Source of the DNA: Herminiimonas sp. KBW02
GTDB lineage: Bacteria > Pseudomonadota > Gammaproteobacteria > Burkholderiales > Burkholderiaceae_D
Length of the DNA: 64,000 nt
Reading direction: 5' to 3'
Assembly: GCF_003852535.1 (NCBI RefSeq)
Contig: NZ_QAJP01000008.1
Span: forward strand, 68,013-132,012
The first letter of the stretch is position 1. The number at the start of each line of letters is the position of its first letter. The notes beneath the pieces were generated by a model. The model saw only the letters and a list, made by a program, of their open reading frames with translations. It was not told the origin of the DNA and searched no databases. Of the stretch, positions 1 through 64,000 are shown one piece after another. The position numbers were made by a program, and so were the translations under genes.

Positions 1-860
1 ACAATTGGAACTGGGAAGGCCGGATCTGGGTCGAGGAGTGGAAAGACATTAAGTGGATTAATCTGCGCGCCACGCCACGTGCACTGGATGATGACAGTGT
101 GCAATGGGAAGGCATCATGACAAATATCACGGCCAGCAAACACGAGCAGGAAGAAATTATCCGTTCTCGTGCACAGCTCGCCGAACTATCCGCACACGTC
201 AACACCGTCAAAGAAAAAGAACGCACCCGCATCGCGCGCGAGATCCACGATGACCTCGGCGGCAATCTGACTGCGATCAAAATGGCACTCGCCTTATTAA
301 CGCGACGCTTGCCAGCCAAATCCCCTGAACTGTATGAAAAAGCCGCCTACGTCGAATCACTGGTAGATCGCACAATAGAAACCGTACACCGTATCGCCGG
401 TGACCTGCGTCCCGGCATACTCGACTTTGGACTGGTAGCGGCAATCGACTGGCAAAGCAAGGAATTTGAAAAGCAACTAGGCATGCCCTGTGAGTTTGTT
501 TCGAACAAGGCCGAAATCGATCTGGACATGGATCAGGCAACAGCCCTGTTCCGCATCTTCCAGGAAGCCCTCACCAATATTGCCAAACATGCGCAAGCCA
601 CCCTGGTGACGGTACAACTGATGCACACGCCACAATACGTGCGCCTGGAGATTATTGATAACGGTCGCGGCATCGAACTGGCCGATCGCGCAAAACCGAA
701 ATCGTTTGGCATACGCGGCATGGTCGAGCGTTCGCTGGCTTTGGGCGGCAGCTTGTCCGTCAGTACTGCGCCCAAAGGTGGCACAGTCGTTGCTCTAAAC
801 CTACCGTTGCCCACTACTCCGGTATCTGGCAGCATCCAGACGAATAATATTGGGCATTAA
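1..860 (+). CDS. Sensor histidine kinase, NarX/DegS type, 5' end outside window
   Basis: The open frame runs in from the left edge (reading from base 3), so the N terminus is missing. The GTG at base 99 is probably internal, because the codons before it read as the end of a PAS/PAC fold (W-x-G and D-I-T-like pattern running into a helix). Next come a HisKA_3 dimerisation helix with the phosphoacceptor in REIHDDLGG, and an HATPase_c domain with the N box FQEALTNIAKHA and a G box at DNGRGI. It should autophosphorylate and signal to the response regulator about 100 bases downstream. No membrane segment is visible in the part present. The signal sensed is unknown. Confidence 0.9.
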   Translation, partial: NWNWEGRIWVEEWKDIKWINLRATPRALDDDSVQWEGIMTNITASKHEQEEIIRSRAQLAELSAHVNTVKEKERTRIAREIHDDLGGNLTAIKMALALLTRRLPAKSPELYEKAAYVESLVDRTIETVHRIAGDLRPGILDFGLVAAIDWQSKEFEKQLGMPCEFVSNKAEIDLDMDQATALFRIFQEALTNIAKHAQATLVTVQLMHTPQYVRLEIIDNGRGIELADRAKPKSFGIRGMVERSLALGGSLSVSTAPKGGTVVALNLPLPTTPVSGSIQTNNIGH

Positions 861-966
861 GCGACAGAATTTGGCGGTCAGGAACCTTGTTGCGCCAAAA
901 TTTGTCACATCTAGACAAATAGTCAACTCAAATCTGGCGCTGTTATCCAGGCCATAAAATATAACA

Positions 967-1614
967 ATGACAACGAAGAACGTAATTAAAGTCTTGATTG
1001 CCGACGATCACGCGATCGTGCGCGAGGGTTTAAAGCAGATCCTTGCAGATACGAAAGATATCGTGGTGGCAGGTCATGCTGAAAACGGCATAGAGGCTAT
1101 CAAACTCACCCGTGAAGGTACATGTCAGGTGTTATTGCTGGATATTTCGATGCCTGATCGCAGCGGAATAGAAGTATTAAAACAGGTCAAAAAATAGTCA
1201 CCGAAGACGGCCGTCCTCATGCTCTCCATGCACCGCGAAGATCAATACGCGATACGTTCACTGAAAGCAGGTGCATCCGGCTACCTGAACAAACAAAGCG
1301 CGCCCGCCGAACTGGTAAATGCGATACGCCAGGTTGCCAGCGGCCGCAAATACATTAGCGCTGCACTCGCGCAAGAACTGGCCAACCAGATCAGTGACGA
1401 CCACGAAACACCACTGCATGAAACCCTGTCTGATCGCGAGTACCAGACCCTGACCATGATCGCATCCGGCAAAACCGTCAGCGACATAGCCAACGAATTG
1501 GTCCTTTCCGTCAAAACCATCAGCATGTATCGCTCGCGACTATTGCAAAAAATGAAACTCCGCCACAATGCCGAACTGACGCATTACGCGATCAAAAACC
1601 ATTTGGTTGATTAA
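967..1614 (+). pseudogene. NarL/FixJ-type response regulator interrupted by an in-frame TAG
   Basis: The frame encodes a REC domain (acidic pair IADDH, phosphoacceptor D59 in LLLDISMPD) and a C-terminal LuxR/GerE helix-turn-helix (LSDREYQTLTMIASGKTVSDI), 215 codons in all, the normal length for the family. A TAG at 1195-1197 follows the codons for KQVKK. Reading continues in the same frame through SPKTAVLMLSMHRED, so this is one nonsense codon and not a frameshift. The product would be a 76-residue half receiver. Restart at ATG 1219 would give a truncated receiver plus HTH, but no clear ribosome site precedes it. It may be a recent null allele, amber readthrough or a base-call error. It is the likely partner of the kinase upstream. 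Confidence 0.8.
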
Positions 1615-1863
1615 TTTCCCTCTTAATTGACCGGCATCGGCTTATTTCAGCTGGTTCCATGCATTCCGTTGAATGTCAAAATAATTACCTTAAAGATAAG
1701 GAAAACCGCGTCCAGAGCCGGTTTTTGTTGCATTTTGGATAAAGCGTCAAAGTGGCCAGCATTTGCCTGCTTAATCCACTTATCAGACTTATCAGCATAG
1801 TTATATTATTGCGAAACAGGCCAATATCCGGTCCATCCATAATAAAGAAACGCGCGTGCATTC

Positions 1864-3450
1864 ATGCAAGACAAGCGAGACACCCCGCCACAAAACCCTG
1901 CTGAAATCGCACGAGAAGCTTTTCGCCAACTGGCTGTCCGCAGAATAGCTCCGACGCCGGACGCTTATCGCGCCATTTACGACGAAATTGCAGGTTATGC
2001 GCCGCAGCCCACACCAGAGGAAATCCTGGCCGAATTTGCCGCCTCCCTGTCGACGGCACCGGACGGTGTCGCCATCATAGGCAAAACCCTGGAAGAAGCG
2101 GCTACCACCTCGTACTGGCTGGACTTCAGCAAAGGGCTGACGCAACTGGTCAAGCATTACCAGACGCAGCTGGCAATCCAGGCCAATAGCAATGCCGCAG
2201 CAGCACCCGTCACTAGCAGCAGCACCAGCTTGTCATTGGTGGATGATCCGCAACCTGCACTCTTGCGCGACTTGCTGACGCGCACCCTGACCCTGGCCGT
2301 TGCTTCCCTCTTGCAGGGCGCGCCTGAGCTGGCAGCTGAAGCCGAAGCACTCGGACGCTCCATCAAGGATGCAAACACTGAAGCCAGCCTGAATGAGGTA
2401 TCCGGCAAGCTCAAGCAGCTCTGCTTCAAGATCGAACTCAAAAGCGGCGATATGGCGCAGCAACATGAAATGCTGCTGCGCCTGTTCCGCCTGCTGCTGG
2501 AAAACATCGATGGCCTGCTGGAACAGGACTCATGGATGCACGGACAAATTGAAGCAGTACGCGATTTGATCTCGGCACCTATTAATGATGTTGCGCTGAA
2601 TGAAGTCATGCGCAGCCTGAAAGAAGTTATCTACAAACAAGGCACGTTGAAGAACAGCATCAACGACGCCAAGGTTTCCGTCAAAAACATGGTCAACACA
2701 TTTATCGATCGTCTGGCAGACATCGCCAATACCACCGGCAACTACCACCAGCAAATTGACAGGTACTCAAAAGAACTCACGGAAACTGCAGATATCAACA
2801 AGCTCAGCAAAATCCTCGACGAAGTCAAACGCGAAACCCGGATCGCTCAAACCGAGGCGCTACGTTCACGCGACATCGTGCTGGCAGCCCGCAAAGATGT
2901 CGAAGATGCAGAAGCACGCATCCACAACCTGGAACAGCAACTGGAACAAATGAGCGAACTGGTGCGAGAAGATCAACTGACCGGCAGCCTGAACCGACGC
3001 GGCCTGGACGATGTGCTGGAACGCGAAATTGCGCGCGCAGACAGGCGTGCGTTGCCGCTTTGCATCGCCATGCTGGATCTGGACGATTTCAAAAAAATCA
3101 ACGACAAGTATGGCCACATCGCCGGCGATGAGGCACTGATACATCTGGTACGCGTTATCAAGGAAACACTGCGTTCGATGGATGTCATCGCCCGTTTCGG
3201 TGGCGAGGAATTCCTGATCGTCTTGCCGGATACCCCACTGGAAGAGGCAATCCTGACCGTCACACGCCTGCAACGCGAACTGACCAAGCAGATTTTCATG
3301 CATAACCACACTCGCCTGCTCATGACTTTCAGTGCCGGCGTCGCACTGCGCAAAGAATTGGAAGACCAGGCGGCAATGATCAAACGCGCAGACATGGCTC
3401 TCTACGAAGCGAAAAAAGCCGGGAAAAATCGCGTCATCCCCGCACAATAA
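1864..3450 (+). CDS. Diguanylate cyclase (GGDEF domain)
   Basis: This 528-residue protein has a long alpha-helical N-terminal region of unknown sensing function, a coiled-coil linker at about 335-375 (NLEQQLEQMSELVRED), and a C-terminal GGDEF domain. The active site is GGEEF at residues 446-450, the form that makes cyclic di-GMP from two GTP. An RxxD inhibitory site (437-440) sits five residues upstream, so product feedback is expected. No membrane segments are seen, so it is probably cytoplasmic. It lies just before the flagellin gene and ends at its own terminator. Its place in the flagellar cluster suggests a role in the swimming/sessile switch, which is inference. Confidence 0.92.
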   Translation: MQDKRDTPPQNPAEIAREAFRQLAVRRIAPTPDAYRAIYDEIAGYAPQPTPEEILAEFAASLSTAPDGVAIIGKTLEEAATTSYWLDFSKGLTQLVKHYQTQLAIQANSNAAAAPVTSSSTSLSLVDDPQPALLRDLLTRTLTLAVASLLQGAPELAAEAEALGRSIKDANTEASLNEVSGKLKQLCFKIELKSGDMAQQHEMLLRLFRLLLENIDGLLEQDSWMHGQIEAVRDLISAPINDVALNEVMRSLKEVIYKQGTLKNSINDAKVSVKNMVNTFIDRLADIANTTGNYHQQIDRYSKELTETADINKLSKILDEVKRETRIAQTEALRSRDIVLAARKDVEDAEARIHNLEQQLEQMSELVREDQLTGSLNRRGLDDVLEREIARADRRALPLCIAMLDLDDFKKINDKYGHIAGDEALIHLVRVIKETLRSMDVIARFGGEEFLIVLPDTPLEEAILTVTRLQRELTKQIFMHNHTRLLMTFSAGVALRKELEDQAAMIKRADMALYEAKKAGKNRVIPAQ

Positions 3451-3498
3451 GTCCGGTCCGGGGCCAAAAGCACCGCCCTTCAAGAGAAATTAAACAAA

Positions 3499-3526
3499 AA
3501 AAGCCCTGCAGAAATGCGGGGCTTTT
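3499..3526 (+). terminator. Rho-independent terminator after the GGDEF gene
   Basis: The stem AAAAGCCC/GGGCTTTT extends inward through TGCA/TGCG to a GAAA tetraloop, and the 3' arm ends in TTTT. It lies about 50 bases after the cyclase stop codon and separates that gene from fliC. Confidence 0.8.
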
Positions 3527-3790
3527 CTCTGAACCATCGTCACTCCGTCGTTTTTTCACAATATTTTGCAATTTTTTTCAACGCAGATGATGGCTCTGTT
3601 GAGCTGGATAATGTGTTTTTTTGCAATTCCCCACACGACAGGATTTCGAAAAAATTAAGGGTAATTTCGCTTTTTATTTGTTTTAAATCTCACATTTTTT
3701 CCTTAAAGATTTTCCAGCTAGCAACCGACAAAGGACATATCTGGCTGCAGTTCGGGCGAGACCGGGAAAAAATTAGTTTCAGTCCATCAC
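3527..3790. other. AT-rich leader region upstream of the fliC promoter
   Basis: This stretch lies between the cyclase terminator and the sigma-28 promoter. It is AT-rich with runs of T and A. An open frame crosses it and the promoter, but it has no ribosome site or recognisable protein, so I see no gene here. Upstream activator sites are possible; none is recognised. Confidence 0.5.
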
Positions 3791-3817
3791 TAAACTTTTC
3801 CCGGAACCGTCCGATAA
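3791..3817 (+). promoter_or_regulatory. Sigma-28 (FliA) promoter of fliC
   Basis: The sequence is TAAACTTT, 11 bases, TCCGATAA. The known sigma-28 consensus is TAAAGTTT-N11-GCCGATAA, so 14 of 16 positions match with exact spacing. It lies about 95 bases before the flagellin ATG, giving a leader of roughly 85 bases with an AGGAG ribosome site at 3899-3903. Confidence 0.9.
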
Positions 3818-3910
3818 AACTTACAACGACGCTGCATATGCAGTAAATCGCAAAGCAGGCGTTGAAGTGCTTCAGTCGGACTTCCATCGGACTACAACAG
3901 GAGAATTAAC

Positions 3911-5434
3911 ATGGCCGCAGTCATTAACACCAACATCTCGTCGCTGAATTCCCAACGCAACCTGACCGCATCGCAATCTTCCCTCGCTACTTCGCTGCAA
4001 CGCCTGTCCTCAGGTCTGCGTATTAACAGCGCAAAAGATGATGCTGCAGGCTTGGCAATTTCTGATCGTATGACCAGCCAGATCAACGGCTTGAATCAAG
4101 CAGCACGTAATGCCAACGACGGCATCTCGATGACGCAAACAGCTGAGGGTGGTCTGGCAACAGCAACCGACCTGCTGCAACGTATGCGTACCCTGGCAGT
4201 TCAATCTGCTAACGGCACCAACTCCGCATCTGACCGTGCTTCGCTGCAAGAAGAAGTCGGCCAACTGCAACAAGAGTTGAACCGTGTTGCTAACACCACT
4301 CAGTTCAACGGCCAAAACGTTCTGGACGGCTCGCTGAGCAACGCGCAATTCCAGGTTGGTGCAAACGCTAACCAAACGATCAACTTCTCGATCGGCAACA
4401 CCCAGGCATCCGCTATCGGTAACAACGCGATCAAAACTACAGCTACTGGCAATACTTCCGGTGCTTCGTCGTTCGCAGGTACTGTTGCCGGCACCATCGG
4501 CGTCAACCAAAATGCTGCACAAACCCTGACAGTACAAGGTAACGGTACAACATCGACCTACGCTGCTGCTGGTGGCGCAACTGCATATGCAATTGCTAAA
4601 GGCATCAACGCTGCTTCGGGTTCGACCGGTGTAACCGCAACTGCAACCACCACAGCTACCCTGGCAAGCTTCACCGCAGGCACCCAATCGTTCACGATCC
4701 AGGGCGCACCTAAAGCTGACGGTTCGGCTAACCCAGTTACTGTTACTGCAACAATGGCGACTGCAACTGACGTTGGCGGCCTGGCTGCTGCGATCAATGC
4801 ACAATCCGGCGTAACCGGCATCAACGCAATTGCTGATACATCGACAGGCAAAATCTCGCTGACACAATCGCAAGGTTACGACATCGGTATCACCAACAAC
4901 CTGACCGCTAATAACTCGACCACAGTACAAGGCAGCACCGGTACGGCTAAAGCACTGGTTCGTGGCGCAGCAGATGCTGCAGCAATTGGCGATTCGATGA
5001 CTGTCGGCGGCACACTGTCGTTCAACTCGTCGGGTTCGTTCACAGTTGGTACTTCGGCTGCAGGCACCATCTTCACCGCAGCTGCTAACTCGAGCGCACT
5101 GTCGTCGGTTGCCAGCATCGACATCACCACACTGACCAACGGTATCCCAAGCGGCGCTAACGATGCATTGCAAGTCATTGACTCTGCTCTGGCAAACATC
5201 AGCTCCTCCCGCGCTTCGCTGGGTGCGTTGCAAAACCGCTTCACATCAGTTGTTTCTTCGCTCAGCACCACCAGCGAAAACTTGAGCGCAGCTCGCAGCC
5301 GTATTCTGGATGCTGACTTCGCTTCGGAAACAGCTAACCTGACACGCGGTCAAATCTTGCAACAAGCTGGTACCGCAATGTTGGCACAAGCGAACTCGCT
5401 GCCTAACGGCGTGCTCGCCCTGCTCCGTGGCTAA
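3911..5434 (+). CDS. fliC: Flagellin, the filament subunit
   Basis: The 507-residue product has the conserved flagellin ends. The N-terminal D0/D1 region (about 1-170) starts [17 protein letters not shown] and contains [19 protein letters not shown]. The C-terminal D1/D0 region ends in [15 protein letters not shown]. The middle (about 175-405) is a variable Ala/Thr/Ser/Gly-rich surface segment. It has no cysteine, as is usual for flagellins. An AGGAG ribosome site precedes the ATG, and the gene has its own sigma-28 promoter. It is exported by the flagellar type III system, with FliS as the probable chaperone. The GCA/AAC/CTG-rich codon use fits high expression. Confidence 0.98.
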
Positions 5435-5464
5435 TCCTAGCCCGTCAGCAGCGTAGTAAGAAAT

Positions 5465-5498
5465 GAATCCCCGGCTGCATTTTGGTAGCCGGGGATTC
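5465..5498 (+). terminator. Strong hairpin after fliC, partial terminator
   Basis: A perfect 12-base stem GAATCCCCGGCT/AGCCGGGGATTC encloses a 10-base loop, 30 bases after the fliC stop. There is no run of T after it, so it may stabilise the abundant fliC message or reduce readthrough into flaG and not fully terminate. Confidence 0.6.
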
Positions 5499-5517
5499 GT
5501 TACAACAGGAGTCAATT

Positions 5518-5895
5518 ATGGATATCGGACAAATTGCTAGTAGCGCCAAGGCAGGTACACGAATCGATCCGCAACCGTCGCCAGTCAGCAGCGCGGTAAA
5601 TCCTGCAGCCAAAGCAGTCTCTTCCCCCGTGCTCACTACCGGAGCTGTCCAGCAACCGGATGCCGCCAACGCGCAAAGCCAGGTCGGCCAGGCATTGCAA
5701 AGCATCAACAAAGCATTGCAAGGTTTATCTTCCAACCTGGAATTTACAGTCGACTCAGACAGCAATCGCACCATCGTCAAGGTTGTTGATCAACAGACGA
5801 AGGAAGTCATACGCCAGATGCCGTCTCTCGAAGCGCTCGAAATTTCCAAGGCCCTGGATAAGTTGCAAGGGCTGTTGGTGAAGCAAAAAGCATAA
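5518..5895 (+). CDS. flaG: FlaG family protein
   Basis: This 125-residue protein has a low-complexity N terminus rich in Ala, Pro and Val, and a conserved C-terminal FlaG domain (SNLEFTVDSDSNRTIVKVVD followed by EVIRQMPS). FlaG proteins occur beside flagellins and affect filament length; the exact mechanism is not settled. I chose the ATG at 5518 because AGGAG lies 5 bases upstream; the longer frame from 5482 would begin inside the post-fliC hairpin. It is probably read partly from the fliC promoter, ahead of fliD. Confidence 0.92.
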   Translation: MDIGQIASSAKAGTRIDPQPSPVSSAVNPAAKAVSSPVLTTGAVQQPDAANAQSQVGQALQSINKALQGLSSNLEFTVDSDSNRTIVKVVDQQTKEVIRQMPSLEALEISKALDKLQGLLVKQKA

Positions 5896-5906
5896 ATTGC
5901 ATCAAA

Positions 5907-5950
5907 CAGACGGGTAATTCACCCTCTTACCTTGGGCTTACCCTCGTCTG
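5907..5950 (+). other. Bulged inverted repeat between flaG and fliD
   Basis: CAGACGGGTAA and TTACCCTCGTCTG can pair as an 11-base stem with a two-base bulge. It could attenuate transcription or process the message between flaG and fliD. No T run follows directly. Confidence 0.35.
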
Positions 5951-5991
5951 CCTTCCTATATATTGTGGTTTTTCTCTAGCAGGAGAAGCAA

Positions 5992-8013
5992 ATGGCCGTT
6001 TCATCAATCGGCGTTGGCTCCGGTTTACCCCTCGACACCTTATTGACCAACCTCATGACGGCTGAAAGTCAGCCTCTGACGTTGATGGCGCAAAAGGAAG
6101 CGAGCTATCAAGCCAAGTTAACCGCTTACGGCACTCTCAGTGGCGCACTCAGCGCATTTCAGACAGCGATGTCATCGCTGGGTAAAAGCTCGACTTTTGA
6201 AAACCTGCAAACCACAGTAGCGGACAAAACCATCCTGAGCGGTACTGCCAGCACCAAGGCGGCAACCGGTAACTATCAGATCAATGTCACACAACTGGCG
6301 CAGGCGCACAGTCTTTCCACCGCAGGACAAACCAGCAAAACCGCCCTGATCGGCACTGGCGCGACCACCACGCTGACCTTCCAGTTCGGTACCATCAGCG
6401 GCGGCACCCTGACCGACGGCGTATATAGCGGCGCGACCTTCACGCAAGACGCCAAGCAGGCGACCGGTACCGTCACCATCAAGAATGGCGACAACTCGCT
6501 GCAAGGCATACGCGATGCGGTCAATGCAGCCAATATCGGCGTGACCGCGACTCTGGTTTCCAACGGTAGCGCGGCACCTGATCACCTGGTCTTCACATCG
6601 AATAAAACCGGTGCGGTTTCCAGCATGAAAATCGATGTGGATGGTGATCCGGCTTTGCAAAGCCTGCTCGGATACGATCCGGCCGGCACCCAATCGCTGA
6701 AACAAAACAGCGCAGGACAAAACACCCAGTTGACGGTGAACGGCTTCTTCGTCGATAGCCCGACCAATGAAGTCAAGGAAGCGATACAGGGCGTTACCCT
6801 GAATGTTTCTAAAATCGGCAACACCACCATGAGCATCGCCAAGGATACGGCGGCGGTAGAGACCAGTGTCAAAGCGTTTATCAAGGCGTATAACGATCTC
6901 ACCGGTACCATCAAAAAACTGACCGCCTACGATGCAACTACCAAGACTGGTGGCCTGCTGGTTGGCGACTCGACGGCTCGCACCATCCAGGAACAACTCA
7001 GCAAGACACTGTCGGCTTCACTGGAAGGATTGAGCAATACGAATATGTCCTTGCCGCAGCTCGGCGTGACCGTGCAACGCGATGGCACACTCGCGCTGGA
7101 CTCCGCCAAGCTTAGCAAGATGATGGAGACCAACTACAACGATATCGCGGGTCTGTTTGCGACGGTCGGTAAAGCAACCGACAGCCTTATCAATTTCAAT
7201 GCTTCGAGTTCGGCAACCAAGGCTGGCAGCTACGACATCACAGTCACCAAACTGGCCACCCGCGCCGAGATGACAGGCACTGTCAATCTGAATGCCGGCA
7301 GCACCACGATTTTGCCAAACACGAAGATGAACATTACGCTCGATGGCGTATCGTCCAAGATCAACCTGACTGAAGGTACCTATACCGCGAAAGAACTCGC
7401 AGCGATGGTGCAGTCCGCCATCAATGGTGCGTCCGAAATTTCAAAGGCAGGTTCAAAGGTAACCGCAACCATAGACAGCAACGGTTTCCTGAATTTGCAA
7501 TCGGACCGTTACGGTTCCGCTTCCAAAATCAGTATTAACTCAGAAACCGGCACACCAGTCTCTGCTTTGCTCGGCTCTGTATCCAGCGGCACCAACGGCG
7601 TCGATGTAGAAGGCACCATAGGCGGCATGCTGGCTACCGGTTCCGGCCAGATCCTGAGCGCAGCCAAAGGCTCGGACGCAGCGGGACTGAAGATAGAAGT
7701 TATCGGCGGTACCTTGGGTAGCCGCGGCAAAATCGACTTCTCGCAAGGCTATGCCGATCGTCTGAGTAAATTGACCGACAGCTTCATCGGTACTGACGGC
7801 CTCATCGCCGGCAACACCACCAGCCTCAACAGCAACATCAAACGCCTGACGGACGATGCAGATGCGTTCAAAATCCGCCTGGCTGCGATTGAGGCACGTT
7901 ATCGCAAGCAATTCACCGCTTTGGATACCCTGGTTTCCAGCATGCAGTCGACACAAAACTATCTGACACAACAGCTCGCCGCGATTGCTGCAAATAGCAG
8001 CTCGAGCAACTAA
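5992..8013 (+). CDS. fliD: Flagellar filament cap protein (HAP2)
   Basis: FliD forms the pentameric cap that guides flagellin folding at the filament tip. The N terminus has the FliD signature GVGSGLPLDTLLTNLMTAE, and the C terminus ends with a coiled-coil D0 helix (LAAIEARYRKQFTALDTLVS, YLTQQLA). At 673 residues it is longer than the roughly 450-470 of enteric FliD. The extra length lies in the exposed middle, including flagellin-IN-like segments (AGSYDITVTKLATRAEM and the earlier TGNYQINVTQLAQAH). AGGAG precedes the ATG. It is followed closely by fliS and fliT, whose product is its expected chaperone. Confidence 0.97.
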   Translation: MAVSSIGVGSGLPLDTLLTNLMTAESQPLTLMAQKEASYQAKLTAYGTLSGALSAFQTAMSSLGKSSTFENLQTTVADKTILSGTASTKAATGNYQINVTQLAQAHSLSTAGQTSKTALIGTGATTTLTFQFGTISGGTLTDGVYSGATFTQDAKQATGTVTIKNGDNSLQGIRDAVNAANIGVTATLVSNGSAAPDHLVFTSNKTGAVSSMKIDVDGDPALQSLLGYDPAGTQSLKQNSAGQNTQLTVNGFFVDSPTNEVKEAIQGVTLNVSKIGNTTMSIAKDTAAVETSVKAFIKAYNDLTGTIKKLTAYDATTKTGGLLVGDSTARTIQEQLSKTLSASLEGLSNTNMSLPQLGVTVQRDGTLALDSAKLSKMMETNYNDIAGLFATVGKATDSLINFNASSSATKAGSYDITVTKLATRAEMTGTVNLNAGSTTILPNTKMNITLDGVSSKINLTEGTYTAKELAAMVQSAINGASEISKAGSKVTATIDSNGFLNLQSDRYGSASKISINSETGTPVSALLGSVSSGTNGVDVEGTIGGMLATGSGQILSAAKGSDAAGLKIEVIGGTLGSRGKIDFSQGYADRLSKLTDSFIGTDGLIAGNTTSLNSNIKRLTDDADAFKIRLAAIEARYRKQFTALDTLVSSMQSTQNYLTQQLAAIAANSSSSN

Positions 8014-8030
8014 GGCTACGGGAGACATCA

Positions 8031-8519
8031 ATGTTTGGATCATCGCAAAGCGGAGCAAACGCCTATGCCAAGGTTGGCATGGAAACTGGCGTCATAGCCG
8101 CCAATCCGCACAAGCTCATCATCATGCTGTTTGAAGGTGCGCAAATCGCACTCAACAACGGCCTGCAGCAGATGCAGGCCGGGAATATCCCGGAAAAAGG
8201 CAAAGCCATTTCCAAGGCCATCATGATTATCGAAAACGGCCTGCGCGCCAGTCTCGACAAATCGGTGGGCGGCGAAATCGCCATCAATCTTGATGCACTG
8301 TATGAATACATGGGCGGACGTCTGTTACTCGCTAACCTGAATAACGACCCGGCCATCATTCAGGAAGTACAAACCCTGCTCAACGATATTAAAAGTGCAT
8401 GGGAAGAAATCGCTCCGCAATCCGCCGCACCGGCACCGGTGAACGGATTGCCAGGACAAATACAAGCATCTTCCTACGATGCACTCGCGCCTAACATGTC
8501 CCGTTTAATGAAAGCCTGA
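8031..8519 (+). CDS. fliS: Flagellin export chaperone FliS
   Basis: FliS binds the disordered C terminus of flagellin in the cytoplasm and keeps it export-ready. The family pattern is clear: AYAKVGMETGVIAANPHKLI near the start, then LFEGAQIAL, and a helical bundle through LYEYMGGRLLLANLNND. At 162 residues it is about 30 longer than enteric FliS because of a Pro/Ala-rich C-terminal tail. GGGAG precedes the ATG. It sits between fliD and fliT, with 3 bases to fliT. Confidence 0.96.
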   Translation: MFGSSQSGANAYAKVGMETGVIAANPHKLIIMLFEGAQIALNNGLQQMQAGNIPEKGKAISKAIMIIENGLRASLDKSVGGEIAINLDALYEYMGGRLLLANLNNDPAIIQEVQTLLNDIKSAWEEIAPQSAAPAPVNGLPGQIQASSYDALAPNMSRLMKA

Positions 8520-8522
8520 TCG

Positions 8523-8864
8523 ATGATGAACGAACAAGAAATCATTTGTCTGTACGAAAACGTTGCGACCATAACCGATCAGATGCTGGCGGCAGCACGC
8601 AGCGGTGACTGGGAAGAACTGACGGCGCTGGAACAACGCTGTGCGGCGCAGGTAAGCATGCTGAAAAGCGGAGAGACGCCAGTGGCATTGAGCGGGGCAG
8701 AACGTGAACGCAAGGTCGAGATCATTAAAAAGATCCTGGCTGATGACCGTGAAATCCGCAACATCACCGAACCGTGGATGGCCAAGCTGTCCATGCTCAT
8801 CAATAGCACCGGGACTGAGCGCAAACTCAATCACGCCTATGGTGCCGGCGGTCGCTCGAATTAA
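8523..8864 (+). CDS. fliT: Flagellar protein FliT, FliD chaperone
   Basis: This 113-residue, mostly helical protein has the FliT layout. An N-terminal helix (IICLYENVATITDQMLAAA) leads to a W-E-x-L motif at DWEELTALEQRC, followed by a helix ending in RNITEPWMAKLSMLI. FliT binds FliD for export and, in enterics, also binds FlhDC to damp early gene expression. Identification rests on position after fliS and this weak but recognisable pattern. The start could be either of two adjacent ATG codons at 8523 and 8526. Translation may be coupled to fliS. Confidence 0.85.
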   Translation: MMNEQEIICLYENVATITDQMLAAARSGDWEELTALEQRCAAQVSMLKSGETPVALSGAERERKVEIIKKILADDREIRNITEPWMAKLSMLINSTGTERKLNHAYGAGGRSN

Positions 8865-8877
8865 TCCGGATTAACTT

Positions 8878-10017
8878 ATGCTGCCACGGGCCGATATCAC
8901 AGGTACCCGGCCCGTAATCTTGATCGAGGCAACCACGCCGGCAACGGCGTTGGGACAAGCCAAACAGGAATCACTAGACCGGCTCATCCAGCTTACGCTT
9001 GGCAAGGAATACCAGGCGCAAGTGTTGTCACGCCTGGCGGACGGTAACTTCCTCGTCAAGATCAACAATGCACCCGCCAGCATGGCGCTGCCACCCGGCA
9101 CCAAAGCCGGTGACACGGTCGACCTGACGCTGCTGGCAGTGCAGCCGCGCCCTACTTTCCTGCTTGGCAAACCCGATCCCGGCGCGACCACCTCGCTAAG
9201 TAATGCCGGCCGCCTGATCGGCAATATGCTGCAACTGGCACAGGAAGGCAGCATGCCGACTACGCTGGTTGGCAAGACCCCCCTACTGAACACGCCGGGT
9301 GCGCCGGCACCGCAAATAGCCGGCGCCTTGCAAAACGCGATTGCCTTCAGCGGACTTTTTTATGAATCACACGTCGCGCAGTGGGCACTCGGTGCACGCC
9401 CGGCGACAGACTTATTGCGTGAACCGCCAGCCAAACGCGTCGCTACCTCACTCCTCGGTACGCCGCAACCGGCCCCGGAACCGGAACCGGGGACCGGCGG
9501 CGATTTGAATCGCCTGGTCAACAATTTGCGCGGGCTGGTGACTGGTGAGCGCACCCAGCCGGCAGATGCACAAAAGGCGGCGGTGTCGGCACGCAGCGCA
9601 GACCTGCAGGAAGCGATTGCACCTATAAGCAGCAAACAACCCGAATTGGCGGGCACCGAAGCCGTCAAACTGATCAGCCTGCAACTCGATACGCTGGAAC
9701 AGCGACGCATCATGTGGCAAGGCGAACTATTCCCCGGGCAGCCGCTGGAATGGGAAATTTCGGACGAAACGCCACAAAAAGGCAAGGAGCAAGCCGAGCC
9801 GGAGCAGGTATGGAACAGCACAGTACGGTTTTCCTTGCCGACGCTGGGTGCGGTATCCGCATCCGTCAGGCTGGTGGGAGATAAAGTACAGATACAGGTG
9901 AATACGCCCAGCGCGGAAACCGCCAGCGCCCTGCGCACGCATGGCGAATCACTGGCGGACGCACTGGGTGCAGCAGGATCACCGCTGGAATCATTCCTGG
10001 TAAAACAAGGGGGATAA
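8878..10017 (+). CDS. FliK-like hook-length control domain protein (second copy)
   Basis: The 379-residue protein has a Pro/Ala-rich low-complexity middle and a C-terminal domain like that of FliK (Flg_hook): a compact beta fold around LPTLGAVSASVRLVGDKVQI followed by a helix SALRTHGESLADALG. The true fliK lies further along the locus, so this is a paralogue or a FliK-like partner. It is followed after 5 bases by an FlhB-C-terminal-like gene. FliK's C domain is known to bind FlhB's C domain, so the pair probably works together. The precise function is not known. Confidence 0.7.
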   Translation: MLPRADITGTRPVILIEATTPATALGQAKQESLDRLIQLTLGKEYQAQVLSRLADGNFLVKINNAPASMALPPGTKAGDTVDLTLLAVQPRPTFLLGKPDPGATTSLSNAGRLIGNMLQLAQEGSMPTTLVGKTPLLNTPGAPAPQIAGALQNAIAFSGLFYESHVAQWALGARPATDLLREPPAKRVATSLLGTPQPAPEPEPGTGGDLNRLVNNLRGLVTGERTQPADAQKAAVSARSADLQEAIAPISSKQPELAGTEAVKLISLQLDTLEQRRIMWQGELFPGQPLEWEISDETPQKGKEQAEPEQVWNSTVRFSLPTLGAVSASVRLVGDKVQIQVNTPSAETASALRTHGESLADALGAAGSPLESFLVKQGG

Positions 10018-10022
10018 GCAGG

Positions 10023-10310
10023 ATGGACAAGCCCACCCCACCCCAGCAAGCCGTCGCGCTTGCCTACCAGAGTAATGACTCGGCGCCACGCGTAGTAGCG
10101 AAGGGGCGCGGTGCAATTGCCGAACAAATCATAGAGCGCGCCAAAGAACATGGCGTCGCCATCCATGAGTCGAAAGAATTGGTGGCACTTTTATTGCAAG
10201 TCGAGCTGGATGAGCACATTCCGCCTGCCCTGTACCGGGCGGTGGCGGAGCTTCTGGCATGGTTATATCGCGTTGAGGCTGCCCAACAAGGCGGCGGCAA
10301 TGTATCATGA
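10023..10310 (+). CDS. FlhB C-terminal-domain-like protein without the NPTH site
   Basis: This 95-residue soluble protein matches the cytoplasmic domain of FlhB: AVALAYQ, then APRVVAKGRGAIAEQIIERA, a Val/Ile-rich strand and IPPALYRAVAELLAWLYRV. FlhB cleaves itself at Asn-Pro-Thr-His just before AVAL; here that spot reads TPPQQ, so self-cleavage is not possible. It lacks the FlhB membrane part. Free-standing proteins of this type exist in many bacteria and can partly replace cleaved FlhB-C in the substrate switch. It forms a two-gene unit with the FliK-like gene upstream. Confidence 0.85.
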   Translation: MDKPTPPQQAVALAYQSNDSAPRVVAKGRGAIAEQIIERAKEHGVAIHESKELVALLLQVELDEHIPPALYRAVAELLAWLYRVEAAQQGGGNVS

Positions 10311-10363
10311 TTAGTTGCAATTTTTAGTGCCGGTGAATTACCTACGGTTTTAAAGAAATAATA

Positions 10364-11122
10364 ATGACACTTGTAAGCGACCACGAAAATGACGACTTGA
10401 ACCCGTTCCGGGTTCGCTCGCGCCGGGAAGTTATTGCCCTGCTGCGCAGCATAGGCGAGCGCAATCAGTTGGTCAGGATGGTCATCAATCACGGTGCCGA
10501 CACGATTGTTACATCCATCCTCCACATCGACGAAACAAACGACACCGTACTGCTGGATTGCGCACCGACCGCCATCATGAACCAGCGTGTGCTGGACAGT
10601 AAGCGACTGTCGTTTGAAACCGTGCTCGAGAATATACGGATACTGTTTACCGCACCATCCGCTGAAGCCTGCATTTACGAAAACCTGCCGGCTTTCGTGA
10701 TTGAATTGCCGACCAGTGTGATCCGTTTGCAACGGCGCGAGTTTTATCGTGTGCCAACGCCGTTGACGGCACCTGTCTCCTGCATCGTGCCTTATACCAG
10801 GGAAGGCGTGACTACCGAAATCGCCACCACGCTGCACAACATCAGCGGCGGCGGGATTTCCATCGTCGATGAAAAGAAATTGCTGGGTACGGCCATCGGT
10901 CTTACTTATGATAATTGCAAGATTGATTTGCCGGGTAGCGGTGTGATCAGCGTTTCGCTGCAAGTTCGCAATGTGCTGGAACTGACGCTGACCAATGGTA
11001 AAAGCATCAATCGTCTGGGTTGCGAATTTATCCGCCCATCCAACGGCACCCTCGCCGTCGTACAAAAGTACATCACCAAGATCGAACGTGAGCAAAATGC
11101 TAAGGCGACCGGGCTCGGTTAA
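10364..11122 (+). CDS. ycgR: Flagellar brake protein YcgR, cyclic di-GMP receptor
   Basis: YcgR binds cyclic di-GMP and acts at the flagellar motor to slow swimming. The 252-residue protein has an N-terminal YcgR domain (about 15-115) and a C-terminal PilZ domain (about 120-240). Both PilZ binding motifs are intact: RxxxR at R125-R129 (RREFYRV) and N159-x-S161-x-x-G164 (NISGGG). It is the last forward gene of the filament block, about 50 bases after the FlhB-like gene, and faces fliE tail to tail. With the diguanylate cyclase before fliC it suggests local cyclic di-GMP control of motility. Confidence 0.93.
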   Translation: MTLVSDHENDDLNPFRVRSRREVIALLRSIGERNQLVRMVINHGADTIVTSILHIDETNDTVLLDCAPTAIMNQRVLDSKRLSFETVLENIRILFTAPSAEACIYENLPAFVIELPTSVIRLQRREFYRVPTPLTAPVSCIVPYTREGVTTEIATTLHNISGGGISIVDEKKLLGTAIGLTYDNCKIDLPGSGVISVSLQVRNVLELTLTNGKSINRLGCEFIRPSNGTLAVVQKYITKIEREQNAKATGLG

Positions 11123-11175
11123 ACCCGGATCGGCCCTGGTACTGAAGTAAATACGGAACGGGATACTGCAGGAAG

Positions 11176-11196
11176 GATGCCGCGCAATGCGGCATC
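11176..11196. terminator. Hairpin between convergent ycgR and fliE
   Basis: A perfect 8-base stem GATGCCGC/GCGGCATC with a 5-base loop lies in the gap between the two facing genes. There is no T run on either side, so terminator function is tentative. Confidence 0.45.
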
Positions 11197-11247
11197 TGTA
11201 GACAAGGTGTGCTGAAGGAAGATTGCGAAAGGCTTTTCAGCCCCGCC

Positions 11248-11613
11248 CTAAACCTGCATATTCATCATTTCCTGGTAGGCGGACACCAGCTTGTTGCGTA
11301 CCTGCACCGTAGCCTGGAATGAAATACTCGCCTTTTGCATAGAAACCATCACATCTGACAGATTGACGGTGTCATCTCCCATCGAAAACTTCTCGCCCAT
11401 TTGATTGGCAGTGCTCTGCGCACTGGCGACGTTATCGAGCGACGCCTTCAGCGCCTGCGAAAAGTCGGCACGGGTTGCCGTCTTTTCCGGTTGTGCCATA
11501 CCGCCCAGCGGATTAACGCTAGGCTGGGAGCGCGCCGCAGCTGCTCTGAGCTGTGCGACCATTGCATCTATCGCGCTTGAATCAATTCCACCGACTTTCA
11601 TCATTCTCTCCAT
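11248..11613 (-). CDS. fliE: Flagellar hook-basal body protein FliE
   Basis: FliE joins the MS ring to the proximal rod and is the first rod-type substrate of the export gate. The C terminus is typical: VNLSDVMVSMQKASISFQ followed by VQVRNKLVSAYQEMMNM. I put the start at the ATG at 11613, but ATGs at 11604 or 11601 (MKVGGIDSS), which follow GGAGAG, may be used instead; a GTG at 11631 is also open. It is transcribed away from fliF and alone, whereas in many genomes fliE is the first gene of that operon. Confidence 0.93.
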   Translation of the reverse strand: MERMMKVGGIDSSAIDAMVAQLRAAAARSQPSVNPLGGMAQPEKTATRADFSQALKASLDNVASAQSTANQMGEKFSMGDDTVNLSDVMVSMQKASISFQATVQVRNKLVSAYQEMMNMQV

Positions 11614-11780
11614 CTTGTTGCTTGCAAGCACTATAATTGCCTAAGCTGATCTTGATCTGTTGCCCACAAGGGTGTTCAAACTACCTCGACAAGTTATCAC
11701 GCACCCTGATTTGGATCGGGCTGATAAGCCATAGAAATATTGCTCTATTCCAAAGATTGAAATTCCCCGCAAGCCCGACA

Positions 11781-11807
11781 ATTCAAGCTACGGAAAAAAG
11801 CTTGAAT
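11781..11807. repeat. Perfect inverted repeat in the fliE-fliF divergent promoter region
   Basis: ATTCAAGCT and AGCTTGAAT form a perfect 9-base inverted repeat with a 9-base A-rich spacer, 61 bases before fliF. Both genes must be transcribed outward from this 254-base gap. It may be an operator for a dimeric regulator; it lacks a T run and does not look like a terminator. I recognise no clear sigma-28 or FlhDC site here. Confidence 0.4.
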
Positions 11808-11867
11808 AGCGAGAACAGCGATGAATACACCAATCCGATTTGACGATAGCCACGCAGGAGCACAATC

Positions 11868-13622
11868 ATGGCAGTAGTCGTAGCAGGCGAAGGCGGTCTG
11901 CCACCTGGCGTTCCCGCCGAGGCAAACGCCAGCCCTAATATGCAGAACTCCTTCATGGATCTGGCGAAATCACCGAACGGACGCAAAGTCATGCTGATGT
12001 TGGGTAGCGCAGCCGTGATCGCCGTCATGATCGCACTGGTGCTGTGGAGCCAAAAGCCGGAATACAAGGTGCTTTTCTCCAATTTCTCGGATCGCGACGG
12101 CGGCGCCATCATGTCGTCACTGCAAGCATCCAACGTTCCTTATAAATTCGCCGAAGGCGGCGGCGCCATCCTGGTCCCGGCCGATAAAGTTCACGAAATC
12201 CGTTTGAAACTGGCTGCTGAAGGCTTGCCTAAAGGCGGCGGCGTCGGCTTCGAGTTGATGGAAAACCAAAAGCTGGGTGTTTCCCAATTCCTCGAACAGG
12301 TCAACTTCCAGCGTGCACTGGAAGGCGAACTGGCCCGCTCTATCCAGTCCGTAGGTGCAGTACAGGCCGCACGTGTTCATCTGGCGATGCCGAAAGCATC
12401 GGTCTTCGTCCGTGACCAGCAAAAACCAACCGCTTCCGTCTTGCTTAACCTGCGTCAGGGTCGCGCCCTCGATCAGCAACAAGTCAGCGCCATCGTCCAC
12501 CTGGTCGCCAGCAGCGTGCCTGAGTTGTCGCCGAAAAACGTCACCATCGTCGACCAATCCGGCAACCTGCTGTCAGAAACCAACAAACCTGCTGGTTCCA
12601 ACACGCTGGATCCTTCGCAACTGAAATATGTGCAGGAACTGCAGCAAAGCATCACCAAACGCATCGAATCGATCATTACACCTATCGTCGGTGCGAATAA
12701 TATCCGTGCGGAAGCCACTGCAGATGTCGATTTCTCTACCAGCGAACAAGCTGCAGAAATCTACAAACCGAATCAGATAGCGAACAGCGCCACCGTACGC
12801 AGCTTGCAAACCAGCGAATCCCGCGGCAACGGTAATGGCGCTTCCGGTGTGCCGGGTGCATTGACGAATCAGCCTGCACCCAACGCTACCGCACCATTGA
12901 CGGCACCACCGCTGGCTGCAGACGGCACGCCATCGACTGCAACCAATCCACCAGCTCCCGGCACACCTGCCGCAGCGGCGGCTGCAGCGGCCGCCACTGC
13001 AGCAGCGAATTCGCAGCCGACACAGAAAGACACGACCACCAACTTCGAAGTGGATAAAACCGTCCGCTACGTACAGCAACCTATGGGTGGCCTGAAACGT
13101 CTGTCGGTCGCAGTCGTCGTCAACTACAAACGCGTGGTGGCAAAAGACGGCAAAGTCACTATTGCCCCGCTGAGCGAAACAGAGAAGAACCAGATCACCG
13201 ACCTCGTCAAAGAGGCGATGGGTTACAACAAAGACCGTGGCGATACGCTGAACGTCGTCAACAGCCCGTTCGCCGGCGTGGAAAAAGACGAAATCGTCCA
13301 GCCACCACTGTGGGAACGTCCGGAAGTCATCGAGATGGCAATCCAGGCAGCCAAGTATCTGGCGATCGGCATCATTCTCTTCATGCTCTATCGCAAAATG
13401 TTGAAGCCTATGCTCAACAAGCTGAATCCGCCGCCACCGGAACCGCTGTCGCTGGAAGATGAAACTGCAGCAGCGGTGGAAAAAATGCATCTGGAAGAAG
13501 ATGGCAAACCGATGGGCATACAAAATACGTATCAACAGAATCTGGAAGCGGCCAAAGAGCTGGCCAGAAAAGATCCTAAAGTCGTCGCAAACATTGTGAA
13601 ATCGTGGGTGGGAAATGATTGA
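11868..13622 (+). CDS. fliF: Flagellar MS-ring protein FliF
   Basis: FliF forms the inner-membrane ring on which the flagellum is built. The 584-residue protein has an N-terminal membrane helix (about 44-66, VMLMLGSAAVIAVMIALVLW), the ring-building motifs in LLFSNFSDRDGG and PKASVFVRDQQKPTASVLL, and a second membrane helix near residues 495-515 (YLAIGIILFMLYRKML). The tail KELARKDPKVVANIVKSWV is the FliG-binding segment. A Pro/Ala-rich linker with a run of alanines lies at about 345-385, in the known variable region. AGGAG precedes the ATG. It overlaps fliG by 8 bases. Confidence 0.98.
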   Translation: MAVVVAGEGGLPPGVPAEANASPNMQNSFMDLAKSPNGRKVMLMLGSAAVIAVMIALVLWSQKPEYKVLFSNFSDRDGGAIMSSLQASNVPYKFAEGGGAILVPADKVHEIRLKLAAEGLPKGGGVGFELMENQKLGVSQFLEQVNFQRALEGELARSIQSVGAVQAARVHLAMPKASVFVRDQQKPTASVLLNLRQGRALDQQQVSAIVHLVASSVPELSPKNVTIVDQSGNLLSETNKPAGSNTLDPSQLKYVQELQQSITKRIESIITPIVGANNIRAEATADVDFSTSEQAAEIYKPNQIANSATVRSLQTSESRGNGNGASGVPGALTNQPAPNATAPLTAPPLAADGTPSTATNPPAPGTPAAAAAAAAATAAANSQPTQKDTTTNFEVDKTVRYVQQPMGGLKRLSVAVVVNYKRVVAKDGKVTIAPLSETEKNQITDLVKEAMGYNKDRGDTLNVVNSPFAGVEKDEIVQPPLWERPEVIEMAIQAAKYLAIGIILFMLYRKMLKPMLNKLNPPPPEPLSLEDETAAAVEKMHLEEDGKPMGIQNTYQQNLEAAKELARKDPKVVANIVKSWVGND

Positions 13623-14610
13623 TAACGGCGTACATAAAGGTGCCATCCTGATGCTCGCACTCGGTGCTGATGAAGCCGCCGAAGTGATGAAGTACCTGGG
13701 TCCGCGCGAAGTGCAAAAACTGGGCGCAGCCATGTCCACGATGAAAGCGATCCAGAGCGAAGAACTGGTTTCGGTGCTCAGTGAATTCCGTGCTGAAACC
13801 GAGAAAAACACCTCGCTCGGCCTGGATTCCGACGACTACATTCGCGACGTACTGACCAAGGCATTGGGCGATGACAAAGCCGCTTCCCTGCTCAACCGCA
13901 TCCTCGGTGCACGCGATGCCAGCGGCATCGAAAGCCTGAAGTGGATGGATGGCCAATCGGTCGCCGACCTGGTGCGCAACGAACATCCGCAAATCATTGC
14001 AACCATCCTGGTTCACCTTGAGCGTGACCAGGCATGTGAAGTGCTGGAACGCTTTACCGAGCGTCTGCGCAACGACGTCGTCTTGCGTATTGCGACACTG
14101 GACGGCGTGCAGCCAGCCGCTTTGCGCGAACTCAATGAAGTGCTGACCAAGCTGCTGACCGGTAATGAAAACCTGAAGAAAAAACCGATGGGCGGCGTAC
14201 GCGCTGCAGCGGAAATCCTCAACTTCTTCAGCGGCGAAAACGAAATATCCGTCATGGCCAATCTGAAAAGCTATGACAACGACATGGCGCAAAAAATCAT
14301 GGATGAGATGTTCGTCTTCGACAACATCATGGACATCGAAGATCGTGGCATCCAGTTGCTGTTGCGCGAAGTCCAGTCCGAATCGCTGATCGTTGCCCTC
14401 AAAGGCGCGACACCGGAACTGCGCGAGAAATTCTTCAAGAATATGTCGCAACGTGCGGGTGAAATGATGCGCGAAGATCTGGAATCCAAAGGTCCGGTGC
14501 GTCTGTCCGAAGTCGAAACCAATCAAAAAGAAATCCTGCAAATCATCCGTCGCCTGGCTGATGAAGGTCAGCTGACGCTGGGCGGCAAAGCGGAAGATGC
14601 TTATGTCTAA
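13615..14610 (+). CDS. fliG: Flagellar motor switch protein FliG
   Basis: FliG is the C-ring component that contacts the stator and converts ion flow into torque. The 331-residue protein shows the N-terminal FliF-binding domain, the middle domain with the EHPQ motif (NEHPQIIATILVHL), and the C-terminal torque helix with charged residues (IQLLLREVQSESLIVALKGA). Its length matches the family. The start lies inside the end of fliF, and the last bases overlap fliH, which indicates coupled translation in fliFGHIJK. Confidence 0.98.
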   Translation: MIDNGVHKGAILMLALGADEAAEVMKYLGPREVQKLGAAMSTMKAIQSEELVSVLSEFRAETEKNTSLGLDSDDYIRDVLTKALGDDKAASLLNRILGARDASGIESLKWMDGQSVADLVRNEHPQIIATILVHLERDQACEVLERFTERLRNDVVLRIATLDGVQPAALRELNEVLTKLLTGNENLKKKPMGGVRAAAEILNFFSGENEISVMANLKSYDNDMAQKIMDEMFVFDNIMDIEDRGIQLLLREVQSESLIVALKGATPELREKFFKNMSQRAGEMMREDLESKGPVRLSEVETNQKEILQIIRRLADEGQLTLGGKAEDAYV

Positions 14611-15301
14611 CGTCATCCCGAAAGAGCGCCAGTCGGCTTACCAACGCTGGGAAATGACTTCGTTCAACGAAGTAAAGCCCAGCACCAAGGCAGAACCGTT
14701 CAGGGATCATGCCGCCGAGCTGGCAGCCGCCAATGCAGCTGCCGCCGCCCACACTGCGAATATCGCGGCGATGGCCGAGCAAATTGAAAATGCACGTGCA
14801 CAAGCTCATGCGGAAGGCTATGCCGCCGGGATGGAAGAAGGCCGCAATGCCGGCCTGGCCGAAGGTCGGGCGCAGGCGGCGCAGGAAAAGCAAACCTTGC
14901 TGGATATTGCCGACACCTTTGGTACCGAAGTAGCACAGGCCAATGAATTGATCGCCAGCGATATGCTGGATCTGGCACTCGATCTGGCTAAAGCGATGCT
15001 GAAAACTGCGCTCAATGTGCGCCCGGAACTCATCATTCCGCTGGTACGTGAAGCCATCCATTACCTGCCGACCTTGCAACAACCTGCGATGCTGCATTTG
15101 CATCCGGACGACGCCGCTATCATCGCCAGCCACCTCGGTGATGAACTGAGCAGCGCCGCCTGGCGCGTAGTCGAAGATCCGCATATGGATAGAGGCAGCT
15201 GCCGCGTCGAAACCGTCACCAACCAGATCGACGCCACCACCACCACCCGCTGGCAACGCATCGCCGCGGCCCTCGGCAAAGAATCTGACTGGCTGATCTG
15301 A
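14603..15301 (+). CDS. fliH: Flagellar export ATPase regulator FliH
   Basis: FliH is the peripheral stalk that links the FliI ATPase to the C-ring. The protein has a Glu/Ala-rich helix with the family's repeated GxxxG pattern ([20 protein letters not shown] at about 70-90) and a C-terminal vacuolar-ATPase-E-like domain. I take the ATG at 14603, since GGAAG precedes it at good spacing; an in-frame ATG at 14597 is the alternative. Its stop codon overlaps the fliI start as TGATG. Confidence 0.95.
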
Positions 15302-16704
15302 TGCTGACCGATCATCCCAACAGTGGTCGCTGGCAAGCCTATCTGCGCGATTGCCGCATGCTGCTGGACATCGCCGAACCGATGCAGGTATCCGGCCGCA
15401 TCACCCGCGTCGCCGGTCTGGTCATGGAAGCCGTCGGCCTCAAACTTGCAGTCGGCAGCGCCTGTACAGTGCCGCTCGCAAACGGCGCGCGCATAGAAGC
15501 CGAAGTCGTCGGTTTTGAAAATGACCGTTTGTTCCTGATGCCGCAAAGCGATGTTGAAGGCATCGTTCCCGGTACCCGTGTGTATCCGGTCGAAGTGGTG
15601 CAATCGCTGCCGCGTCCTGGCGCCGTTACGCATCCACGCCGCCGCCCGAGTGACCGTGGCCGCCATCTGCCGGTCGGCATCGAACTCCTGGGCCGTGTGC
15701 TGGATGGCGCCGGTCGCCCGCTGGACAGCCTCGGGCCGCTGAACGCGCTCCATGCCGCACCACTGAATGTACGTGCCGCCAATCCTCTGTCACGTGCGCC
15801 GATTACCGATGTGCTGGACGTCGGCGTGCGCGCCATCAACAGCATGCTGACGGTAGGCCGTGGCCAGCGTATGGGCCTGTTCGCAGGCTCCGGCGTCGGT
15901 AAGAGTGTCTTGCTCGGCATGATGGCGCGCTACACCACCGCCGACGTGATCGTGGTCGGCCTGATCGGCGAACGGGGTCGTGAGGTCAAAGAATTCATTG
16001 AACAAATCCTGGGGGCGGAAGGCCTGGCGCGTTCGGTCGTAGTCGCGGCCCCGGCTGATACGCCACCGCTGATGCGCCTGCAAGGTGCGGCTTACGCCAC
16101 CGCCATCGCCGAACACTTCCGTGATGAAGGCAAGGATGTCTTGCTGATTATGGACTCGCTGACCCGTTACGCAATGGCGCAACGTGAAATTGCGCTGGCC
16201 ATCGGTGAGCCTCCGGCCACCAAGGGTTACCCACCTTCGGTCTTTGCCAAACTGCCGGCGCTGGTCGAACGCGCCGGTAACGGCAAGGAAGGCGGCGGCT
16301 CAATCACGGCGTTCTACACCGTACTGACCGAGGGCGACGATCAACAGGATCCGATTGCCGATTCTGCCCGCGCCATCCTGGACGGCCATATCGTGCTGAA
16401 CCGTTCACTGGCCGAAGCCGGCCACTATCCGGCGATCGACATCGAACAATCGATCAGCCGTGCGATGCATAACATCACCACGCCCGAACATCAGAAACAG
16501 ACACGCAAGCTAAAACAGCTGACTTCGCGTTATCAACGCAATCGTGACTTGATCAGCGTGGGCGCTTATAGTGCAGGTTCCGACCCTGTGCTGGATGAGG
16601 CAATTGCCCTGAACTCGAAAATAGAGTCATTTTTGCAACAGGATATTACCGAACGGTGCGGCATAAACGAGAGCTTGGGGCAACTTGCCTCGCTATTCGA
16701 CTGA
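15301..16704 (+). CDS. fliI: Flagellum-specific export ATPase FliI
   Basis: FliI is the hexameric ATPase of the flagellar type III export apparatus, related to the F1 beta subunit. The 467-residue protein has the Walker A motif at 196-202 (GSGVGKS, Lys201), the Walker B region [17 protein letters not shown], and the family stretch [18 protein letters not shown]. Length and motif order are standard. The ATG overlaps the fliH stop by one base. fliJ follows after 36 bases. Confidence 0.98.
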
Positions 16705-16740
16705 TTGCCGCAACCCTGCAAAAAATATAATTAGTCACAA

Positions 16741-17181
16741 ATGGCGACATCTACTGCATTAGACACATTGATCGAACTGGCGACCAAGGAAACTGACGAG
16801 GCCGCCAAACGCCTTGGAAAATGCATGAAGACGGCCGAAGAAAGCGAACAAAAACTGGCCTTGCTGGTGCAATACCGCGATGACTACGCGGCGCGTTTCC
16901 AGCAAAACCTGAGCACTGGTTTAAGTGCGCTCGGCTACCAGAATTACCAGCTCTTCCTCGGCAAGCTGGAACAGGCAATCAGCAGTCAGCAATTGGTAGT
17001 ACGCGACGCCCATCTGCGTGTAGGACGCGAACGTTCAGCCTGGCAAGCCAGCGAACGCAAACGCATGTCCTACGGCACGTTGGCCAATCGCGCAGAGAAA
17101 GCCCGGCAATTGCAAGAAAACAAACGCGACCAGAAGCAAACTGACGAACACGCGGCAAGAGCCCTGCTCTACAAACGATAA
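16741..17181 (+). CDS. fliJ: Flagellar export protein FliJ
   Basis: FliJ is a small coiled-coil protein that sits in the FliI ring like the gamma stalk of F1 and helps engage FlhA. The 146-residue product is almost wholly helical and charged, with long heptad patterns (EESEQKLALLVQYRDDYAAR and, near the end, ANRAEKARQLQENKRDQKQ). Sequence conservation in this family is low, and the call rests on size, coiled-coil nature and position between fliI and fliK. No strong ribosome site is seen before the ATG, so it may depend on fliI translation. Confidence 0.92.
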   Translation: MATSTALDTLIELATKETDEAAKRLGKCMKTAEESEQKLALLVQYRDDYAARFQQNLSTGLSALGYQNYQLFLGKLEQAISSQQLVVRDAHLRVGRERSAWQASERKRMSYGTLANRAEKARQLQENKRDQKQTDEHAARALLYKR

Positions 17182-17204
17182 ACGATCTAGACGGACGCAT
17201 AACG

Positions 17205-18389
17205 ATGAACACTACAGCAGTCAACAGCCCACTCACCGTATTGCAGGCACCGGTACCCGGCAGCAAACCGGACAGCGCGCCCAGCGCTGACGCAGGATCA
17301 TTCAATCAAGTGTTGTCGCGCGAAATGTCCAATCGGGGCAATACCACCAATAACGCCAGCGAAGCGAGCAAGAATCCGGGCAAGGATACATCGGCCAATC
17401 AGGGCGACAAGACCAAAACCGATACCGGCCCGACCACTGAAGCTGCCAAGCCTGCGGAAGACGGCAAAGTCGCCGCACCGGAAACCAAAACTGAAGATCT
17501 CGATAACGAACCCGTCACCGTATCGGCAGAATTGCTGGCCTTCGTCGCGGCGCTGACGCAAGCCAATACTGCAACGGTCGCAAGCACCGCACCTGCGGCC
17601 AGCGCGGATGCCGAACTCGGCGTCTCGGTCAAAAGCGACACTGAAGTCGATAGCGCAGTCGATACCAAACTGAATGGCAACCTGCTGACCGCCGCGGCCG
17701 ATAGCGAAAAAGAAGCCATCGGCAAGAAATCCGACTTTGTGGCGGCACTGGATAAAGCCAGCAAAGGCGGTGCAGATGCCAAAAACACACCTGCTGCCGC
17801 AGCCACCCCGGCCAAAACCGAAATCGACCTCGCTACTGCCATCACCCAGGGTGCGAAGGCACTGGAACCGGCTACTGTCAGCAATCCGCAAAACGTGGCA
17901 GCCGTCACCGCTGCCGCCTTGCAGCAGTTAAACGATGCGCAAGGTCCGCAATCCAACAAGATCGCACCGCAAGTCGGCAACCCCGGCTGGGATCAGGCTA
18001 TCGGCCAGAAAGTCTTGTGGATGGTGCAAGGCGCACAGCAAAGCGCCACCCTGACCCTGAATCCGCCCGACCTCGGCCCTATGCAGGTAACGGTACACGT
18101 CAATAATAATCAGGCAACCGCCAACTTCACCGCACATCAGCCTGAGGTACGGCATGCGCTGGAAGCAGCGATGCCGCGCCTGCGCGAGATGCTCAATGAT
18201 GCAGGTATCCAGCTGGGCCAATCAAATGTCAGCGCCGGCACGCCGAATCAACAGGGTGGCTTTGGCGAACAACGTCAAAGCAGCGGCACGCGCCAGTCGA
18301 ATCAGATTGATATCGCGGATGCTGCAGTCCACGTCAGCCATGTTCCGACGCCGGCCAGCAGCAACGGCCTGGTCGATACCTTTGCCTGA
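17205..18389 (+). CDS. fliK: Flagellar hook-length control protein FliK
   Basis: FliK measures hook length while being exported and then switches the gate to filament substrates. The 394-residue protein has a long low-complexity Ala/Thr/Asp-rich N-terminal ruler region and a conserved C-terminal Flg_hook domain at about 265-345 (ATLTLNPPDLGPMQVTVHV, then EVRHALEAAMPRLREML), followed by a Gln/Ser-rich tail. It is the last gene of fliFGHIJK. A FliK-like paralogue lies near the filament genes. Confidence 0.96.
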   Translation: MNTTAVNSPLTVLQAPVPGSKPDSAPSADAGSFNQVLSREMSNRGNTTNNASEASKNPGKDTSANQGDKTKTDTGPTTEAAKPAEDGKVAAPETKTEDLDNEPVTVSAELLAFVAALTQANTATVASTAPAASADAELGVSVKSDTEVDSAVDTKLNGNLLTAAADSEKEAIGKKSDFVAALDKASKGGADAKNTPAAAATPAKTEIDLATAITQGAKALEPATVSNPQNVAAVTAAALQQLNDAQGPQSNKIAPQVGNPGWDQAIGQKVLWMVQGAQQSATLTLNPPDLGPMQVTVHVNNNQATANFTAHQPEVRHALEAAMPRLREMLNDAGIQLGQSNVSAGTPNQQGGFGEQRQSSGTRQSNQIDIADAAVHVSHVPTPASSNGLVDTFA

Positions 18390-18401
18390 TCCCGGGCCAG
18401 C

Positions 18402-18428
18402 CAGGGGATGCACCACACACATCCCCTG
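18402..18428 (+). terminator. Hairpin after fliK
   Basis: A perfect 9-base stem CAGGGGATG/CATCCCCTG with a 9-base loop begins 12 bases after the fliK stop. It is not followed by a T run, so termination may be partial. Confidence 0.5.
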
Positions 18429-18753
18429 CCCGCTTCCCTGAAACATCTTCCTCAGCAATCAGGGCAGTCGCCGAACTGCAACGTCGGCGCGATCATCTGA
18501 AAAATTCATACAGTTTTCGTCTGACAGCGATGTTTGCCGCAATTAATAATGGTTTAATAGCGACTGAAGCTTGGCTTCGGTTGCGCTACAGCGTCGAACC
18601 GGAGCCGGCCAGAAGAATCGACCCAGGCCCGGAGAAGGCGAATACGTCGATATGCGTCGTGTTCCCCTCTCTTTTCAATGCATCCTGTGTGTCGTTTTTT
18701 TTTAATAATGGCATGTGACTTAAAAAACTCATGTCGTACTTGAGGAAAGACAG
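18429..18753. other. Intergenic region before fliL, probable promoter zone
   Basis: No protein gene is supported here; the open frames lack ribosome sites and family features. An AT-rich stretch with a run of eight T lies near 18695-18702. The region probably carries the promoter for fliLMNOPQR, but I see no convincing sigma-28 or sigma-54 match. Confidence 0.5.
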
Positions 18754-19263
18754 ATGGCAACAGCAGCAAAAGGCGCTAAAGCAGGCGCAGACGCAGCGGA
18801 TAAACCGAAGAAGTCCCGCTTATTGATCATCATCCTGGCCGCACTGATCGTGCTCGGCGGTGGTGGCGGCGCGGCTGCCTGGTATTTTCTCGGACAGAAA
18901 ACGGAAGCGCACGCCCCCAAAGCAGTTGATGCCGTCGATCTGAGCAAACCTCCGGTGTTCTTGCCGATGGAAGCTTTCACGGTCAACCTGCAACCTGAGA
19001 ATGGTGAACAATTCCTGCAAACCAGCTTCACGCTGCAAGTATCGAATCAGGCGCAACTGGATTTGATCAAGTTATACATGCCGCATGTGCGTAGCCGCCT
19101 GCTGCTTTTGTTGTCCGGTAAAAAGGCATCGGAAATCCTGACCGTGGACGGCAAGAACAAACTGTCCGACGAAATCATTGCTGTCTTCAAACAGCCATTC
19201 ACGCCACAAGGCCCTACCGTGAACGTTACTAACGTTTTATTTACTTCATTCGTCGTGCAATAA
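18754..19263 (+). CDS. fliL: Flagellar basal body-associated protein FliL
   Basis: FliL surrounds the stator units and supports motor torque. The 169-residue protein has a Lys/Ala-rich cytoplasmic N terminus, one membrane helix (about 28-50, IIILAALIVLGGGGGAAAWY) and a periplasmic SPFH/stomatin-like domain (FLPMEAFTVNLQPENGEQFL onward) ending in NVLFTSFVVQ, the common family end. AGGAAAG precedes the ATG. It opens the fliLMNOPQR run, with 3 bases to fliM. Confidence 0.96.
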   Translation: MATAAKGAKAGADAADKPKKSRLLIIILAALIVLGGGGGAAAWYFLGQKTEAHAPKAVDAVDLSKPPVFLPMEAFTVNLQPENGEQFLQTSFTLQVSNQAQLDLIKLYMPHVRSRLLLLLSGKKASEILTVDGKNKLSDEIIAVFKQPFTPQGPTVNVTNVLFTSFVVQ

Positions 19264-19266
19264 ACC

Positions 19267-20265
19267 ATGGCTGATAATTTCCTCTCACAAGAAGAAGTTG
19301 ATGCGCTGCTGAAGGGCGTCAACGGCGATCAGGATGAGACCGGCAAGCCGGAAGACTCAGCGGGCGTACGCCCGTACAATCTGGCTACCCAGGAGCGTAT
19401 CGTCCGTGGCCGGATGCCTACGCTGGAAATTATCAATGAACGTTTCTCGCGCCTGCTGCGCATAGGCTTGTTCAACTTCCTGCACCGCAGCGCCGAAGTG
19501 TCTATCGGTCCGGTCCGCGTTTCCAAGTACAGCGAATTCATCCGCAACCTGGTGGTACCGACCAACCTCAACCTGATCCACATGAAGCCGCTGCGCGGTA
19601 CCGGCCTGATCGTGCTGGATCCGAACCTGGTATTCCTGCTGGTCGACAACCTGTTCGGCGGCGATGGCCGCTTCCATACCCGGGTTGAAGGGCGCGACTT
19701 TACGCAAACCGAACAACGCATCATCCAGCGCATACTCGGCATCATTTTCGAAACCTACGCCAAGTCGTGGGAACCGGTCTATCCGGTCGAGTTTGAATAC
19801 ATCCGTTCCGAGATGAACACCCAGTTCGCCAATATCGCGACGCCGAATGAAGTGGTGGTTGCCACCACCTTCACGATTGAGCTTGGCCCGGTCAGCGGCG
19901 ATATGCACTTCTGCACACCGTACGCGATGATAGAACCGATTCGCGACCTGCTGACCAGCAGCATGCAGGGTGAGACGCTGGAAATGGACAAACGCTGGAT
20001 TCGTCTGATGACACAACAGATCCAGACCGCCGAAGTGGAAATCCTGGCGAATATGGGTTCGGCCAAAGTCACACTGGGCGACATCCTCAACATGCAAAAA
20101 GGCGACATCATTCCGATCGCCGTGCCGGAAACGATTACCGCCGAAGTCGACAGCGTGCCAGTGATGGAATGCTCGTACGGCAAACTGAATGGACAATACG
20201 CATTGCGCGTGGAAAAACTGATCTACAGCGCAAGTGATACAACGCAAGGAGAAGATCATGGCTGA
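19267..20265 (+). CDS. fliM: Flagellar motor switch protein FliM
   Basis: FliM is the C-ring protein that receives phosphorylated CheY. The N-terminal CheY-binding peptide is intact (FLSQEEVDALLKGV), followed by the CheC-like middle domain and a C-terminal SpoA domain that pairs with FliN. The middle contains the FliG-contacting GGxG-type loop (LFGGDGRF). The 332-residue length is standard. It overlaps fliN by 8 bases. Confidence 0.98.
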   Translation: MADNFLSQEEVDALLKGVNGDQDETGKPEDSAGVRPYNLATQERIVRGRMPTLEIINERFSRLLRIGLFNFLHRSAEVSIGPVRVSKYSEFIRNLVVPTNLNLIHMKPLRGTGLIVLDPNLVFLLVDNLFGGDGRFHTRVEGRDFTQTEQRIIQRILGIIFETYAKSWEPVYPVEFEYIRSEMNTQFANIATPNEVVVATTFTIELGPVSGDMHFCTPYAMIEPIRDLLTSSMQGETLEMDKRWIRLMTQQIQTAEVEILANMGSAKVTLGDILNMQKGDIIPIAVPETITAEVDSVPVMECSYGKLNGQYALRVEKLIYSASDTTQGEDHG

Positions 20266-20677
20266 TGAAAACGAACCGCAAACCACAGTAGAAGACGATT
20301 GGGGTGCAGCAATGGCCGAACAGGAGCAGAGCGAAAGCGCTGCCCTCGACCCCAAGCCTGCATCGGCGACCGTATTCAAGGATTTTGCCGGTGGCGACCT
20401 GAAAACAGGTACGCATAACGACATCGACTTCATTCTCGACATCCCGGTACAACTGACGGTAGAACTCGGCCGCACCAAAATCGCGATCAAGAACCTGCTG
20501 CAACTAGCACAAGGTTCCGTGGTTGAACTTGACGGCCTGGCTGGTGAGCCGATGGACGTACTGGTCAACGGCTGCCTGATCGCACAAGGTGAGGTTGTCG
20601 TCGTCAACGATAAATTTGGTATCCGCCTGACCGATATCATCACACCTGCGGAACGCATCCGAAAACTGAACCGATGA
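20258..20677 (+). CDS. fliN: Flagellar motor switch protein FliN
   Basis: FliN forms the base of the C-ring and is a docking site for FliH-FliI. The 139-residue protein has an acidic N-terminal tail and a C-terminal SpoA domain: IPVQLTVELGRTKIAIKNLL, then the loop NGCLIAQGEVVVVNDKFGIR and the end IITPAERIRKL. I chose the ATG at 20258 because AAGGAGAAG lies just upstream; an upstream in-frame ATG at 20234 has no such site. It overlaps fliO by ATGA. Confidence 0.97.
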   Translation: MADENEPQTTVEDDWGAAMAEQEQSESAALDPKPASATVFKDFAGGDLKTGTHNDIDFILDIPVQLTVELGRTKIAIKNLLQLAQGSVVELDGLAGEPMDVLVNGCLIAQGEVVVVNDKFGIRLTDIITPAERIRKLNR

Positions 20678-21126
20678 TTTGTTCCCGTCCTGCCTTCCTG
20701 ACGACGGGCTTATCAGCGTCGTCCCTGCTTGCATCATCTTTGTACGCGACCAGTGCCTATGCCGAAACGGCAGCTGGCACTGCCGTTCCGTCCACTGCAG
20801 GTAATCTGTTCCAGGTATTGCTCGGTCTGGTGGTGGTGCTGGCGCTGATGGCTGGCGCAGCCTGGCTGCTGCGTCGCTTCAATACGGCCAAAGGCAATAC
20901 CAACACCAGTATCAAAATTATCGGCGCCGCCAGTGTCGGCACACGTGAACGTGTGGTCGTGGTCGAAATCGCCGATCAATGGATAGTCGTCGGCGTTGCA
21001 CCAGGCCGCGTCAACGCGCTCGCCACCATGCAGAAGCAGGAAACCACACTGACGCCCGAAGCACCGTCTTCCGGCAATTTCTCGACCTGGCTCGCGCAAA
21101 CAATTGAAAAACGCAATGGCCAATAA
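20674..21126 (+). CDS. fliO: Flagellar export protein FliO
   Basis: FliO is a small membrane protein that helps assemble the FliP ring. The 150-residue product has a hydrophobic N-terminal signal-like segment, one membrane helix (about 47-66, [20 protein letters not shown]), and a cytoplasmic part with the family pattern [20 protein letters not shown] and a G-V-A-P-G turn. Its start overlaps the fliN stop and its end overlaps the fliP start, so translation is probably coupled. Confidence 0.93.
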
Positions 21127-21874
21127 TATTTCTCCACTGCTGCGCCGCGCTTTGCCGCTGCTACTGCTCGCTCTGCCAATGGCGGCGATGGCGCAACAGG
21201 CCGGCTTGCCGGCCTTCACCAGCTCACCGGCACCTGGCGGTGGCCAAACCTACTCGCTCAGCCTGCAAACGCTGCTGCTGCTGACCGGCCTCTCCTTCCT
21301 GCCAGCGGTCTTGCTGATGATGACCAGCTTTACCCGCATCATCATCGTGCTGTCGCTGCTGCGCCAGGCCTTGGGTACGCAAAGTTCGCCGCCGAACCAG
21401 GTCATCATCGGTTTGTCCTTGTTCCTGACCTTGTTTGTCATGAGCCCGGTGCTCGACAAAATTTACGTCGATGCTTACCAGCCGTTCTCGCAAAACAAGA
21501 TACAGATGCAGGAAGCGATGGAAAAAGCCGTCGCGCCGTTGAAAACGTTCATGATCAAACAGACCCGTGAATCCGACCTGGCGCTTTACGTCAAGCTGTC
21601 GAAGGGACCTGAGTTGCAAGGACCGGAAGATATTCCATTGCGTGTACTGGTACCGGCATTTATCACCAGTGAACTGAAGACGGCATTCCAGATCAGCTTT
21701 GCGATCTTTATCCCCTTCCTGATCATCGACATGGTGGTCGCCAGCGTGCTGATGTCGATGGGTATGATGATGGTGTCACCGGCAATTGTGGCACTGCCGT
21801 TCAAACTCATGCTCTTCGTTCTGGTCGATGGCTGGCAATTGCTGATCGGCTCGCTCGCGCAAAGTTTCTACTGA
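21116..21874 (+). CDS. fliP: Flagellar export gate protein FliP
   Basis: FliP forms the core pentamer of the type III export gate. The 252-residue protein has a cleavable signal peptide (to about residue 27, [10 protein letters not shown]), as is known for FliP, then four membrane segments. Family signatures are [20 protein letters not shown] and [21 protein letters not shown] use the ATG at 21116 inside the end of fliO; a TTG at 21104 is a less likely start. fliQ follows after 7 bases. Confidence 0.97.
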
Positions 21875-21881
21875 GGACGCT

Positions 21882-22151
21882 ATGACACCTGAAACCGTCA
21901 TGACCATGGGTCGTCACGCGATTGAAGTTACGCTGATGGTGGCTGCACCGATGTTGCTGGTTGCTCTCGGCATCGGCCTGATCGTCAGTATTTTCCAGGC
22001 GGCGACGCAGATCAATGAAACCACCCTCTCCTTCATTCCGAAGCTGATCGGGATTTTTGTGGCGCTCGTCATCGCCGGACCGTGGATGCTGACAGTATTG
22101 CTCGATTACATGCGCGAGATGTTTACCAACATCCCGCTCTACGTCAGCTAG
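21882..22151 (+). CDS. fliQ: Flagellar export gate protein FliQ
   Basis: FliQ wraps the FliP-FliR core of the export gate with its helical hairpins. The 89-residue protein has two membrane helices and the family patterns LMVAAPMLLVALGIGLIVSI and FQAATQINETTLSFIPKL. Size and position between fliP and fliR are standard. GAGG lies before the ATG. Confidence 0.97.
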   Translation: MTPETVMTMGRHAIEVTLMVAAPMLLVALGIGLIVSIFQAATQINETTLSFIPKLIGIFVALVIAGPWMLTVLLDYMREMFTNIPLYVS

Positions 22152-22179
22152 TGCCCGACCCTGGCACTGCTGTCCCCGC

Positions 22180-22971
22180 ATGATTTCCATCACCAGCGCT
22201 GAACTCAACACCTGGATCGCAGCTTTCCTGTGGCCGCTCACGCGCATCATAGGCATGATTTCGGTGGCGCCGCTGTTCGGCAATGTCAGCGTACCAGCAC
22301 GCGTCAAAATCGCGCTCGGCATCATGCTGGCGCTGATCATTTCCCCCACCGTACCGGCACTGCCGGCGCTGGACCCGATGTCGCTGCCCGGCTTCCTGAT
22401 CCTGGTGCAGCAGCTCATCATCGGCCTCTCCATCGGCTTCGCCATGCGCATTACCTTCGCCGGGGTCGAAATGGCAGGTGAAATCATCGGCATGACCATG
22501 GGCCTGGGCTTTGCCAGCTTCTTCGATCCGCAGACCCGTGCCCGCTCATCTGCCATCAGCCAGTTCCTGGCCTTGCTGACGCTCATGATTTATCTGGCTA
22601 CCAATCTGCATCTGGTGGTGTTATCGACGCTGGCGCAAACGTTTGAAATGCTGCCTATCAGCAGCAGCTTCGTCTCGGCTGGCGGCATGCTGGAAGTCGT
22701 GAAATGGGGCGGGCGTATCTTCAGTGCCGGTGTTCAGCTCTCGCTGCCTATCGTCGCGGCACTGCTGATTACCAATATCGCGCTCGGTATCCTGACACGC
22801 GCTGCACCGCAGCTGAACATCTTCGGTATCGGCTTCCCGATTACCATCGGCGTCGGCTTCATCATGATAGGCATCGTCCTGCCCTACCTGATGAATCCCA
22901 TCATCAACCTGATACAGGAAGGTATCGATGCGATGGGGCGGATTACGATGGCGATGACGCCGTTAAATTAA
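22180..22971 (+). CDS. fliR: Flagellar export gate protein FliR
   Basis: FliR completes the export gate, one copy joining five FliP subunits. The 263-residue protein has about six hydrophobic segments and the family stretch AGEIIGMTMGLGFASFFDPQ. Towards the end it reads GFPITIGVGFIMIGIVLPYL. It is the last gene of the fliL-R run and is followed by a strong terminator shared with convergent flgL. The related flhB and flhA are not in this window. Confidence 0.97.
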   Translation: MISITSAELNTWIAAFLWPLTRIIGMISVAPLFGNVSVPARVKIALGIMLALIISPTVPALPALDPMSLPGFLILVQQLIIGLSIGFAMRITFAGVEMAGEIIGMTMGLGFASFFDPQTRARSSAISQFLALLTLMIYLATNLHLVVLSTLAQTFEMLPISSSFVSAGGMLEVVKWGGRIFSAGVQLSLPIVAALLITNIALGILTRAAPQLNIFGIGFPITIGVGFIMIGIVLPYLMNPIINLIQEGIDAMGRITMAMTPLN

Positions 22972-23022
22972 ACCCAAGCCAAGCGCCGCTGAATCAGGCG
23001 TCAGACGTCGCGGCCACAAAAC

Positions 23023-23056
23023 AAAAAAGGCTTGCCATCAGAGGCAAGCCTTTTTT
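23023..23056. terminator. Bidirectional terminator between fliR and flgL
   Basis: A perfect 14-base stem AAAAAAGGCTTGCC/GGCAAGCCTTTTTT encloses a 6-base loop. The A and T runs give a U tract on both strands, fitting the two convergent operons. Confidence 0.92.
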
Positions 23057-23073
23057 ATTTAGTCTGGCTTAAA

Positions 23074-24288
23074 TCAGCTCAGCATATTGAACAGAGACAG
23101 GCCAGCTATCTTGATAAAGGTCTTTTGCGCAGCATCCAGCGTGAACTGTTGCTGGGTAAAGCGCGAATACGCTTCAACCGGATCAATCTCCTGCAATTGC
23201 TTCAGCGTCGTGGTGTATTGCAGGCTGAGGCTGGAGCCTACGTTGTCGAGGTTTTCAATTTCCTGCAAACGCGTACCGATGGTGGTACGCACCAGGGAAA
23301 TATTGTTCAAGGCATTATCGATATTCGTATTCGCCGTATTCAAACCGTTGGTCAGGCGAGTCTTGCCGCCATCACCGCTGGTCGAAGTCGACAGCACATT
23401 CATCAAATCAGTGATGGTCGTGAAGATGCTCTGGCTCTTGCTCGGCTCAATACTGAAAGTATCGCCATTAGCAGGTACACCTTTGATATCAAAGGTCATG
23501 CCGTCGAAGGTGATCGCCTGCCCACTGACATAAGGTTGCGGTGTCGCAGGTGTCGCTGGCGGCGGGGTCTGGGTCACCAGATAAGTCGTTGCGCCGGCCG
23601 CATCGATCGAGAACGTAATGTCGTACTTGGCACCAGTCAGCTGCGTCAGGTCCTTGACCGAACCGGTGCTGATAATGCCGTTACCGGTATTGGCAGTGCT
23701 GGCAGAAGTGGCAAAACGTCCGTTGCCGGTCATACCACCTTCAAATACTGCCGCACCGGAATCGCTGGACGACAATTGGCGCGCAGCACCTACCTGCAGC
23801 ATGCGCTGGCCCTGGTCACCGCTATACGCCGCGCCGGTCGCCGTTTCCGTAAATGGCTTGGATGACACCTGATAACCGCCGAAGATATAGTCGCCGGTAG
23901 CGCCACGTGTATTGGCCAGGCCTATCAACTCTTCAAAATTATTGCGCAATTGTGTGACAAAAGCCTGACGCTGCGAGTCATCCAGCGACGAATTACCCGC
24001 TGCCACGATCGAGGTTTTGATCGATTGCAGCATGGTCGTCACGCTTTGCAGCACGCTTTCTTCTTCCGACAATGCACTCTTGGCATTCGCACGATTGGTC
24101 GCGAACTGCGCATTGATCGATATCGCCTGACTTACACCCAAAGCCGAAGCAGCCGCGACCGGATCATCGGCGGGCGACAGGATACGCATATTGGTCGAGA
24201 TTTGCTGCTGGGTCTTGAACATAGCGGTTTGCAGATCGCTAATCTTGCCCGAACCCATTTCAAATATCGTATTGGTGCTAATGCGCAT
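23074..24288 (-). CDS. flgL: Hook-filament junction protein FlgL (HAP3)
   Basis: FlgL is the distal hook-filament adaptor and a flagellin relative. The 404-residue protein has flagellin-like ends: MRISTNTIFEMGSGKISDLQ near the start with LSPADDPVAAA, and EAYSRFTQQQFTLDAAQKTF near the end. The middle is a longer exposed domain than in enterics. AAGGA before the ATG overlaps the flgK stop region, 12 bases away, so the two are co-expressed, probably from the sigma-28-like promoter ahead of flgK. Confidence 0.97.
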   Translation of the reverse strand: MRISTNTIFEMGSGKISDLQTAMFKTQQQISTNMRILSPADDPVAAASALGVSQAISINAQFATNRANAKSALSEEESVLQSVTTMLQSIKTSIVAAGNSSLDDSQRQAFVTQLRNNFEELIGLANTRGATGDYIFGGYQVSSKPFTETATGAAYSGDQGQRMLQVGAARQLSSSDSGAAVFEGGMTGNGRFATSASTANTGNGIISTGSVKDLTQLTGAKYDITFSIDAAGATTYLVTQTPPPATPATPQPYVSGQAITFDGMTFDIKGVPANGDTFSIEPSKSQSIFTTITDLMNVLSTSTSGDGGKTRLTNGLNTANTNIDNALNNISLVRTTIGTRLQEIENLDNVGSSLSLQYTTTLKQLQEIDPVEAYSRFTQQQFTLDAAQKTFIKIAGLSLFNMLS

Positions 24289-24300
24289 GATCTTTAATCC

Positions 24301-26247
24301 TTATACACCAAGAGAAATCAACACCTTGAACATATCGCTGATGGTCTGCATCACTTTGCCGGATGCCTGGTAAGCCTGTTGATAGCGCAACAGATTGGTC
24401 GCTTCCTCGTCGAGGTTGACGCCTGAATCGGATTGCTGCGCGGTTTGCATTTGCTTGAGCAAGGTACCTTCGGCCGCGCTATTGGTTTGCAGCTCACGGG
24501 TTTTGTTGCCAACCAGACTCACCAGTTGATTGTATGCGCCGTTGTAGCTGGCAGTGCCGCCCATCAGGACATTCTTGGTTTGCAATTCGCCCAGGGCCAG
24601 CATATTACGGTTGTCACCATCGCCATTGGTGTTCGCGCTGATGGTAAATTTGTCGCCATTTGCCGGCGCGCCGCTGATCTTGACTTCAGCGCCACCGAAC
24701 GCAATGACGGAACCGGAGGTATAAGTCACCGGCGTGCCGGCCGGGAATGTGGTCGCGACACCGTTGGTGGTCACTGTCACCGGCATACCTGCCGGGAAAC
24801 CGCTCAGGGTTCCGGTGGCGGAATCAAACGTCAGTGTGACTGGCGATGCCACTGTGGCGCCGGTAAAGCTGGAATTGATATTGCCCGCGCTGATGGCACC
24901 GGTACCAGTATTGGTGCCTGGCGCATCGGTACGGATCGGCGTCGCGGCAGCGATGTTTTTCACATCCTTGATCAGCACGCTCAGGCCGGATGCACCATTA
25001 ATGGTCGGCTTGATGACAAATTCATCACCAGCCGCCATGGTGCCGCTAGGCATAGAGAAATTCACGCCATCGATGGCCCCCGCCGGGAACGCTGTGTTCG
25101 AGTACATCGACACATTGTCGGACATGCGGGTCACGGTGTAATTGGTGCCGTCATAGGTCAGGCGATAATCGCTGGTCGTGAGCGCATCTACGTTGCTGAT
25201 GCTGGCTGCGACACTCGCGTTACCGGTATTGTTGTCGCTCGGATTGACGACAGGCGATGCCATGTTGAAGAGGTCGCCACCGAGGTTACCGTTCTGGTCT
25301 TGCCCAAGACGGTGTTGTGCATTGAAGGTTGCCGCCAGGCCAAGCGCAATGCGTCCGAGGGAATTCTGAATCGGATCCAGCGTCTTGTTGCGGTACTCAA
25401 ACAAGCCACCCAGATTGCCACCTACCAGCGAGTTTTCCGGCAGGTTGATAATAGCGCCGGTCGCGGTCTTGTAACCGACTCCCATACGCCCCGGATCAGT
25501 CGCCGAGGATAATGTCATCAGTTCATAACTGAGATTGCTGACCACCAATGGCTGGCCGTTACCGATAAAGACGTTATAGCCATCGCCCTGCTGCACGACC
25601 GATACTTTGGTTTGCTTGGCGAGTTCTGCCACCAGCAAATCGCGCTGATCGAGCAAATCATTCGGTGGTTGGCCGGTGCCGTTTTGCGCTTTCGTGATCG
25701 CATCATTCAGTTGTGCGATCTGCTTGGCATAGGCATTGATATTGGTTACCGCGCCGGAAATTTCGTTATTCACGCCATTGCGCATGGTGGTTAGCTGCGC
25801 ATCCATGCTCTGGAAGCGCGAAGCCAGTGATTCTGCACCCGATAGCATGGCTTGACGCGATGACGCGGAGCCTGGATTGGCGACCAGATCCTGCACGCCC
25901 TTGAAGAAGTCCTGGATCGCAGGTGACAGGCCAACCGACGAATCGGCCAGCATATTGTTAACCTTGCTGATCTGGTTGTAATAGGTGTCCAGCTGGCTTT
26001 TGCTCGATTGCGCGCTGACTACCTGCGCCGCAAGGAAGTCATTAAAGATACGCTTGACGGTTTCGACATTGGTACCACTGCCGATGTAACCGCCGCCATC
26101 CAGGTTTTGCCCACCCAGCGACGACTGAACCACCACCTGACGGCTATAACCGGGGGTTGCCTGGTTAGCGATATTGTGTCCGGTAGTAGCAATACCAGCT
26201 TGCGCTGCGGCTAATCCGGATTGAGCAATGCTGAATAGGCTGGACAT
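24301..26247 (-). CDS. flgK: Hook-filament junction protein FlgK (HAP1)
   Basis: FlgK is the proximal hook-filament adaptor. The 648-residue protein has the rod/hook/HAP N-terminal pattern (LFSIAQSGLAAAQAGIATTG, NIANQATPGYSRQVV) and the C-terminal helix LLRYQQAYQASGKVMQTIS. Its middle is enlarged and Thr/Gly/Ala-rich, including a segment repeated in style with FlgL (ITFDG and NGDKFTI type motifs). A sigma-28-like promoter lies 30-56 bases upstream, so it can be expressed late, apart from the flgB-J genes ahead. Confidence 0.97.
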   Translation of the reverse strand: MSSLFSIAQSGLAAAQAGIATTGHNIANQATPGYSRQVVVQSSLGGQNLDGGGYIGSGTNVETVKRIFNDFLAAQVVSAQSSKSQLDTYYNQISKVNNMLADSSVGLSPAIQDFFKGVQDLVANPGSASSRQAMLSGAESLASRFQSMDAQLTTMRNGVNNEISGAVTNINAYAKQIAQLNDAITKAQNGTGQPPNDLLDQRDLLVAELAKQTKVSVVQQGDGYNVFIGNGQPLVVSNLSYELMTLSSATDPGRMGVGYKTATGAIINLPENSLVGGNLGGLFEYRNKTLDPIQNSLGRIALGLAATFNAQHRLGQDQNGNLGGDLFNMASPVVNPSDNNTGNASVAASISNVDALTTSDYRLTYDGTNYTVTRMSDNVSMYSNTAFPAGAIDGVNFSMPSGTMAAGDEFVIKPTINGASGLSVLIKDVKNIAAATPIRTDAPGTNTGTGAISAGNINSSFTGATVASPVTLTFDSATGTLSGFPAGMPVTVTTNGVATTFPAGTPVTYTSGSVIAFGGAEVKISGAPANGDKFTISANTNGDGDNRNMLALGELQTKNVLMGGTASYNGAYNQLVSLVGNKTRELQTNSAAEGTLLKQMQTAQQSDSGVNLDEEATNLLRYQQAYQASGKVMQTISDMFKVLISLGV

Positions 26248-26276
26248 AATTAGTGTTTTCTAACTCTATGTTGGTG

Positions 26277-26303
26277 TGTACGGCACGTTGATCAAAAACT
26301 TGA
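26277..26303 (-). promoter_or_regulatory. Sigma-28-like promoter of flgK-flgL
   Basis: Read on the reverse strand: TCAAGTTT, 11 bases, GCCGTACA. Against TAAAGTTT-N11-GCCGATAA, 12 of 16 positions match with exact spacing. It ends 30 bases from the flgK start. This placement agrees with flgKL being late genes in other bacteria. Confidence 0.7.
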
Positions 26304-26357
26304 GCCGGAAGATCAGGCTACAGTCACAAAATATTGCGTTTTTGCAAACAAATGTAA

Positions 26358-27326
26358 TCAAGCCGACAAGTTGCGATTGATGATATTGGTCAGCTTGGTC
26401 GCGTAATTGGGGTCAGTTGCATAACCGGCACGCTGCAAGCCCTGGGCAAAGCCTTTGACGTCACTGGCGTTGGCCAGCACTTTTTCGTAACGCGGATTGT
26501 TACGCATCAGTTGCGCATAATCGCGGAAAGAATCGGCATAGCTATCGTAGGCGCGGAATTTTTCGACCCGTTTTTGCGCAACACCGTCCACGTATTCAGT
26601 TGTCACCGCGTCTACGGTTTTACCTTTCCAGTTAGAACCGGCCTTGATGCCAAACAGGTTGTGACTGCTGCCACCATCCGCGGTGCGGATGACGCGCTTG
26701 CCCCAGCCACTTTCCAGTGCGGCCTGCCCCAGCATGAATTTGGCCGGGATGCCGGTGGTCCGGCTCGCCTCTTCCGCATGGGCGGCGACCTTATCCTGGA
26801 ACGCCTGCACATGGGCCGGCTTGCTGCTTGCTGCTGCAGTGGTGGCGCTGGTACTGCTCACGCCGCCACGCGCCTGCAAGGCATGGGCCTCGGTAGAACG
26901 CTGGTGCGCCAGCGCATTGCGTTCCGCCATACTGCGCAGGATTTCAGCGCGCAGGTCTGAAGTATCAGAGACTGCTTTGGTCGTATCGGTAGCACCATCC
27001 GGCGTGACCGCCGTCGCCATCTGGTTACTGGAGAGCTGGCGTATCAACACGTCAGCCAGGCCGATGCCGCGGCTGGCCATGTTCTGGCTCAGTTGCTGAT
27101 CCAGCATCGAGGTGTACATCTTGGTTTGCTGGTTGTCGAACAGCCCATCCTGCGGCGTTGCTTCTCGCATACTCTTCATGATCATATTCACGAAGAGTGC
27201 TTCAAACTGCGTGGCCGCCGCCTTCAGCGAGTCAGGCGAATTCTGCCGCGCAGATTGCTTGAGCGATTCCAGGCCTTTGGAATCTATCGCCAGGGCGGTA
27301 TTCGAATTGTCTGCAGGCGTAATCAT
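26358..27326 (-). CDS. flgJ: Rod assembly protein and peptidoglycan hydrolase FlgJ
   Basis: FlgJ caps the growing rod and cuts the cell wall to let it pass. The 322-residue protein is the two-domain form of beta- and gammaproteobacteria. The N-terminal rod-cap domain is at about 20-105 (ATQFEALFVNMIMKSMREA), followed by an Ala/Thr/Ser linker and a C-terminal GH73 glucosaminidase domain from about 175. The catalytic Glu is E205 in GQAALESGWGKR. It lies 7 bases after flgI. Confidence 0.97.
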   Translation of the reverse strand: MITPADNSNTALAIDSKGLESLKQSARQNSPDSLKAAATQFEALFVNMIMKSMREATPQDGLFDNQQTKMYTSMLDQQLSQNMASRGIGLADVLIRQLSSNQMATAVTPDGATDTTKAVSDTSDLRAEILRSMAERNALAHQRSTEAHALQARGGVSSTSATTAAASSKPAHVQAFQDKVAAHAEEASRTTGIPAKFMLGQAALESGWGKRVIRTADGGSSHNLFGIKAGSNWKGKTVDAVTTEYVDGVAQKRVEKFRAYDSYADSFRDYAQLMRNNPRYEKVLANASDVKGFAQGLQRAGYATDPNYATKLTNIINRNLSA

Positions 27327-27333
27327 AATCAGC

Positions 27334-28461
27334 TTAGATAATTTCCAGTTCTGCGCGCAAAGAGCCCGACGCCTTCATCGCTTGCAGGATCGCCAGCAAG
27401 TCTTGCGGCGTCGCGCCTATCGAGTTCAGGGCTTTGACGACATCAGCCAATGAAGCGGAGTTCTTCAGCAAGATGACCTTGCCCGGATCTTTGTTGATCT
27501 CGATTTGCGACTGTTGCGCGACCACGGTCTGGCCACCGGAGAATGGTGCCGGCTGGCTGATCACAGGCTGGGTATTGATCACCACCGACAAGTTGCCGTG
27601 CGATACAGCACAGGTATCCAGCGTCACCGTCTGATTCATCACAACAGAACCGGTACGTGCATTCAGGATCACTTTGGCGCTGACTTGCGCCGGTGTCACA
27701 TTGATGCTTTCAAGCGCGCCGAGGAAACTCACGCGTTCATCATTGCTCATAGGTGCGCGCACACGGATCACGCGGCCATCCTGCGCAGCCGCGGTTTCCG
27801 GCCCAAAACGTTTGTTCACCGCCTCCACGACACGACTGGCGGTAGAGAAATCGCTGTCCTTCAATTCCAGGAAAATCAGGTCGCCCTGCCCCAGGCTGCT
27901 GGCTACTGCACGCTCCACCGTAGCACCAGCCGAAATACGGCCTACGCTCAGGTGATTGATCTGCGCCTTGCTGCCGTTCGCGGCGGCGCCCACACCACCG
28001 ACCACAACGTTACCCTGGGCCATACCGTAAATCTGTCCATCCGCACCTTTCAGCGGCGTCATCAGCAAGGTGCCGCCGCGCAGGCTCTTCGCATTACCCA
28101 TCGACGAGACCGTGATATCCAGCGTCTGGCCAGGTTGTGCAAACGCAGGCAACGAAGTCGTCACCATCACGGCAGCAACGTTCTTCAATTGCATGTTGAC
28201 GCCTTGCGGCAGGTTGACGCCCATCTGCTGCATCATGCTGACGATACTTTGGATGGTGAATGGTGTTTGTGTCGTTTGATCGCCGCTACCGTCCAGACCC
28301 ACAACCAGACCATAGCCGATCAATTGGTTTTGCCGGACGCCTTGCACGCTGGCCAGGTCTTTCAGACGTTCTGCGTGTGCTGCAAACGGCAGCAGCAGGC
28401 AGACTGAACATGCGATGACACGCAGTGATTTTTTTAACGATGGTACGGATACAGTATGCAT
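27334..28461 (-). CDS. flgI: Flagellar P-ring protein FlgI
   Basis: FlgI builds the periplasmic P ring, the rod bushing in the cell wall. The protein has a signal peptide (cleavage after about residue 30, PFAAHA-ERL) and the family start LKDLASVQGVRQNQLIGYGL. I chose the ATG at 28461 because TAGGAA lies just before it; an earlier in-frame start at 28485 would overlap the flgH stop. At 375 residues the length is usual. Folding in other species needs the FlgA chaperone, present in this locus. Confidence 0.97.
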   Translation of the reverse strand: MHTVSVPSLKKSLRVIACSVCLLLPFAAHAERLKDLASVQGVRQNQLIGYGLVVGLDGSGDQTTQTPFTIQSIVSMMQQMGVNLPQGVNMQLKNVAAVMVTTSLPAFAQPGQTLDITVSSMGNAKSLRGGTLLMTPLKGADGQIYGMAQGNVVVGGVGAAANGSKAQINHLSVGRISAGATVERAVASSLGQGDLIFLELKDSDFSTASRVVEAVNKRFGPETAAAQDGRVIRVRAPMSNDERVSFLGALESINVTPAQVSAKVILNARTGSVVMNQTVTLDTCAVSHGNLSVVINTQPVISQPAPFSGGQTVVAQQSQIEINKDPGKVILLKNSASLADVVKALNSIGATPQDLLAILQAMKASGSLRAELEII

Positions 28462-28484
28462 AGAAATTCCTATCTGCCTCAGCA

Positions 28485-29168
28485 TTAAAGAGGCACGACG
28501 CTCAGGAAGAAACGCGCCAGCATGGACATCACTTCGGCAGCATCTATACGAGCGTTGGTACGGTATTCAATCCGCGCATCTGCGACGCGGGTCGACGAAA
28601 CGATATTACCCTTCTCGACGGTAGCAGGATCAACTACGCCAGAGAAACGAATGAACTCCCCGCCTTTGTCGAGCGCGACTTGTTTCTCGCCTGCGACGAC
28701 CAGGTTACCGTTGGACAGGACATCGATCACAGTGACCGTTAGTGTGCTGACGAAGTTATTACCGGAAGTAACTACGCCCTTGTCTTCAAATTTGGATGCG
28801 GTAGATGCACTGGCCGACAGATTCTGTGTCAGGCCGCCAAACACACCGAAAATATTCGGTGCGGCTGCCGCCACGCTGCCGGTCTTGCTGCCGGAACTGC
28901 CAGCCTGTTTGCCGGCCGAGCTGCGCTCATTGATAGTAATGGTGATGGTGTCGCCGATCAGGCGTGCACGACGGTCTTCGAACATCGGGCGATACGACGC
29001 AGTTTGAAAGATTGCGCCATTCATCGGCGGTGTCACCGCGCTCGCTGCCTGCGGCCTGGCGGTCAACGGCGTTTGCACGACGGTTTCCGGCATGCCGCCG
29101 CAACCCGCCAACAGTGTGGCAAACATCACCAGTGCGGATAGCTTGAGCTGTTTCATCGTGAGCTTCAT
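28485..29168 (-). CDS. flgH: Flagellar L-ring lipoprotein FlgH
   Basis: FlgH forms the outer-membrane L ring. It is a lipoprotein with the lipobox LLAGC (acylated C23 from the chosen start). The conserved core reads YRPMFEDRRARLIGDTITI and ERSSAGKQAGS. Three consecutive ATG codons follow AAAGGA; I took the third (29168) since only it has normal spacing, giving 227 residues. It sits between flgG and flgI. Confidence 0.96.
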   Translation of the reverse strand: MKLTMKQLKLSALVMFATLLAGCGGMPETVVQTPLTARPQAASAVTPPMNGAIFQTASYRPMFEDRRARLIGDTITITINERSSAGKQAGSSGSKTGSVAAAAPNIFGVFGGLTQNLSASASTASKFEDKGVVTSGNNFVSTLTVTVIDVLSNGNLVVAGEKQVALDKGGEFIRFSGVVDPATVEKGNIVSSTRVADARIEYRTNARIDAAEVMSMLARFFLSVVPL

Positions 29169-29210
29169 CATCATTCCTTTATTCTTACAACTACGGCGTA
29201 TCAATGCTGC

Positions 29211-29993
29211 TTATAACTGCGTCAGACGTTGCAGCATTTGATCCGAAGTTGTAATCGCCTTGCTGTTGATTTCGTAAGCGCGTTGGGTCTGGATCATATT
29301 GACCATCTCTTCGACCACGTTCACGTTCGAGGTTTCAACATAGTTTTGTTTGACGTAACCGGCACCGTTGGTGCCCGGATTGTTGGTAGTCGGATTGCCC
29401 GATGCAGTGGTTTCCACATACAGGTTTTCACCCTTGCTTTCCAGACCGGCCGGATTGATGAAGGTTGCCAGTTGCAGCGAACCGACTTCGGTTTGCGCGG
29501 TAGCACCAGGCACCGTCACGCTGACGATACCATCACGGCTGATCGAGATCGCAGTCGCATTCGCCGGGATAACGATGGCAGGTTGAATCGGAAAACCACT
29601 GGAGGTGACCATCTGCCCCTGGTTGTCCGTCTGAAACGAACCGTCGCGGGTGTAAGCAGTGGTGCCGTCCGGCATCATGACCTGGAAGAAGCCATCGCCG
29701 AGGATAGCCATATCCTTGCTGTTGCTGGTCAGTTGCAGATTGCCCTGGCTATGGATACGCTCAGTCGCGACCGGGCGTACACCTGTACCGATTTGCAAAC
29801 CTGACGGCAATTGCGTTTGCTGCGACGAAGCAGCACCCGGCTGGCGTATGTTTTGATACAACAAGTCTTCAAACACTGCACGTGAACGCTTGAAGCCGCT
29901 GGTGCTGACGTTGGCCAAGTTATTGGAAATGACGTCCATCTGCGTTTGTTGCGCATCCAGACCTGTTTTAGCAATAAATAGTGAACGTATCAT
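29211..29993 (-). CDS. flgG: Distal rod protein FlgG
   Basis: FlgG makes the distal rod, the drive shaft through the rings. The 260-residue protein has the rod/hook N-terminal motif [20 protein letters not shown] and the C-terminal helix [20 protein letters not shown]. Length matches the family closely. The ATG at 29993 follows GGAG at good spacing; a longer frame starts at 30005. Confidence 0.97.
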
Positions 29994-30059
29994 TCTTTTC
30001 TCCAATATTTCGGCAAACGCATGGCATCCGTAGCCATCCTTATTTTGCCTGTACCTGCA

Positions 30060-30800
30060 TTAACTCAAAGCGAGGAATTGATCAGCTTTAGCAGCGTTAC
30101 TATCCGCATCCTTCAGCAACTTCATGTTTAATTCGAACTGACGTGCGAGACTGATCATATTCACCATCGCATCCACCACGTTGACGTTACTGCCTTCAAC
30201 CGCGCCGCTGATCACGCCGACGTTGGCGTCGGCATCCGCCGGCAAGCGGTCTTTGGTAACGAACATGCCGTCACTGCTGCGCTCCAGATTAGCAATTTCA
30301 GGATTCACCAGTTTCAGACGTGCGATTTCGATGGTTGCGCCTGGTACGTTGCCGGAATCTACCGACGAAATCGTGCCATCCTTGGCAAACGAAATTCTGA
30401 CGTTAGGCGGGATCGTGATCGGACCGCCGTCAGACAGCACATTCAAACCGCCTTCGGTTTGCAATACTCCATTCTCATTGATCTTCAGGCTGCCGCTGCG
30501 GGTATAGCCTTCAGTGCCATCGGCGCGCTCAACCGCGAGCCAGCCGGGCCCCTGCACTGCCAGATCCAGTGTGCGTCCGGTTTGCTGTATCGGACCGGCA
30601 CGGAAATCGGTACCGATGGTCGAATCAACCACGAAGGTGCGTGTCGGCAAACCGTTGCTGACGACAGGTATCGCCCTGAACGTGTCGAGCTGGGCGCGAA
30701 AACCCGTGGTCGAGACGTTCGCCAGATTATGCGCAGTCGTGGATTGCTGCTCCATAATCTGCTTGGCACCCGACATTGCGGTGTATATCAGCCTATCCAT
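30060..30800 (-). CDS. flgF: Proximal rod protein FlgF
   Basis: FlgF is one of the proximal rod subunits. The 246-residue protein opens MDRLIYTAMSGAKQIMEQQ and carries HNLANVSTTGFRAQLD, with the C-terminal SNVNVVDAMVNMISLARQFE. A full AGGAGG precedes the ATG. It lies between flgE and flgG in the standard order. Confidence 0.97.
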   Translation of the reverse strand: MDRLIYTAMSGAKQIMEQQSTTAHNLANVSTTGFRAQLDTFRAIPVVSNGLPTRTFVVDSTIGTDFRAGPIQQTGRTLDLAVQGPGWLAVERADGTEGYTRSGSLKINENGVLQTEGGLNVLSDGGPITIPPNVRISFAKDGTISSVDSGNVPGATIEIARLKLVNPEIANLERSSDGMFVTKDRLPADADANVGVISGAVEGSNVNVVDAMVNMISLARQFELNMKLLKDADSNAAKADQFLALS

Positions 30801-30867
30801 TTCATTCCTCCTGTGACTACGCCCGGCTGTCGTGCAACAGCCAGGCGGTCATGACTTGCTTCATGCA

Positions 30868-32118
30868 TTAACGCAGGTTCACCAGTGTCTGCATGATCTG
30901 ATCTTGCGTTTTGATGGTTTGCGCATTCGCCTGGTAATAACGTTGCGCAGTGATCATGTTGACCAGCTCGGCTGTCAGATCGACGTTCGAATCCTCGACA
31001 CGCGCCGATTGCACTGCACCGAGACCACTGCTGCCCGGCGTACTGGTCAGCGGCACGCCGGATTCAGCGGTTTCCACCCATTGGTTGTCGCCGATGTTTT
31101 GCAAACCGTTGGGATTGGCAAAACGCGACAGGATGACCTGACCCAGTACATTCACCTGGCCATTGCTGTAGCGACCGACGATAGAACCGTCGTTGGCAAC
31201 GTCAAAACCAGTCAGCGTACCGGCCTTGTAACCATCCGGCAGTTGGCGTGCGACGCCGAAGGCTTGCGCAAACTGCTGCGTGCCTGAGTGATCGATAGAG
31301 ATAGCGAAAGGTGTTACCGCACCTGTCGTGACCGCCATATCTGCGACCAGCGGCGAAGGTGTGGTGCCAGTCAATACACCACCGGTACCGAATTGCATCG
31401 TACCCAGAGGTACTGGCGGGTTGGTTGCACTGGTAGGCAGGGAGTAACCGATAGGCACGCCGTCATTGGTAGCGAATACGCTCCATTGGCCACCCGCTGT
31501 TTTCACATAGAAGGTACGCAACACGTGCGAGTTACCCAGGCTGTCATACACAGGCACCGAGGTCGAATCGCTGAAGGTTGTCGGATCATCCGGATTAAAG
31601 TTATTTGCGACCAACGGATCTTTACGCGAATCCAGTGTCAGCTTGAGCTCGTATTTGGTGGTTGCCTTCGGTGCGAGGTCAGCCTTGTTGATGACGATTT
31701 CGGTCGGTGCGCCGATCGCAACCACGCCGTTCGCATCCGCCATGTAACCGGTCAGACGTCCGCCGGAAGCATTCTCGATATAGCCTTCCTTGGTCAATTC
31801 AAACTGGCCGTTACGCGCATAGGTAATCGTGCCGCCGCTGCTCATGCGGAAGAAACCGTCACCGTTGATCGCCATATCCAGCGGATTGTTGGAAGCGGTG
31901 ATATTGCCCTGGCTGAACAGTTGCGCGACGCGTGCGATCTGGGTACCGATACCGATTTGTGCTGCACCGGAACCAGACAAGGTGCTGGCGTAGATATCCG
32001 AAAACTGCATTTGCGATTGTTTAAAACCGACTGTATTCGCATTGGCAACGTTGTTACCGATGGTTTCGAGACTTTTGCTTGCGGCATTCAATCCGCTCAA
32101 ACCTTGTTGGAAACTCAT
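30868..32118 (-). CDS. flgE: Flagellar hook protein FlgE
   Basis: FlgE polymerises into the hook, the universal joint. The 416-residue protein starts with SFQQGLSGLNAASKSLETIG and NNVANANTVGFKQSQMQFSD, and ends with the helix ELVNMITAQRYYQANAQTIK. The middle domains are Thr/Gly-rich. AGGAGAAAG lies before the ATG. Hook length is set by FliK and assembly is capped by FlgD, both encoded in this window. Confidence 0.98.
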   Translation of the reverse strand: MSFQQGLSGLNAASKSLETIGNNVANANTVGFKQSQMQFSDIYASTLSGSGAAQIGIGTQIARVAQLFSQGNITASNNPLDMAINGDGFFRMSSGGTITYARNGQFELTKEGYIENASGGRLTGYMADANGVVAIGAPTEIVINKADLAPKATTKYELKLTLDSRKDPLVANNFNPDDPTTFSDSTSVPVYDSLGNSHVLRTFYVKTAGGQWSVFATNDGVPIGYSLPTSATNPPVPLGTMQFGTGGVLTGTTPSPLVADMAVTTGAVTPFAISIDHSGTQQFAQAFGVARQLPDGYKAGTLTGFDVANDGSIVGRYSNGQVNVLGQVILSRFANPNGLQNIGDNQWVETAESGVPLTSTPGSSGLGAVQSARVEDSNVDLTAELVNMITAQRYYQANAQTIKTQDQIMQTLVNLR

Positions 32119-32148
32119 GCTCTTTCTCCTGGTTGATGTGCCGCTGTA

Positions 32149-32826
32149 TTAAAGAATTTGACGGATGTCTGCGAGGGTCAATCCACCCAGGCCTGGTACA
32201 TTGATCTGTATGCCGCTGGACGAAGTGGAAACCGTGGTCACTATGCCGAATTGCAAAGGATTCGCTGTGACGGACTTGCCAGCCAGGCTGGATGTCACTT
32301 CAAACTTGTATGTGCCATCCGCCGCCTTGGTGCCGTCAGCCTTGGTACCATCCCACAACAAAGGTACGGTGCCGGATTTTTGCGGACCAAGCTCGATGGT
32401 CTGCACGACGTTGCCGGAAGAATCCTTGACCACGACTTGCGCTGTATCGACGTCCTGCGGGAACTCAACACCCATCAAGCCTTTACTCTCGGACAAGCTG
32501 AGCTCGGAACCCGGTGCCAATACACCATGACCTATCATGTTCGCTGCCTGCAATGCCTGGTTTGATTGATAGCTGCCCATCATCGATTCCAGCGTGCCAT
32601 TCAGCTTGTCGATACCGGTGACCGTCGACAATTGTGCCAACTGGCTGGTAACTTGGGCGTTATCCAGCGGATTCAACGGATCCTGATTCTTCATCTGTGT
32701 CACGAGCAGGGTCAGGAAACGATCCTGTGCTTCTTCTGCCGTGCTTTTTTTAGCCGCGCTGGAACCGTTCATCTGGTCCAGCAAAGCTTGTGGCAGGACG
32801 GTGGCATTGCTATTGACTGTGGTCAT
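32149..32826 (-). CDS. flgD: Hook cap protein FlgD
   Basis: FlgD is the scaffold at the tip of the growing hook. The 225-residue protein has the conserved N-terminal signature FLTLLVTQMKNQDPLNPLDN followed by SQLAQLSTVTGID, a FLIN/Ig-like middle domain, and a tudor-like C terminus. It lies between flgC and flgE with short gaps. Confidence 0.97.
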   Translation of the reverse strand: MTTVNSNATVLPQALLDQMNGSSAAKKSTAEEAQDRFLTLLVTQMKNQDPLNPLDNAQVTSQLAQLSTVTGIDKLNGTLESMMGSYQSNQALQAANMIGHGVLAPGSELSLSESKGLMGVEFPQDVDTAQVVVKDSSGNVVQTIELGPQKSGTVPLLWDGTKADGTKAADGTYKFEVTSSLAGKSVTANPLQFGIVTTVSTSSSGIQINVPGLGGLTLADIRQIL

Positions 32827-32843
32827 GGTTAATCCTGATTGTT

Positions 32844-33251
32844 TTACTGACCTATCGTCAGTGTTTTAAGAAGCATGGTCTTGGCCGTGTTCATGGTTTC
32901 GACGTTGGTCTGGTAGGAGCGTGAAGCGGAAATCATATTCACCATCTCTTCCACCACATTCACGTTAGGCATGGCAACATGGCCGGTTTCGTCCGCGTTC
33001 GGATGCTTCGGATCGAACACCATCTTCAGCGGCGACGTATCTTCCACCACACGATTGACACGCACGCCAGTCGAAGTCGCACCACCCTTCATTTGCTGCG
33101 CCTGAAACTCCACCTGCTTGGCGCGATAAGTCTTGCCATCTGCGCTGGTGGTACTTTCCGCATTCGCGATATTGCTGGATACGACGTTGAGGCGCTGAGC
33201 CTGTGCGCTCATCGCCGAACCGGAAACATTGAATATATTAAATAGCGACAT
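32844..33251 (-). CDS. flgC: Proximal rod protein FlgC
   Basis: FlgC is a proximal rod subunit. The 135-residue protein has SGSAMSAQAQRLNVVSSNIA near the start and the C-terminal motif [19 protein letters not shown]. Size is standard. It starts 2 bases after the flgB stop, so translation is probably coupled. Confidence 0.97.
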   Translation of the reverse strand: MSLFNIFNVSGSAMSAQAQRLNVVSSNIANAESTTSADGKTYRAKQVEFQAQQMKGGATSTGVRVNRVVEDTSPLKMVFDPKHPNADETGHVAMPNVNVVEEMVNMISASRSYQTNVETMNTAKTMLLKTLTIGQ

Positions 33252-33253
33252 AA

Positions 33254-33670
33254 TTATTGCCCCTGAATAGCGGTGAACATTCCCTTAATCTTCGACGAGA
33301 CCAGGGTCAGGCCAACTTCGTAACGCAAGGCGTTATCTGTAAACTGATTACGCTGCACATCCATATCCACGGTATTGCCGTCGATATTTCCTTGCGCGGT
33401 ATTGGCGTACAACAAAGGTGCACCACCCAGTGTCGGCAAGACCTTGGACGACAAATGTCCATTGGAAGTCTTGGCCATTTCGCTCGGTGCTGCAGCGCTG
33501 GTCTTGCTGCGCGCCAGCGCACCTTGCAAGGCCTTGTTAAAATCAACGTCACGCGCCTTGAAGTTGGGCGTATCCGCATTCGCTATATTGGACGCCAGTA
33601 TTTGCTGTCGCTGACCGCGCAAACTCAGCGCGGTCTCCTGAAAGCGCAGCATGTCATCAAGTTTTCCCAT
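33254..33670 (-). CDS. flgB: Proximal rod protein FlgB
   Basis: FlgB is the first rod gene of the reverse flgBCDEFGHIJKL operon. The protein has NIANADTPNFKARDVDFNKA, typical of rod proteins, and ends with LRYEVGLTLVSSKIKGMFTA. I placed the start at the ATG at 33670, preceded by GGAG, giving 138 residues; a longer frame from 33715 lacks a ribosome site. It is divergent from flgA. Confidence 0.97.
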   Translation of the reverse strand: MGKLDDMLRFQETALSLRGQRQQILASNIANADTPNFKARDVDFNKALQGALARSKTSAAAPSEMAKTSNGHLSSKVLPTLGGAPLLYANTAQGNIDGNTVDMDVQRNQFTDNALRYEVGLTLVSSKIKGMFTAIQGQ

Positions 33671-33736
33671 ATTCCGTTCTCCGAAGTGTGCGTTCAAGGA
33701 ATGGCTACCCTGCACTAATCATGGATTTCTATAGCG

Positions 33737-33773
33737 TCGATCATACGGAGCGACCACACGCTTCGATCAAACG
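33737..33773. repeat. Direct repeats in the flgB-flgA divergent region
   Basis: TCGATCATACG (33737-33747) and TCGATCAAACG (33763-33773) match at 10 of 11 bases, 26 bases apart start to start. They lie in the 200-base gap from which flgB and flgA are read outward. They may be binding sites for a flagellar regulator; this is inference only. Confidence 0.35.
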
Positions 33774-33870
33774 ATAAGAAGACAAAAATCCATGCTATTC
33801 CCCGCTTTAGCCAAACGCCGAGTCGGTACTATGATCGTGCAATTAGCCCACCACTACTTCCTGGTCTGCC

Positions 33871-34587
33871 ATGAAACACTCTGTCCACATCGCTATCGCC
33901 GCTTTCTCTGCCGCACTCTCGCTGACAACACAGCTGGCGTGGGCGCAAGCCGCTGCCGAGCCGCGTCAGGATCTGGCGCAACTGAAAAAAACTGCTGAAC
34001 AATTCCTGGTAGCACAGGCAAACGGCTTGCCAGGTGAAGTCAAGGTGACGGTCGGCGCAATAGATCCGCGCCTGAAATTACCGGCATGCCCGGTGCCGGA
34101 AGCCTTCCTGCCGCCATCCAGCAAGGCCTGGGGCAAAACGACGGTCGGTGTGCGCTGCACGGTGCCGACCACCTGGACTATCTATATATCTGCACAAGTG
34201 CGCGTACATGGCGAATACATCGCCGCTGCCGCGCCACTGGTGCAAGGACAAAATATCGGCCCGGGTGATATCGCCACGGTCAAGGGCGACCTGACGAATC
34301 TGCCGTCCGGTGTAATTACAGACGCTTCTCAAGCTATCGGCCGCACTGCTGCCAGCACGATTGCGCTTGGCGCACCGCTCAGACAGGATGCCTTGCGTAA
34401 CCAGCAGGCGATACAGCAGGGGCAGGCAGTACGGGTGATTTTGAATGGCGACGGTTTCAGCGTTTCCAGCGAAGCACGCGCCTTGAATAATGCTAACGAG
34501 GGTCAACTGACCCAGGTCAGAACCGCTGCAGGCCAGGTAATCAGCGGGATAGCCAAGCTGGGTGGCATCGTTGAGTTGTCATACTGA
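33871..34587 (+). CDS. flgA: P-ring assembly chaperone FlgA
   Basis: FlgA is a periplasmic chaperone for FlgI. The 238-residue protein has a signal peptide (cleavage near residue 25, TQLAWA-QAA) and a C-terminal SAF domain of about 60 residues with the end GQAVRVILNGDGFSVSSEAR and later QVISGIAKLGGIVEL. It is longer than the mature FlgA core because of an N-terminal domain that binds FlgI in enterics. It is divergent from the flgB operon and followed by flgM with its own promoter. Confidence 0.95.
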   Translation: MKHSVHIAIAAFSAALSLTTQLAWAQAAAEPRQDLAQLKKTAEQFLVAQANGLPGEVKVTVGAIDPRLKLPACPVPEAFLPPSSKAWGKTTVGVRCTVPTTWTIYISAQVRVHGEYIAAAAPLVQGQNIGPGDIATVKGDLTNLPSGVITDASQAIGRTAASTIALGAPLRQDALRNQQAIQQGQAVRVILNGDGFSVSSEARALNNANEGQLTQVRTAAGQVISGIAKLGGIVELSY

Positions 34588-34633
34588 CAATATAAATTAA
34601 TACACAATATTTTACGTTCGACCCATTTAGGAT

Positions 34634-34660
34634 TAAAGTTTGCCGTGATAACGCCGATAG
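34634..34660 (+). promoter_or_regulatory. Sigma-28 (FliA) promoter of flgM
   Basis: TAAAGTTT, 11 bases, GCCGATAG matches the sigma-28 consensus at 15 of 16 positions with exact spacing. Transcription should begin near 34668. This places the anti-sigma gene under the factor it inhibits, and it excludes a start codon upstream of about 34668 from this promoter. Confidence 0.93.
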
Positions 34661-34707
34661 ACCAAGCAGAGATAGGCGTTTTGCCGCAAACCAAACGGGG
34701 TGAAGTC

Positions 34708-35004
34708 GTGAAAATTAATGACGCAAGCAAGAAAATCGCGGGAGTCGGCGTAGCAGCCACGCAGACTCGCGCAGGCAAGGCACCGGAAAAAGCCGATACC
34801 GGCTCGGTGTCTTCGAACGTGACGTTGTCGTCGCAAGTGCAGGCGCTGAGCAGCCAGGTTGCCAGTGCCAGCGTATTTGATGCTAAAAAAGTAGATGAGA
34901 TCAAGGCAGCTATTGCCGGTGGTCAATTCCAGGTTAACGCAGAACGCGTGGCCGACGGATTGATGGATACGGTAAAAGACCTGATCTCCACACGTAAAGG
35001 TTAA
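34708..35004 (+). CDS. flgM: Anti-sigma-28 factor FlgM
   Basis: FlgM binds and holds FliA until the hook is done, when it is exported and late genes turn on. From the GTG at 34708 the product is 98 residues, normal for the family, starting with KINDASKKIAGVG. A GGGGTGA ribosome site precedes it. A longer frame from 34645 starts inside the sigma-28 promoter and is unlikely. The C terminus (DAKKVDEIKAAIAGGQFQVN, then ADGLMDTVKDLI) is the FliA-binding half. flgN follows after 6 bases. Confidence 0.95.
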   Translation: MKINDASKKIAGVGVAATQTRAGKAPEKADTGSVSSNVTLSSQVQALSSQVASASVFDAKKVDEIKAAIAGGQFQVNAERVADGLMDTVKDLISTRKG

Positions 35005-35010
35005 TAATCC

Positions 35011-35490
35011 ATGAAATCGTTCGGTACCAGCCCTGCAGATAGTTTGATCGAAGAACACAAAGCCATTCGTGCTCTGACCGAATTATTGAAGCTGGAACAG
35101 GAACATCTGATTTCTGCGAACGTTGAAGGCATCGCTGCCCTCACCGAAGAAAAAGCAAAAGCTGCTGCCCAGATGGCAGAGCTGGCTAACTGGCGTCACA
35201 ATGCATTGGCGGCTGCCGGTTTTGAGCCAGCTGAAGCAAGCATGCAAGCCTGGCTGGAAAGCTCACCACAGGCGCAATCAGCAAAGAAAAGCTGGCAAGA
35301 ACTGATCGAACTGGCGCAAGTCGCCAATGAACTCAATCGCGTCAACGGCACCCTGATCAACAAGCAGATGGTGCGGAATCAAAACGTGCTCAACATACTG
35401 CAACACGGCAACGTACAAGACAGCAATGTCTACGGCCCGAATGGCCAGACCGCAAGCAAAAGCGTAGGGCGTCACTTCGTTGCAGGCTAA
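35011..35490 (+). CDS. flgN: FlgK/FlgL export chaperone FlgN
   Basis: FlgN is the cytoplasmic chaperone for the junction proteins FlgK and FlgL. The 159-residue helical protein has the FlgN pattern: an N-terminal helix with LIEEHKAIRALTELLKLEQE, then TEEKAKAAAQMAEL, and later NELNRVNGTLINKQMVRNQ, typical of the family end. It is co-transcribed with flgM and closes the flagellar locus before a strong terminator. Confidence 0.95.
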   Translation: MKSFGTSPADSLIEEHKAIRALTELLKLEQEHLISANVEGIAALTEEKAKAAAQMAELANWRHNALAAAGFEPAEASMQAWLESSPQAQSAKKSWQELIELAQVANELNRVNGTLINKQMVRNQNVLNILQHGNVQDSNVYGPNGQTASKSVGRHFVAG

Positions 35491-35525
35491 GGCCGCTATC
35501 TATCTCGGATAAGCAATCCCCAAAG

Positions 35526-35557
35526 AAAAAGCCACCAGATACTGGTGGCTTTTTTTA
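35526..35557 (+). terminator. Rho-independent terminator after flgN
   Basis: The stem AGCCACCAG/CTGGTGGCT (35530-35538, 35542-35550) has a 3-base loop, an A run before it and seven or eight T after it. It also serves the convergent small gene on the other strand, where the A run becomes a U tract. Confidence 0.92.
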
Positions 35558-35578
35558 TTGCACGCTAGCAAGGCAGGC

Positions 35579-35908
35579 TTAGCGGCGTGGTGCGTAGATA
35601 TCACGTCCCGCCTCGTCGATCTGACGGCGTAATGCGCGACGCTCATCCGGCGACAGGCGTGCATCACGGCGCGATTGCTCCTGCTGCTGCCTTTCCATAT
35701 TGCGATTATTGTCGTAAGCACGATCATTCGACTGACGCCTGGAATCATAGTTACCCTGATCCTGGTTACCGCGATAGCGATTATCGCTTTGCACATAAGA
35801 ACCGAATGAATTATTCTGAAATCGCGACTGCGCGAACGCCATCGTCGTACTTGCAAAGGTACTGATTAGCAGTAACACCAATCCCATTCTTTTCAATGTT
35901 ATATTCAT
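35579..35908 (-). CDS. Small exported Arg/Gln-rich protein, function unknown
   Basis: I do not recognise a family. From the ATG at 35908 the product is 109 residues: a signal peptide (LVLLLISTFASTTMAFA-QS), then an Asn/Gln/Tyr/Arg-rich low-complexity part, and a charged helix near the end (LSPDERRALRRQIDEAGRDI). The LSPDERRALRRQI pattern occurs in small periplasmic proteins of betaproteobacteria. GGAAG lies ahead of a cluster of three ATG codons, so the start may shift by one or two codons. It is alone, between the flagellar locus and ompR, and divergent from ompR. Confidence 0.65.
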   Translation of the reverse strand: MNITLKRMGLVLLLISTFASTTMAFAQSRFQNNSFGSYVQSDNRYRGNQDQGNYDSRRQSNDRAYDNNRNMERQQQEQSRRDARLSPDERRALRRQIDEAGRDIYAPRR

Positions 35909-36087
35909 CATCATCTTCCGCAGCGCTTTGAACAGTTCGTACGTCCTTCGCACTTCTTATTTACCATGTTCAAAGTTTATGCTGCTTTGCTCTCAGTCCT
36001 AAGTCCAATTCCGTAAAGGTTGTAACACTTTGTAATGCCACACCTCCTCGCTATGTCGAGAAGACCTTCTGAAGTTACCATAGCCAT

Positions 36088-36855
36088 ATGAATACGACAA
36101 ATGCATCCATGAAGGACACGGCCCACTCGACCAATTCCCATCAGACCAAAGTGCTGGTGGTAGATGACGATCTGCGCTTGCGCGATCTGCTGCGCCGTTA
36201 CCTGTCCGAACAAGGTTTCAATGTAGTCACCGCGGAAAATGCACAGGCGATGAACAAGCTGTGGCTGCGCGAACGCTACGATCTGCTGGTACTCGATCTG
36301 ATGTTGCCGGGTGAAGACGGCTTGTCCATCTGCCGCCGCCTGCGTGGTGCCGGAGACAAAACCCCGATTATCATGCTCACCGCCAAAGGCGAAGACGTCG
36401 ATCGCATCGTCGGCCTCGAAATGGGCGCCGACGATTATCTCGCAAAACCTTTCAATCCGCGCGAATTGGTAGCGCGCATCAGCGCCGTCCTGCGTCGCGT
36501 CGGCCCCGAAGAAATTCCGGGCGCGCCGTCTGAAACACCACAATCGTTCACCTTCGGCGAATTCGTACTCGATCTGGGTACGCGCACACTGAAGAAGAAT
36601 GATGAAACCGTGCCGCTGACCACCGGCGAATTTTCAGTCCTGAAAGTGTTCGCACGTCACGCACGGCAACCACTGTCCCGCGAAAAATTAATGGAACTGG
36701 CACGCGGTCGCGAGTATGAAGTATTTGATCGCAGCCTCGACGTCCAGATTTCACGTCTGCGCAAACTGATAGAGCCGGATCCTTCGACCCCACTGTATAT
36801 CCAGACGGTCTGGGGCCTGGGTTATGTCTTCATCCCTGAAGGCAAGCCGCGCTAA
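36088..36855 (+). CDS. ompR: OmpR-type response regulator
   Basis: The 255-residue regulator has a receiver domain with VLVVDDDLRLRDLLRRYL, the phosphoacceptor D70 in LLVLDLMLPGEDG, and K in LAKPFNPREL, followed by a winged-helix DNA-binding domain (LTTGEFSVLKVFARHARQPL through TVWGLGYVFIP). It closely resembles OmpR, which sets porin expression with osmolarity. The kinase gene follows after 23 bases. The first 15-20 residues are poorly conserved; an internal ATG (MKDT) is an alternative start. Confidence 0.93.
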   Translation: MNTTNASMKDTAHSTNSHQTKVLVVDDDLRLRDLLRRYLSEQGFNVVTAENAQAMNKLWLRERYDLLVLDLMLPGEDGLSICRRLRGAGDKTPIIMLTAKGEDVDRIVGLEMGADDYLAKPFNPRELVARISAVLRRVGPEEIPGAPSETPQSFTFGEFVLDLGTRTLKKNDETVPLTTGEFSVLKVFARHARQPLSREKLMELARGREYEVFDRSLDVQISRLRKLIEPDPSTPLYIQTVWGLGYVFIPEGKPR

Positions 36856-36878
36856 GCACAGTCCGCCAGACCACAAGG

Positions 36879-38246
36879 ATGCCCACCACTACAAATCGCC
36901 TGAACTGGATCAAAAGCGGCCTGTTCTGGCGCACTTTTTTCCTGCTCGCCTTCCTGATCGCGGCCAGTATGGCCGCGTGGGTGGCCAGCTATCGCATCAT
37001 TGAGCAAACCCCGCGTGCCAACCAGATCGCGGCACAGGTGATTTCAGTTGTCACCATCACGCGCGCTGCGCTGACACACTCTGCCCCCGACCTGCGACGT
37101 GAACTGCTGTTCGACCTTGCCAGCAACGAAGGCATACGCGTCTATCCGCTGGAGGAAAACGACCACATCGAGCCGCCCATCCAGAACAGCATGATGCAAA
37201 CCATACAGGAGCACGTGCGTTCCGGCCTGGGACAGGAAACCCGCTTTGCACGCGCCGTGAATGATGTCGCAGGCTTCTGGGTCAGCTTCACCATCTCCGA
37301 CGATGAATACTGGCTGATGCTGGACCGTGACCGCATTGAAGGCAGCTCCGGTGTGCAATGGCTGGGCTGGGGCGCGATGACGCTGCTGCTGTCGTTACTG
37401 GGTGCGTTAATGATCTCGGGCCTCATCAATCAGCCGCTGGCGCGCCTGACTGCCGCAACCCGCGCCATCGCCAACGGCCAGCGCCCTGCTCCGCTGCCGG
37501 AACGCGGCCCGACTGAAATCCGCGAAGCCAATCATAGCTTCAATCAAATGGTGGACGACCTGAATCGCGTGGAATCAGATCGCGCAGTAGTGCTGGCTGG
37601 TATTTCGCATGACTTGCGTACACCGCTCGCGCGCATGCAACTGGAAGTCGAACTGGCGGGGCTGCCACCGGATGCACGCGTCGGCATGCAGTCCGACCTC
37701 GAACAAATGGATGCCATCATCGGGCAATTCCTTGACTACGCCAAACCGAGCGACAGCAGTCACTTCCAGCCGATAGACATGACGGCCTTGATGCATAGCG
37801 CAGCGCAGGAAGCCTTGCGCATGCAGGATGTCCGCATCAACAGTAAAGTCGATGACAAGCTGGTCGTACTGGGAAATGCGATTGATATCAAACGCGTCGT
37901 CAACAACCTCATCGAGAATGCACGCCGTTACGGCAAACTGCCGGGCAACGATTATGTAGAAATCGATCTGCGTTGCCAGGCTGAAGGCGACAAAGTGATC
38001 GTCGAAGTCAGCGACCACGGCGCAGGTGTGCCGGAAGCAGAGATAGATCGTCTGTTACGACCGTTCACACGGATGGACAGCGCACGTGGACAAGCGAATG
38101 GTGCCGGCCTCGGACTTGCCATCGTGGACCGCATCGTCAAACGCCATAGCGGCAAACTGCAATTATTGAATCGCGAAGGTGGCGGCCTGACCATACACAT
38201 CGCTTTAAACCAGGCGAAAAAACGTCACGGCACTTACGCTGGCTAA
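36879..38246 (+). CDS. envZ: EnvZ-type osmosensor histidine kinase
   Basis: The 455-residue membrane kinase has a first membrane helix at about 15-37, a periplasmic domain of about 125 residues, a second helix at about 164-183, a HAMP domain (about 184-235), the HisKA motif with H244 in GISHDLRTPLARMQ, and an HATPase domain (NLIENARRYG; GAGLGLAIVDRIVKRHSG). Layout and the partner gene upstream fit EnvZ. CAAGG lies close before the ATG. A strong terminator follows. Confidence 0.93.
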   Translation: MPTTTNRLNWIKSGLFWRTFFLLAFLIAASMAAWVASYRIIEQTPRANQIAAQVISVVTITRAALTHSAPDLRRELLFDLASNEGIRVYPLEENDHIEPPIQNSMMQTIQEHVRSGLGQETRFARAVNDVAGFWVSFTISDDEYWLMLDRDRIEGSSGVQWLGWGAMTLLLSLLGALMISGLINQPLARLTAATRAIANGQRPAPLPERGPTEIREANHSFNQMVDDLNRVESDRAVVLAGISHDLRTPLARMQLEVELAGLPPDARVGMQSDLEQMDAIIGQFLDYAKPSDSSHFQPIDMTALMHSAAQEALRMQDVRINSKVDDKLVVLGNAIDIKRVVNNLIENARRYGKLPGNDYVEIDLRCQAEGDKVIVEVSDHGAGVPEAEIDRLLRPFTRMDSARGQANGAGLGLAIVDRIVKRHSGKLQLLNREGGGLTIHIALNQAKKRHGTYAG

Positions 38247-38270
38247 GACCAAAAGTGAGTGCACAAAACA

Positions 38271-38303
38271 AAACGCACATGCCGATGAGCATGTGCGTTT
38301 TTT
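38271..38303 (+). terminator. Rho-independent terminator after envZ
   Basis: A perfect 12-base stem AAACGCACATGC/GCATGTGCGTTT has a 6-base loop and is followed by a run of T. The A run upstream lets it serve the convergent small gene too. Confidence 0.92.
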
Positions 38304-38341
38304 ATTTGGCACCGCATAGTCAGCAAGACTATGCAGAAAAT

Positions 38342-38650
38342 TTAAGTGCGTTCGTCTTTTACTTCAGTGATACCACCTTCGATGATGATATCGCTGCGGC
38401 CTTGCGATTGCTGATAGGCGTAACGTTCTGCGGCAAAGCGCGCTTTCGCTGCCTTGCGTTTCTTGAACAACAGCACAGGAATCAGCAACCAGCTCAACAA
38501 CAGCACGGTCACGACGACGAGCAATCCTACGGCAAGCACCAGCCCCAACACCAGCCACGCGATCAGACGCGAGAAAAATCCACCGGATTGATGACGGCGG
38601 AAGACTTGTTGCCAATTTTGAGCCTGCTGGCTGAAGAAGAAAGATGCCAT
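38342..38650 (-). CDS. Small membrane protein of unknown function
   Basis: No known family is recognised. From the ATG at 38650 the product is 102 residues: a Gln/Phe-rich N terminus (FFFSQQAQNWQQVFRRHQ), a long hydrophobic region at about 25-60 that could make one or two membrane helices, a basic stretch (FKKRKAAKARFAAERYAY), and an acidic end. AGGAG lies about 10 bases before this ATG. The longer frame from 38740 adds residues with no ribosome site. It stands alone between envZ and ispF. Confidence 0.7.
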   Translation of the reverse strand: MASFFFSQQAQNWQQVFRRHQSGGFFSRLIAWLVLGLVLAVGLLVVVTVLLLSWLLIPVLLFKKRKAAKARFAAERYAYQQSQGRSDIIIEGGITEVKDERT

Positions 38651-38894
38651 AGTTGTAATCACTCCTGTCTCTGTAGTATACGCCAATTCAGCGCTAACGA
38701 TATCTTTTGAACCTGGGCGTTGCGAGTTTGGCCCACCCACGGCGCTATGCGTATGGGATGATAGATAGCGCTTTTGCGTAAAAATTCAATATCGGCGCGG
38801 ATAAATTCTTAGAAATCACTGCGAAAACCGCAAAAAACATGGTCATCCAGCCCCCAAATTATCCTTTTCACACCGGTTTGCGCTTTAATCCTGC

Positions 38895-39401
38895 TCAGGC
38901 GCTACGGTAAATCAGCGCCACCGCTTCCGCCGCTATGCCCTCTTCACGCCCCAGGTAACCCAGCTTTTCATTGGTTTTTGCCTTGATATTCACCTGATCG
39001 ATGGCAACACCCAGGTCGGCGGCGATATGCGCGACCATAGACGGAATATGTGGCGCCATCTTCGGTTTCTGCGCAATGATGGTCGCGTCCACATTCCCTA
39101 TGCTGTAACCGGCTGCCGCCACACGCTTGACGGCTTCACGCAGCAGCACGCGCGAGTCAGCGCCTGCAAACTCCACTGCGGTATCCGGGAAATGACGGCC
39201 GATATCTCCCAATGCCGCCGCCCCGAACAAGGCATCCGTAATCGCGTGCAACAGCACATCTGCATCGGAATGACCGAGCAAGCCGGTACTGTGCGGTATC
39301 GTCACGCCACCTATGATCAGCTTGCGACCCGCTACCAGTGCGTGACAATCGTAGCCCTGGCCGATACGGAAAGGCAGACCTGCGCTCTGGGAAACACTCA
39401 T
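38895..39401 (-). CDS. ispF: 2-C-methyl-D-erythritol 2,4-cyclodiphosphate synthase
   Basis: IspF catalyses the fifth step of the MEP isoprenoid pathway, forming the cyclic diphosphate and releasing CMP. The 168-residue trimer-type protein has the metal-binding motif GYDCHAL and the signature [20 protein letters not shown], followed by [10 protein letters not shown]. Its length is usual. It overlaps ispD by 4 bases, and the two form an operon. Confidence 0.97.
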
Positions 39402-40093
39402 ACAAATCCTTTTAAATAAAGTTCTGCCAATGCCACGTCATGCGGCAAAGTCACCTTGAAATTCCTGGCGTCGCCTTCGACCAGCCTGGGCTGCAAGCCC
39501 AGCGCTTCGATGGCGCTCGCTTCATCCGTTACTGCCGTTGCCTGCTCAAGCGCATGCAACAGCAAGCCGTAACGGAACATTTGCGGCGTCTGCGCCGCCC
39601 ACAGGCGATCACGCGTGACGGTTTGTTCCACCCGCCCTTCCGCACCGGCACGCTTCAGGGTATCCACCACCGGTACCGCCAGCAAGCCGCCGACCTCATC
39701 ATCCTGCAGGATATTAATCAGTTTATCGATCAAGCCTATGCTCAGGCCCGGACGCGCGGCATCGTGCACCAGCACCCAGTCATCGTCATTGATCTCCCCA
39801 CGCATGGCGCGCAAACCATTCAGCACCGACTGATGCCGCGTCGCACCGCCAACACCCAGTACCGTGGTGTAGGAGTCGTCATGCAGGCTGGCCATGGTCG
39901 CGTCGATATAACCATCCTCGGCGCTGACGACGACAAAGGTATGCGCTATCGCATCGGCCCGGGAAAAAGTGTCCAGCACATGGCGCAGCATCGGCTTCCC
40001 GGCTATCTGCACATATTGTTTGGGTATCTTTTCACCCATGCGCGCGCCGACGCCGGCGGCAGGAATCAGGGCAAAATAACGGGATGAGCTCAT
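39398..40093 (-). CDS. ispD: 2-C-methyl-D-erythritol 4-phosphate cytidylyltransferase
   Basis: IspD adds CMP to MEP in the isoprenoid pathway. The 231-residue protein has the nucleotide-binding motif [19 protein letters not shown], the [13 protein letters not shown] motif, and the C-terminal [13 protein letters not shown]. It is upstream of and overlaps ispF, and is divergent from mfd across a 192-base gap. Confidence 0.97.
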
Positions 40094-40187
40094 GTTCTGG
40101 TCTTGGGAAGATGCGTGGGTGCGCTCATTATTATGGGGCTATCCCTTATGGATTGCGCACGCGCCCGACGGGAGGAAGGGCTTGGTT

Positions 40188-40193
40188 TATAAT
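40188..40193 (+). promoter_or_regulatory. Possible -10 element before mfd
   Basis: A perfect TATAAT stands about 95 bases before the mfd start. A good -35 box at normal spacing is not visible, so this is a weak call. Confidence 0.3.
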
Positions 40194-40285
40194 CTCATCA
40201 TAATTTTTCACTGTCAAATGAAGTGCCCGCAGGCAAGTCAGCGGCTACTTTTTGACCACCCTGACATTTTTAATGTCGCTATTTG

Positions 40286-43200
40286 ATGTCATTCGACCTA
40301 AAAAAATCACTTCCCAAGCCCGCTACGCGTTTTGTTCTGCCCCCGGTACACGGTTCGGCGGATGCCTATGTATTGGCGCAAGCCGCAGCTGAACTTAAAT
40401 CGCAGAAACGCATGTTAACGGTCGTCGTGGCGAATGCCAGCGACGCGCAACGCCTGTTGGCAGAAATCCCCTGGTTCGGCAAAGAACCGAACGATCTGCG
40501 CTGCCATTTGTTGCCGGACTGGGAAACCCTGCCCTACGACGCATTTTCACCGCATCAGGATCTGGTTTCCGAGCGTCTGGCGACGCTGTATGAAGTCCTG
40601 AACGGCCACTGCGACGTCCTGATCGTACCGGCGACTACAGCGCTGGTGCGCATGGCGCCGCCCGCCTTCCTCGCGTCCTACACCTTCTTCTTCAAGCAAG
40701 GTGAGACGCTGGACGAAGCCAAGCTGAAGGCGCAGCTGCAACTGGCTGGTTACAGCCCGGTCAAGCAAGTGATGTCGCCCGGTGAATATTCGGTGCGCGG
40801 CGGCCTGATCGATATCTATCCTATGGGTTCGGTACTGCCGTATCGTATCGACCTGTTCGGCGACACCATAGACAGCATCCGCACCTTTGATGCCGATACG
40901 CAGCGCTCGCTGTATCCGGTCAAGGAAGTGCGCCTGTTACCGGCACGCGAATTCCCGATGGACGAAGAAGCGCGCACCGCTTTCCGCGGTCGCTGGCGCG
41001 AAGTGTTCGAAGGCGATCCTAGCCGCTCGGTGATATACAAAGACATAGGCAGCGGCATTGCGTCTGCCGGTATTGAATACTATCTGCCGCTCTTCTTTGA
41101 ACAAACGAATACGCTGTTCGACTACCTGCCGGGCGATGCCACCTTCGCGCTGGTAGGCGATATAGAAGCGGCGATCAAACGCTTTTGGGACGATACCCAA
41201 TCGCGCTACCGCTTCCTCAAGTCAGACCGTGAACGCCCTATCCTCGCGCCGGAACAAATCTTCCTCAGCGATGAAAACTTCTTCACGCTGGCCAAACCGT
41301 TTGGCCGCTGGGTGATACAGAACGAAGATGTCGCGTCCGAGTTGTCTGCTCCGTTACCGAATATCGCCGTAAATCGTCGTGCCGACGATCCGCTGGTCAA
41401 TCTGCGTGCTTACCTGCTGCAAACCGACAAGCGCGTGATGATCTGCGCGGAAAGCAATGGTCGTCGCGAAACCTTGCAGCAGTATTTCAATGAATATGAT
41501 TTAGCACTGGCGCCGACCGAAGGTTTTGCCGACTTCAGCACCGCATCCGCCAAACTCATGCTGGGCGTCGCGCCCATGCATGCCGGTTTCGAGCTGGGTA
41601 ATGCGCTTGGCGGCCTCGCTTTCATTACCGAAACCGAGTTGTACGCAGGCTCCGGTCGTCGTGTCGGCAGCAAGAAGCAGGAAGGCGCAACCCAGGTCGA
41701 ATCGATGGTGCGCGACCTGTCCGAACTCAAAATCGGCGATCCTGTGGTGCACGTCAATCACGGTATAGGCCGCTATATGGGCCTGACCAGTATGGATCTG
41801 GGCGAAGGTGAAACTGAATTCCTGCACCTGGAATACGCGAAAGACACCAAGCTGTATGTACCGGTATCGCAGCTGCATGTGATCTCGCGCTACTCCGGTG
41901 CCTCGCCGGAAGATGCACCGCTGCACGCGCTTGGCTCGGGCCAGTGGGAAAAAGCCAAACGTCGCGCTGCTGAAAAAATCCGCGATACCGCAGCCGAACT
42001 CCTGAACCTGTACGCCCGCCGCGCACTGCGCGAAGGCCATAGCTTTGAGTATTCGGCGCATGACTACCAGGCCTTTGCCGAAAGCTTCGGCTTTGAAGAA
42101 ACCGCCGACCAGGCTGCCGCCATCAACTCGGTCATCAAAGACATGACCAGCGGCAAACCGATGGATCGCCTGATTTGCGGTGATGTCGGCTTCGGCAAGA
42201 CAGAAGTCGCATTGCGCGCCGCCTTCGTCGCCGTACTCGGCGGCAAACAGGTCGCGATCCTGGCACCGACCACGCTGCTGGCGGAACAACATGCGCAAAC
42301 TTTCGCGGATCGCTTTGCCGACTGGCCGGTGCGTATCGCCGAACTGTCGCGCTTCCGTACCGCGAAAGAAGTCACACAAGCCATCAAGGGTATGGCTGAC
42401 GGCACGATAGATATCGTGATCGGCACGCACAAGCTGCTGTCCGGCGATATTAAATTCTCGCGCCTCGGCCTCGTCATCATCGACGAAGAGCACAGGTTCG
42501 GCGTGCGTCAGAAAGAAGCGTTGAAAGCCTTGCGCGCCGAAGTCGATGTACTGACACTGACCGCCACCCCTATCCCGCGTACGCTGGGTATGGCACTGGA
42601 AGGTTTGCGTGATTTTTCCATCATCGCCACCGCACCGCAAAAGCGCCTGGCGATCAAAACCTTCGTCCGCAGTGAAAACGATTCCGTCATACGTGAAGCC
42701 TGTCTGCGCGAACTGAAGCGTGGCGGCCAGGTGTACTTCCTGCACAATGAAGTAGAGACCATCCAGAACCGCAAGGCCATGCTGGAAGAGCTGATGCCGG
42801 AAGCGCGCATAGGCGTTGCGCACGGCCAGCTGCACGAGCGTGATCTGGAACGCATCATGCGTGACTTCGTGGCACAGCGTTTCAACATCCTGCTGTGTAC
42901 GACGATTATTGAAACCGGTATCGACGTCCCGACTGCCAACACCATCATCATGCACCGCGCCGATAAATTCGGTCTGGCCCAGCTGCATCAACTGCGTGGT
43001 CGCGTCGGTCGTTCGCATCATCAGGCTTATGCTTATTTGCTGGTGCACGATGTGCAAGGCCTGAGCAAGCTGGCGCAACGTCGTCTCGACGCGATCCAGC
43101 AAATGGAAGAGCTGGGCAGTGGCTTCTATCTGGCCATGCACGATCTGGAAATTCGCGGCGCCGGTGAAGTACTGGGCGACAATCAATCCGGCGAAATGAG

Positions 43201-43729
43201 CGAGATCGGCTTCCAGCTCTATTCAGACATGCTGAATGAAGCCGTACGTTCGCTGAAAAACGGCAAGGAACCGGATCTGGCCGCCCCTCTGGCCAGCACC
43301 ACCGAAATTAATCTGCACGTACCTGCTCTCTTGCCGAACACCTATTGCGGTGACGTCCATGAACGCCTGTCCATCTATAAGCGCCTGGCTAACTGCAAAA
43401 CCGCAGATGCCATCAACGATTTGCAGGAAGAACTGATCGATCGTTTTGGTAAACTGCCGGACGCAGCACAGGCATTGGTGGAAACGCATCGTTTGCGGGT
43501 TGCCGCCATTCCGGTTGGCATCATCAAGATAGATGCGCATGCGGAATCGGCGACATTGCAGTTCGAACCTAACCCGCCTATCGATGCGATGCGTATCATA
43601 GAGTTGATCCAAAAGAATCGTCATATAAAATTGAACGGCCAGGATAAATTGCGTATCACTGCAAATATGCCGGATCTGGCTGCACGCGTAGGGCAGATCA
43701 AAAACACCATCCGTGCCCTGCTTAACTAA
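40286..43729 (+). CDS. mfd: Transcription-repair coupling factor Mfd
   Basis: Mfd removes RNA polymerase stalled at DNA damage and recruits UvrA. The 1147-residue protein has the UvrB-like N-terminal module, the RNA-polymerase-binding RID around GDPVVHVNHGIGRYMGL, and a RecG-like translocase with Walker A GDVGFGKTE (about 632-640) and DEEH at 733-736. The C-terminal TRCF domain follows QLRGRVGRS. I start at the ATG at 40286; the TTG one codon earlier is less likely. No clear ribosome site is visible. Confidence 0.97.
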   Translation: MSFDLKKSLPKPATRFVLPPVHGSADAYVLAQAAAELKSQKRMLTVVVANASDAQRLLAEIPWFGKEPNDLRCHLLPDWETLPYDAFSPHQDLVSERLATLYEVLNGHCDVLIVPATTALVRMAPPAFLASYTFFFKQGETLDEAKLKAQLQLAGYSPVKQVMSPGEYSVRGGLIDIYPMGSVLPYRIDLFGDTIDSIRTFDADTQRSLYPVKEVRLLPAREFPMDEEARTAFRGRWREVFEGDPSRSVIYKDIGSGIASAGIEYYLPLFFEQTNTLFDYLPGDATFALVGDIEAAIKRFWDDTQSRYRFLKSDRERPILAPEQIFLSDENFFTLAKPFGRWVIQNEDVASELSAPLPNIAVNRRADDPLVNLRAYLLQTDKRVMICAESNGRRETLQQYFNEYDLALAPTEGFADFSTASAKLMLGVAPMHAGFELGNALGGLAFITETELYAGSGRRVGSKKQEGATQVESMVRDLSELKIGDPVVHVNHGIGRYMGLTSMDLGEGETEFLHLEYAKDTKLYVPVSQLHVISRYSGASPEDAPLHALGSGQWEKAKRRAAEKIRDTAAELLNLYARRALREGHSFEYSAHDYQAFAESFGFEETADQAAAINSVIKDMTSGKPMDRLICGDVGFGKTEVALRAAFVAVLGGKQVAILAPTTLLAEQHAQTFADRFADWPVRIAELSRFRTAKEVTQAIKGMADGTIDIVIGTHKLLSGDIKFSRLGLVIIDEEHRFGVRQKEALKALRAEVDVLTLTATPIPRTLGMALEGLRDFSIIATAPQKRLAIKTFVRSENDSVIREACLRELKRGGQVYFLHNEVETIQNRKAMLEELMPEARIGVAHGQLHERDLERIMRDFVAQRFNILLCTTIIETGIDVPTANTIIMHRADKFGLAQLHQLRGRVGRSHHQAYAYLLVHDVQGLSKLAQRRLDAIQQMEELGSGFYLAMHDLEIRGAGEVLGDNQSGEMSEIGFQLYSDMLNEAVRSLKNGKEPDLAAPLASTTEINLHVPALLPNTYCGDVHERLSIYKRLANCKTADAINDLQEELIDRFGKLPDAAQALVETHRLRVAAIPVGIIKIDAHAESATLQFEPNPPIDAMRIIELIQKNRHIKLNGQDKLRITANMPDLAARVGQIKNTIRALLN

Positions 43730-43741
43730 ACTGACTGACTT

Positions 43742-44587
43742 ATGAATCTGATCCTGCAAGGCCTCAGCACCCAACGCCACATCGTCGAACAAATCGCCGA
43801 ACTGGCACGTCCGCGCTCTATCGTTGCGATCGGCGAGCACGCTTACCGCTGCCTGGACTGCAGCTACAACGATGAAGTGAAGTCACAAATCGATATCGCT
43901 GCCTGGGCTGCCAAACTGGATTACGCCTTCATCGAACGCAGCCGTTCGCTATCCGATTTCAAGCTGGTCGCGATGGATATGGATTCCACGCTGATCACCA
44001 TCGAGTGCATCGATGAAATCGCCGATATGCAGGGTCTGAAACCGCAAGTTGCAGAAATCACCGAAGCCGCGATGCGCGGCGAGCTGGAATTCAAGGAAAG
44101 CCTGACCCGCCGCGTCGCCTTGCTCAAAGGCCTGGATGCCAGCGCCCTGCAACGCGTCTACGACGAACGTTTGCAGCTGTCGCCAGGTGCAGAAAAGATG
44201 CTGCAGGGCTTGCAGGCACTCGGCATGAAGAGCCTGCTGGTGTCCGGTGGCTTTACCTACTTCACAAATCGCATGAAGCAACGCCTGCAACTCGATTACA
44301 CGCATTCGAATCAGCTGGAAATCATCGACGGCAAACTGACCGGTAAAGTCATAGGCGGCATCGTCGATGGCGAGGAAAAGAAACGGACGGTAGCGCGCGT
44401 CTGCCAGGAACTGGACATCTCGCCCGAGCAAAGCATCGTCATGGGTGATGGTGCGAACGACCTGAAAATGATGAGCATTGCTGGCTTGTCGGTTGCTTTC
44501 CGCGCCAAACCAATCGTCCGCGCGCAAGCCGACATTGCGTTGAATTTCGTTGGCCTGGACGGCATCCTCAACCTGTTTCACAAGTAA
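43742..44587 (+). CDS. serB: Phosphoserine phosphatase SerB
   Basis: SerB hydrolyses phosphoserine in the last step of serine synthesis. The 281-residue protein has an N-terminal ACT-like region (about 1-70) and a HAD domain with the nucleophile D79 and acid D81 in AMDMDSTLITIECIDE. The later motifs are LLVSGGFTYFT and VMGDGANDLKMM. It starts 12 bases after mfd, so the two may be co-transcribed. Confidence 0.96.
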   Translation: MNLILQGLSTQRHIVEQIAELARPRSIVAIGEHAYRCLDCSYNDEVKSQIDIAAWAAKLDYAFIERSRSLSDFKLVAMDMDSTLITIECIDEIADMQGLKPQVAEITEAAMRGELEFKESLTRRVALLKGLDASALQRVYDERLQLSPGAEKMLQGLQALGMKSLLVSGGFTYFTNRMKQRLQLDYTHSNQLEIIDGKLTGKVIGGIVDGEEKKRTVARVCQELDISPEQSIVMGDGANDLKMMSIAGLSVAFRAKPIVRAQADIALNFVGLDGILNLFHK

Positions 44588-44685
44588 GTACGCAAGTAAA
44601 TGCGTATCACATCGCAAAAGTTGATCCAGGGAACTTTGTAGTCATTCAGCCATCTTAATGCTGTGCATATAGCTAAGGACACGCC

Positions 44686-45045
44686 ATGAACCAAGACCTC
44701 GTTTTAGACAGTTCATTGCAATCCGCAAAGAACCTGGCCTGGTGGTTATACCTGGGCCATGCTGCCAGCCTGGTATTTTCGCTGGGTGCATTTTCCTTTA
44801 TCCCGCTGATCATCAATTACGTCAAACGGGAAGACGCGGCCAACACCTTTGTCTACAGCCATCACAGCTGGCAAATCCGCTCTTTCTGGTGGTATCTGGT
44901 CTGGATGGCCGTAGGCGGCCTCTTGTTCATGACCATCATCGGCATCCCGGCTGCCTTCCTCTTGTGGACTGTGGCGTGGATCTGGAAGCTATATCGCCTG
45001 ATCAAAGGCATCGTCGACCTGAACGATAACAAGCCCATGCCTTAA
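44686..45045 (+). CDS. DUF4870-like small membrane protein
   Basis: The 119-residue protein has about three membrane helices (LYLGHAASLVFSLGAFSFIP, then WWYLVWMAVGGLLFMTIIG and AAFLLWTVAWIWKLY) with a conserved central motif PLIINYVKREDAANTFVYSH, as in small DUF4870/TM2-type membrane proteins. Its function is unknown. It stands after serB and ends at a bidirectional terminator. Confidence 0.8.
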   Translation: MNQDLVLDSSLQSAKNLAWWLYLGHAASLVFSLGAFSFIPLIINYVKREDAANTFVYSHHSWQIRSFWWYLVWMAVGGLLFMTIIGIPAAFLLWTVAWIWKLYRLIKGIVDLNDNKPMP

Positions 45046-45061
45046 GACGGCACTGGTCATA

Positions 45062-45089
45062 AAAAAAGCGTCCATACGGACGCTTTTTT
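45062..45089. terminator. Bidirectional terminator between the DUF4870 gene and the ABC operon
   Basis: The stem AAAAAAGCGTCC/GGACGCTTTTTT has a 4-base loop. A and T runs on both sides give U tracts in both directions for these convergent genes. Confidence 0.92.
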
Positions 45090-45104
45090 ATTTCCTGCCC
45101 CTGC

Positions 45105-46103
45105 CTAGGCAGTAGCAAGCTCAGTCTCCTCCTTCAACAAAGGTAATACCGGATTCCAGCAAGCCAGGCGTTCCCCATTGACTGAAATCACTTGCGGCTT
45201 CTCGCGCGTGCATTGCTGTTGCGCATTGCTGCAACGTGGCGCAAAGCTGCAGCCCGGCGGCAAAGCCGACAAGTCGGGAGGTGAACCCGGCACCGCCAGC
45301 AAAGGCTTACCGCGATTCTCGGTACCCACTGTCGACGCCAGCAAACCCGCTGTGTACGGATGACGCGGGCTATGCACGATGCCAGCCACCGAGTTTTCTT
45401 CGACGATGCGGCCACCGTACATCACGGCTATCTTATCCGCGACCTCGACCGCTGCGCCGATATCGTGGGTGACAAAAATCACCGACATACCGGTTTCCTT
45501 TTGCAGTTCACGCAGCAGCAACAGGATCTGGATTTGCACTGTCGCATCCAGTGCCGTCGTCGGTTCATCGGCCAGCAAGAGCTTGGGCTTGCACGCCAGT
45601 GCCAGCGCAATCATTGCGCGCTGGCGCATACCGCCGGATAACTCATGCGGATATGCATCGTAGCGACGACGTGCCTGCGGTATCTGCACCCGTTCCAGCA
45701 TCTGCAAGGCACGCTGCATCGCCGTACGGTGATCAACGGCTTCATGCGCACGTATCGCTTCGGTGATCTGCTGTCCTATCGTGTACACCGGATCGAAAGC
45801 CAAACCCGGTTCCTGAAACACCATCGAAGTCGTACCACCTCGATACGCGTCCAGCTCACGGCCTTGCAGTGCCAGCACATCCATGCCATCCACTTCCATG
45901 CTGCCGCTGATGCGCGAGGTACGCAACGGATGCAGGCGCAGCAAAGTACGCAGGGTCACACTCTTGCCGGAACCGGATTCACCCAGCAAACCCAACACCT
46001 CCCCCGCCTGCAAATCAAAACTGATTTTATCCAGCGCGTGTGCACGTCGATTACCGACAAACTCCACTGTCAGGTCACGTACCGATACCAAAGGTTTACT
46101 CAT
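45105..46103 (-). CDS. Dipeptide/oligopeptide ABC transporter ATPase, DppD/OppD type
   Basis: The 332-residue cytoplasmic ATPase drives the peptide importer encoded upstream. It has Walker A LLGESGSGKSVTL, the ABC signature LSGGMRQRAMIA, Walker B LLLADEPTTALD, the H-loop FVTHD, and the C-terminal oligopeptide/dipeptide domain with GCSFAPRCSNAQQQC, a Cys cluster found in this subfamily. It is the last gene of a five-gene set and overlaps the partner ATPase gene by 4 bases. Confidence 0.95.
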   Translation of the reverse strand: MSKPLVSVRDLTVEFVGNRRAHALDKISFDLQAGEVLGLLGESGSGKSVTLRTLLRLHPLRTSRISGSMEVDGMDVLALQGRELDAYRGGTTSMVFQEPGLAFDPVYTIGQQITEAIRAHEAVDHRTAMQRALQMLERVQIPQARRRYDAYPHELSGGMRQRAMIALALACKPKLLLADEPTTALDATVQIQILLLLRELQKETGMSVIFVTHDIGAAVEVADKIAVMYGGRIVEENSVAGIVHSPRHPYTAGLLASTVGTENRGKPLLAVPGSPPDLSALPPGCSFAPRCSNAQQQCTREKPQVISVNGERLACWNPVLPLLKEETELATA

Positions 46104-47161
46104 GCTGCCACCTCCATCAAGGTTTGCGTGTGACCGGACTGCGGATCATTCATGTGACAGGCGACGGTATGTGCCGTATTACCATCAGCCGCCATCAATG
46201 CCGGCACCTGCGCTGCACACACCGCTTCCGCATGCGGACAACGTTCTCGGAAACGACATCCGCTGGGCGGATTGATAGGATTCGGCGGATCACCGCTGAG
46301 CGGCGTATGTTGCGTACGGTTGGCCGGGTCCATAGAAGGGACCGCAGACAGCAAGGCACGCGTATAAGGATGGCGCGAGTTGCCGTAGATATCTTCTACC
46401 GGCCCCATCTCCACTACCTGCCCCATATACATCACCATCACTTCATCGCTGATGTAATGCACCACATGCAAATCATGTGAAATGAAAAGATAAGTCAGGT
46501 CATGTTCCGCCTTCAGCTCCTGCAACAGATTCAATACCTGTGCCTGCACCGATTTATCCAGTGCCGCAACGGCCTCATCCAGGATCACCAGACGCGGTTC
46601 GAAAGCCAGTGCGCGGGCGATATTGACGCGCTGACGCTGACCACCTGACAACTCATGCGGATAACGTGACGCAAACAGCTCTGGCCTGAGCCCGACGCGT
46701 GCCAGCAAGGCGTGCGCGCGCTCGGTTGCTTGCGCCTTGGAGACACCATGCGCCTGCGGACCATAAGCGACGGTCTCGCTAATGGTCAGGCGCGGGTTGA
46801 GCGAGGCAAAGGAATCCTGAAACACCATTTGCAGGTTGCGCCGGAATTCCTTGAATTCGAGGCCACCAAATTCAGCCACGCCTTCGCCGTCAAAAATCAT
46901 GCTGCCGCTATCCGGATTAACCAGGCGTGCGATCAGCCGTGCCGTGGTCGATTTGCCGCAACCGGATTCACCGACGATGCCCAGCGTCTTGCCCTTGGCG
47001 ACCGAGAAGCTGACGCCATCGACAGCGTGCACGAATTTGCGTTCACGCTGGAACATGTCACCGCGCACCGGGAAGTATTTTTTTAAATCCCTGATCATCA
47101 ACAGTGGTTGCGCAGGGCCGCCTCTATCTGTTGAACTCAGGTTTACAGTTTCTTGTTTCAT
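46100..47161 (-). CDS. Dipeptide/oligopeptide ABC transporter ATPase, DppF/OppF type
   Basis: The 353-residue partner ATPase has Walker A IVGESGCGKSTTA, signature LSGGQRQRVNIA, Walker B VILDEAVAALD, and the C-terminal PPSGCRFRERCPHAEAVC motif. With the neighbouring ATPase it forms the heterodimer typical of Opp/Dpp systems. It overlaps the genes on both sides by 4 bases (ATGA), indicating translational coupling. Confidence 0.95.
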   Translation of the reverse strand: MKQETVNLSSTDRGGPAQPLLMIRDLKKYFPVRGDMFQRERKFVHAVDGVSFSVAKGKTLGIVGESGCGKSTTARLIARLVNPDSGSMIFDGEGVAEFGGLEFKEFRRNLQMVFQDSFASLNPRLTISETVAYGPQAHGVSKAQATERAHALLARVGLRPELFASRYPHELSGGQRQRVNIARALAFEPRLVILDEAVAALDKSVQAQVLNLLQELKAEHDLTYLFISHDLHVVHYISDEVMVMYMGQVVEMGPVEDIYGNSRHPYTRALLSAVPSMDPANRTQHTPLSGDPPNPINPPSGCRFRERCPHAEAVCAAQVPALMAADGNTAHTVACHMNDPQSGHTQTLMEVAA

Positions 47162-48060
47162 CGGCGTATATCCATAGCAGAACGCACACCATCAGCCAGC
47201 AGGTTGAAGCCGATGGACGTGATAAAAATCAACAAGCCCGGCAAAGCCGCGACCCACGGATTACGGAAGATGGCCGAACGCAATGTATTCAGCATCAGGC
47301 CCCATTCAGGCTCTGGTGGTTTGACACCGAGGCCGAGGAAGGACAAACCTGCTGCCAAAATCATGCTGACGCTGAGCAAACCGGTCGCATACACAAATAC
47401 CGGTCCCAGCACATTGCCCAGCACGTGCACACGAATAATCGAAAACGCGCTGGCGCCACTCATGCGTGCCGCTTCGATGTAATCCAGCTTGCGCACCTGG
47501 GTCGTTACGCTTTCTGCCACACGCACCACCTGCGGCACGAAGACCAGTGTCAGCGCGAGTATGCTATTCGTCATGCCGGGCCCCAGCGCGCCGGAGATGG
47601 CCACTGCCAGCAGCACCGACGGGAAGGCATAGAACACGTCCAGCACGCGCATGATGACCATATTCACGCGTCCGCCTACATAGCCCGCCAGCAAGCCGAT
47701 AGAAGTACCGATGCCAAAGGCTGCCAGCACTGGCGTTACCCCCATCAGCAGGGACAGGCGGCCGCCGTGCATCAGGCGACTCAACATATCGCGCCCCAAT
47801 TCATCGGTGCCGAGCAAATAACCTTCACTGCCTATCGGCAGCAGGCGCTTGATCATGCTGCCCTTGTACGGGTCCATCGGTGCCAGCCATGGTGCGAACA
47901 CGGCCGCGCATACAATCAGGAACACCACCAGCGCCGCCGTCATCGCGACCGGATCGCGCATCAGCTGGCGCAGGACCTTGCTCCAGTAACCACGCGCCGG
48001 CGTCGGCATAACGGGGACCGCGACTTGCGGTGCAAAATTCAAAGAGAAAGCCATAGTCAA
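47158..48060 (-). CDS. Peptide ABC transporter permease, DppC/OppC type
   Basis: The 300-residue inner-membrane protein has about six helices. The ABC-permease EAA loop is at YIEAARMSGASAFSIIRVHV, and the N-terminal OppC-type segment includes AVFAPWLAPMDP. The core GTDELGRDMLSRLMHGGR is typical of the C-type permease. It overlaps both neighbours by 4 bases. Confidence 0.95.
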   Translation of the reverse strand: MTMAFSLNFAPQVAVPVMPTPARGYWSKVLRQLMRDPVAMTAALVVFLIVCAAVFAPWLAPMDPYKGSMIKRLLPIGSEGYLLGTDELGRDMLSRLMHGGRLSLLMGVTPVLAAFGIGTSIGLLAGYVGGRVNMVIMRVLDVFYAFPSVLLAVAISGALGPGMTNSILALTLVFVPQVVRVAESVTTQVRKLDYIEAARMSGASAFSIIRVHVLGNVLGPVFVYATGLLSVSMILAAGLSFLGLGVKPPEPEWGLMLNTLRSAIFRNPWVAALPGLLIFITSIGFNLLADGVRSAMDIRR

Positions 48061-49013
48061 CGTCCCATACGTGGATCAAGCAGCGGTTGCAGGATATCGA
48101 CGATCAGATTCAAGCCGACAAAGAACATGCACAGCACCAGGATCGTGCCTTGTAGTAGCGGCATGTCGCGCTGGAAGATGGCGGTATTCAGCAGGAAGCC
48201 GGTACCCGGCCACGCGAACACGGTTTCCACCAGGATGGAGCCGCCCATCAGATAACCGATCTGCAAACCCGCCACTGCCAGCACGGTCGGTGCCGTGTTC
48301 TTGGCGATGTGACGGAAGATGGCACGATTGCTCAGGCCGCGGGCGCGCAAGGCGATCACGAATTCCTGTTCCAGCATGTCGGCCACCAGCGCCCGCACGG
48401 TGCGCGTAATGATGCCCATCGGGATCACTGCCAGCGTGATCGCAGGTAGTATCAAATGGCGTATATGTTCGTAGTCCCACAGCCACTCGGATGAGCCGCC
48501 TGGCCCTGCCCCCATCGCCGGGAACCAACCCAGCCAGATGGAAAAAATAATCGTTAATACCAGACCCAGCCAATAGTGCGGCACGCTCACGCCTATGACG
48601 GACAGGAAGGTGGCAATGCGGTCTATCCAGCCGCCGTGCCAGTAACCGGCCAGCGCACCCAGTACACAGCCGAACAGCACACCGATGAAACCAGCCACAC
48701 CAGCCAGCAGCAGCGTATTGCTGACAGCACTCATGACTTCGGTCACCACCTGGCGACCGGATGCAATGGAGGTACCCAGATCACCCTGCACTGCACGCAG
48801 CAACCACATGCCGTATTGCACCGGCACCGGTTTATCGAGACCGTAAGCGCTCTTCAGTGCGGCAATCACATCGGCCGGTGCATCCGCCGGAGCAATCGCA
48901 TTCAAAGGATCGCCAGGCGCCAGATATACCAGCATGAAAGACAATACCGTCACGCTCAGCGCAATCGGAATGGCATACAGCAAACGCTTCAAAATATAGG
49001 AAAACATGGACAA
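48057..49013 (-). CDS. Peptide ABC transporter permease, DppB/OppB type
   Basis: The 318-residue membrane protein starts with FSYILKRLLYAIPIALSVTV and has FMLVYLAPGDPLNAIAP, both usual for B-type permeases, plus the EAA loop (ALRARGLSNRAIFRHIAKN). It follows the binding protein by 57 bases and precedes the C-type permease with a 4-base overlap. Confidence 0.95.
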   Translation of the reverse strand: MSMFSYILKRLLYAIPIALSVTVLSFMLVYLAPGDPLNAIAPADAPADVIAALKSAYGLDKPVPVQYGMWLLRAVQGDLGTSIASGRQVVTEVMSAVSNTLLLAGVAGFIGVLFGCVLGALAGYWHGGWIDRIATFLSVIGVSVPHYWLGLVLTIIFSIWLGWFPAMGAGPGGSSEWLWDYEHIRHLILPAITLAVIPMGIITRTVRALVADMLEQEFVIALRARGLSNRAIFRHIAKNTAPTVLAVAGLQIGYLMGGSILVETVFAWPGTGFLLNTAIFQRDMPLLQGTILVLCMFFVGLNLIVDILQPLLDPRMGR

Positions 49014-49070
49014 CTTTCAGTGATACAGAAAGGTTGGACGAGGCGCCAGCGCCCCGCCCTTCACGCTTTG

Positions 49071-50678
49071 TTACATACGGATCGTGGTCAGATCCTGGAA
49101 CCAGTGTTGAGCCTGGATAAAGCCCTTCACTTTTGGCGAAATCACGTGCGGATTGACGTCATGTACAACCCACAGCATCAACGCATCGTCGACCATCGCC
49201 TGATGCACTTGCGCCAGCAGTTTGTCCTGCGTCTTGACGTCGAAGGTGGTGCGGATCTGATCCAGCTCTGCATCTACTTTCGGATTCGACCAGCCGCCCC
49301 AGTTCACGCCGTTCGGTGCGACATAACGGCTGTCAGCAAAACGGGTGAGTGCATAGAACGGATCAGCCGTCACATAACCAAGGTTGATCGCGGTGATGCC
49401 TTTACCCGCGTTGATATCGCCCTTGGCGCCACTACGCCAGTGCAGGTACAGGGTTTCCAGTTCCACTACTTCAAACTGCACCTGGATGCCGATTTCCGCG
49501 AGGCTTTGCTGGATGTACTCATTCATAGGCAAGGACAACATCTGGCCGGTACCACCTTGTGCGATCACAATCTTCGCTTTCAGTGGCTTGCTTGGGCTGT
49601 AACCGGCTTGCGCCATCAGGGCACGTGCAGCAGCGAGGTCATACTTGATTTTGAACGTCGGCTTGCCGAACCAGGGGCTGGTCGGATCGAGCTGACCATA
49701 AGCAGGCACTGCCAGGCCATTCATCAAGGCCACGATACCGCTGCGATCCACTGCCAGATTGGCCGCTTTACGCACACGGATGTCGGTCCATGGCGAACCA
49801 GGCTGGGTGCTGAAGTGGTAAGGCCAGACATGCGGCGTCACATTGGTCACCAGTTTGAAGCCCGAGCTTTTCAGTTGCGGCAACACATCTGGTGGTGGCG
49901 TTTCGATGATATCGACCTGACCATTCAACAAGGCATTGGCACGGGTCAGCGCATCAGGAATCGGCAACAGGATCACGCGATCGGTTTGTGCCAGACGTGA
50001 TTTATCCCAGTAACCGGCATTTTTAACCAGTTCAGCACGTTCGCGCGGCACCAGTTTGTCCAGTTTGAATGGACCGGTACCCGATGCTTGCGACGCAAAT
50101 TTATTCCAGTCGCGGCCGACTTTTTCCCATTGTGCCGGGCTGGAAATCAGGAACCATGGCAATTGGTAAGGAAACAGCGCATCGACTTCCTTGGTCGTGA
50201 TTTCTACCGTGTTGTCATTGACCTTGCGATACGAGACGATGGATGGAATGCGCGGACGTACTTGCGCACTTTGCTTGGCATCGAACTGCGGTGATTTGTC
50301 ATTCAGAACCTTATCCAGATTCCACACCACAGCGTCTGCCTTGAAGTCAGAACCGTCATGGAACTTCACGCCCTTGCGCAGCGTGAACAACCATTTCTTT
50401 TGATCCTTGGGATCAACCTTCCACTCTGTTGCAAGACCAGGAATCAACTTGCCCGGACGTGTACCGATGTTCGCTTCCCATGCGATCAGCGGATCGTAAA
50501 TTGTGTGACCTGTAAATTGATAAGCACCAGCACCGCGATCCGGCTGGCCTGTAGTCAGCGGAATATCCGCCATCGAGATCCCGTAACGGGCCACTGTTTC
50601 GGCATGTACTCCCGAATGCAGTGCCAGCGCGACCGGAACCACCATCAACCATCGTGCAACCCATTTATCCAACGCCAT
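49071..50678 (-). CDS. Periplasmic solute-binding protein, family 5 (peptide)
   Basis: This captures substrate for the ABC importer. From the ATG at 50678, preceded by GGGAGA, the product is 535 residues with a signal peptide (cleavage after residue 26, HSGVHA-ETV). Family-5 features include the early PGLATEWKVDPKDQKKWLFT and LRKGVKFHDGS. The likely substrates are di- or oligopeptides, though nickel, glutathione or opine binding proteins belong to the same family. It is the first gene of its operon, with a 250-base leader region ahead. Confidence 0.93.
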   Translation of the reverse strand: MALDKWVARWLMVVPVALALHSGVHAETVARYGISMADIPLTTGQPDRGAGAYQFTGHTIYDPLIAWEANIGTRPGKLIPGLATEWKVDPKDQKKWLFTLRKGVKFHDGSDFKADAVVWNLDKVLNDKSPQFDAKQSAQVRPRIPSIVSYRKVNDNTVEITTKEVDALFPYQLPWFLISSPAQWEKVGRDWNKFASQASGTGPFKLDKLVPRERAELVKNAGYWDKSRLAQTDRVILLPIPDALTRANALLNGQVDIIETPPPDVLPQLKSSGFKLVTNVTPHVWPYHFSTQPGSPWTDIRVRKAANLAVDRSGIVALMNGLAVPAYGQLDPTSPWFGKPTFKIKYDLAAARALMAQAGYSPSKPLKAKIVIAQGGTGQMLSLPMNEYIQQSLAEIGIQVQFEVVELETLYLHWRSGAKGDINAGKGITAINLGYVTADPFYALTRFADSRYVAPNGVNWGGWSNPKVDAELDQIRTTFDVKTQDKLLAQVHQAMVDDALMLWVVHDVNPHVISPKVKGFIQAQHWFQDLTTIRM

Positions 50679-50951
50679 AAAAATCTCCCAGTAAATAGCC
50701 ACCAAAACAATGTGACATGACAGAGATAAGCACGTGGCATGCCAACCCTTGTCTGCGCGGAAGATTGCACTCTGATAAGTGCGCTAAGCCCTTCATTACA
50801 CTGAGCAATTTTCGTACGCGGTATGGATAGAGCATCTGGCCGCCTGCACGCAATCCAGATGCGCTGGTTTGTGCAGGAGAAAACAAAATTGCGCTATCTT
50901 GGGGGCATGCTTTGGTGCAAGGATGCACAGGGGATTTAATAGGTGCGCACA
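50679..50951. other. Upstream region of the peptide transporter operon
   Basis: No gene is supported here; the 95-residue reverse frame overlaps the binding-protein start and lacks family features. It should contain the operon promoter (reverse strand), but I see no clear box. Confidence 0.45.
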
Positions 50952-50977
50952 ATAAAAAAGCACCCGTTTGGGTGCTT
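50952..50977 (-). terminator. Rho-independent terminator after the metC-like gene (reverse strand)
   Basis: On the reverse strand the stem AAGCACCC/GGGTGCTT with a 4-base loop runs into TTTTTT. It lies 28 bases after the stop of the lyase gene and separates it from the transporter operon. Confidence 0.88.
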
Positions 50978-51005
50978 GTTGTACTGCGGTAGTGCGTAGA
51001 CCGGA

Positions 51006-52178
51006 CTATGCCTGCATCGCCTTGAACGCCTGCTCGATATCGGCGATCAGGTCCTGCGGATCTTCCAGTCCGATATTCAGGCGGACCAACTGCCCCTGAT
51101 GCGGCCAGTTCTGCCGCATATGCTGCATGCGATACGGTACCGCCAGGCTGTGTACCCCGCCCCAGCTGAAACCGATTTTGAAAAGTTGCAGGCTGTCGAC
51201 AAAGCGATCCGTCTGCGCTTCACTGTAACGCGGATCGAAGATGACGGAGAACAAACCACCGGCGCCGCTGAAGTCACGCTGCCAGAGCGCATGCCCAGGG
51301 CACTCAGGCAAAGCCGGATGCAGAACCGCAGCGATCTCCGGTCGTGCCTGCAACCATGTAGCCACGGTACGCGCAGCTGCATCATGTGCTTCAAAGCGCA
51401 GCTTCATGGTCGGCAAGCTGCGCAAGACCAGATACACATCATCCGCCGCCACACCGAAACCGAGACGCATATGCGCGGTTTCCAGTTTCTGGTTCAAGGC
51501 CTTGTCCTGCGTAATCACCGCGCCCATCAAGATATCCGAGCCGCCGGACTGATATTTGGTCAGGGCTTGCATGATGATGTCCACGCCCAGCTCGAAACCG
51601 CGCAAGGCCAGACCGGCGGACCAGGTATTGTCCAGCGCAACCAGCACACCCCTGGCATGCGCCACACGGCAGATCGCAGGCAAGTCCGGCACTTCCATCG
51701 ACACCGAACCCGGCGCTTCGGTCCAGATCAGACGTGTATTCGGCTGAATCAGTTCAGCGATGCCGCTGCCTATCAGCGGATCGTAATAGCGTGCGGTGAT
51801 ACCGAAATCCTGCTGCAACCAGTTGGCCAGCTCGCGGTTCGGGTTATAGACGTTATCGGGGATGAGTACATCGTCACCGCTTTTGAGAAAAGCGAAATCG
51901 ACGAGGGCAATTGCGGCCAGCCCGCTCGGCGCGAGTACGCAGTGCTTGCCGTCCTCTATCGCGGCGAGTCGTGCTTCCAGCGTGAAGGTCGTCGGCGTGC
52001 CGTGCAGGCCGTAGGTGTAGGCGTTCTTATCCTGCCAGTTGCGCGAGCGCATACTGGCGACATCCTTGAACAGAACCGTGGATGCGTGATGAATAGCTTG
52101 CGGCAGTGCCGAGAATCCGTCCGGAGCGCGATAGTCATTGTGAATCAATGCCGTCTGTAACGTAGGTCGGTCAGTCAC
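51006..52178 (-). CDS. metC: Cystathionine beta-lyase-like PLP enzyme
   Basis: The 390-residue enzyme belongs to the Cys/Met metabolism PLP family; it probably cleaves cystathionine to homocysteine in methionine synthesis. The PLP lysine is K208 in QALTKYQSGGSDILMG, and D183 in VALDNTWSAG contacts the pyridine nitrogen. The motif TYGLHGTPTTFTLEARLAAI is typical of the MetC branch. Other activities of the family (methionine gamma-lyase, cystathionine gamma-synthase) cannot be excluded. It lies 19 bases after a small exported-protein gene and ends at a terminator. Confidence 0.88.
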   Translation of the reverse strand: MTDRPTLQTALIHNDYRAPDGFSALPQAIHHASTVLFKDVASMRSRNWQDKNAYTYGLHGTPTTFTLEARLAAIEDGKHCVLAPSGLAAIALVDFAFLKSGDDVLIPDNVYNPNRELANWLQQDFGITARYYDPLIGSGIAELIQPNTRLIWTEAPGSVSMEVPDLPAICRVAHARGVLVALDNTWSAGLALRGFELGVDIIMQALTKYQSGGSDILMGAVITQDKALNQKLETAHMRLGFGVAADDVYLVLRSLPTMKLRFEAHDAAARTVATWLQARPEIAAVLHPALPECPGHALWQRDFSGAGGLFSVIFDPRYSEAQTDRFVDSLQLFKIGFSWGGVHSLAVPYRMQHMRQNWPHQGQLVRLNIGLEDPQDLIADIEQAFKAMQA

Positions 52179-52197
52179 GCGCGCTCCCGGAGGTGAA

Positions 52198-52683
52198 TTA
52201 TGGTTTGGCGGTATTGCTTGCAGCTTTCTTGGCAGCGTGCGCTGGTGCGGCGGCAGGCTTTTGCACCACGGCTTTCAAGGTAAATGGTTTGGTGATCGTG
52301 CCATCGGCAGACATCCAGCTACCCACCAGGCTGTCGCCTTCCAGCTTGCCATCCCATTGTCCGGAGATGTTAGTACCGTTTTCCGACTCTTCCATGAAGA
52401 GCTGGTCGCCTTCGATTTCACCTGCCAGCAGGATTTTGTGCGAGTTACCGAAGATGAAGTACTCACCTTCTATGCCTTCATCAATATCTGCTTTAGGGCG
52501 GATATTAACTTGCACATTGATGTCGCCGACCACGCCACGGAAAAATACCGGTTTGTGGAACAGCGCCGGTACGTTGCTGCCTGCTGCTGCAGTTTGTGCA
52601 GCAGGTGCTGCTACTTGTGCAGATGCGCCAGTGCTGACAGCAGCCAGCGCGATCAGGGTACTCAGTAATACTTTTTTCATCAT
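52198..52683 (-). CDS. Small exported protein of unknown function
   Basis: I do not recognise a family. The 161-residue product has a signal peptide ([19 protein letters not shown], cleavage near SA-QV), an Ala-rich linker, then an about 90-residue beta-rich domain with repeated Gly-x-x turns ([39 protein letters not shown]), and an Ala/Lys/Pro-rich tail. The pattern [16 protein letters not shown] looks like a lipocalin-type or extracellular beta-barrel domain. Two adjacent ATG codons overlap the rimO stop, so it is coupled to rimO. Confidence 0.72.
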
Positions 52684-54041
52684 GCTTCAGCCCACAGGTC
52701 ATGTGCATCAGCGCCGGTGATTTTGACGTCGATGAATTCACCGACTTTCAATTTCAGATGCGGCTCATATGGCGGCTTGACGTAGACCACGCCATCGATT
52801 TCCGGTGCATCAGCAGCTGAACGTGCAACACCACCATTGCGATTGACTTCATCCACCAGTACACGCATGGTCTTGCCGACTTTGGCTTGCAGGCGCTTCT
52901 TCGAAATTTCTTCCTGCAGCAACATGACACGGCCACGACGCTCTTCGCGCACCTCTTCCGGCACTGCATTCGGCAAGTCGTTGGCGGTCGCGCCTTCTAC
53001 CGGCGAATAGGCAAAGCAGCCAAGGCGGTCAATTTCGGCTTCTTTAAGGAAGTCGAGCAGGTATTCGAATTCGGCATCGGTCTCGCCCGGGAAACCGGCG
53101 ATAAAGGTGGAACGTATCGTCAGGTCCGGGCACATTGCGCGCCATGCCTGGATGCGTTCGATGTTCTTTTCGCCACTGGCCGGACGCTTCATGCGTTTCA
53201 GTACATCCGGATGCGCGTGCTGCAGCGGCACATCGAGGTAAGGCAGGATTTTGCCTTCGGCCATCATAGGGATGATGGCGTCCACGTGCGGATATGGATA
53301 AACATAGTGCAGACGAACCCACGCGCCGTATTGCTTGGCCAGTTCGCCCAGCGCTTCGACCAATTGCGTCATATGGGTTTTGACCGGCTTGCCGTTCCAG
53401 AAACCCATGCGAAATTTCACATCCACGCCATAGGCGCTGGTGTCTTGTGAAATCACCAGCAATTCCTTGACGCCAGCCTTGAACAGGTTTTCCGATTCCA
53501 GCATGACATCGGCGATAGGACGCGATACCAGATCGCCACGCATAGACGGGATGATGCAAAAACTGCAACGATGGTTACAGCCTTCGGAAATTTTCAGATA
53601 AGCAAAATGCTTGGGTGTCAGCTTGATACCCTGTGCCGGCACCAGATCGATGAACGGCGCGTGCGGCTTGGGCATGTGTTTATGCACCGCATCCATGACT
53701 TCACCCAGTGCATGCGGGCCGGTAACGGCCAATACTTTAGGATGGACTTTCTGGATGATGTCGTCGCCGTCGGCGTCTTTTTTTGCACCAAGGCAACCTG
53801 TGACGATAACTTTACCGTTTTCATTCAGCGCTTCGCCGATGGCGTCCAGCGATTCCTGCACGGCGGCATCGATAAAACCGCAAGTATTGACGATGACCAG
53901 ATCTGCACCGTCGTAAGACTTGGCAGTGTCATAACCTTCAGCGCGCAGCTGGGTAAGGATTTGTTCTGAGTCGACCAGGGCTTTCGGACATCCGAGGGAA
54001 ACGAAGCCGATTTTTGGGGTTACTTGTGTAGCATTGGTCAT
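52680..54041 (-). CDS. rimO: Ribosomal protein S12 methylthiotransferase RimO
   Basis: RimO is a radical-SAM enzyme that methylthiolates an Asp of ribosomal protein S12. The 453-residue protein has the UPF0004 domain with the first cluster cysteines C18, C54 and C83, the radical-SAM motif C155-x3-C159-x2-C162 ([14 protein letters not shown]), and a C-terminal TRAM domain. I start at the ATG at 54041; a TTG five codons earlier is open but weaker. It is followed by an overlapping small exported-protein gene. Confidence 0.95.
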
Positions 54042-54142
54042 GGCTGAGGCGGGCAAAAAGCTGGCGTTAGAAGCGAAGCCGCTATTGTACCCTTTTGCCT
54101 GCCACGCCCGCCACTCGGCATGGTGCGAGCGGCAGTAAGGTC

Positions 54143-54715
54143 TTACTTGTTGTTTTTATCGCCAGGCGGTGGCGCTGGCGGTGCAAACGGGAAAGCGCCG
54201 AACATGTTTTTCGACTGAGTCTGCATTTGTTCCTGCATTTGTACGAACAGGCTTTTGCTTTGCTCAATGTAGTTGCTCATCATGCCTTGCATGATAGGAC
54301 CCTGCACGTTCATGAACTGGGTCCACATCTCCGGACTGAAAGGCTTGCCTTCGTACAGGTCCTTGGAGTTTTCAGTGAGCTTGTTCTGGATATCGATGAA
54401 AGCCTGGATGTTTTTTTCCAGGTAGGAGCCCATCATGCCCTGCATTGCGTGACCGTAGTAACGAATGATTTGCGACAAGGCTGCGCTGGAGAACATAGGC
54501 GAGCCATTGGCTTCCTCTTCCAGGATGATCTGCAACAGGATGCTACGCGTCAAATCTTCATCAGTCTTAGCATCGAGCACGGAGAACTGCTCGCTATCCA
54601 GCACCAACTGTTTGACATCGGCGAGCGTGATGTAAGAACTCGTTTGCGTGTCATACAGACGACGGTTTGGATATTTCTTAATCAAGCGATCGGAGATTTT
54701 TTTTGTACTCGTCAT
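54143..54715 (-). CDS. phaR: PHA synthesis repressor PhaR
   Basis: PhaR represses phasin genes and binds polyhydroxybutyrate granules, so it senses polymer. The 190-residue protein has the PHB_acc_N domain ([20 protein letters not shown]) and the PHB_acc domain ([20 protein letters not shown]), followed by a Gln/Met-rich helix and a Pro-rich end. It lies 178 bases downstream of phaC on the same strand. Confidence 0.95.
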
Positions 54716-54893
54716 CAGTCATCCCAACTTATTGCGTCACGACGCGTTTATATCAATCGGCCCAAAAAGCCAACGGAGTCTACCTCGACAATTCATTATA
54801 GTGCGAAAAAACAAAGGTTTACGCAACATTACGCGACACCTTGACCTACCTCAAGAAGTACGATTTTCAGGGCCACCTTCCCGCCCCGGCTAT

Positions 54894-56522
54894 TTATGCC
54901 GCTTTTGCCTTTACATAACGGCCTGGTGCGGCCTCTATCGGTTTGTATTTGGCATTTCCCAGTTTGCTCCTGGCTTTGACCCGTTCACCGGAATGGCTGA
55001 CCAGAAATTCGGTCCACGCCGGCCACCAACTGCCCGCCACTTCTTGCGCCCCGGCCAGCCACGACAGCGCATCCAGCCCGTCCTGCCCATCATTGACCCA
55101 GTATTGGCGGCGGCTTTTGTCCGGCGGATTGATGACGCCCGCGATATGACCGGCCGCACCGAGTACGAAACGATTCTGTTGCGGCTTTTTGCGATTCAGG
55201 ATGTTGACTGATTCATATGCACTGGTCCACGGCACGATGTGGTCTTCACGCGAACCATAAATAAAACTCGGCGCATCGATTTGCCGCAAATCGATGGGCT
55301 TGCCACCCAACATGAATTTGCCGAATTGCTTGAGGTTGTTTTCCAGATAGGTGTTGCGTACGTACCAGCAATACATGGGGCCCGGCAAATTGGTGCTGTC
55401 GGCATTCCAGTACAGCATGTCGAATGGCGCAGGATTCTCGCCTTTCAGGTAATTCGATGCGACGTAGTTCCAGATCAGTTCGTTTGAACGCAGGCTGGCA
55501 AAAGCCGCATTGAAGTCCAGCCCTTTCATCAGGCCACCACTGCCTATCTCTTGCTCGATTTCCTTGATCTTGCCCTCATCGATGTACACATCGAGGATGC
55601 CGGTATCCGAAAAATCCAGGAAGGTGGTCAGCAAAGTCAGGCTGGCTGCCGGTTCTTCACCGCGTGCGCAAGCCAGCGCCAAAGCATTGGTCAGCATGGT
55701 GCCGCCGACGCAAAAACCGAGCACATTGACTTTTTTCTGGCGCGTGATGGCTTGCGCAACATGCATGGCCTGCAATACGCCTTCCTCTATGTAGTCGTTC
55801 CAGGTCGCATGCGCAATCGACGCGTCGGCATTGCGCCAGGAAATCAGAAATACGGTATGGCCTTGCCCGACCGCATAACGGACGAAGGAGTTATGCGCCT
55901 GCAGATCAAGGATGTAGAACTTGTTAATGCACGGCGGCACCAGCAGCAAAGGTCGCTCGTACACGGTATCGGTCAGCGGCTTGTACTGCAGCAACTGGAA
56001 CAAGTCATTTTCAAAGACCACCGCACCTTCAGTGATCGCCACATTGCGCCCGACTTCGAAGGCCGTTTCATCACTCTGCGAAATGCGGCCTTTTTGCATA
56101 TCCTCAAACAAGTGCTTGAGGCCATTGGTCAGACTTGCGCCTTTGGTTTCGATCAGCTTTTGCTGTGCTTCCGGATTGGAAAAGAGGAAATTGGCAGGCG
56201 ACATCGCGTTCACCATTTGCTCCACGGCGAAGCGTATCTTTTGTTTGGCTTTAGGTGGCAGTTGCACGGCATCAGCCATTGCAGCCAGGAATTTCGCATT
56301 CAGCAGGTAGGCTGCGGCATTAAAGGCATGCATGCTGCTTGCCTGCCAGGCCGGAGCGGCAAAGCGCTTATCCGTCAGCGGCGGCAGCTGTGAGTTCAGC
56401 ATCTGCTGCCACAAGGTCATGAACTGCTGTGCATAGTCACTCTGCAGTTGCGACGCAACCGCCGGATCTATCCCCATGCCAGAGCCAAACATTGGATGCG
56501 GGGAAGATTGCTGCTGATTCAT
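54894..56522 (-). CDS. phaC: Class I polyhydroxyalkanoate synthase
   Basis: PhaC polymerises hydroxyacyl-CoA into storage polyester. The 542-residue protein has the lipase-like box with the catalytic C271 in NVLGFCVGGTML. The catalytic Asp lies in GSREDHIVPWTSAY and the His in GAAGHIAGVINPP. It is a little shorter than many class I enzymes at the N terminus. phaA and phaB are not nearby; phaR follows. It is divergent from a small membrane-protein gene. Confidence 0.95.
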   Translation of the reverse strand: MNQQQSSPHPMFGSGMGIDPAVASQLQSDYAQQFMTLWQQMLNSQLPPLTDKRFAAPAWQASSMHAFNAAAYLLNAKFLAAMADAVQLPPKAKQKIRFAVEQMVNAMSPANFLFSNPEAQQKLIETKGASLTNGLKHLFEDMQKGRISQSDETAFEVGRNVAITEGAVVFENDLFQLLQYKPLTDTVYERPLLLVPPCINKFYILDLQAHNSFVRYAVGQGHTVFLISWRNADASIAHATWNDYIEEGVLQAMHVAQAITRQKKVNVLGFCVGGTMLTNALALACARGEEPAASLTLLTTFLDFSDTGILDVYIDEGKIKEIEQEIGSGGLMKGLDFNAAFASLRSNELIWNYVASNYLKGENPAPFDMLYWNADSTNLPGPMYCWYVRNTYLENNLKQFGKFMLGGKPIDLRQIDAPSFIYGSREDHIVPWTSAYESVNILNRKKPQQNRFVLGAAGHIAGVINPPDKSRRQYWVNDGQDGLDALSWLAGAQEVAGSWWPAWTEFLVSHSGERVKARSKLGNAKYKPIEAAPGRYVKAKAA

Positions 56523-56592
56523 GCTCGCTCCTCACTTTTTCGCCATGTTTTCAAGTATCTTTGCGGTTTGCATACAAAGGCCGCAGATATCT

Positions 56593-56835
56593 ATGTACAT
56601 CGTCGCCATCGCCTGGATCTATGTCGTCTTTATGATGGCGATTACAGAAACCTCAGTCATTGCTGGAATTATGACTTTTTTACTGTACGGTGTCTTGCCC
56701 GTTGCAATTATTTTATACGTGATGGGCAGCGGAAGGCGCAAGCGCAAACGTTATGCGCAGGAAATGCAGCGACGCGAGGAACTCCTGAGACGACAGGAAG
56801 AAGCGGCGAGCGCGGAACGCCCGCCGGAAGGTTAA
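56593..56835 (+). CDS. Small membrane protein of unknown function
   Basis: From the ATG at 56593 the product is 80 residues: two hydrophobic segments (YIVAIAWIYVVFMMAI and GIMTFLLYGVLPVAIILYVM) and a highly charged Arg/Glu tail (RRKRKRYAQEMQRREELL). No family is recognised beyond a general small two-helix membrane-protein look. The longer frame from 56521 starts in the phaC start region and lacks a ribosome site. It is convergent with pgeF, 11 bases away. Confidence 0.65.
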   Translation: MYIVAIAWIYVVFMMAITETSVIAGIMTFLLYGVLPVAIILYVMGSGRRKRKRYAQEMQRREELLRRQEEAASAERPPEG

Positions 56836-56846
56836 GGAAGACAGGC

Positions 56847-57599
56847 CTAGCGTAGCCAGATCAGGGCCGCCATCCGCCCCGTCACACCATCGCGCCGATA
56901 AGAATAAAAACGCTGCGCATCGCTCACGGTGCAGGCATTGCCGCCACTCACCTTGTTTACACCCAGCCGCGCCAGCCGCATGCGCGCCAATTGATAGATA
57001 TCGGCCAGGTATTTACCGGGCTTATCCGCAATAGCCTTGAACGCCTGCTCCGCTGCGGCATCTTGCGCCACAAAGGCCTGCAATACATCGGCACCGACTT
57101 CAAACTGCTGCGGCCCGATTGCCGGCCCCAGCCAGGCATATAAAGTCTCCGCGCCGGCGGCACGCATCTGCGCCACCGTGTTATCCAGCACGCCTGCTGC
57201 CAGACCGCGCCAGCCTGCATGCGCAGCCCCGACTGCGCGACCACCGGCATCGGCAAACAGCACCGGCAGGCAGTCCGCCGTCATGATCGCGCACACTACA
57301 CCGGCTTGCGTGGTGTAACTGGCGTCGGCCTCCGGTGCACCGCTTACCTGCGCCGCATCCACCACCGTGGTGCCATGAACCTGCGTCAGCCACGCCGGCT
57401 CAGCCGGTAACTGGCGCCGGATCTGTGCACGGTTATGTTCTACATTGGTCAGTGCATCACCGACATGCACGCCGAGGTTCAGGCCGCCGCCGCCCTGTCC
57501 GTCGTCATAAGGTGCAGTGCTGATACCGCAAGGCCGCGTGGTCGCCAGCGCGCCTGTGTGCGGCAGCGAGGTGCCCCATTGCGGGAGTATCAATTCCAT
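56847..57599 (-). CDS. pgeF: YfiH/PgeF family protein (laccase domain)
   Basis: Proteins of this family have been linked to peptidoglycan editing and, in other members, purine nucleoside phosphorolysis. The 250-residue protein shows the family's metal-site motifs: LTQVHGTTVV, TADCLPVLFADAG and AAHAGWRGLAAGVLDNTV. In related genomes the gene usually sits directly after rluD; here about 4.6 kb of extra sequence lies between them. Confidence 0.93.
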   Translation of the reverse strand: MELILPQWGTSLPHTGALATTRPCGISTAPYDDGQGGGGLNLGVHVGDALTNVEHNRAQIRRQLPAEPAWLTQVHGTTVVDAAQVSGAPEADASYTTQAGVVCAIMTADCLPVLFADAGGRAVGAAHAGWRGLAAGVLDNTVAQMRAAGAETLYAWLGPAIGPQQFEVGADVLQAFVAQDAAAEQAFKAIADKPGKYLADIYQLARMRLARLGVNKVSGGNACTVSDAQRFYSYRRDGVTGRMAALIWLR

Positions 57600-57842
57600 A
57601 GTCTGCTTGCTTTCCTGTGGGTGTGTAGTCGCGAGGCCTGTATTTTATTACTCATTCCATCTTGCGCCCATCACGAGCGGTGTCTTGCATGACAACAAGC
57701 GTATACAAACAAGATTCAAGAGCTTTCCGCTAGGTTTAGCGCCGCCCGAATCAGACAATCCTCAATCAGTTTTCTGCAAGCGGCGACATCGTTCAGATGA
57801 ACACGCTTAACACTCGCACCATGAATGACGGATACCTATTTT
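57600..57842. other. Leader region of the first WG-repeat gene
   Basis: This is the divergent gap between pgeF and the first large cassette gene. It is similar to 60186-60410, sharing TTCAAGAGC, CTAGGTTTAGCGCC, CAGACAATCCTCAATCA and the last bases CTATTTTATGTTTAAAC. The conserved blocks probably include promoter elements. No separate gene is seen. Confidence 0.5.
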
Positions 57843-59438
57843 ATGTTTAAACATCCAAACAAACACTACCGCCACATATTGCTGAGCAGCCTGTTCACGC
57901 TAGCCGGCAACGTACATGCTTTGGACGCTCAAAAAGATGCGCTGGCGCTGCCTGTATGCGCCAATGACCGTTGCGCGGTCGTCAACCAGGAGGGCGTGTT
58001 GCTCATGCCTTTCGACAACCATTACGGCAACATCATCGCTGCCGATTATAGGGGCACGGTGTTTGTCGGCGACCAGGACATGTGGCATTTGGTCAGCGCA
58101 GACGGGAAAAAGGTCATCAAAGCCAATATCAGCGACCAGCTTGCTCCCCTGACACCCAACTATTTTCGCTTCGGGGCCGATGGCAAAGTGGGCATCATAC
58201 GCGGTGATGGGAAACGCATTGCAGGACCCGGGTTCGAGTACGTGTATGTCAATAGCAACAACCCCTACATGGTGTATGGGCATAAGGGAAAACAGGGCCT
58301 GCTGAATGCGCAGGGAGTAAAAATTACTGACGCGCGTTTCGACAATATTACGTCGCACAATCCGGCCGCCACACGCGCCTCACTGGTCACCGCCAGCAAC
58401 GACGATGGACAGCTGTGGTTAATCGATCTCAAAACCAATAAGGTATTGCCGACCAAAGCCGCCTCACTGGACCAGGTGCAGGATGGACACCTGGTCGCCC
58501 GCTCACAAAACAGAACACAGACAGGACTGGTCAATGAAAAAGGTCAGTTAGTGATAGATCTCAAGTACTACAGCCTGGGCACCCCAGGCGGCGGCCTGGT
58601 TTCGTTTCAGGAGCAGAACAACGGTCCTTGCGGTTACCTCAATTATCAGGGCAAGGTCGTCATCACTGCGCAATTCAGCACATGCCTGCCCTTTGGTCAA
58701 AAAGAAGCACTGGTACGTGAGAGACTTGCAAACGGAAACGCTGGCAAATTCGGCCCTATCAATCATGAAGGCGCCTGGGTACACCCGCCTTCCTATGACA
58801 GGGCGGATCTCGCCGGCCTGAGCGCGCTCGGCTTGCCGACCCAGGTAAAAGGCCTGCTATCCATCGTCGAAATGGAAAGATTTACAGCAAAGTTTGGACT
58901 CTACGATACAGACACAGGCAAGGAAATCATGCCGATGCAGTATCAATCGATAGCCGCCATCAGCCCGGACTGGTTTTCCTTCAGCAGCAAGGACTCTCCG
59001 CAAGTAAAAGTGCGCTTCATGGGAAGTGAAACCATGATGCCTGCATTAGGCATCATGGATCGCAAGGGCAAACAGCTGGTCGCACCATCCGGCTTCATAC
59101 ACATCAGCCTGGATACCTCTGGTCGCTTTTTCCAGGCACTGACTGGCATAGACAAATACAGCAAAACCGGTCTGTACGACCTCAACGGAAATCTGATCGT
59201 GCCGCCCAATTGGGAAATGCTGGATATCGATCAAGGCCACGGCGTGATCAAGGCTTATAACCGCATAGATGACGGCTCTGAAAGCGGGCTGCTGGTACTG
59301 CACGCCTTATACAGCCTCCATGGCAAACCCTTGCTAACCGTCAACACGCTGGCCTGCGGTGCGCAGCAGGCACTCAACAGCGCTGGTGCAGTGATATGGC
59401 CAGAAGATCCGGAACCATACTGCAGGCAAAAACCATAA
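57843..59438 (+). CDS. Exported WG-repeat-like protein, copy 1, function unknown
   Basis: From the ATG at 57843, the position conserved in its paralogue, the product is 531 residues. A signal peptide (LLSSLFTLAGNVHA-LD) is followed by about ten beta-type repeats of the form G-L-x-(D/N)-x-x-G-x-x-(V/I), for example GLVNEKGQLVIDLKY, GYLNYQGKVVITAQF and GLYDLNGNLIVPPNW, like WG/KWG repeats. Six cysteines, including C39-x4-C44 and a C-terminal pair, are shared with copy 2 and may form disulfides. It is probably periplasmic. An in-frame ATG at 57825 is not conserved. A hairpin and a 173-residue gene follow. Confidence 0.82.
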   Translation: MFKHPNKHYRHILLSSLFTLAGNVHALDAQKDALALPVCANDRCAVVNQEGVLLMPFDNHYGNIIAADYRGTVFVGDQDMWHLVSADGKKVIKANISDQLAPLTPNYFRFGADGKVGIIRGDGKRIAGPGFEYVYVNSNNPYMVYGHKGKQGLLNAQGVKITDARFDNITSHNPAATRASLVTASNDDGQLWLIDLKTNKVLPTKAASLDQVQDGHLVARSQNRTQTGLVNEKGQLVIDLKYYSLGTPGGGLVSFQEQNNGPCGYLNYQGKVVITAQFSTCLPFGQKEALVRERLANGNAGKFGPINHEGAWVHPPSYDRADLAGLSALGLPTQVKGLLSIVEMERFTAKFGLYDTDTGKEIMPMQYQSIAAISPDWFSFSSKDSPQVKVRFMGSETMMPALGIMDRKGKQLVAPSGFIHISLDTSGRFFQALTGIDKYSKTGLYDLNGNLIVPPNWEMLDIDQGHGVIKAYNRIDDGSESGLLVLHALYSLHGKPLLTVNTLACGAQQALNSAGAVIWPEDPEPYCRQKP

Positions 59439-59452
59439 CGCTGGCCCGCCAT

Positions 59453-59471
59453 GAGGATGCCTCGCATCCTC
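59453..59471 (+). other. Hairpin between the WG-repeat gene and the 173-residue gene
   Basis: A perfect 8-base stem GAGGATGC/GCATCCTC with a 3-base loop begins 15 bases after the first WG gene. No T run follows directly, so it may shield the upstream message or only partly terminate. It is not kept in copy 2. Confidence 0.4.
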
Positions 59472-59508
59472 CCGTTAAACCGCTTTTAAGCCTATACGAT
59501 TACAGATA

Positions 59509-60030
59509 ATGGAAACACTTGAAGAACTGCGTCTACGCATACAAGCTTGCCGCCGCGACTCCAGAAGGAAACGTACCGAGCTCTCTGACATCGCCTTCTC
59601 CCTGGACAACCTGACTTTATCTATCCCCGTCATTCCAAACGAAGTATTTCTTATCTATACCGACATACTGAGTGATGCCGTGCTGTGCGAAAAACCGCAT
59701 ACAGCCAGCTTCATCCCCGCGCTGTTCAGTGACTTTGACAAACTGTCTGCCGCCCAGCAACAGAGCTTGCTGGATATTTTCATACAGCATGCACCGCTGT
59801 ATCGCAGCCGGATCCTGCAGTTTTCCGTAGGCGATATCATCGCCAGGAAATACTCATGCGATACCGCTATCCGGACATTCAAAAAGATGTGGGAAACGAA
59901 AAATCTGCACGCGAGGGATATCGCAATTTTTGGAGCTAATGTACTCTCGCTGACCCTGCCCAGGGAAGGCCGCGAACGCAACGCGTTGCGCCGTTTCGAT
60001 CAAATAATGAAAATGGGCTCGCCATCGTAA
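59509..60030 (+). CDS. 173-residue cytoplasmic protein of unknown function
   Basis: I do not recognise this protein. It has no signal peptide. It opens with a charged helix (ETLEELRLRIQACRRDSRRK), then appears largely alpha-helical with a Phe/Leu-rich core (LLDIFIQHAPLYRSRILQF) and ends RNALRRFDQIMKMGSPS. It follows the WG-repeat gene by 70 bases on the same strand, so the two may be one transcript. A decayed remnant of the same gene follows the second WG gene, so it belonged to the ancestral cassette. The end of the gene overlaps a hairpin. Confidence 0.72.
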   Translation: METLEELRLRIQACRRDSRRKRTELSDIAFSLDNLTLSIPVIPNEVFLIYTDILSDAVLCEKPHTASFIPALFSDFDKLSAAQQQSLLDIFIQHAPLYRSRILQFSVGDIIARKYSCDTAIRTFKKMWETKNLHARDIAIFGANVLSLTLPREGRERNALRRFDQIMKMGSPS

Positions 60031-60043
60031 ATAGTGAGCCCAT
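60013..60043. terminator. Hairpin at the end of the 173-residue gene (copied rluD terminator)
   Basis: ATGGGCTCGC pairs with GTGAGCCCAT (one G-T pair) around the stop codon of the 173-residue gene. The equivalent element in copy 2 lies after rluD on the reverse strand. There it is followed by GTTTTCATTT and looks like its terminator. Confidence 0.5.
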
Positions 60044-60067
60044 CTGCAACCACAAAAAATCAGTCCA

Positions 60068-60180
60068 TCAATAGGTTTTAATACCAGCCCTAGCCACCAG
60101 CTCAGCGAAGTCTTCCGGCAATTCAGTTGGCCACGCCGCTGACCGGATGCATCAGGCCCAGACGCCGCGCATGCAAGGCG
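60068..60180 (-). pseudogene. Relic of the rluD 3' end
   Basis: About 113 bases closely match the last codons of rluD at 62238-62360 (reverse strand), including the stop, IKTY and the ELVARAG region. An 11-base deletion near 60130 shifts the frame, and the similarity stops at about 60180. It is a by-product of the tandem duplication and encodes nothing. The match continues past the stop codon through about 60013. Confidence 0.85.
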
Positions 60181-60185
60181 TTAGT

Positions 60186-60410
60186 AATGCGTGTGATGGC
60201 GTGAGGCTCATATTTCATTACTCATACCCTCTGGCACCAGCCAAGAACAGCCCCCTATACAGCGCCCCCTTGCACAAGCACATTCAAGAGCATTCCTCTA
60301 GGTTTAGCGCCACTCGAACCAGACAATCCTCAATCACTTATCTGCTCGTGACAATCTCGTTCAAATAAGCTTGCTCACCACTATCACCGTCGCTACCGGA
60401 CAACTATTTT
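60186..60410. other. Leader region of the second WG-repeat gene
   Basis: No gene is seen. The sequence aligns with the leader at 57616-57842 and joins the rluD relic at its left end. A 73-residue open frame here reads across the relic junction and is not supported. Confidence 0.5.
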
Positions 60411-62006
60411 ATGTTTAAACCTCCAAGCAAGCACTATGTGCTGCTATTACTGGCAAGTCTGTTTACGTTAAGCAGCAACGTGCTTGCCGAGAGCCCGGAA
60501 GAAAATGCGCTGGCGCTACCCGTATGCGTCAATGGCCGCTGTACGGCAGTCGATCAGAATGGCAATTTGCTCATGCCTTTCGACAATCGCTACAGCAATG
60601 TGATTGCGGCAAATTATAAAAACACGATTTTTGCCGGCAAGCAGGGGATGTGGCATCTGGTCAGTGCCGATGGAAAAACAGTACTCAAAGCCAATATAAG
60701 CAAGCAGCTTACACCTCTCACCCCAAACTACTTCCGCATCGACGAAGACGGCAAAGCGGGCATCATACGCAGTGATGGAAAACGCATCGCAGCGCCCAGG
60801 TATGACTACATACATGTCGAACACAACAATCCATACATGGTTTACGGACTCAAGGGAAAACAGGGCCTGCTGAATGCGCATGGAGAAAAAATTACCGAGG
60901 CGCGCTTCGACAGTATCCTGTCACGCAATTCAGCTACAGAACACGCTTCACTGGCCATCGCCAGAAACGACGACGGGCGACTATGGCTGATTAATCTCAA
61001 GACCAGGCAGGTAATACCGACCACAGCCACCTCTCTGGAAGATATGGAGGATGGACATCTAGTAGCCAAATCGCGGAATGGACTGCGCACGGGACTGGTC
61101 AATCAACAAGGCCAGGTGGTTATAGATATCGAGTACGTCAAGCTGGGCCTACCGAGCGGCGGTCTTGTTTCATTTCAGAGGGAGTACAACGAACCTTGTG
61201 GCTATCTTGATTATCAGGGCAAGGTAGTGATCGCCGCACAATTCAGCGAGTGCCTGCCCTTCGGTCAAAAAGAAGCGCTGGTGCGTGAGCGACACGCAAA
61301 TCCACTCGCCGGAAAATTCGGCCCTATCAATCGTCAAGGCGCATGGGTACGACCGCCCTCCTATGACAAGGCGGATCTATCTGGCCAGTCCATCTTCGGC
61401 ATCCCAACACCGGTACCGGGTCTGCTGTCTATTGCCAAGGTAGATGAATTCGCAACAAAGTTTGGACTCTACGATACAAACGAGGGTAAGGAAATCATAC
61501 CCATGCAATATCAATGGGTAGCTGCTATCAGCCCCGACTGGTTTGCTTACAGCGACGACGATTCACCGCAAGTAAAAGTGCACTTCTTAAGGAGCGAAGC
61601 CCTGGCACCAGCACAAGGCATCATGGACCGCATGGGCAAAGCGCTGGTTGCCCCTTCGGGCTTCGTCTATATTAGCCTTGATCCCTCGGGGCATTTTTTC
61701 CGGGCATGGACCGGCATAGACAAAAAAAGGAAAATTGGACTGTATGACCTCAACGGAAATCTGATCATCCCACCCAATTGGGAAATGCTAAATATCGATC
61801 ATCGCCACGGCGTCATCCAGGCTTATGCCCGTATAGATGACACTGCGGAGAACAACTTGCAAGCGCTTTACGCCTTGCACAACATGCAGGGCAAGCTCTT
61901 GCTAAGCATCCGTACGCTGGTATGTGGTGCGCAGCAGGCCATCGACAGCGCTGGTGCCGTGATATGGCCCGAGGATCCGGAACAATACTGCACGCAGCGA
62001 CCTTAG
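60411..62006 (+). CDS. Exported WG-repeat-like protein, copy 2, function unknown
   Basis: This paralogue of the protein at 57843 has exactly the same length (531 residues), aligns without gaps by eye, and is about two-thirds identical. A signal peptide (LLLASLFTLSSNVLA-ES) is followed by the same repeat series (GLVNQQGQVVIDIEY, GYLDYQGKVVIAAQF, GLYDLNGNLIIPPNW) and the same six cysteines. The frame is open throughout, which suggests selection on both copies. Its second gene (the 173-residue protein) is only a remnant. Function and partners are unknown. Confidence 0.82.
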   Translation: MFKPPSKHYVLLLLASLFTLSSNVLAESPEENALALPVCVNGRCTAVDQNGNLLMPFDNRYSNVIAANYKNTIFAGKQGMWHLVSADGKTVLKANISKQLTPLTPNYFRIDEDGKAGIIRSDGKRIAAPRYDYIHVEHNNPYMVYGLKGKQGLLNAHGEKITEARFDSILSRNSATEHASLAIARNDDGRLWLINLKTRQVIPTTATSLEDMEDGHLVAKSRNGLRTGLVNQQGQVVIDIEYVKLGLPSGGLVSFQREYNEPCGYLDYQGKVVIAAQFSECLPFGQKEALVRERHANPLAGKFGPINRQGAWVRPPSYDKADLSGQSIFGIPTPVPGLLSIAKVDEFATKFGLYDTNEGKEIIPMQYQWVAAISPDWFAYSDDDSPQVKVHFLRSEALAPAQGIMDRMGKALVAPSGFVYISLDPSGHFFRAWTGIDKKRKIGLYDLNGNLIIPPNWEMLNIDHRHGVIQAYARIDDTAENNLQALYALHNMQGKLLLSIRTLVCGAQQAIDSAGAVIWPEDPEQYCTQRP

Positions 62007-62025
62007 CACTTGCCACCCGTCGCGA

Positions 62026-62200
62026 GCATGCCCCGCTTTACCGTAACCAGATTTTGTAATTCTCCGCAGGCGACATCGTCGCCAGAAATATTGCACACTA
62101 TGGCGCTAATGTACTCTCACTGACCTTACCCAAGGCCGGCAAGGAACGCAATGCACTGCGGAATTTGATCCTGTAAATGAAAACGGGCTCACCATCGTAA
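62026..62200 (+). pseudogene. Remnant of a second 173-residue gene
   Basis: The stretch aligns with 59786-60030 of the intact gene. The codons matching LYRSRILQFSVGD read LYRNQIL then TAA, so CAG has become a stop. About 80 bases are missing after the GDIVARN codons, and everything before base 62026 (more than half of the gene) is gone. The last codons and the stop are still recognisable. It is not expressed as a protein. Confidence 0.82.
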
Positions 62201-62211
62201 ATAGTGAACCC
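62185..62211 (-). terminator. Probable terminator of rluD
   Basis: On the reverse strand GGGTTCAC pairs with GTGAGCCC (one mismatch) across an about 11-base loop, followed by GTTTTCATTT, about 27 bases after the rluD stop. The copy at 60013-60043 has a tighter stem. Confidence 0.55.
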
Positions 62212-62237
62212 ATCTGCAACCACAAAAAATCAGTCCA

Positions 62238-63266
62238 TCAATAGGTTTTAATACCAGCCCTAGCCACCAGCTCAGCGAAGTCTTCCGGCAACTCGGTTGA
62301 CCATTCCAGCGGCTCACCGCTGACTGGATGCATCAGGCCGAGGCGCCGTGCATGCAAGGCCTGACGCGGGAATGCCGTAGTCAGATGCTGCTTGCCATAC
62401 AAACCGTCGCCCACCAGCGCAAAACCTATCGATTGCATGTGTACGCGGATCTGATGCGTCCGGCCGGTTTCCAGCCGGCATTGCATCAGGCTGACCGGAC
62501 GGCCATCCAGCATGCCGGTTGCCAGGCGCTGGTAATGCGTGATCGCTGGCTTGGCAGTCAGATTTTCCGATACCGCCATCTTGATGCGGTCACGTGCATG
62601 GCGACCGATGGAAGCATCGATCTTGCCGGTAATGTTGGGCGTGCCCCATACCAGCGCCAGGTATTCACGCTTGACAGTACGTGCCTGCAACTGGCGTACC
62701 AGGTCGGTATGTGCGATCAGGGTCTTGGCCACCACCATCAGACCACTGGTGTCTTTATCCAGACGATGCACGATGCCGGCACGTGGCACACCGGAAATTG
62801 ATGGCCAATAATGCAACAAACCATTCAGCAAGGTGCCCGACCAGTTCCCTGCGGCCGGATGCACCACCAGACCGGAAGGTTTGTTAATCACCAGCACTTC
62901 GCTGTCTTCGTGCACGATGACCAGATCCATGGCTTCCGGCTTGAAAGCCTGCTCTTCAGGCGCAGGCTGCGGGTGAATGACGACCTTTTCATCGCCATAT
63001 ACCGTCATTTTCGCGCGGGCAACTTCGCCATCCACGCTGACGTGACCACCATCTATCCATTGCTGCATGCGGCTGCGCGAATATTGCGGAACCAGGGTGG
63101 AAAGTACTTTGTCCAAACGGACGCCGCAGACTTCCGGGCCTAACTCAAGAGCGATCGGCGGCAGTTCCAGCGCCAGATCGTCGCCATCATCCACGCCGTC
63201 CAGATCACTTTCGGGCATGGTTTTATTCAAAATCGGTGTTTCGGTTGGTATCACTACAAGTCCCAT
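62238..63266 (-). CDS. rluD: 23S rRNA pseudouridine synthase RluD
   Basis: RluD makes pseudouridines 1911, 1915 and 1917 in helix 69 of 23S rRNA. The 342-residue protein has an acidic N-terminal extension, an S4 RNA-binding domain (about 47-105, VRLDKVLSTLVPQYSRSRM) and the catalytic domain with D170 in GIVHRLDKDTSGLMV. The first Met at 63266 is used; Met17 (63218) is an alternative start. It is divergent from bamD across 44 bases, the usual arrangement, and its 3' end is copied in the relic at 60068-60180. Confidence 0.96.
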   Translation of the reverse strand: MGLVVIPTETPILNKTMPESDLDGVDDGDDLALELPPIALELGPEVCGVRLDKVLSTLVPQYSRSRMQQWIDGGHVSVDGEVARAKMTVYGDEKVVIHPQPAPEEQAFKPEAMDLVIVHEDSEVLVINKPSGLVVHPAAGNWSGTLLNGLLHYWPSISGVPRAGIVHRLDKDTSGLMVVAKTLIAHTDLVRQLQARTVKREYLALVWGTPNITGKIDASIGRHARDRIKMAVSENLTAKPAITHYQRLATGMLDGRPVSLMQCRLETGRTHQIRVHMQSIGFALVGDGLYGKQHLTTAFPRQALHARRLGLMHPVSGEPLEWSTELPEDFAELVARAGIKTY

Positions 63267-63310
63267 CGGCTATAATCATTCATTGTCTAGCGGCATTCTC
63301 GCGAAATCTC

Positions 63311-64000
63311 ATGCAAAAACCAATGCTAAAAATTACCATCGTCGCTCTCGCCTTCCTACTGTCCGCATGTAGCCTCACACCTGACAAATTCGACGAGACC
63401 AAAAACTGGTCTCCGTCCAAATTATACTCGGAGGCTCGTGAAGAGATGAATGTAGGTGATTACACCAAGGCCATCTCTCACTTCGAAAAGCTGGAATCCC
63501 GTTATCCGTTTGGCACCTACGCCCAGCAAGCGCAGATGGAAATCGCCTACGCCTACTATCGCCAGGGTGACCAGCCACAGGCTCTGGCTGCGGTCGAGCG
63601 CTTCATCAAGCTGCACCCGGATCATCCTAACGTCGACTATATGTACTACCTGCGTGGTCTGATCAATTTCAACGATAAAGTCAGTATTTTCGACTTCGTA
63701 TCACGCCAGGATCCGACCGAACGTGATCCGAAAGCGGCCCGCGAAGCGTTTGACTCTTTCAAATTGCTGACTGAACGCTTCCCTGACAGCAAGTACACAC
63801 CGGATGCAACGGCACGCCTGGCCTACCTGATCAATACCATGGCGCAATACGATGTCCACGTGGCGAACTACTACTATCGCCGTGGCGCCTACCTGGCGGC
63901 GGCTAATCGTGCACAAGCCGCGGTGAAGAACTATCCGGGCGCACCAGCCGTGGAAGGCGCGCTGTACGTGATGATCCAGTCTTACGACGCACTCAACCTG
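63311..64000 (+). CDS. bamD: Outer membrane assembly lipoprotein BamD, 3' end outside window
   Basis: BamD is the essential lipoprotein of the Bam complex that inserts beta-barrel proteins in the outer membrane. The visible 230 residues begin MQKPMLKITIVALAFLLSAC with acylated C20 (lipobox LSAC), then TPR repeats: EEMNVGDYTKAISHFEKLES, YPFGTYAQQAQMEIAYAYYR and VANYYYRRGAYLAAANRAQA. The frame is open to the window edge, so only the last few residues are missing. It is divergent from rluD. Confidence 0.96.
   Translation, partial: MQKPMLKITIVALAFLLSACSLTPDKFDETKNWSPSKLYSEAREEMNVGDYTKAISHFEKLESRYPFGTYAQQAQMEIAYAYYRQGDQPQALAAVERFIKLHPDHPNVDYMYYLRGLINFNDKVSIFDFVSRQDPTERDPKAAREAFDSFKLLTERFPDSKYTPDATARLAYLINTMAQYDVHVANYYYRRGAYLAAANRAQAAVKNYPGAPAVEGALYVMIQSYDALNL

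Follow-up and report, generated by a model that had tools for sequence, protein, structure and literature searches.

What occupies the interval between pgeF and rluD in this genome, and what might its genes be for? The two flanking genes are normally neighbours, as a sequence-only reading had supposed: they are adjacent and in the same order in all 12 congeners compared, and in 11 of these, where the whole unit described below is absent, the gap between them is ~10–110 bp. In the nearest congener (designated G003, with this genome as G000), a small gene, S173, lies alone between rluD and pgeF, with no WG gene. In the 64,000-nucleotide window (the whole stretch of DNA analysed), the spacing is 4.6 kb and is filled by two tandem units. 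The genome samples searched here are even draws from larger groups, so that absences from them are weak.

Layout and duplication of the locus

The features discussed are as follows.

56847–57599, minus strand: pgeF, left flank of the insertion (ORF; order kept in 12 of 12 congeners)
57714–57768, plus strand: conserved block 5′ of WG1, putative promoter or leader (window copies 85% identical)
57843–59438, plus strand: WG1, predicted exported WG-repeat protein, 531 aa (PF14903; N-terminus reading)
59509–60030, plus strand: S173, all-helical 173 aa orphan, probably cytosolic (ORF; orthologue in G003; helical model)
60013–60043, no strand assigned: hairpin spanning the S173 stop codon, its T run lying on the rluD strand (fold z; second copy at ~62183–62213)
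60068–60179, minus strand: rluD 3′ end, copied and incomplete (repeat families D2 and D7; tblastn; translation)
60281–60337, plus strand: conserved block of unit 2, 5′ of WG2 (copy of the 57714–57768 block)
60411–62006, plus strand: WG2, second predicted exported WG-repeat protein, 531 aa (PF14903; 68% to WG1)
62027–62200, plus strand: second S173 copy, decayed (sequence comparison; translation)
62238–63266, minus strand: rluD, right flank of the insertion (ORF; congener comparison)

Unit 1 thus comprises WG1, S173 and the copied rluD tail, and unit 2 comprises WG2 and a remnant of S173 adjoining the genuine rluD. That the insertion consists of two copies of one two-gene unit is borne out by five direct repeats that link the units (lengths and identities 300 nt at 74%, 128 nt at 95%, 81 nt at 74%, 51 nt at 75% and 44 nt at 91%) and by the 68% identity of the WG1 and WG2 proteins, which together rule out a chance repeat. 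The rluD 3′ end was duplicated along with the unit, repeats, tblastn and translation agreeing in the match of 60068–60179 to 62238–62360; the repeated tail begins at 60006 and 62176, respectively. The locus is an accessory one, flanked by pgeF and rluD, in which a two-gene unit has been duplicated in tandem; we have high confidence in this anatomy and duplication.

The duplication appears about as old as the G000/G003 split and is probably older. In the site comparison of S173 from G003 with the two window copies, 10 sites at which G003 agrees with copy 1 and three at which it agrees with copy 2 precede the homologous start of the remnant, and the comparison was recounted without that stretch.

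The WG-repeat proteins and their relatives

Both large reading frames are open (57825–59438 and 60411–62006). The length of 531 residues first given for them stands for WG2, and for WG1 when read from the start at 57843 that it shares with WG2, although from its first ATG (57825) WG1 is 537 aa long. The two proteins score 55 bits (WG1) and 78.8 bits (WG2) against family PF14903 (WG_beta_rep), for which the curated cut-off is 25.6, and their N-termini read as signal peptides, in keeping with the proposal that they are exported repeat proteins. That they are undescribed and lineage-specific does not survive the PF14903 scores and the presence of full-length relatives, 32–37% identical, in Pseudomonas, Janthinobacterium and one Rhodanobacteraceae strain, which exclude a wholly lineage-specific, undescribed cassette; the family is already known yet functionally unexplored.

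Twelve full-length relatives, found in one scan of genome contigs, were aligned end to end with WG1 and WG2, and six cysteines, probably forming three disulphides, are invariant in all 14 sequences. By end-to-end homology and these six cysteines WG1 and WG2 fall with the full-length WG-repeat lipoprotein group. A cysteine closes the signal peptide in each of the 12 relatives (a count that excludes eight extra loci, four of which, L071, L076, L077 and L078, yielded no protein); 11 fit the lipobox pattern, the remaining one has SAGC instead, and the relatives look like lipoproteins. WG1 and WG2 have lost the lipobox cysteine and so look like soluble periplasmic proteins; by this test they are homologues of the lipoprotein group yet not lipoproteins.

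The relatives occupy differing genomic sites, reading frames in their GC-rich loci having been called by codon-position GC, a rough caller. Partial or distant WG-repeat matches on plasmids (H1–H9), in phages (H11–H13) and within the family (L004–L019) were left out. A phylum-level search returned only G000 among 299 genomes at E ≤ 1e-40, and viral contigs gave no confirmed WG match. Faster evolution of WG2, considered on the basis of branch lengths of 0.31 against 0.15, was not borne out by site counts (16 against 9, p = 0.23; 46 against 44, p = 0.92).

The AF2 model of WG2 (pLDDT 86.2, pTM 0.80) is nearly all β, with strands throughout. Among the 50 PDB matches listed by Foldseek, most of which we take to be propeller-bearing proteins, the best E-value is 2.1e-10 and TMq is low (0.16–0.40). 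VIA-align gives Z scores of up to 9.3, mostly below 8, which the tool warns are common; the matches include eIF2A (3wj9, Z 7.9) and the nine-bladed eIF3b propeller (4nox, Z 7.4), with a cover of ~31–503. These comparisons, in which the propeller matches are modest, suggest an all-β, propeller-like fold for WG1 and WG2.

S173 and the upstream blocks

S173 is the sole orphan of the locus and was seen only in this species and G003 among the genomes searched (2 of 294 family genomes), so that the term ‘lineage-specific’ suits it, though not the large protein. Its reading frame is open and its G003 orthologue is 84% identical. Plasmids, phages, viral contigs, PADLOC, PHROGs and PDB sequences held no match to it, nor did Pfam, HEAT/ARM repeat families included, and a match in G363 from an order-level search (E 0.006, with four in-frame stops) was taken as noise. 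The S173 model has nine helices in series; its best Foldseek E-value is 0.098 and its best VIA-align match is to a designed helical repeat (Z 11.7, where the tool warns that values below ~13 are common for helical repeats). The second copy (~62027–62200) lacks the N-terminal half and is further disrupted by two in-frame stops and a deletion within what remains: as had been noticed, both large genes stayed open while one small gene decayed.

The block upstream of each WG gene is 85% identical between the window copies, against 55–63% in the flanking bins. A weaker match to it lies directly 5′ of S173 in G003, where the interval scores 33 and 44 against up1 and up2 (maximum of 500 shuffles 26 and 28); BLAST of the sequence 5′ of WG1 across the genus returned the two window copies only and left the G003 locus unreported, so the case for the block in G003 is made by these alignment scores. 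The promoter scan found three sites where 4.0 were expected, none of them outstanding, and the WG–S173 operon is thus unproven; one search pattern was built from the very two sites it recovers, so that its count is no independent evidence. RNA folding of both blocks is ordinary (z −1.00 and −0.52) and the terminator scan is at chance level. The hairpin at the end of S173, whose two copies fold with z −4.05 and −5.52, is absent from the list given by the consensus terminator scan; it is possibly the rluD terminator.

S173 occurs without WG in G003, apparently with the WG upstream block kept, and the two are therefore not an obligate pair. Nor did tblastn of 17 stretches around WG relatives reveal anything convincing for S173 (the G003 control gave E 2.5e-96, and a 34-residue match at L054, E 0.072, was taken as noise), while a search of six WG-relative genomes, run without a positive control, gave none. 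The description of the locus as a ‘system’ gains little from these results.

Possible roles and known counterparts

Our preferred reading, to which as a whole we give a probability of about 50%, is that of a duplicated accessory locus encoding periplasmic propeller binders and an independent S173. WG1 and WG2 are best read as periplasmic binding or scaffold proteins; as the literature searched reports no tested function for any WG relative, binding is inferred from the fold alone. They are related to the lipoprotein group and, the lipid-anchor cysteine being absent, are predicted to stay soluble in the periplasm or to be released. We suggest, tentatively and at less than even odds, that the role of the propeller is non-enzymatic binding of some envelope ligand or partner, and WG1 and WG2, having diverged, might bind related but different partners. 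S173 would be a cytosolic HEAT/ARM-like helical protein whose expression was originally driven by the region 5′ of WG and which can function in the absence of WG; the WG gene was presumably lost in G003 rather than never present.

An unlikely but better-surviving alternative is immunity to competitors' toxins, with WG1 and WG2 as periplasmic and S173 as cytosolic immunity proteins; duplication and divergence would then track different toxins. Exported, duplicated and patchy genes with a single small gene kept do resemble orphan immunity genes. The Janthinobacterium relative has AlpA, ParB/KorB and transposase genes around it, in what looks like a mobile region, the Rhodanobacteraceae relative is followed by a gene with two phospholipase-D-like domains (possibly a housekeeping enzyme, possibly an effector), and TssB is present in 13 of 14 WG carriers outside the genus. 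The P. aeruginosa WG-repeat lipoprotein PA14_16330 ranks at the top, together with T6SS genes, in an rsmA comparison (PMC8855297). However, TssB (PF05591) was not found in G000, in G003, in another genome checked (G008) or in the Rhodanobacteraceae carrier G960, and immunity to an own T6SS was downgraded on this TssB-only search of G000. None of the three proteins matched a PADLOC family at E ≤ 1, and the subset of Pseudomonas neighbours scanned with Pfam gave no toxin family. A 304 aa Janthinobacterium neighbour suspected of being Imm-like has no Pfam match, and the idea that one Imm49-like and one ART-like protein are encoded near the Janthinobacterium relative found no Pfam support.

That the insertion is neutral or decaying, with little function left, is improbable. 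The second S173 copy has decayed and the entire unit is missing from 11 of the 12 congeners, but dN/dS is 0.295 (0.230–0.382) for WG1/WG2 and 0.147 (0.090–0.270) for S173 between G000 and G003, with dS of 0.6–0.7 in these comparisons; this points to purifying selection on all three open genes, and the WG1 and WG2 frames both remain open. Quite improbable too is a lineage-restricted two-compartment pair in which a lipoprotein propeller turned soluble periplasmic sensor or binder was duplicated for two ligands and coupled to S173, a new helical adaptor in the cytosol that later became useful alone. The least probable reading, an exported WG toxin or bacteriocin-like protein with S173 as its antidote, fits the adjacency and shared orientation of the two genes and the retention of S173 without WG in G003, like orphan antidotes, but was downgraded since domain searches (Pfam and PADLOC included) detected no toxin domain and S173 went undetected near WG relatives, and WG2 persists beside a broken S173, though unit 1 could act in trans.

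This is a genuine but rather ordinary accessory locus. It gives handles on the role of the WG-repeat family: two diverged, selected copies in one small genome without detected TssB, a congener with the small neighbour but without WG, and a naturally occurring switch of a lipoprotein to a soluble form. S173 itself is a minor example of purifying selection acting on a gene of restricted distribution.

Among known counterparts, HEAT/ARM-like solenoids resemble S173 in its serial helices and its match to a designed repeat, and differ in that S173 has no sequence match to them and no Foldseek match at E ≤ 0.001. Both window proteins lie above the cut-off of PF14903, but that family describes the repeat only, whereas they are part of a more restricted set of full-length proteins (~530–565 aa, six invariant cysteines). 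The PA7 gene of this group (locus L052) is, judging by gene order, the putative orthologue of PA14_16330. The latter, as described in PMC8855297, shares WG repeats and an export signal with WG1 and WG2 but is a lipoprotein. The Pseudomonas WG-repeat lipoproteins (L052, L054 of the P. putida group and others) are colinear with the window proteins over their full length and keep the six cysteines; they have a lipobox-like cysteine and were seen as a single copy per locus, whereas the window copies lack that cysteine, are duplicated and lie beside S173.

A duplicated unit between pgeF and rluD

The pgeF-rluD interval of the window genome (G000) holds two colinear units, each comprising an upstream block, a large WG-repeat protein gene (WG1 or WG2), the gene for a 173 amino acid protein (S173) or its remnant, and the rluD tail:

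57843-59438, + strand: WG1 ORF, 531 aa from the ATG matching the WG2 start (an alternative start at 57825 gives 537 aa)
60068-60179, - strand: copied rluD 3′ end (repeat comparison, tblastn, translation)
60411-62006, + strand: WG2 ORF
about 62027-62200, + strand: remnant of the second S173 copy, with two in-frame stops and parts missing

The sequence-only reading had proposed a two-copy unit that carried the rluD 3′ end with it and in which one small gene decayed whilst both large genes stayed open. All of this is borne out: WG1 and WG2 share 68% protein identity, repeats run along the whole unit length, the rluD tail is copied and, beside the broken S173 copy, both WG ORFs are intact. Its view that rluD and pgeF are normally neighbours also holds. 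rluD is present in 13/13 genus genomes, and when the window genes were compared by tblastn with all 13 rluD-pgeF intervals, pgeF adjoined rluD in the 12 congeners, with a gap of about 10-110 bp in 11 and S173 alone in between in G003, the closest congener by rluD (96%). Between phaC and pgeF lies a 104 aa ORF (56521-56835) that is matched in 12/12 congeners and has nothing above the Pfam cut-off.

History of the duplication

In G003, S173 is preceded by a stretch matching the WG upstream block, with local scores of 33 for unit 1 and 44 for unit 2, where 500 mononucleotide shuffles reached at most 26 and 28. This similarity is short and diverged, since BLAST of the WG1 upstream region across the genus reported the two window copies only and missed the G003 stretch. 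We read it as a sign that WG was lost in the G003 line; alternatively, WG may have been inserted behind the upstream block in the G000 line. Loss is favoured by the age of the duplication: dS between WG1 and WG2 is 0.714 (0.583-0.866), exceeding in 97% of bootstraps the G000-G003 value for four flanking genes (0.561; 0.498-0.636), which makes the duplication as old as the G000/G003 split and probably older. In the S173 part at 59788-60030, G003 shares 29 sites with copy 1 and 13 with copy 2, the two copies sharing 8, a count that by itself gives no date because decay lengthens the copy 2 branch. From position 60045 the G000 copies agree with each other at 28 sites and each G003 pairing at 3, and the G000 copies are 100% identical at 60060-60119; we take this to mean that the tail was homogenised afterwards, by gene conversion for instance.

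A strong hairpin (60013-60043, z -4.05) holds the S173 stop codon in its loop and is duplicated with the unit (second copy at about 62183-62213, on the rluD strand, z -5.52). The hairpin at 60013-60043 is absent from the list of a consensus terminator scan. It could terminate transcription of the convergent rluD, a role that may have kept the 3′ end of the decayed S173 copy beside rluD.

A scattered large protein and a rare small one

The idea of a lineage-specific cassette survives for S173, found in 2/294 family genomes (G000 and G003), and fails for the large protein. WG1 and WG2 score above the cut-off of PF14903 (WG_beta_rep), and a genome-contig scan with alignment yielded 12 relatives matching along their full length with 32-37% identity (named as nine Pseudomonas, a Rhodanobacteraceae strain, Janthinobacterium GW458P and one Pantoea), an undercount, as this one scan requires an exact short peptide pattern. 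A further full-length match (37.6% identity) lies in a phage record. Within the family, full-length WG occurs in 2/294 genomes (G000 and a Janthinobacterium, G017), with short WG-repeat matches in 12 more; two Pseudomonas samples gave 2/25 (both already known as seeds) and 9/199 (one a seed). The relatives' loci differ:

P. putida group: neighbours cytochrome b561 and DUF1853
L079: neighbours HAD hydrolase and quinohemoprotein amine dehydrogenase
L080: neighbour of the HAD family, as in L079
Phage Y1 record: neighbour FKBP
PA7: neighbour MFS gene
Rhodanobacteraceae (L053): adjoining gene 9577-10974, - strand, with two phospholipase-D-like domains
Janthinobacterium (L050; G017:C77:92000-109411): WG relative in surroundings that look mobile, with genes for AlpA, ParB/KorB and an IrrE-like peptidase plus a transposase fragment

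The tree places the Janthinobacterium protein with the P. putida group (100/99), apart from the window pair, which forms its own long branch; placement of the long rows, the pair included, is unsure. The WG gene looks patchy and probably transferred, with no fixed partner. In 17 stretches around WG relatives, tblastn of S173 turned up nothing beyond a 34-residue match (E 0.072), G003 serving as positive control at E 2.5e-96.

Two records deserve comment. The stretch from 'UNVERIFIED: Pseudomonas phage Y1' (OQ572403.1, 79475-95804) carries chromosome-like genes (the WG lipoprotein, FKBP and a response regulator, as well as an ORF similar to the MFS gene of PA7) and may thus be host DNA. In NZ_VWXI01000004.1, labelled Pantoea sp. 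Cy-639, the genes are ordered as in the P. putida group, within which the WG protein of this record nests; the organism name may be wrong.

S173 itself appears to lack a signal peptide and has no relative in Pfam or PADLOC and no convincing one among PDB sequences; NCBIfam (E 0.06) and PHROGs (E 0.05) matches were treated as noise. Its model, built from two sequences, is helical at a moderate pLDDT of 71.6, and dN/dS between G000 and G003 is 0.147.

Possible role and export

From gene names and neighbours, we presume PA14_16330 and PA3716 to be one gene, the ortholog of the PA7 WG gene. A passage of PMC8855297 counts PA14_16330, a WG-repeat lipoprotein, among the top genes when rsmA is compared, and in a table row of PMC5541441 the abundance of PA3716 in adherent PAO1 differs from one material to another. 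Elsewhere, PF14903 figures among modelled repeat families that have no known structure (table row of PMC8078820), and WG-repeat genes are mentioned as markers only in passages of PMC5350142 and PMC8767351. The open-access literature searched yielded no tested function for a WG relative. Immunity to the cell's own type VI secretion system would be one role, and the marker TssB (PF05591) is present in 13/14 WG carriers outside the genus. A search found none in the fourteenth, nor in G000, G003 or a further genome (G008), which speaks against such immunity here, though not in other carriers. We therefore propose that WG1 and WG2 would act in the envelope by binding or as a scaffold, a tentative reading to which we give about one chance in three.

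Judged by eye from their sequences, both proteins are predicted to be exported. Six cysteines are invariant in 14/14 aligned sequences, as would suit an oxidising compartment. The WG2 model is nearly all beta (pLDDT 86.2, pTM 0.80), and most of the structural matches listed are, we presume, propeller-bearing proteins. Whereas WG1 and WG2 have no cysteine at the signal-peptide end, 12/12 relatives from the genome-contig scan carry one there, the Rhodanobacteraceae protein reading SAGC, and 11 show the lipobox pattern.
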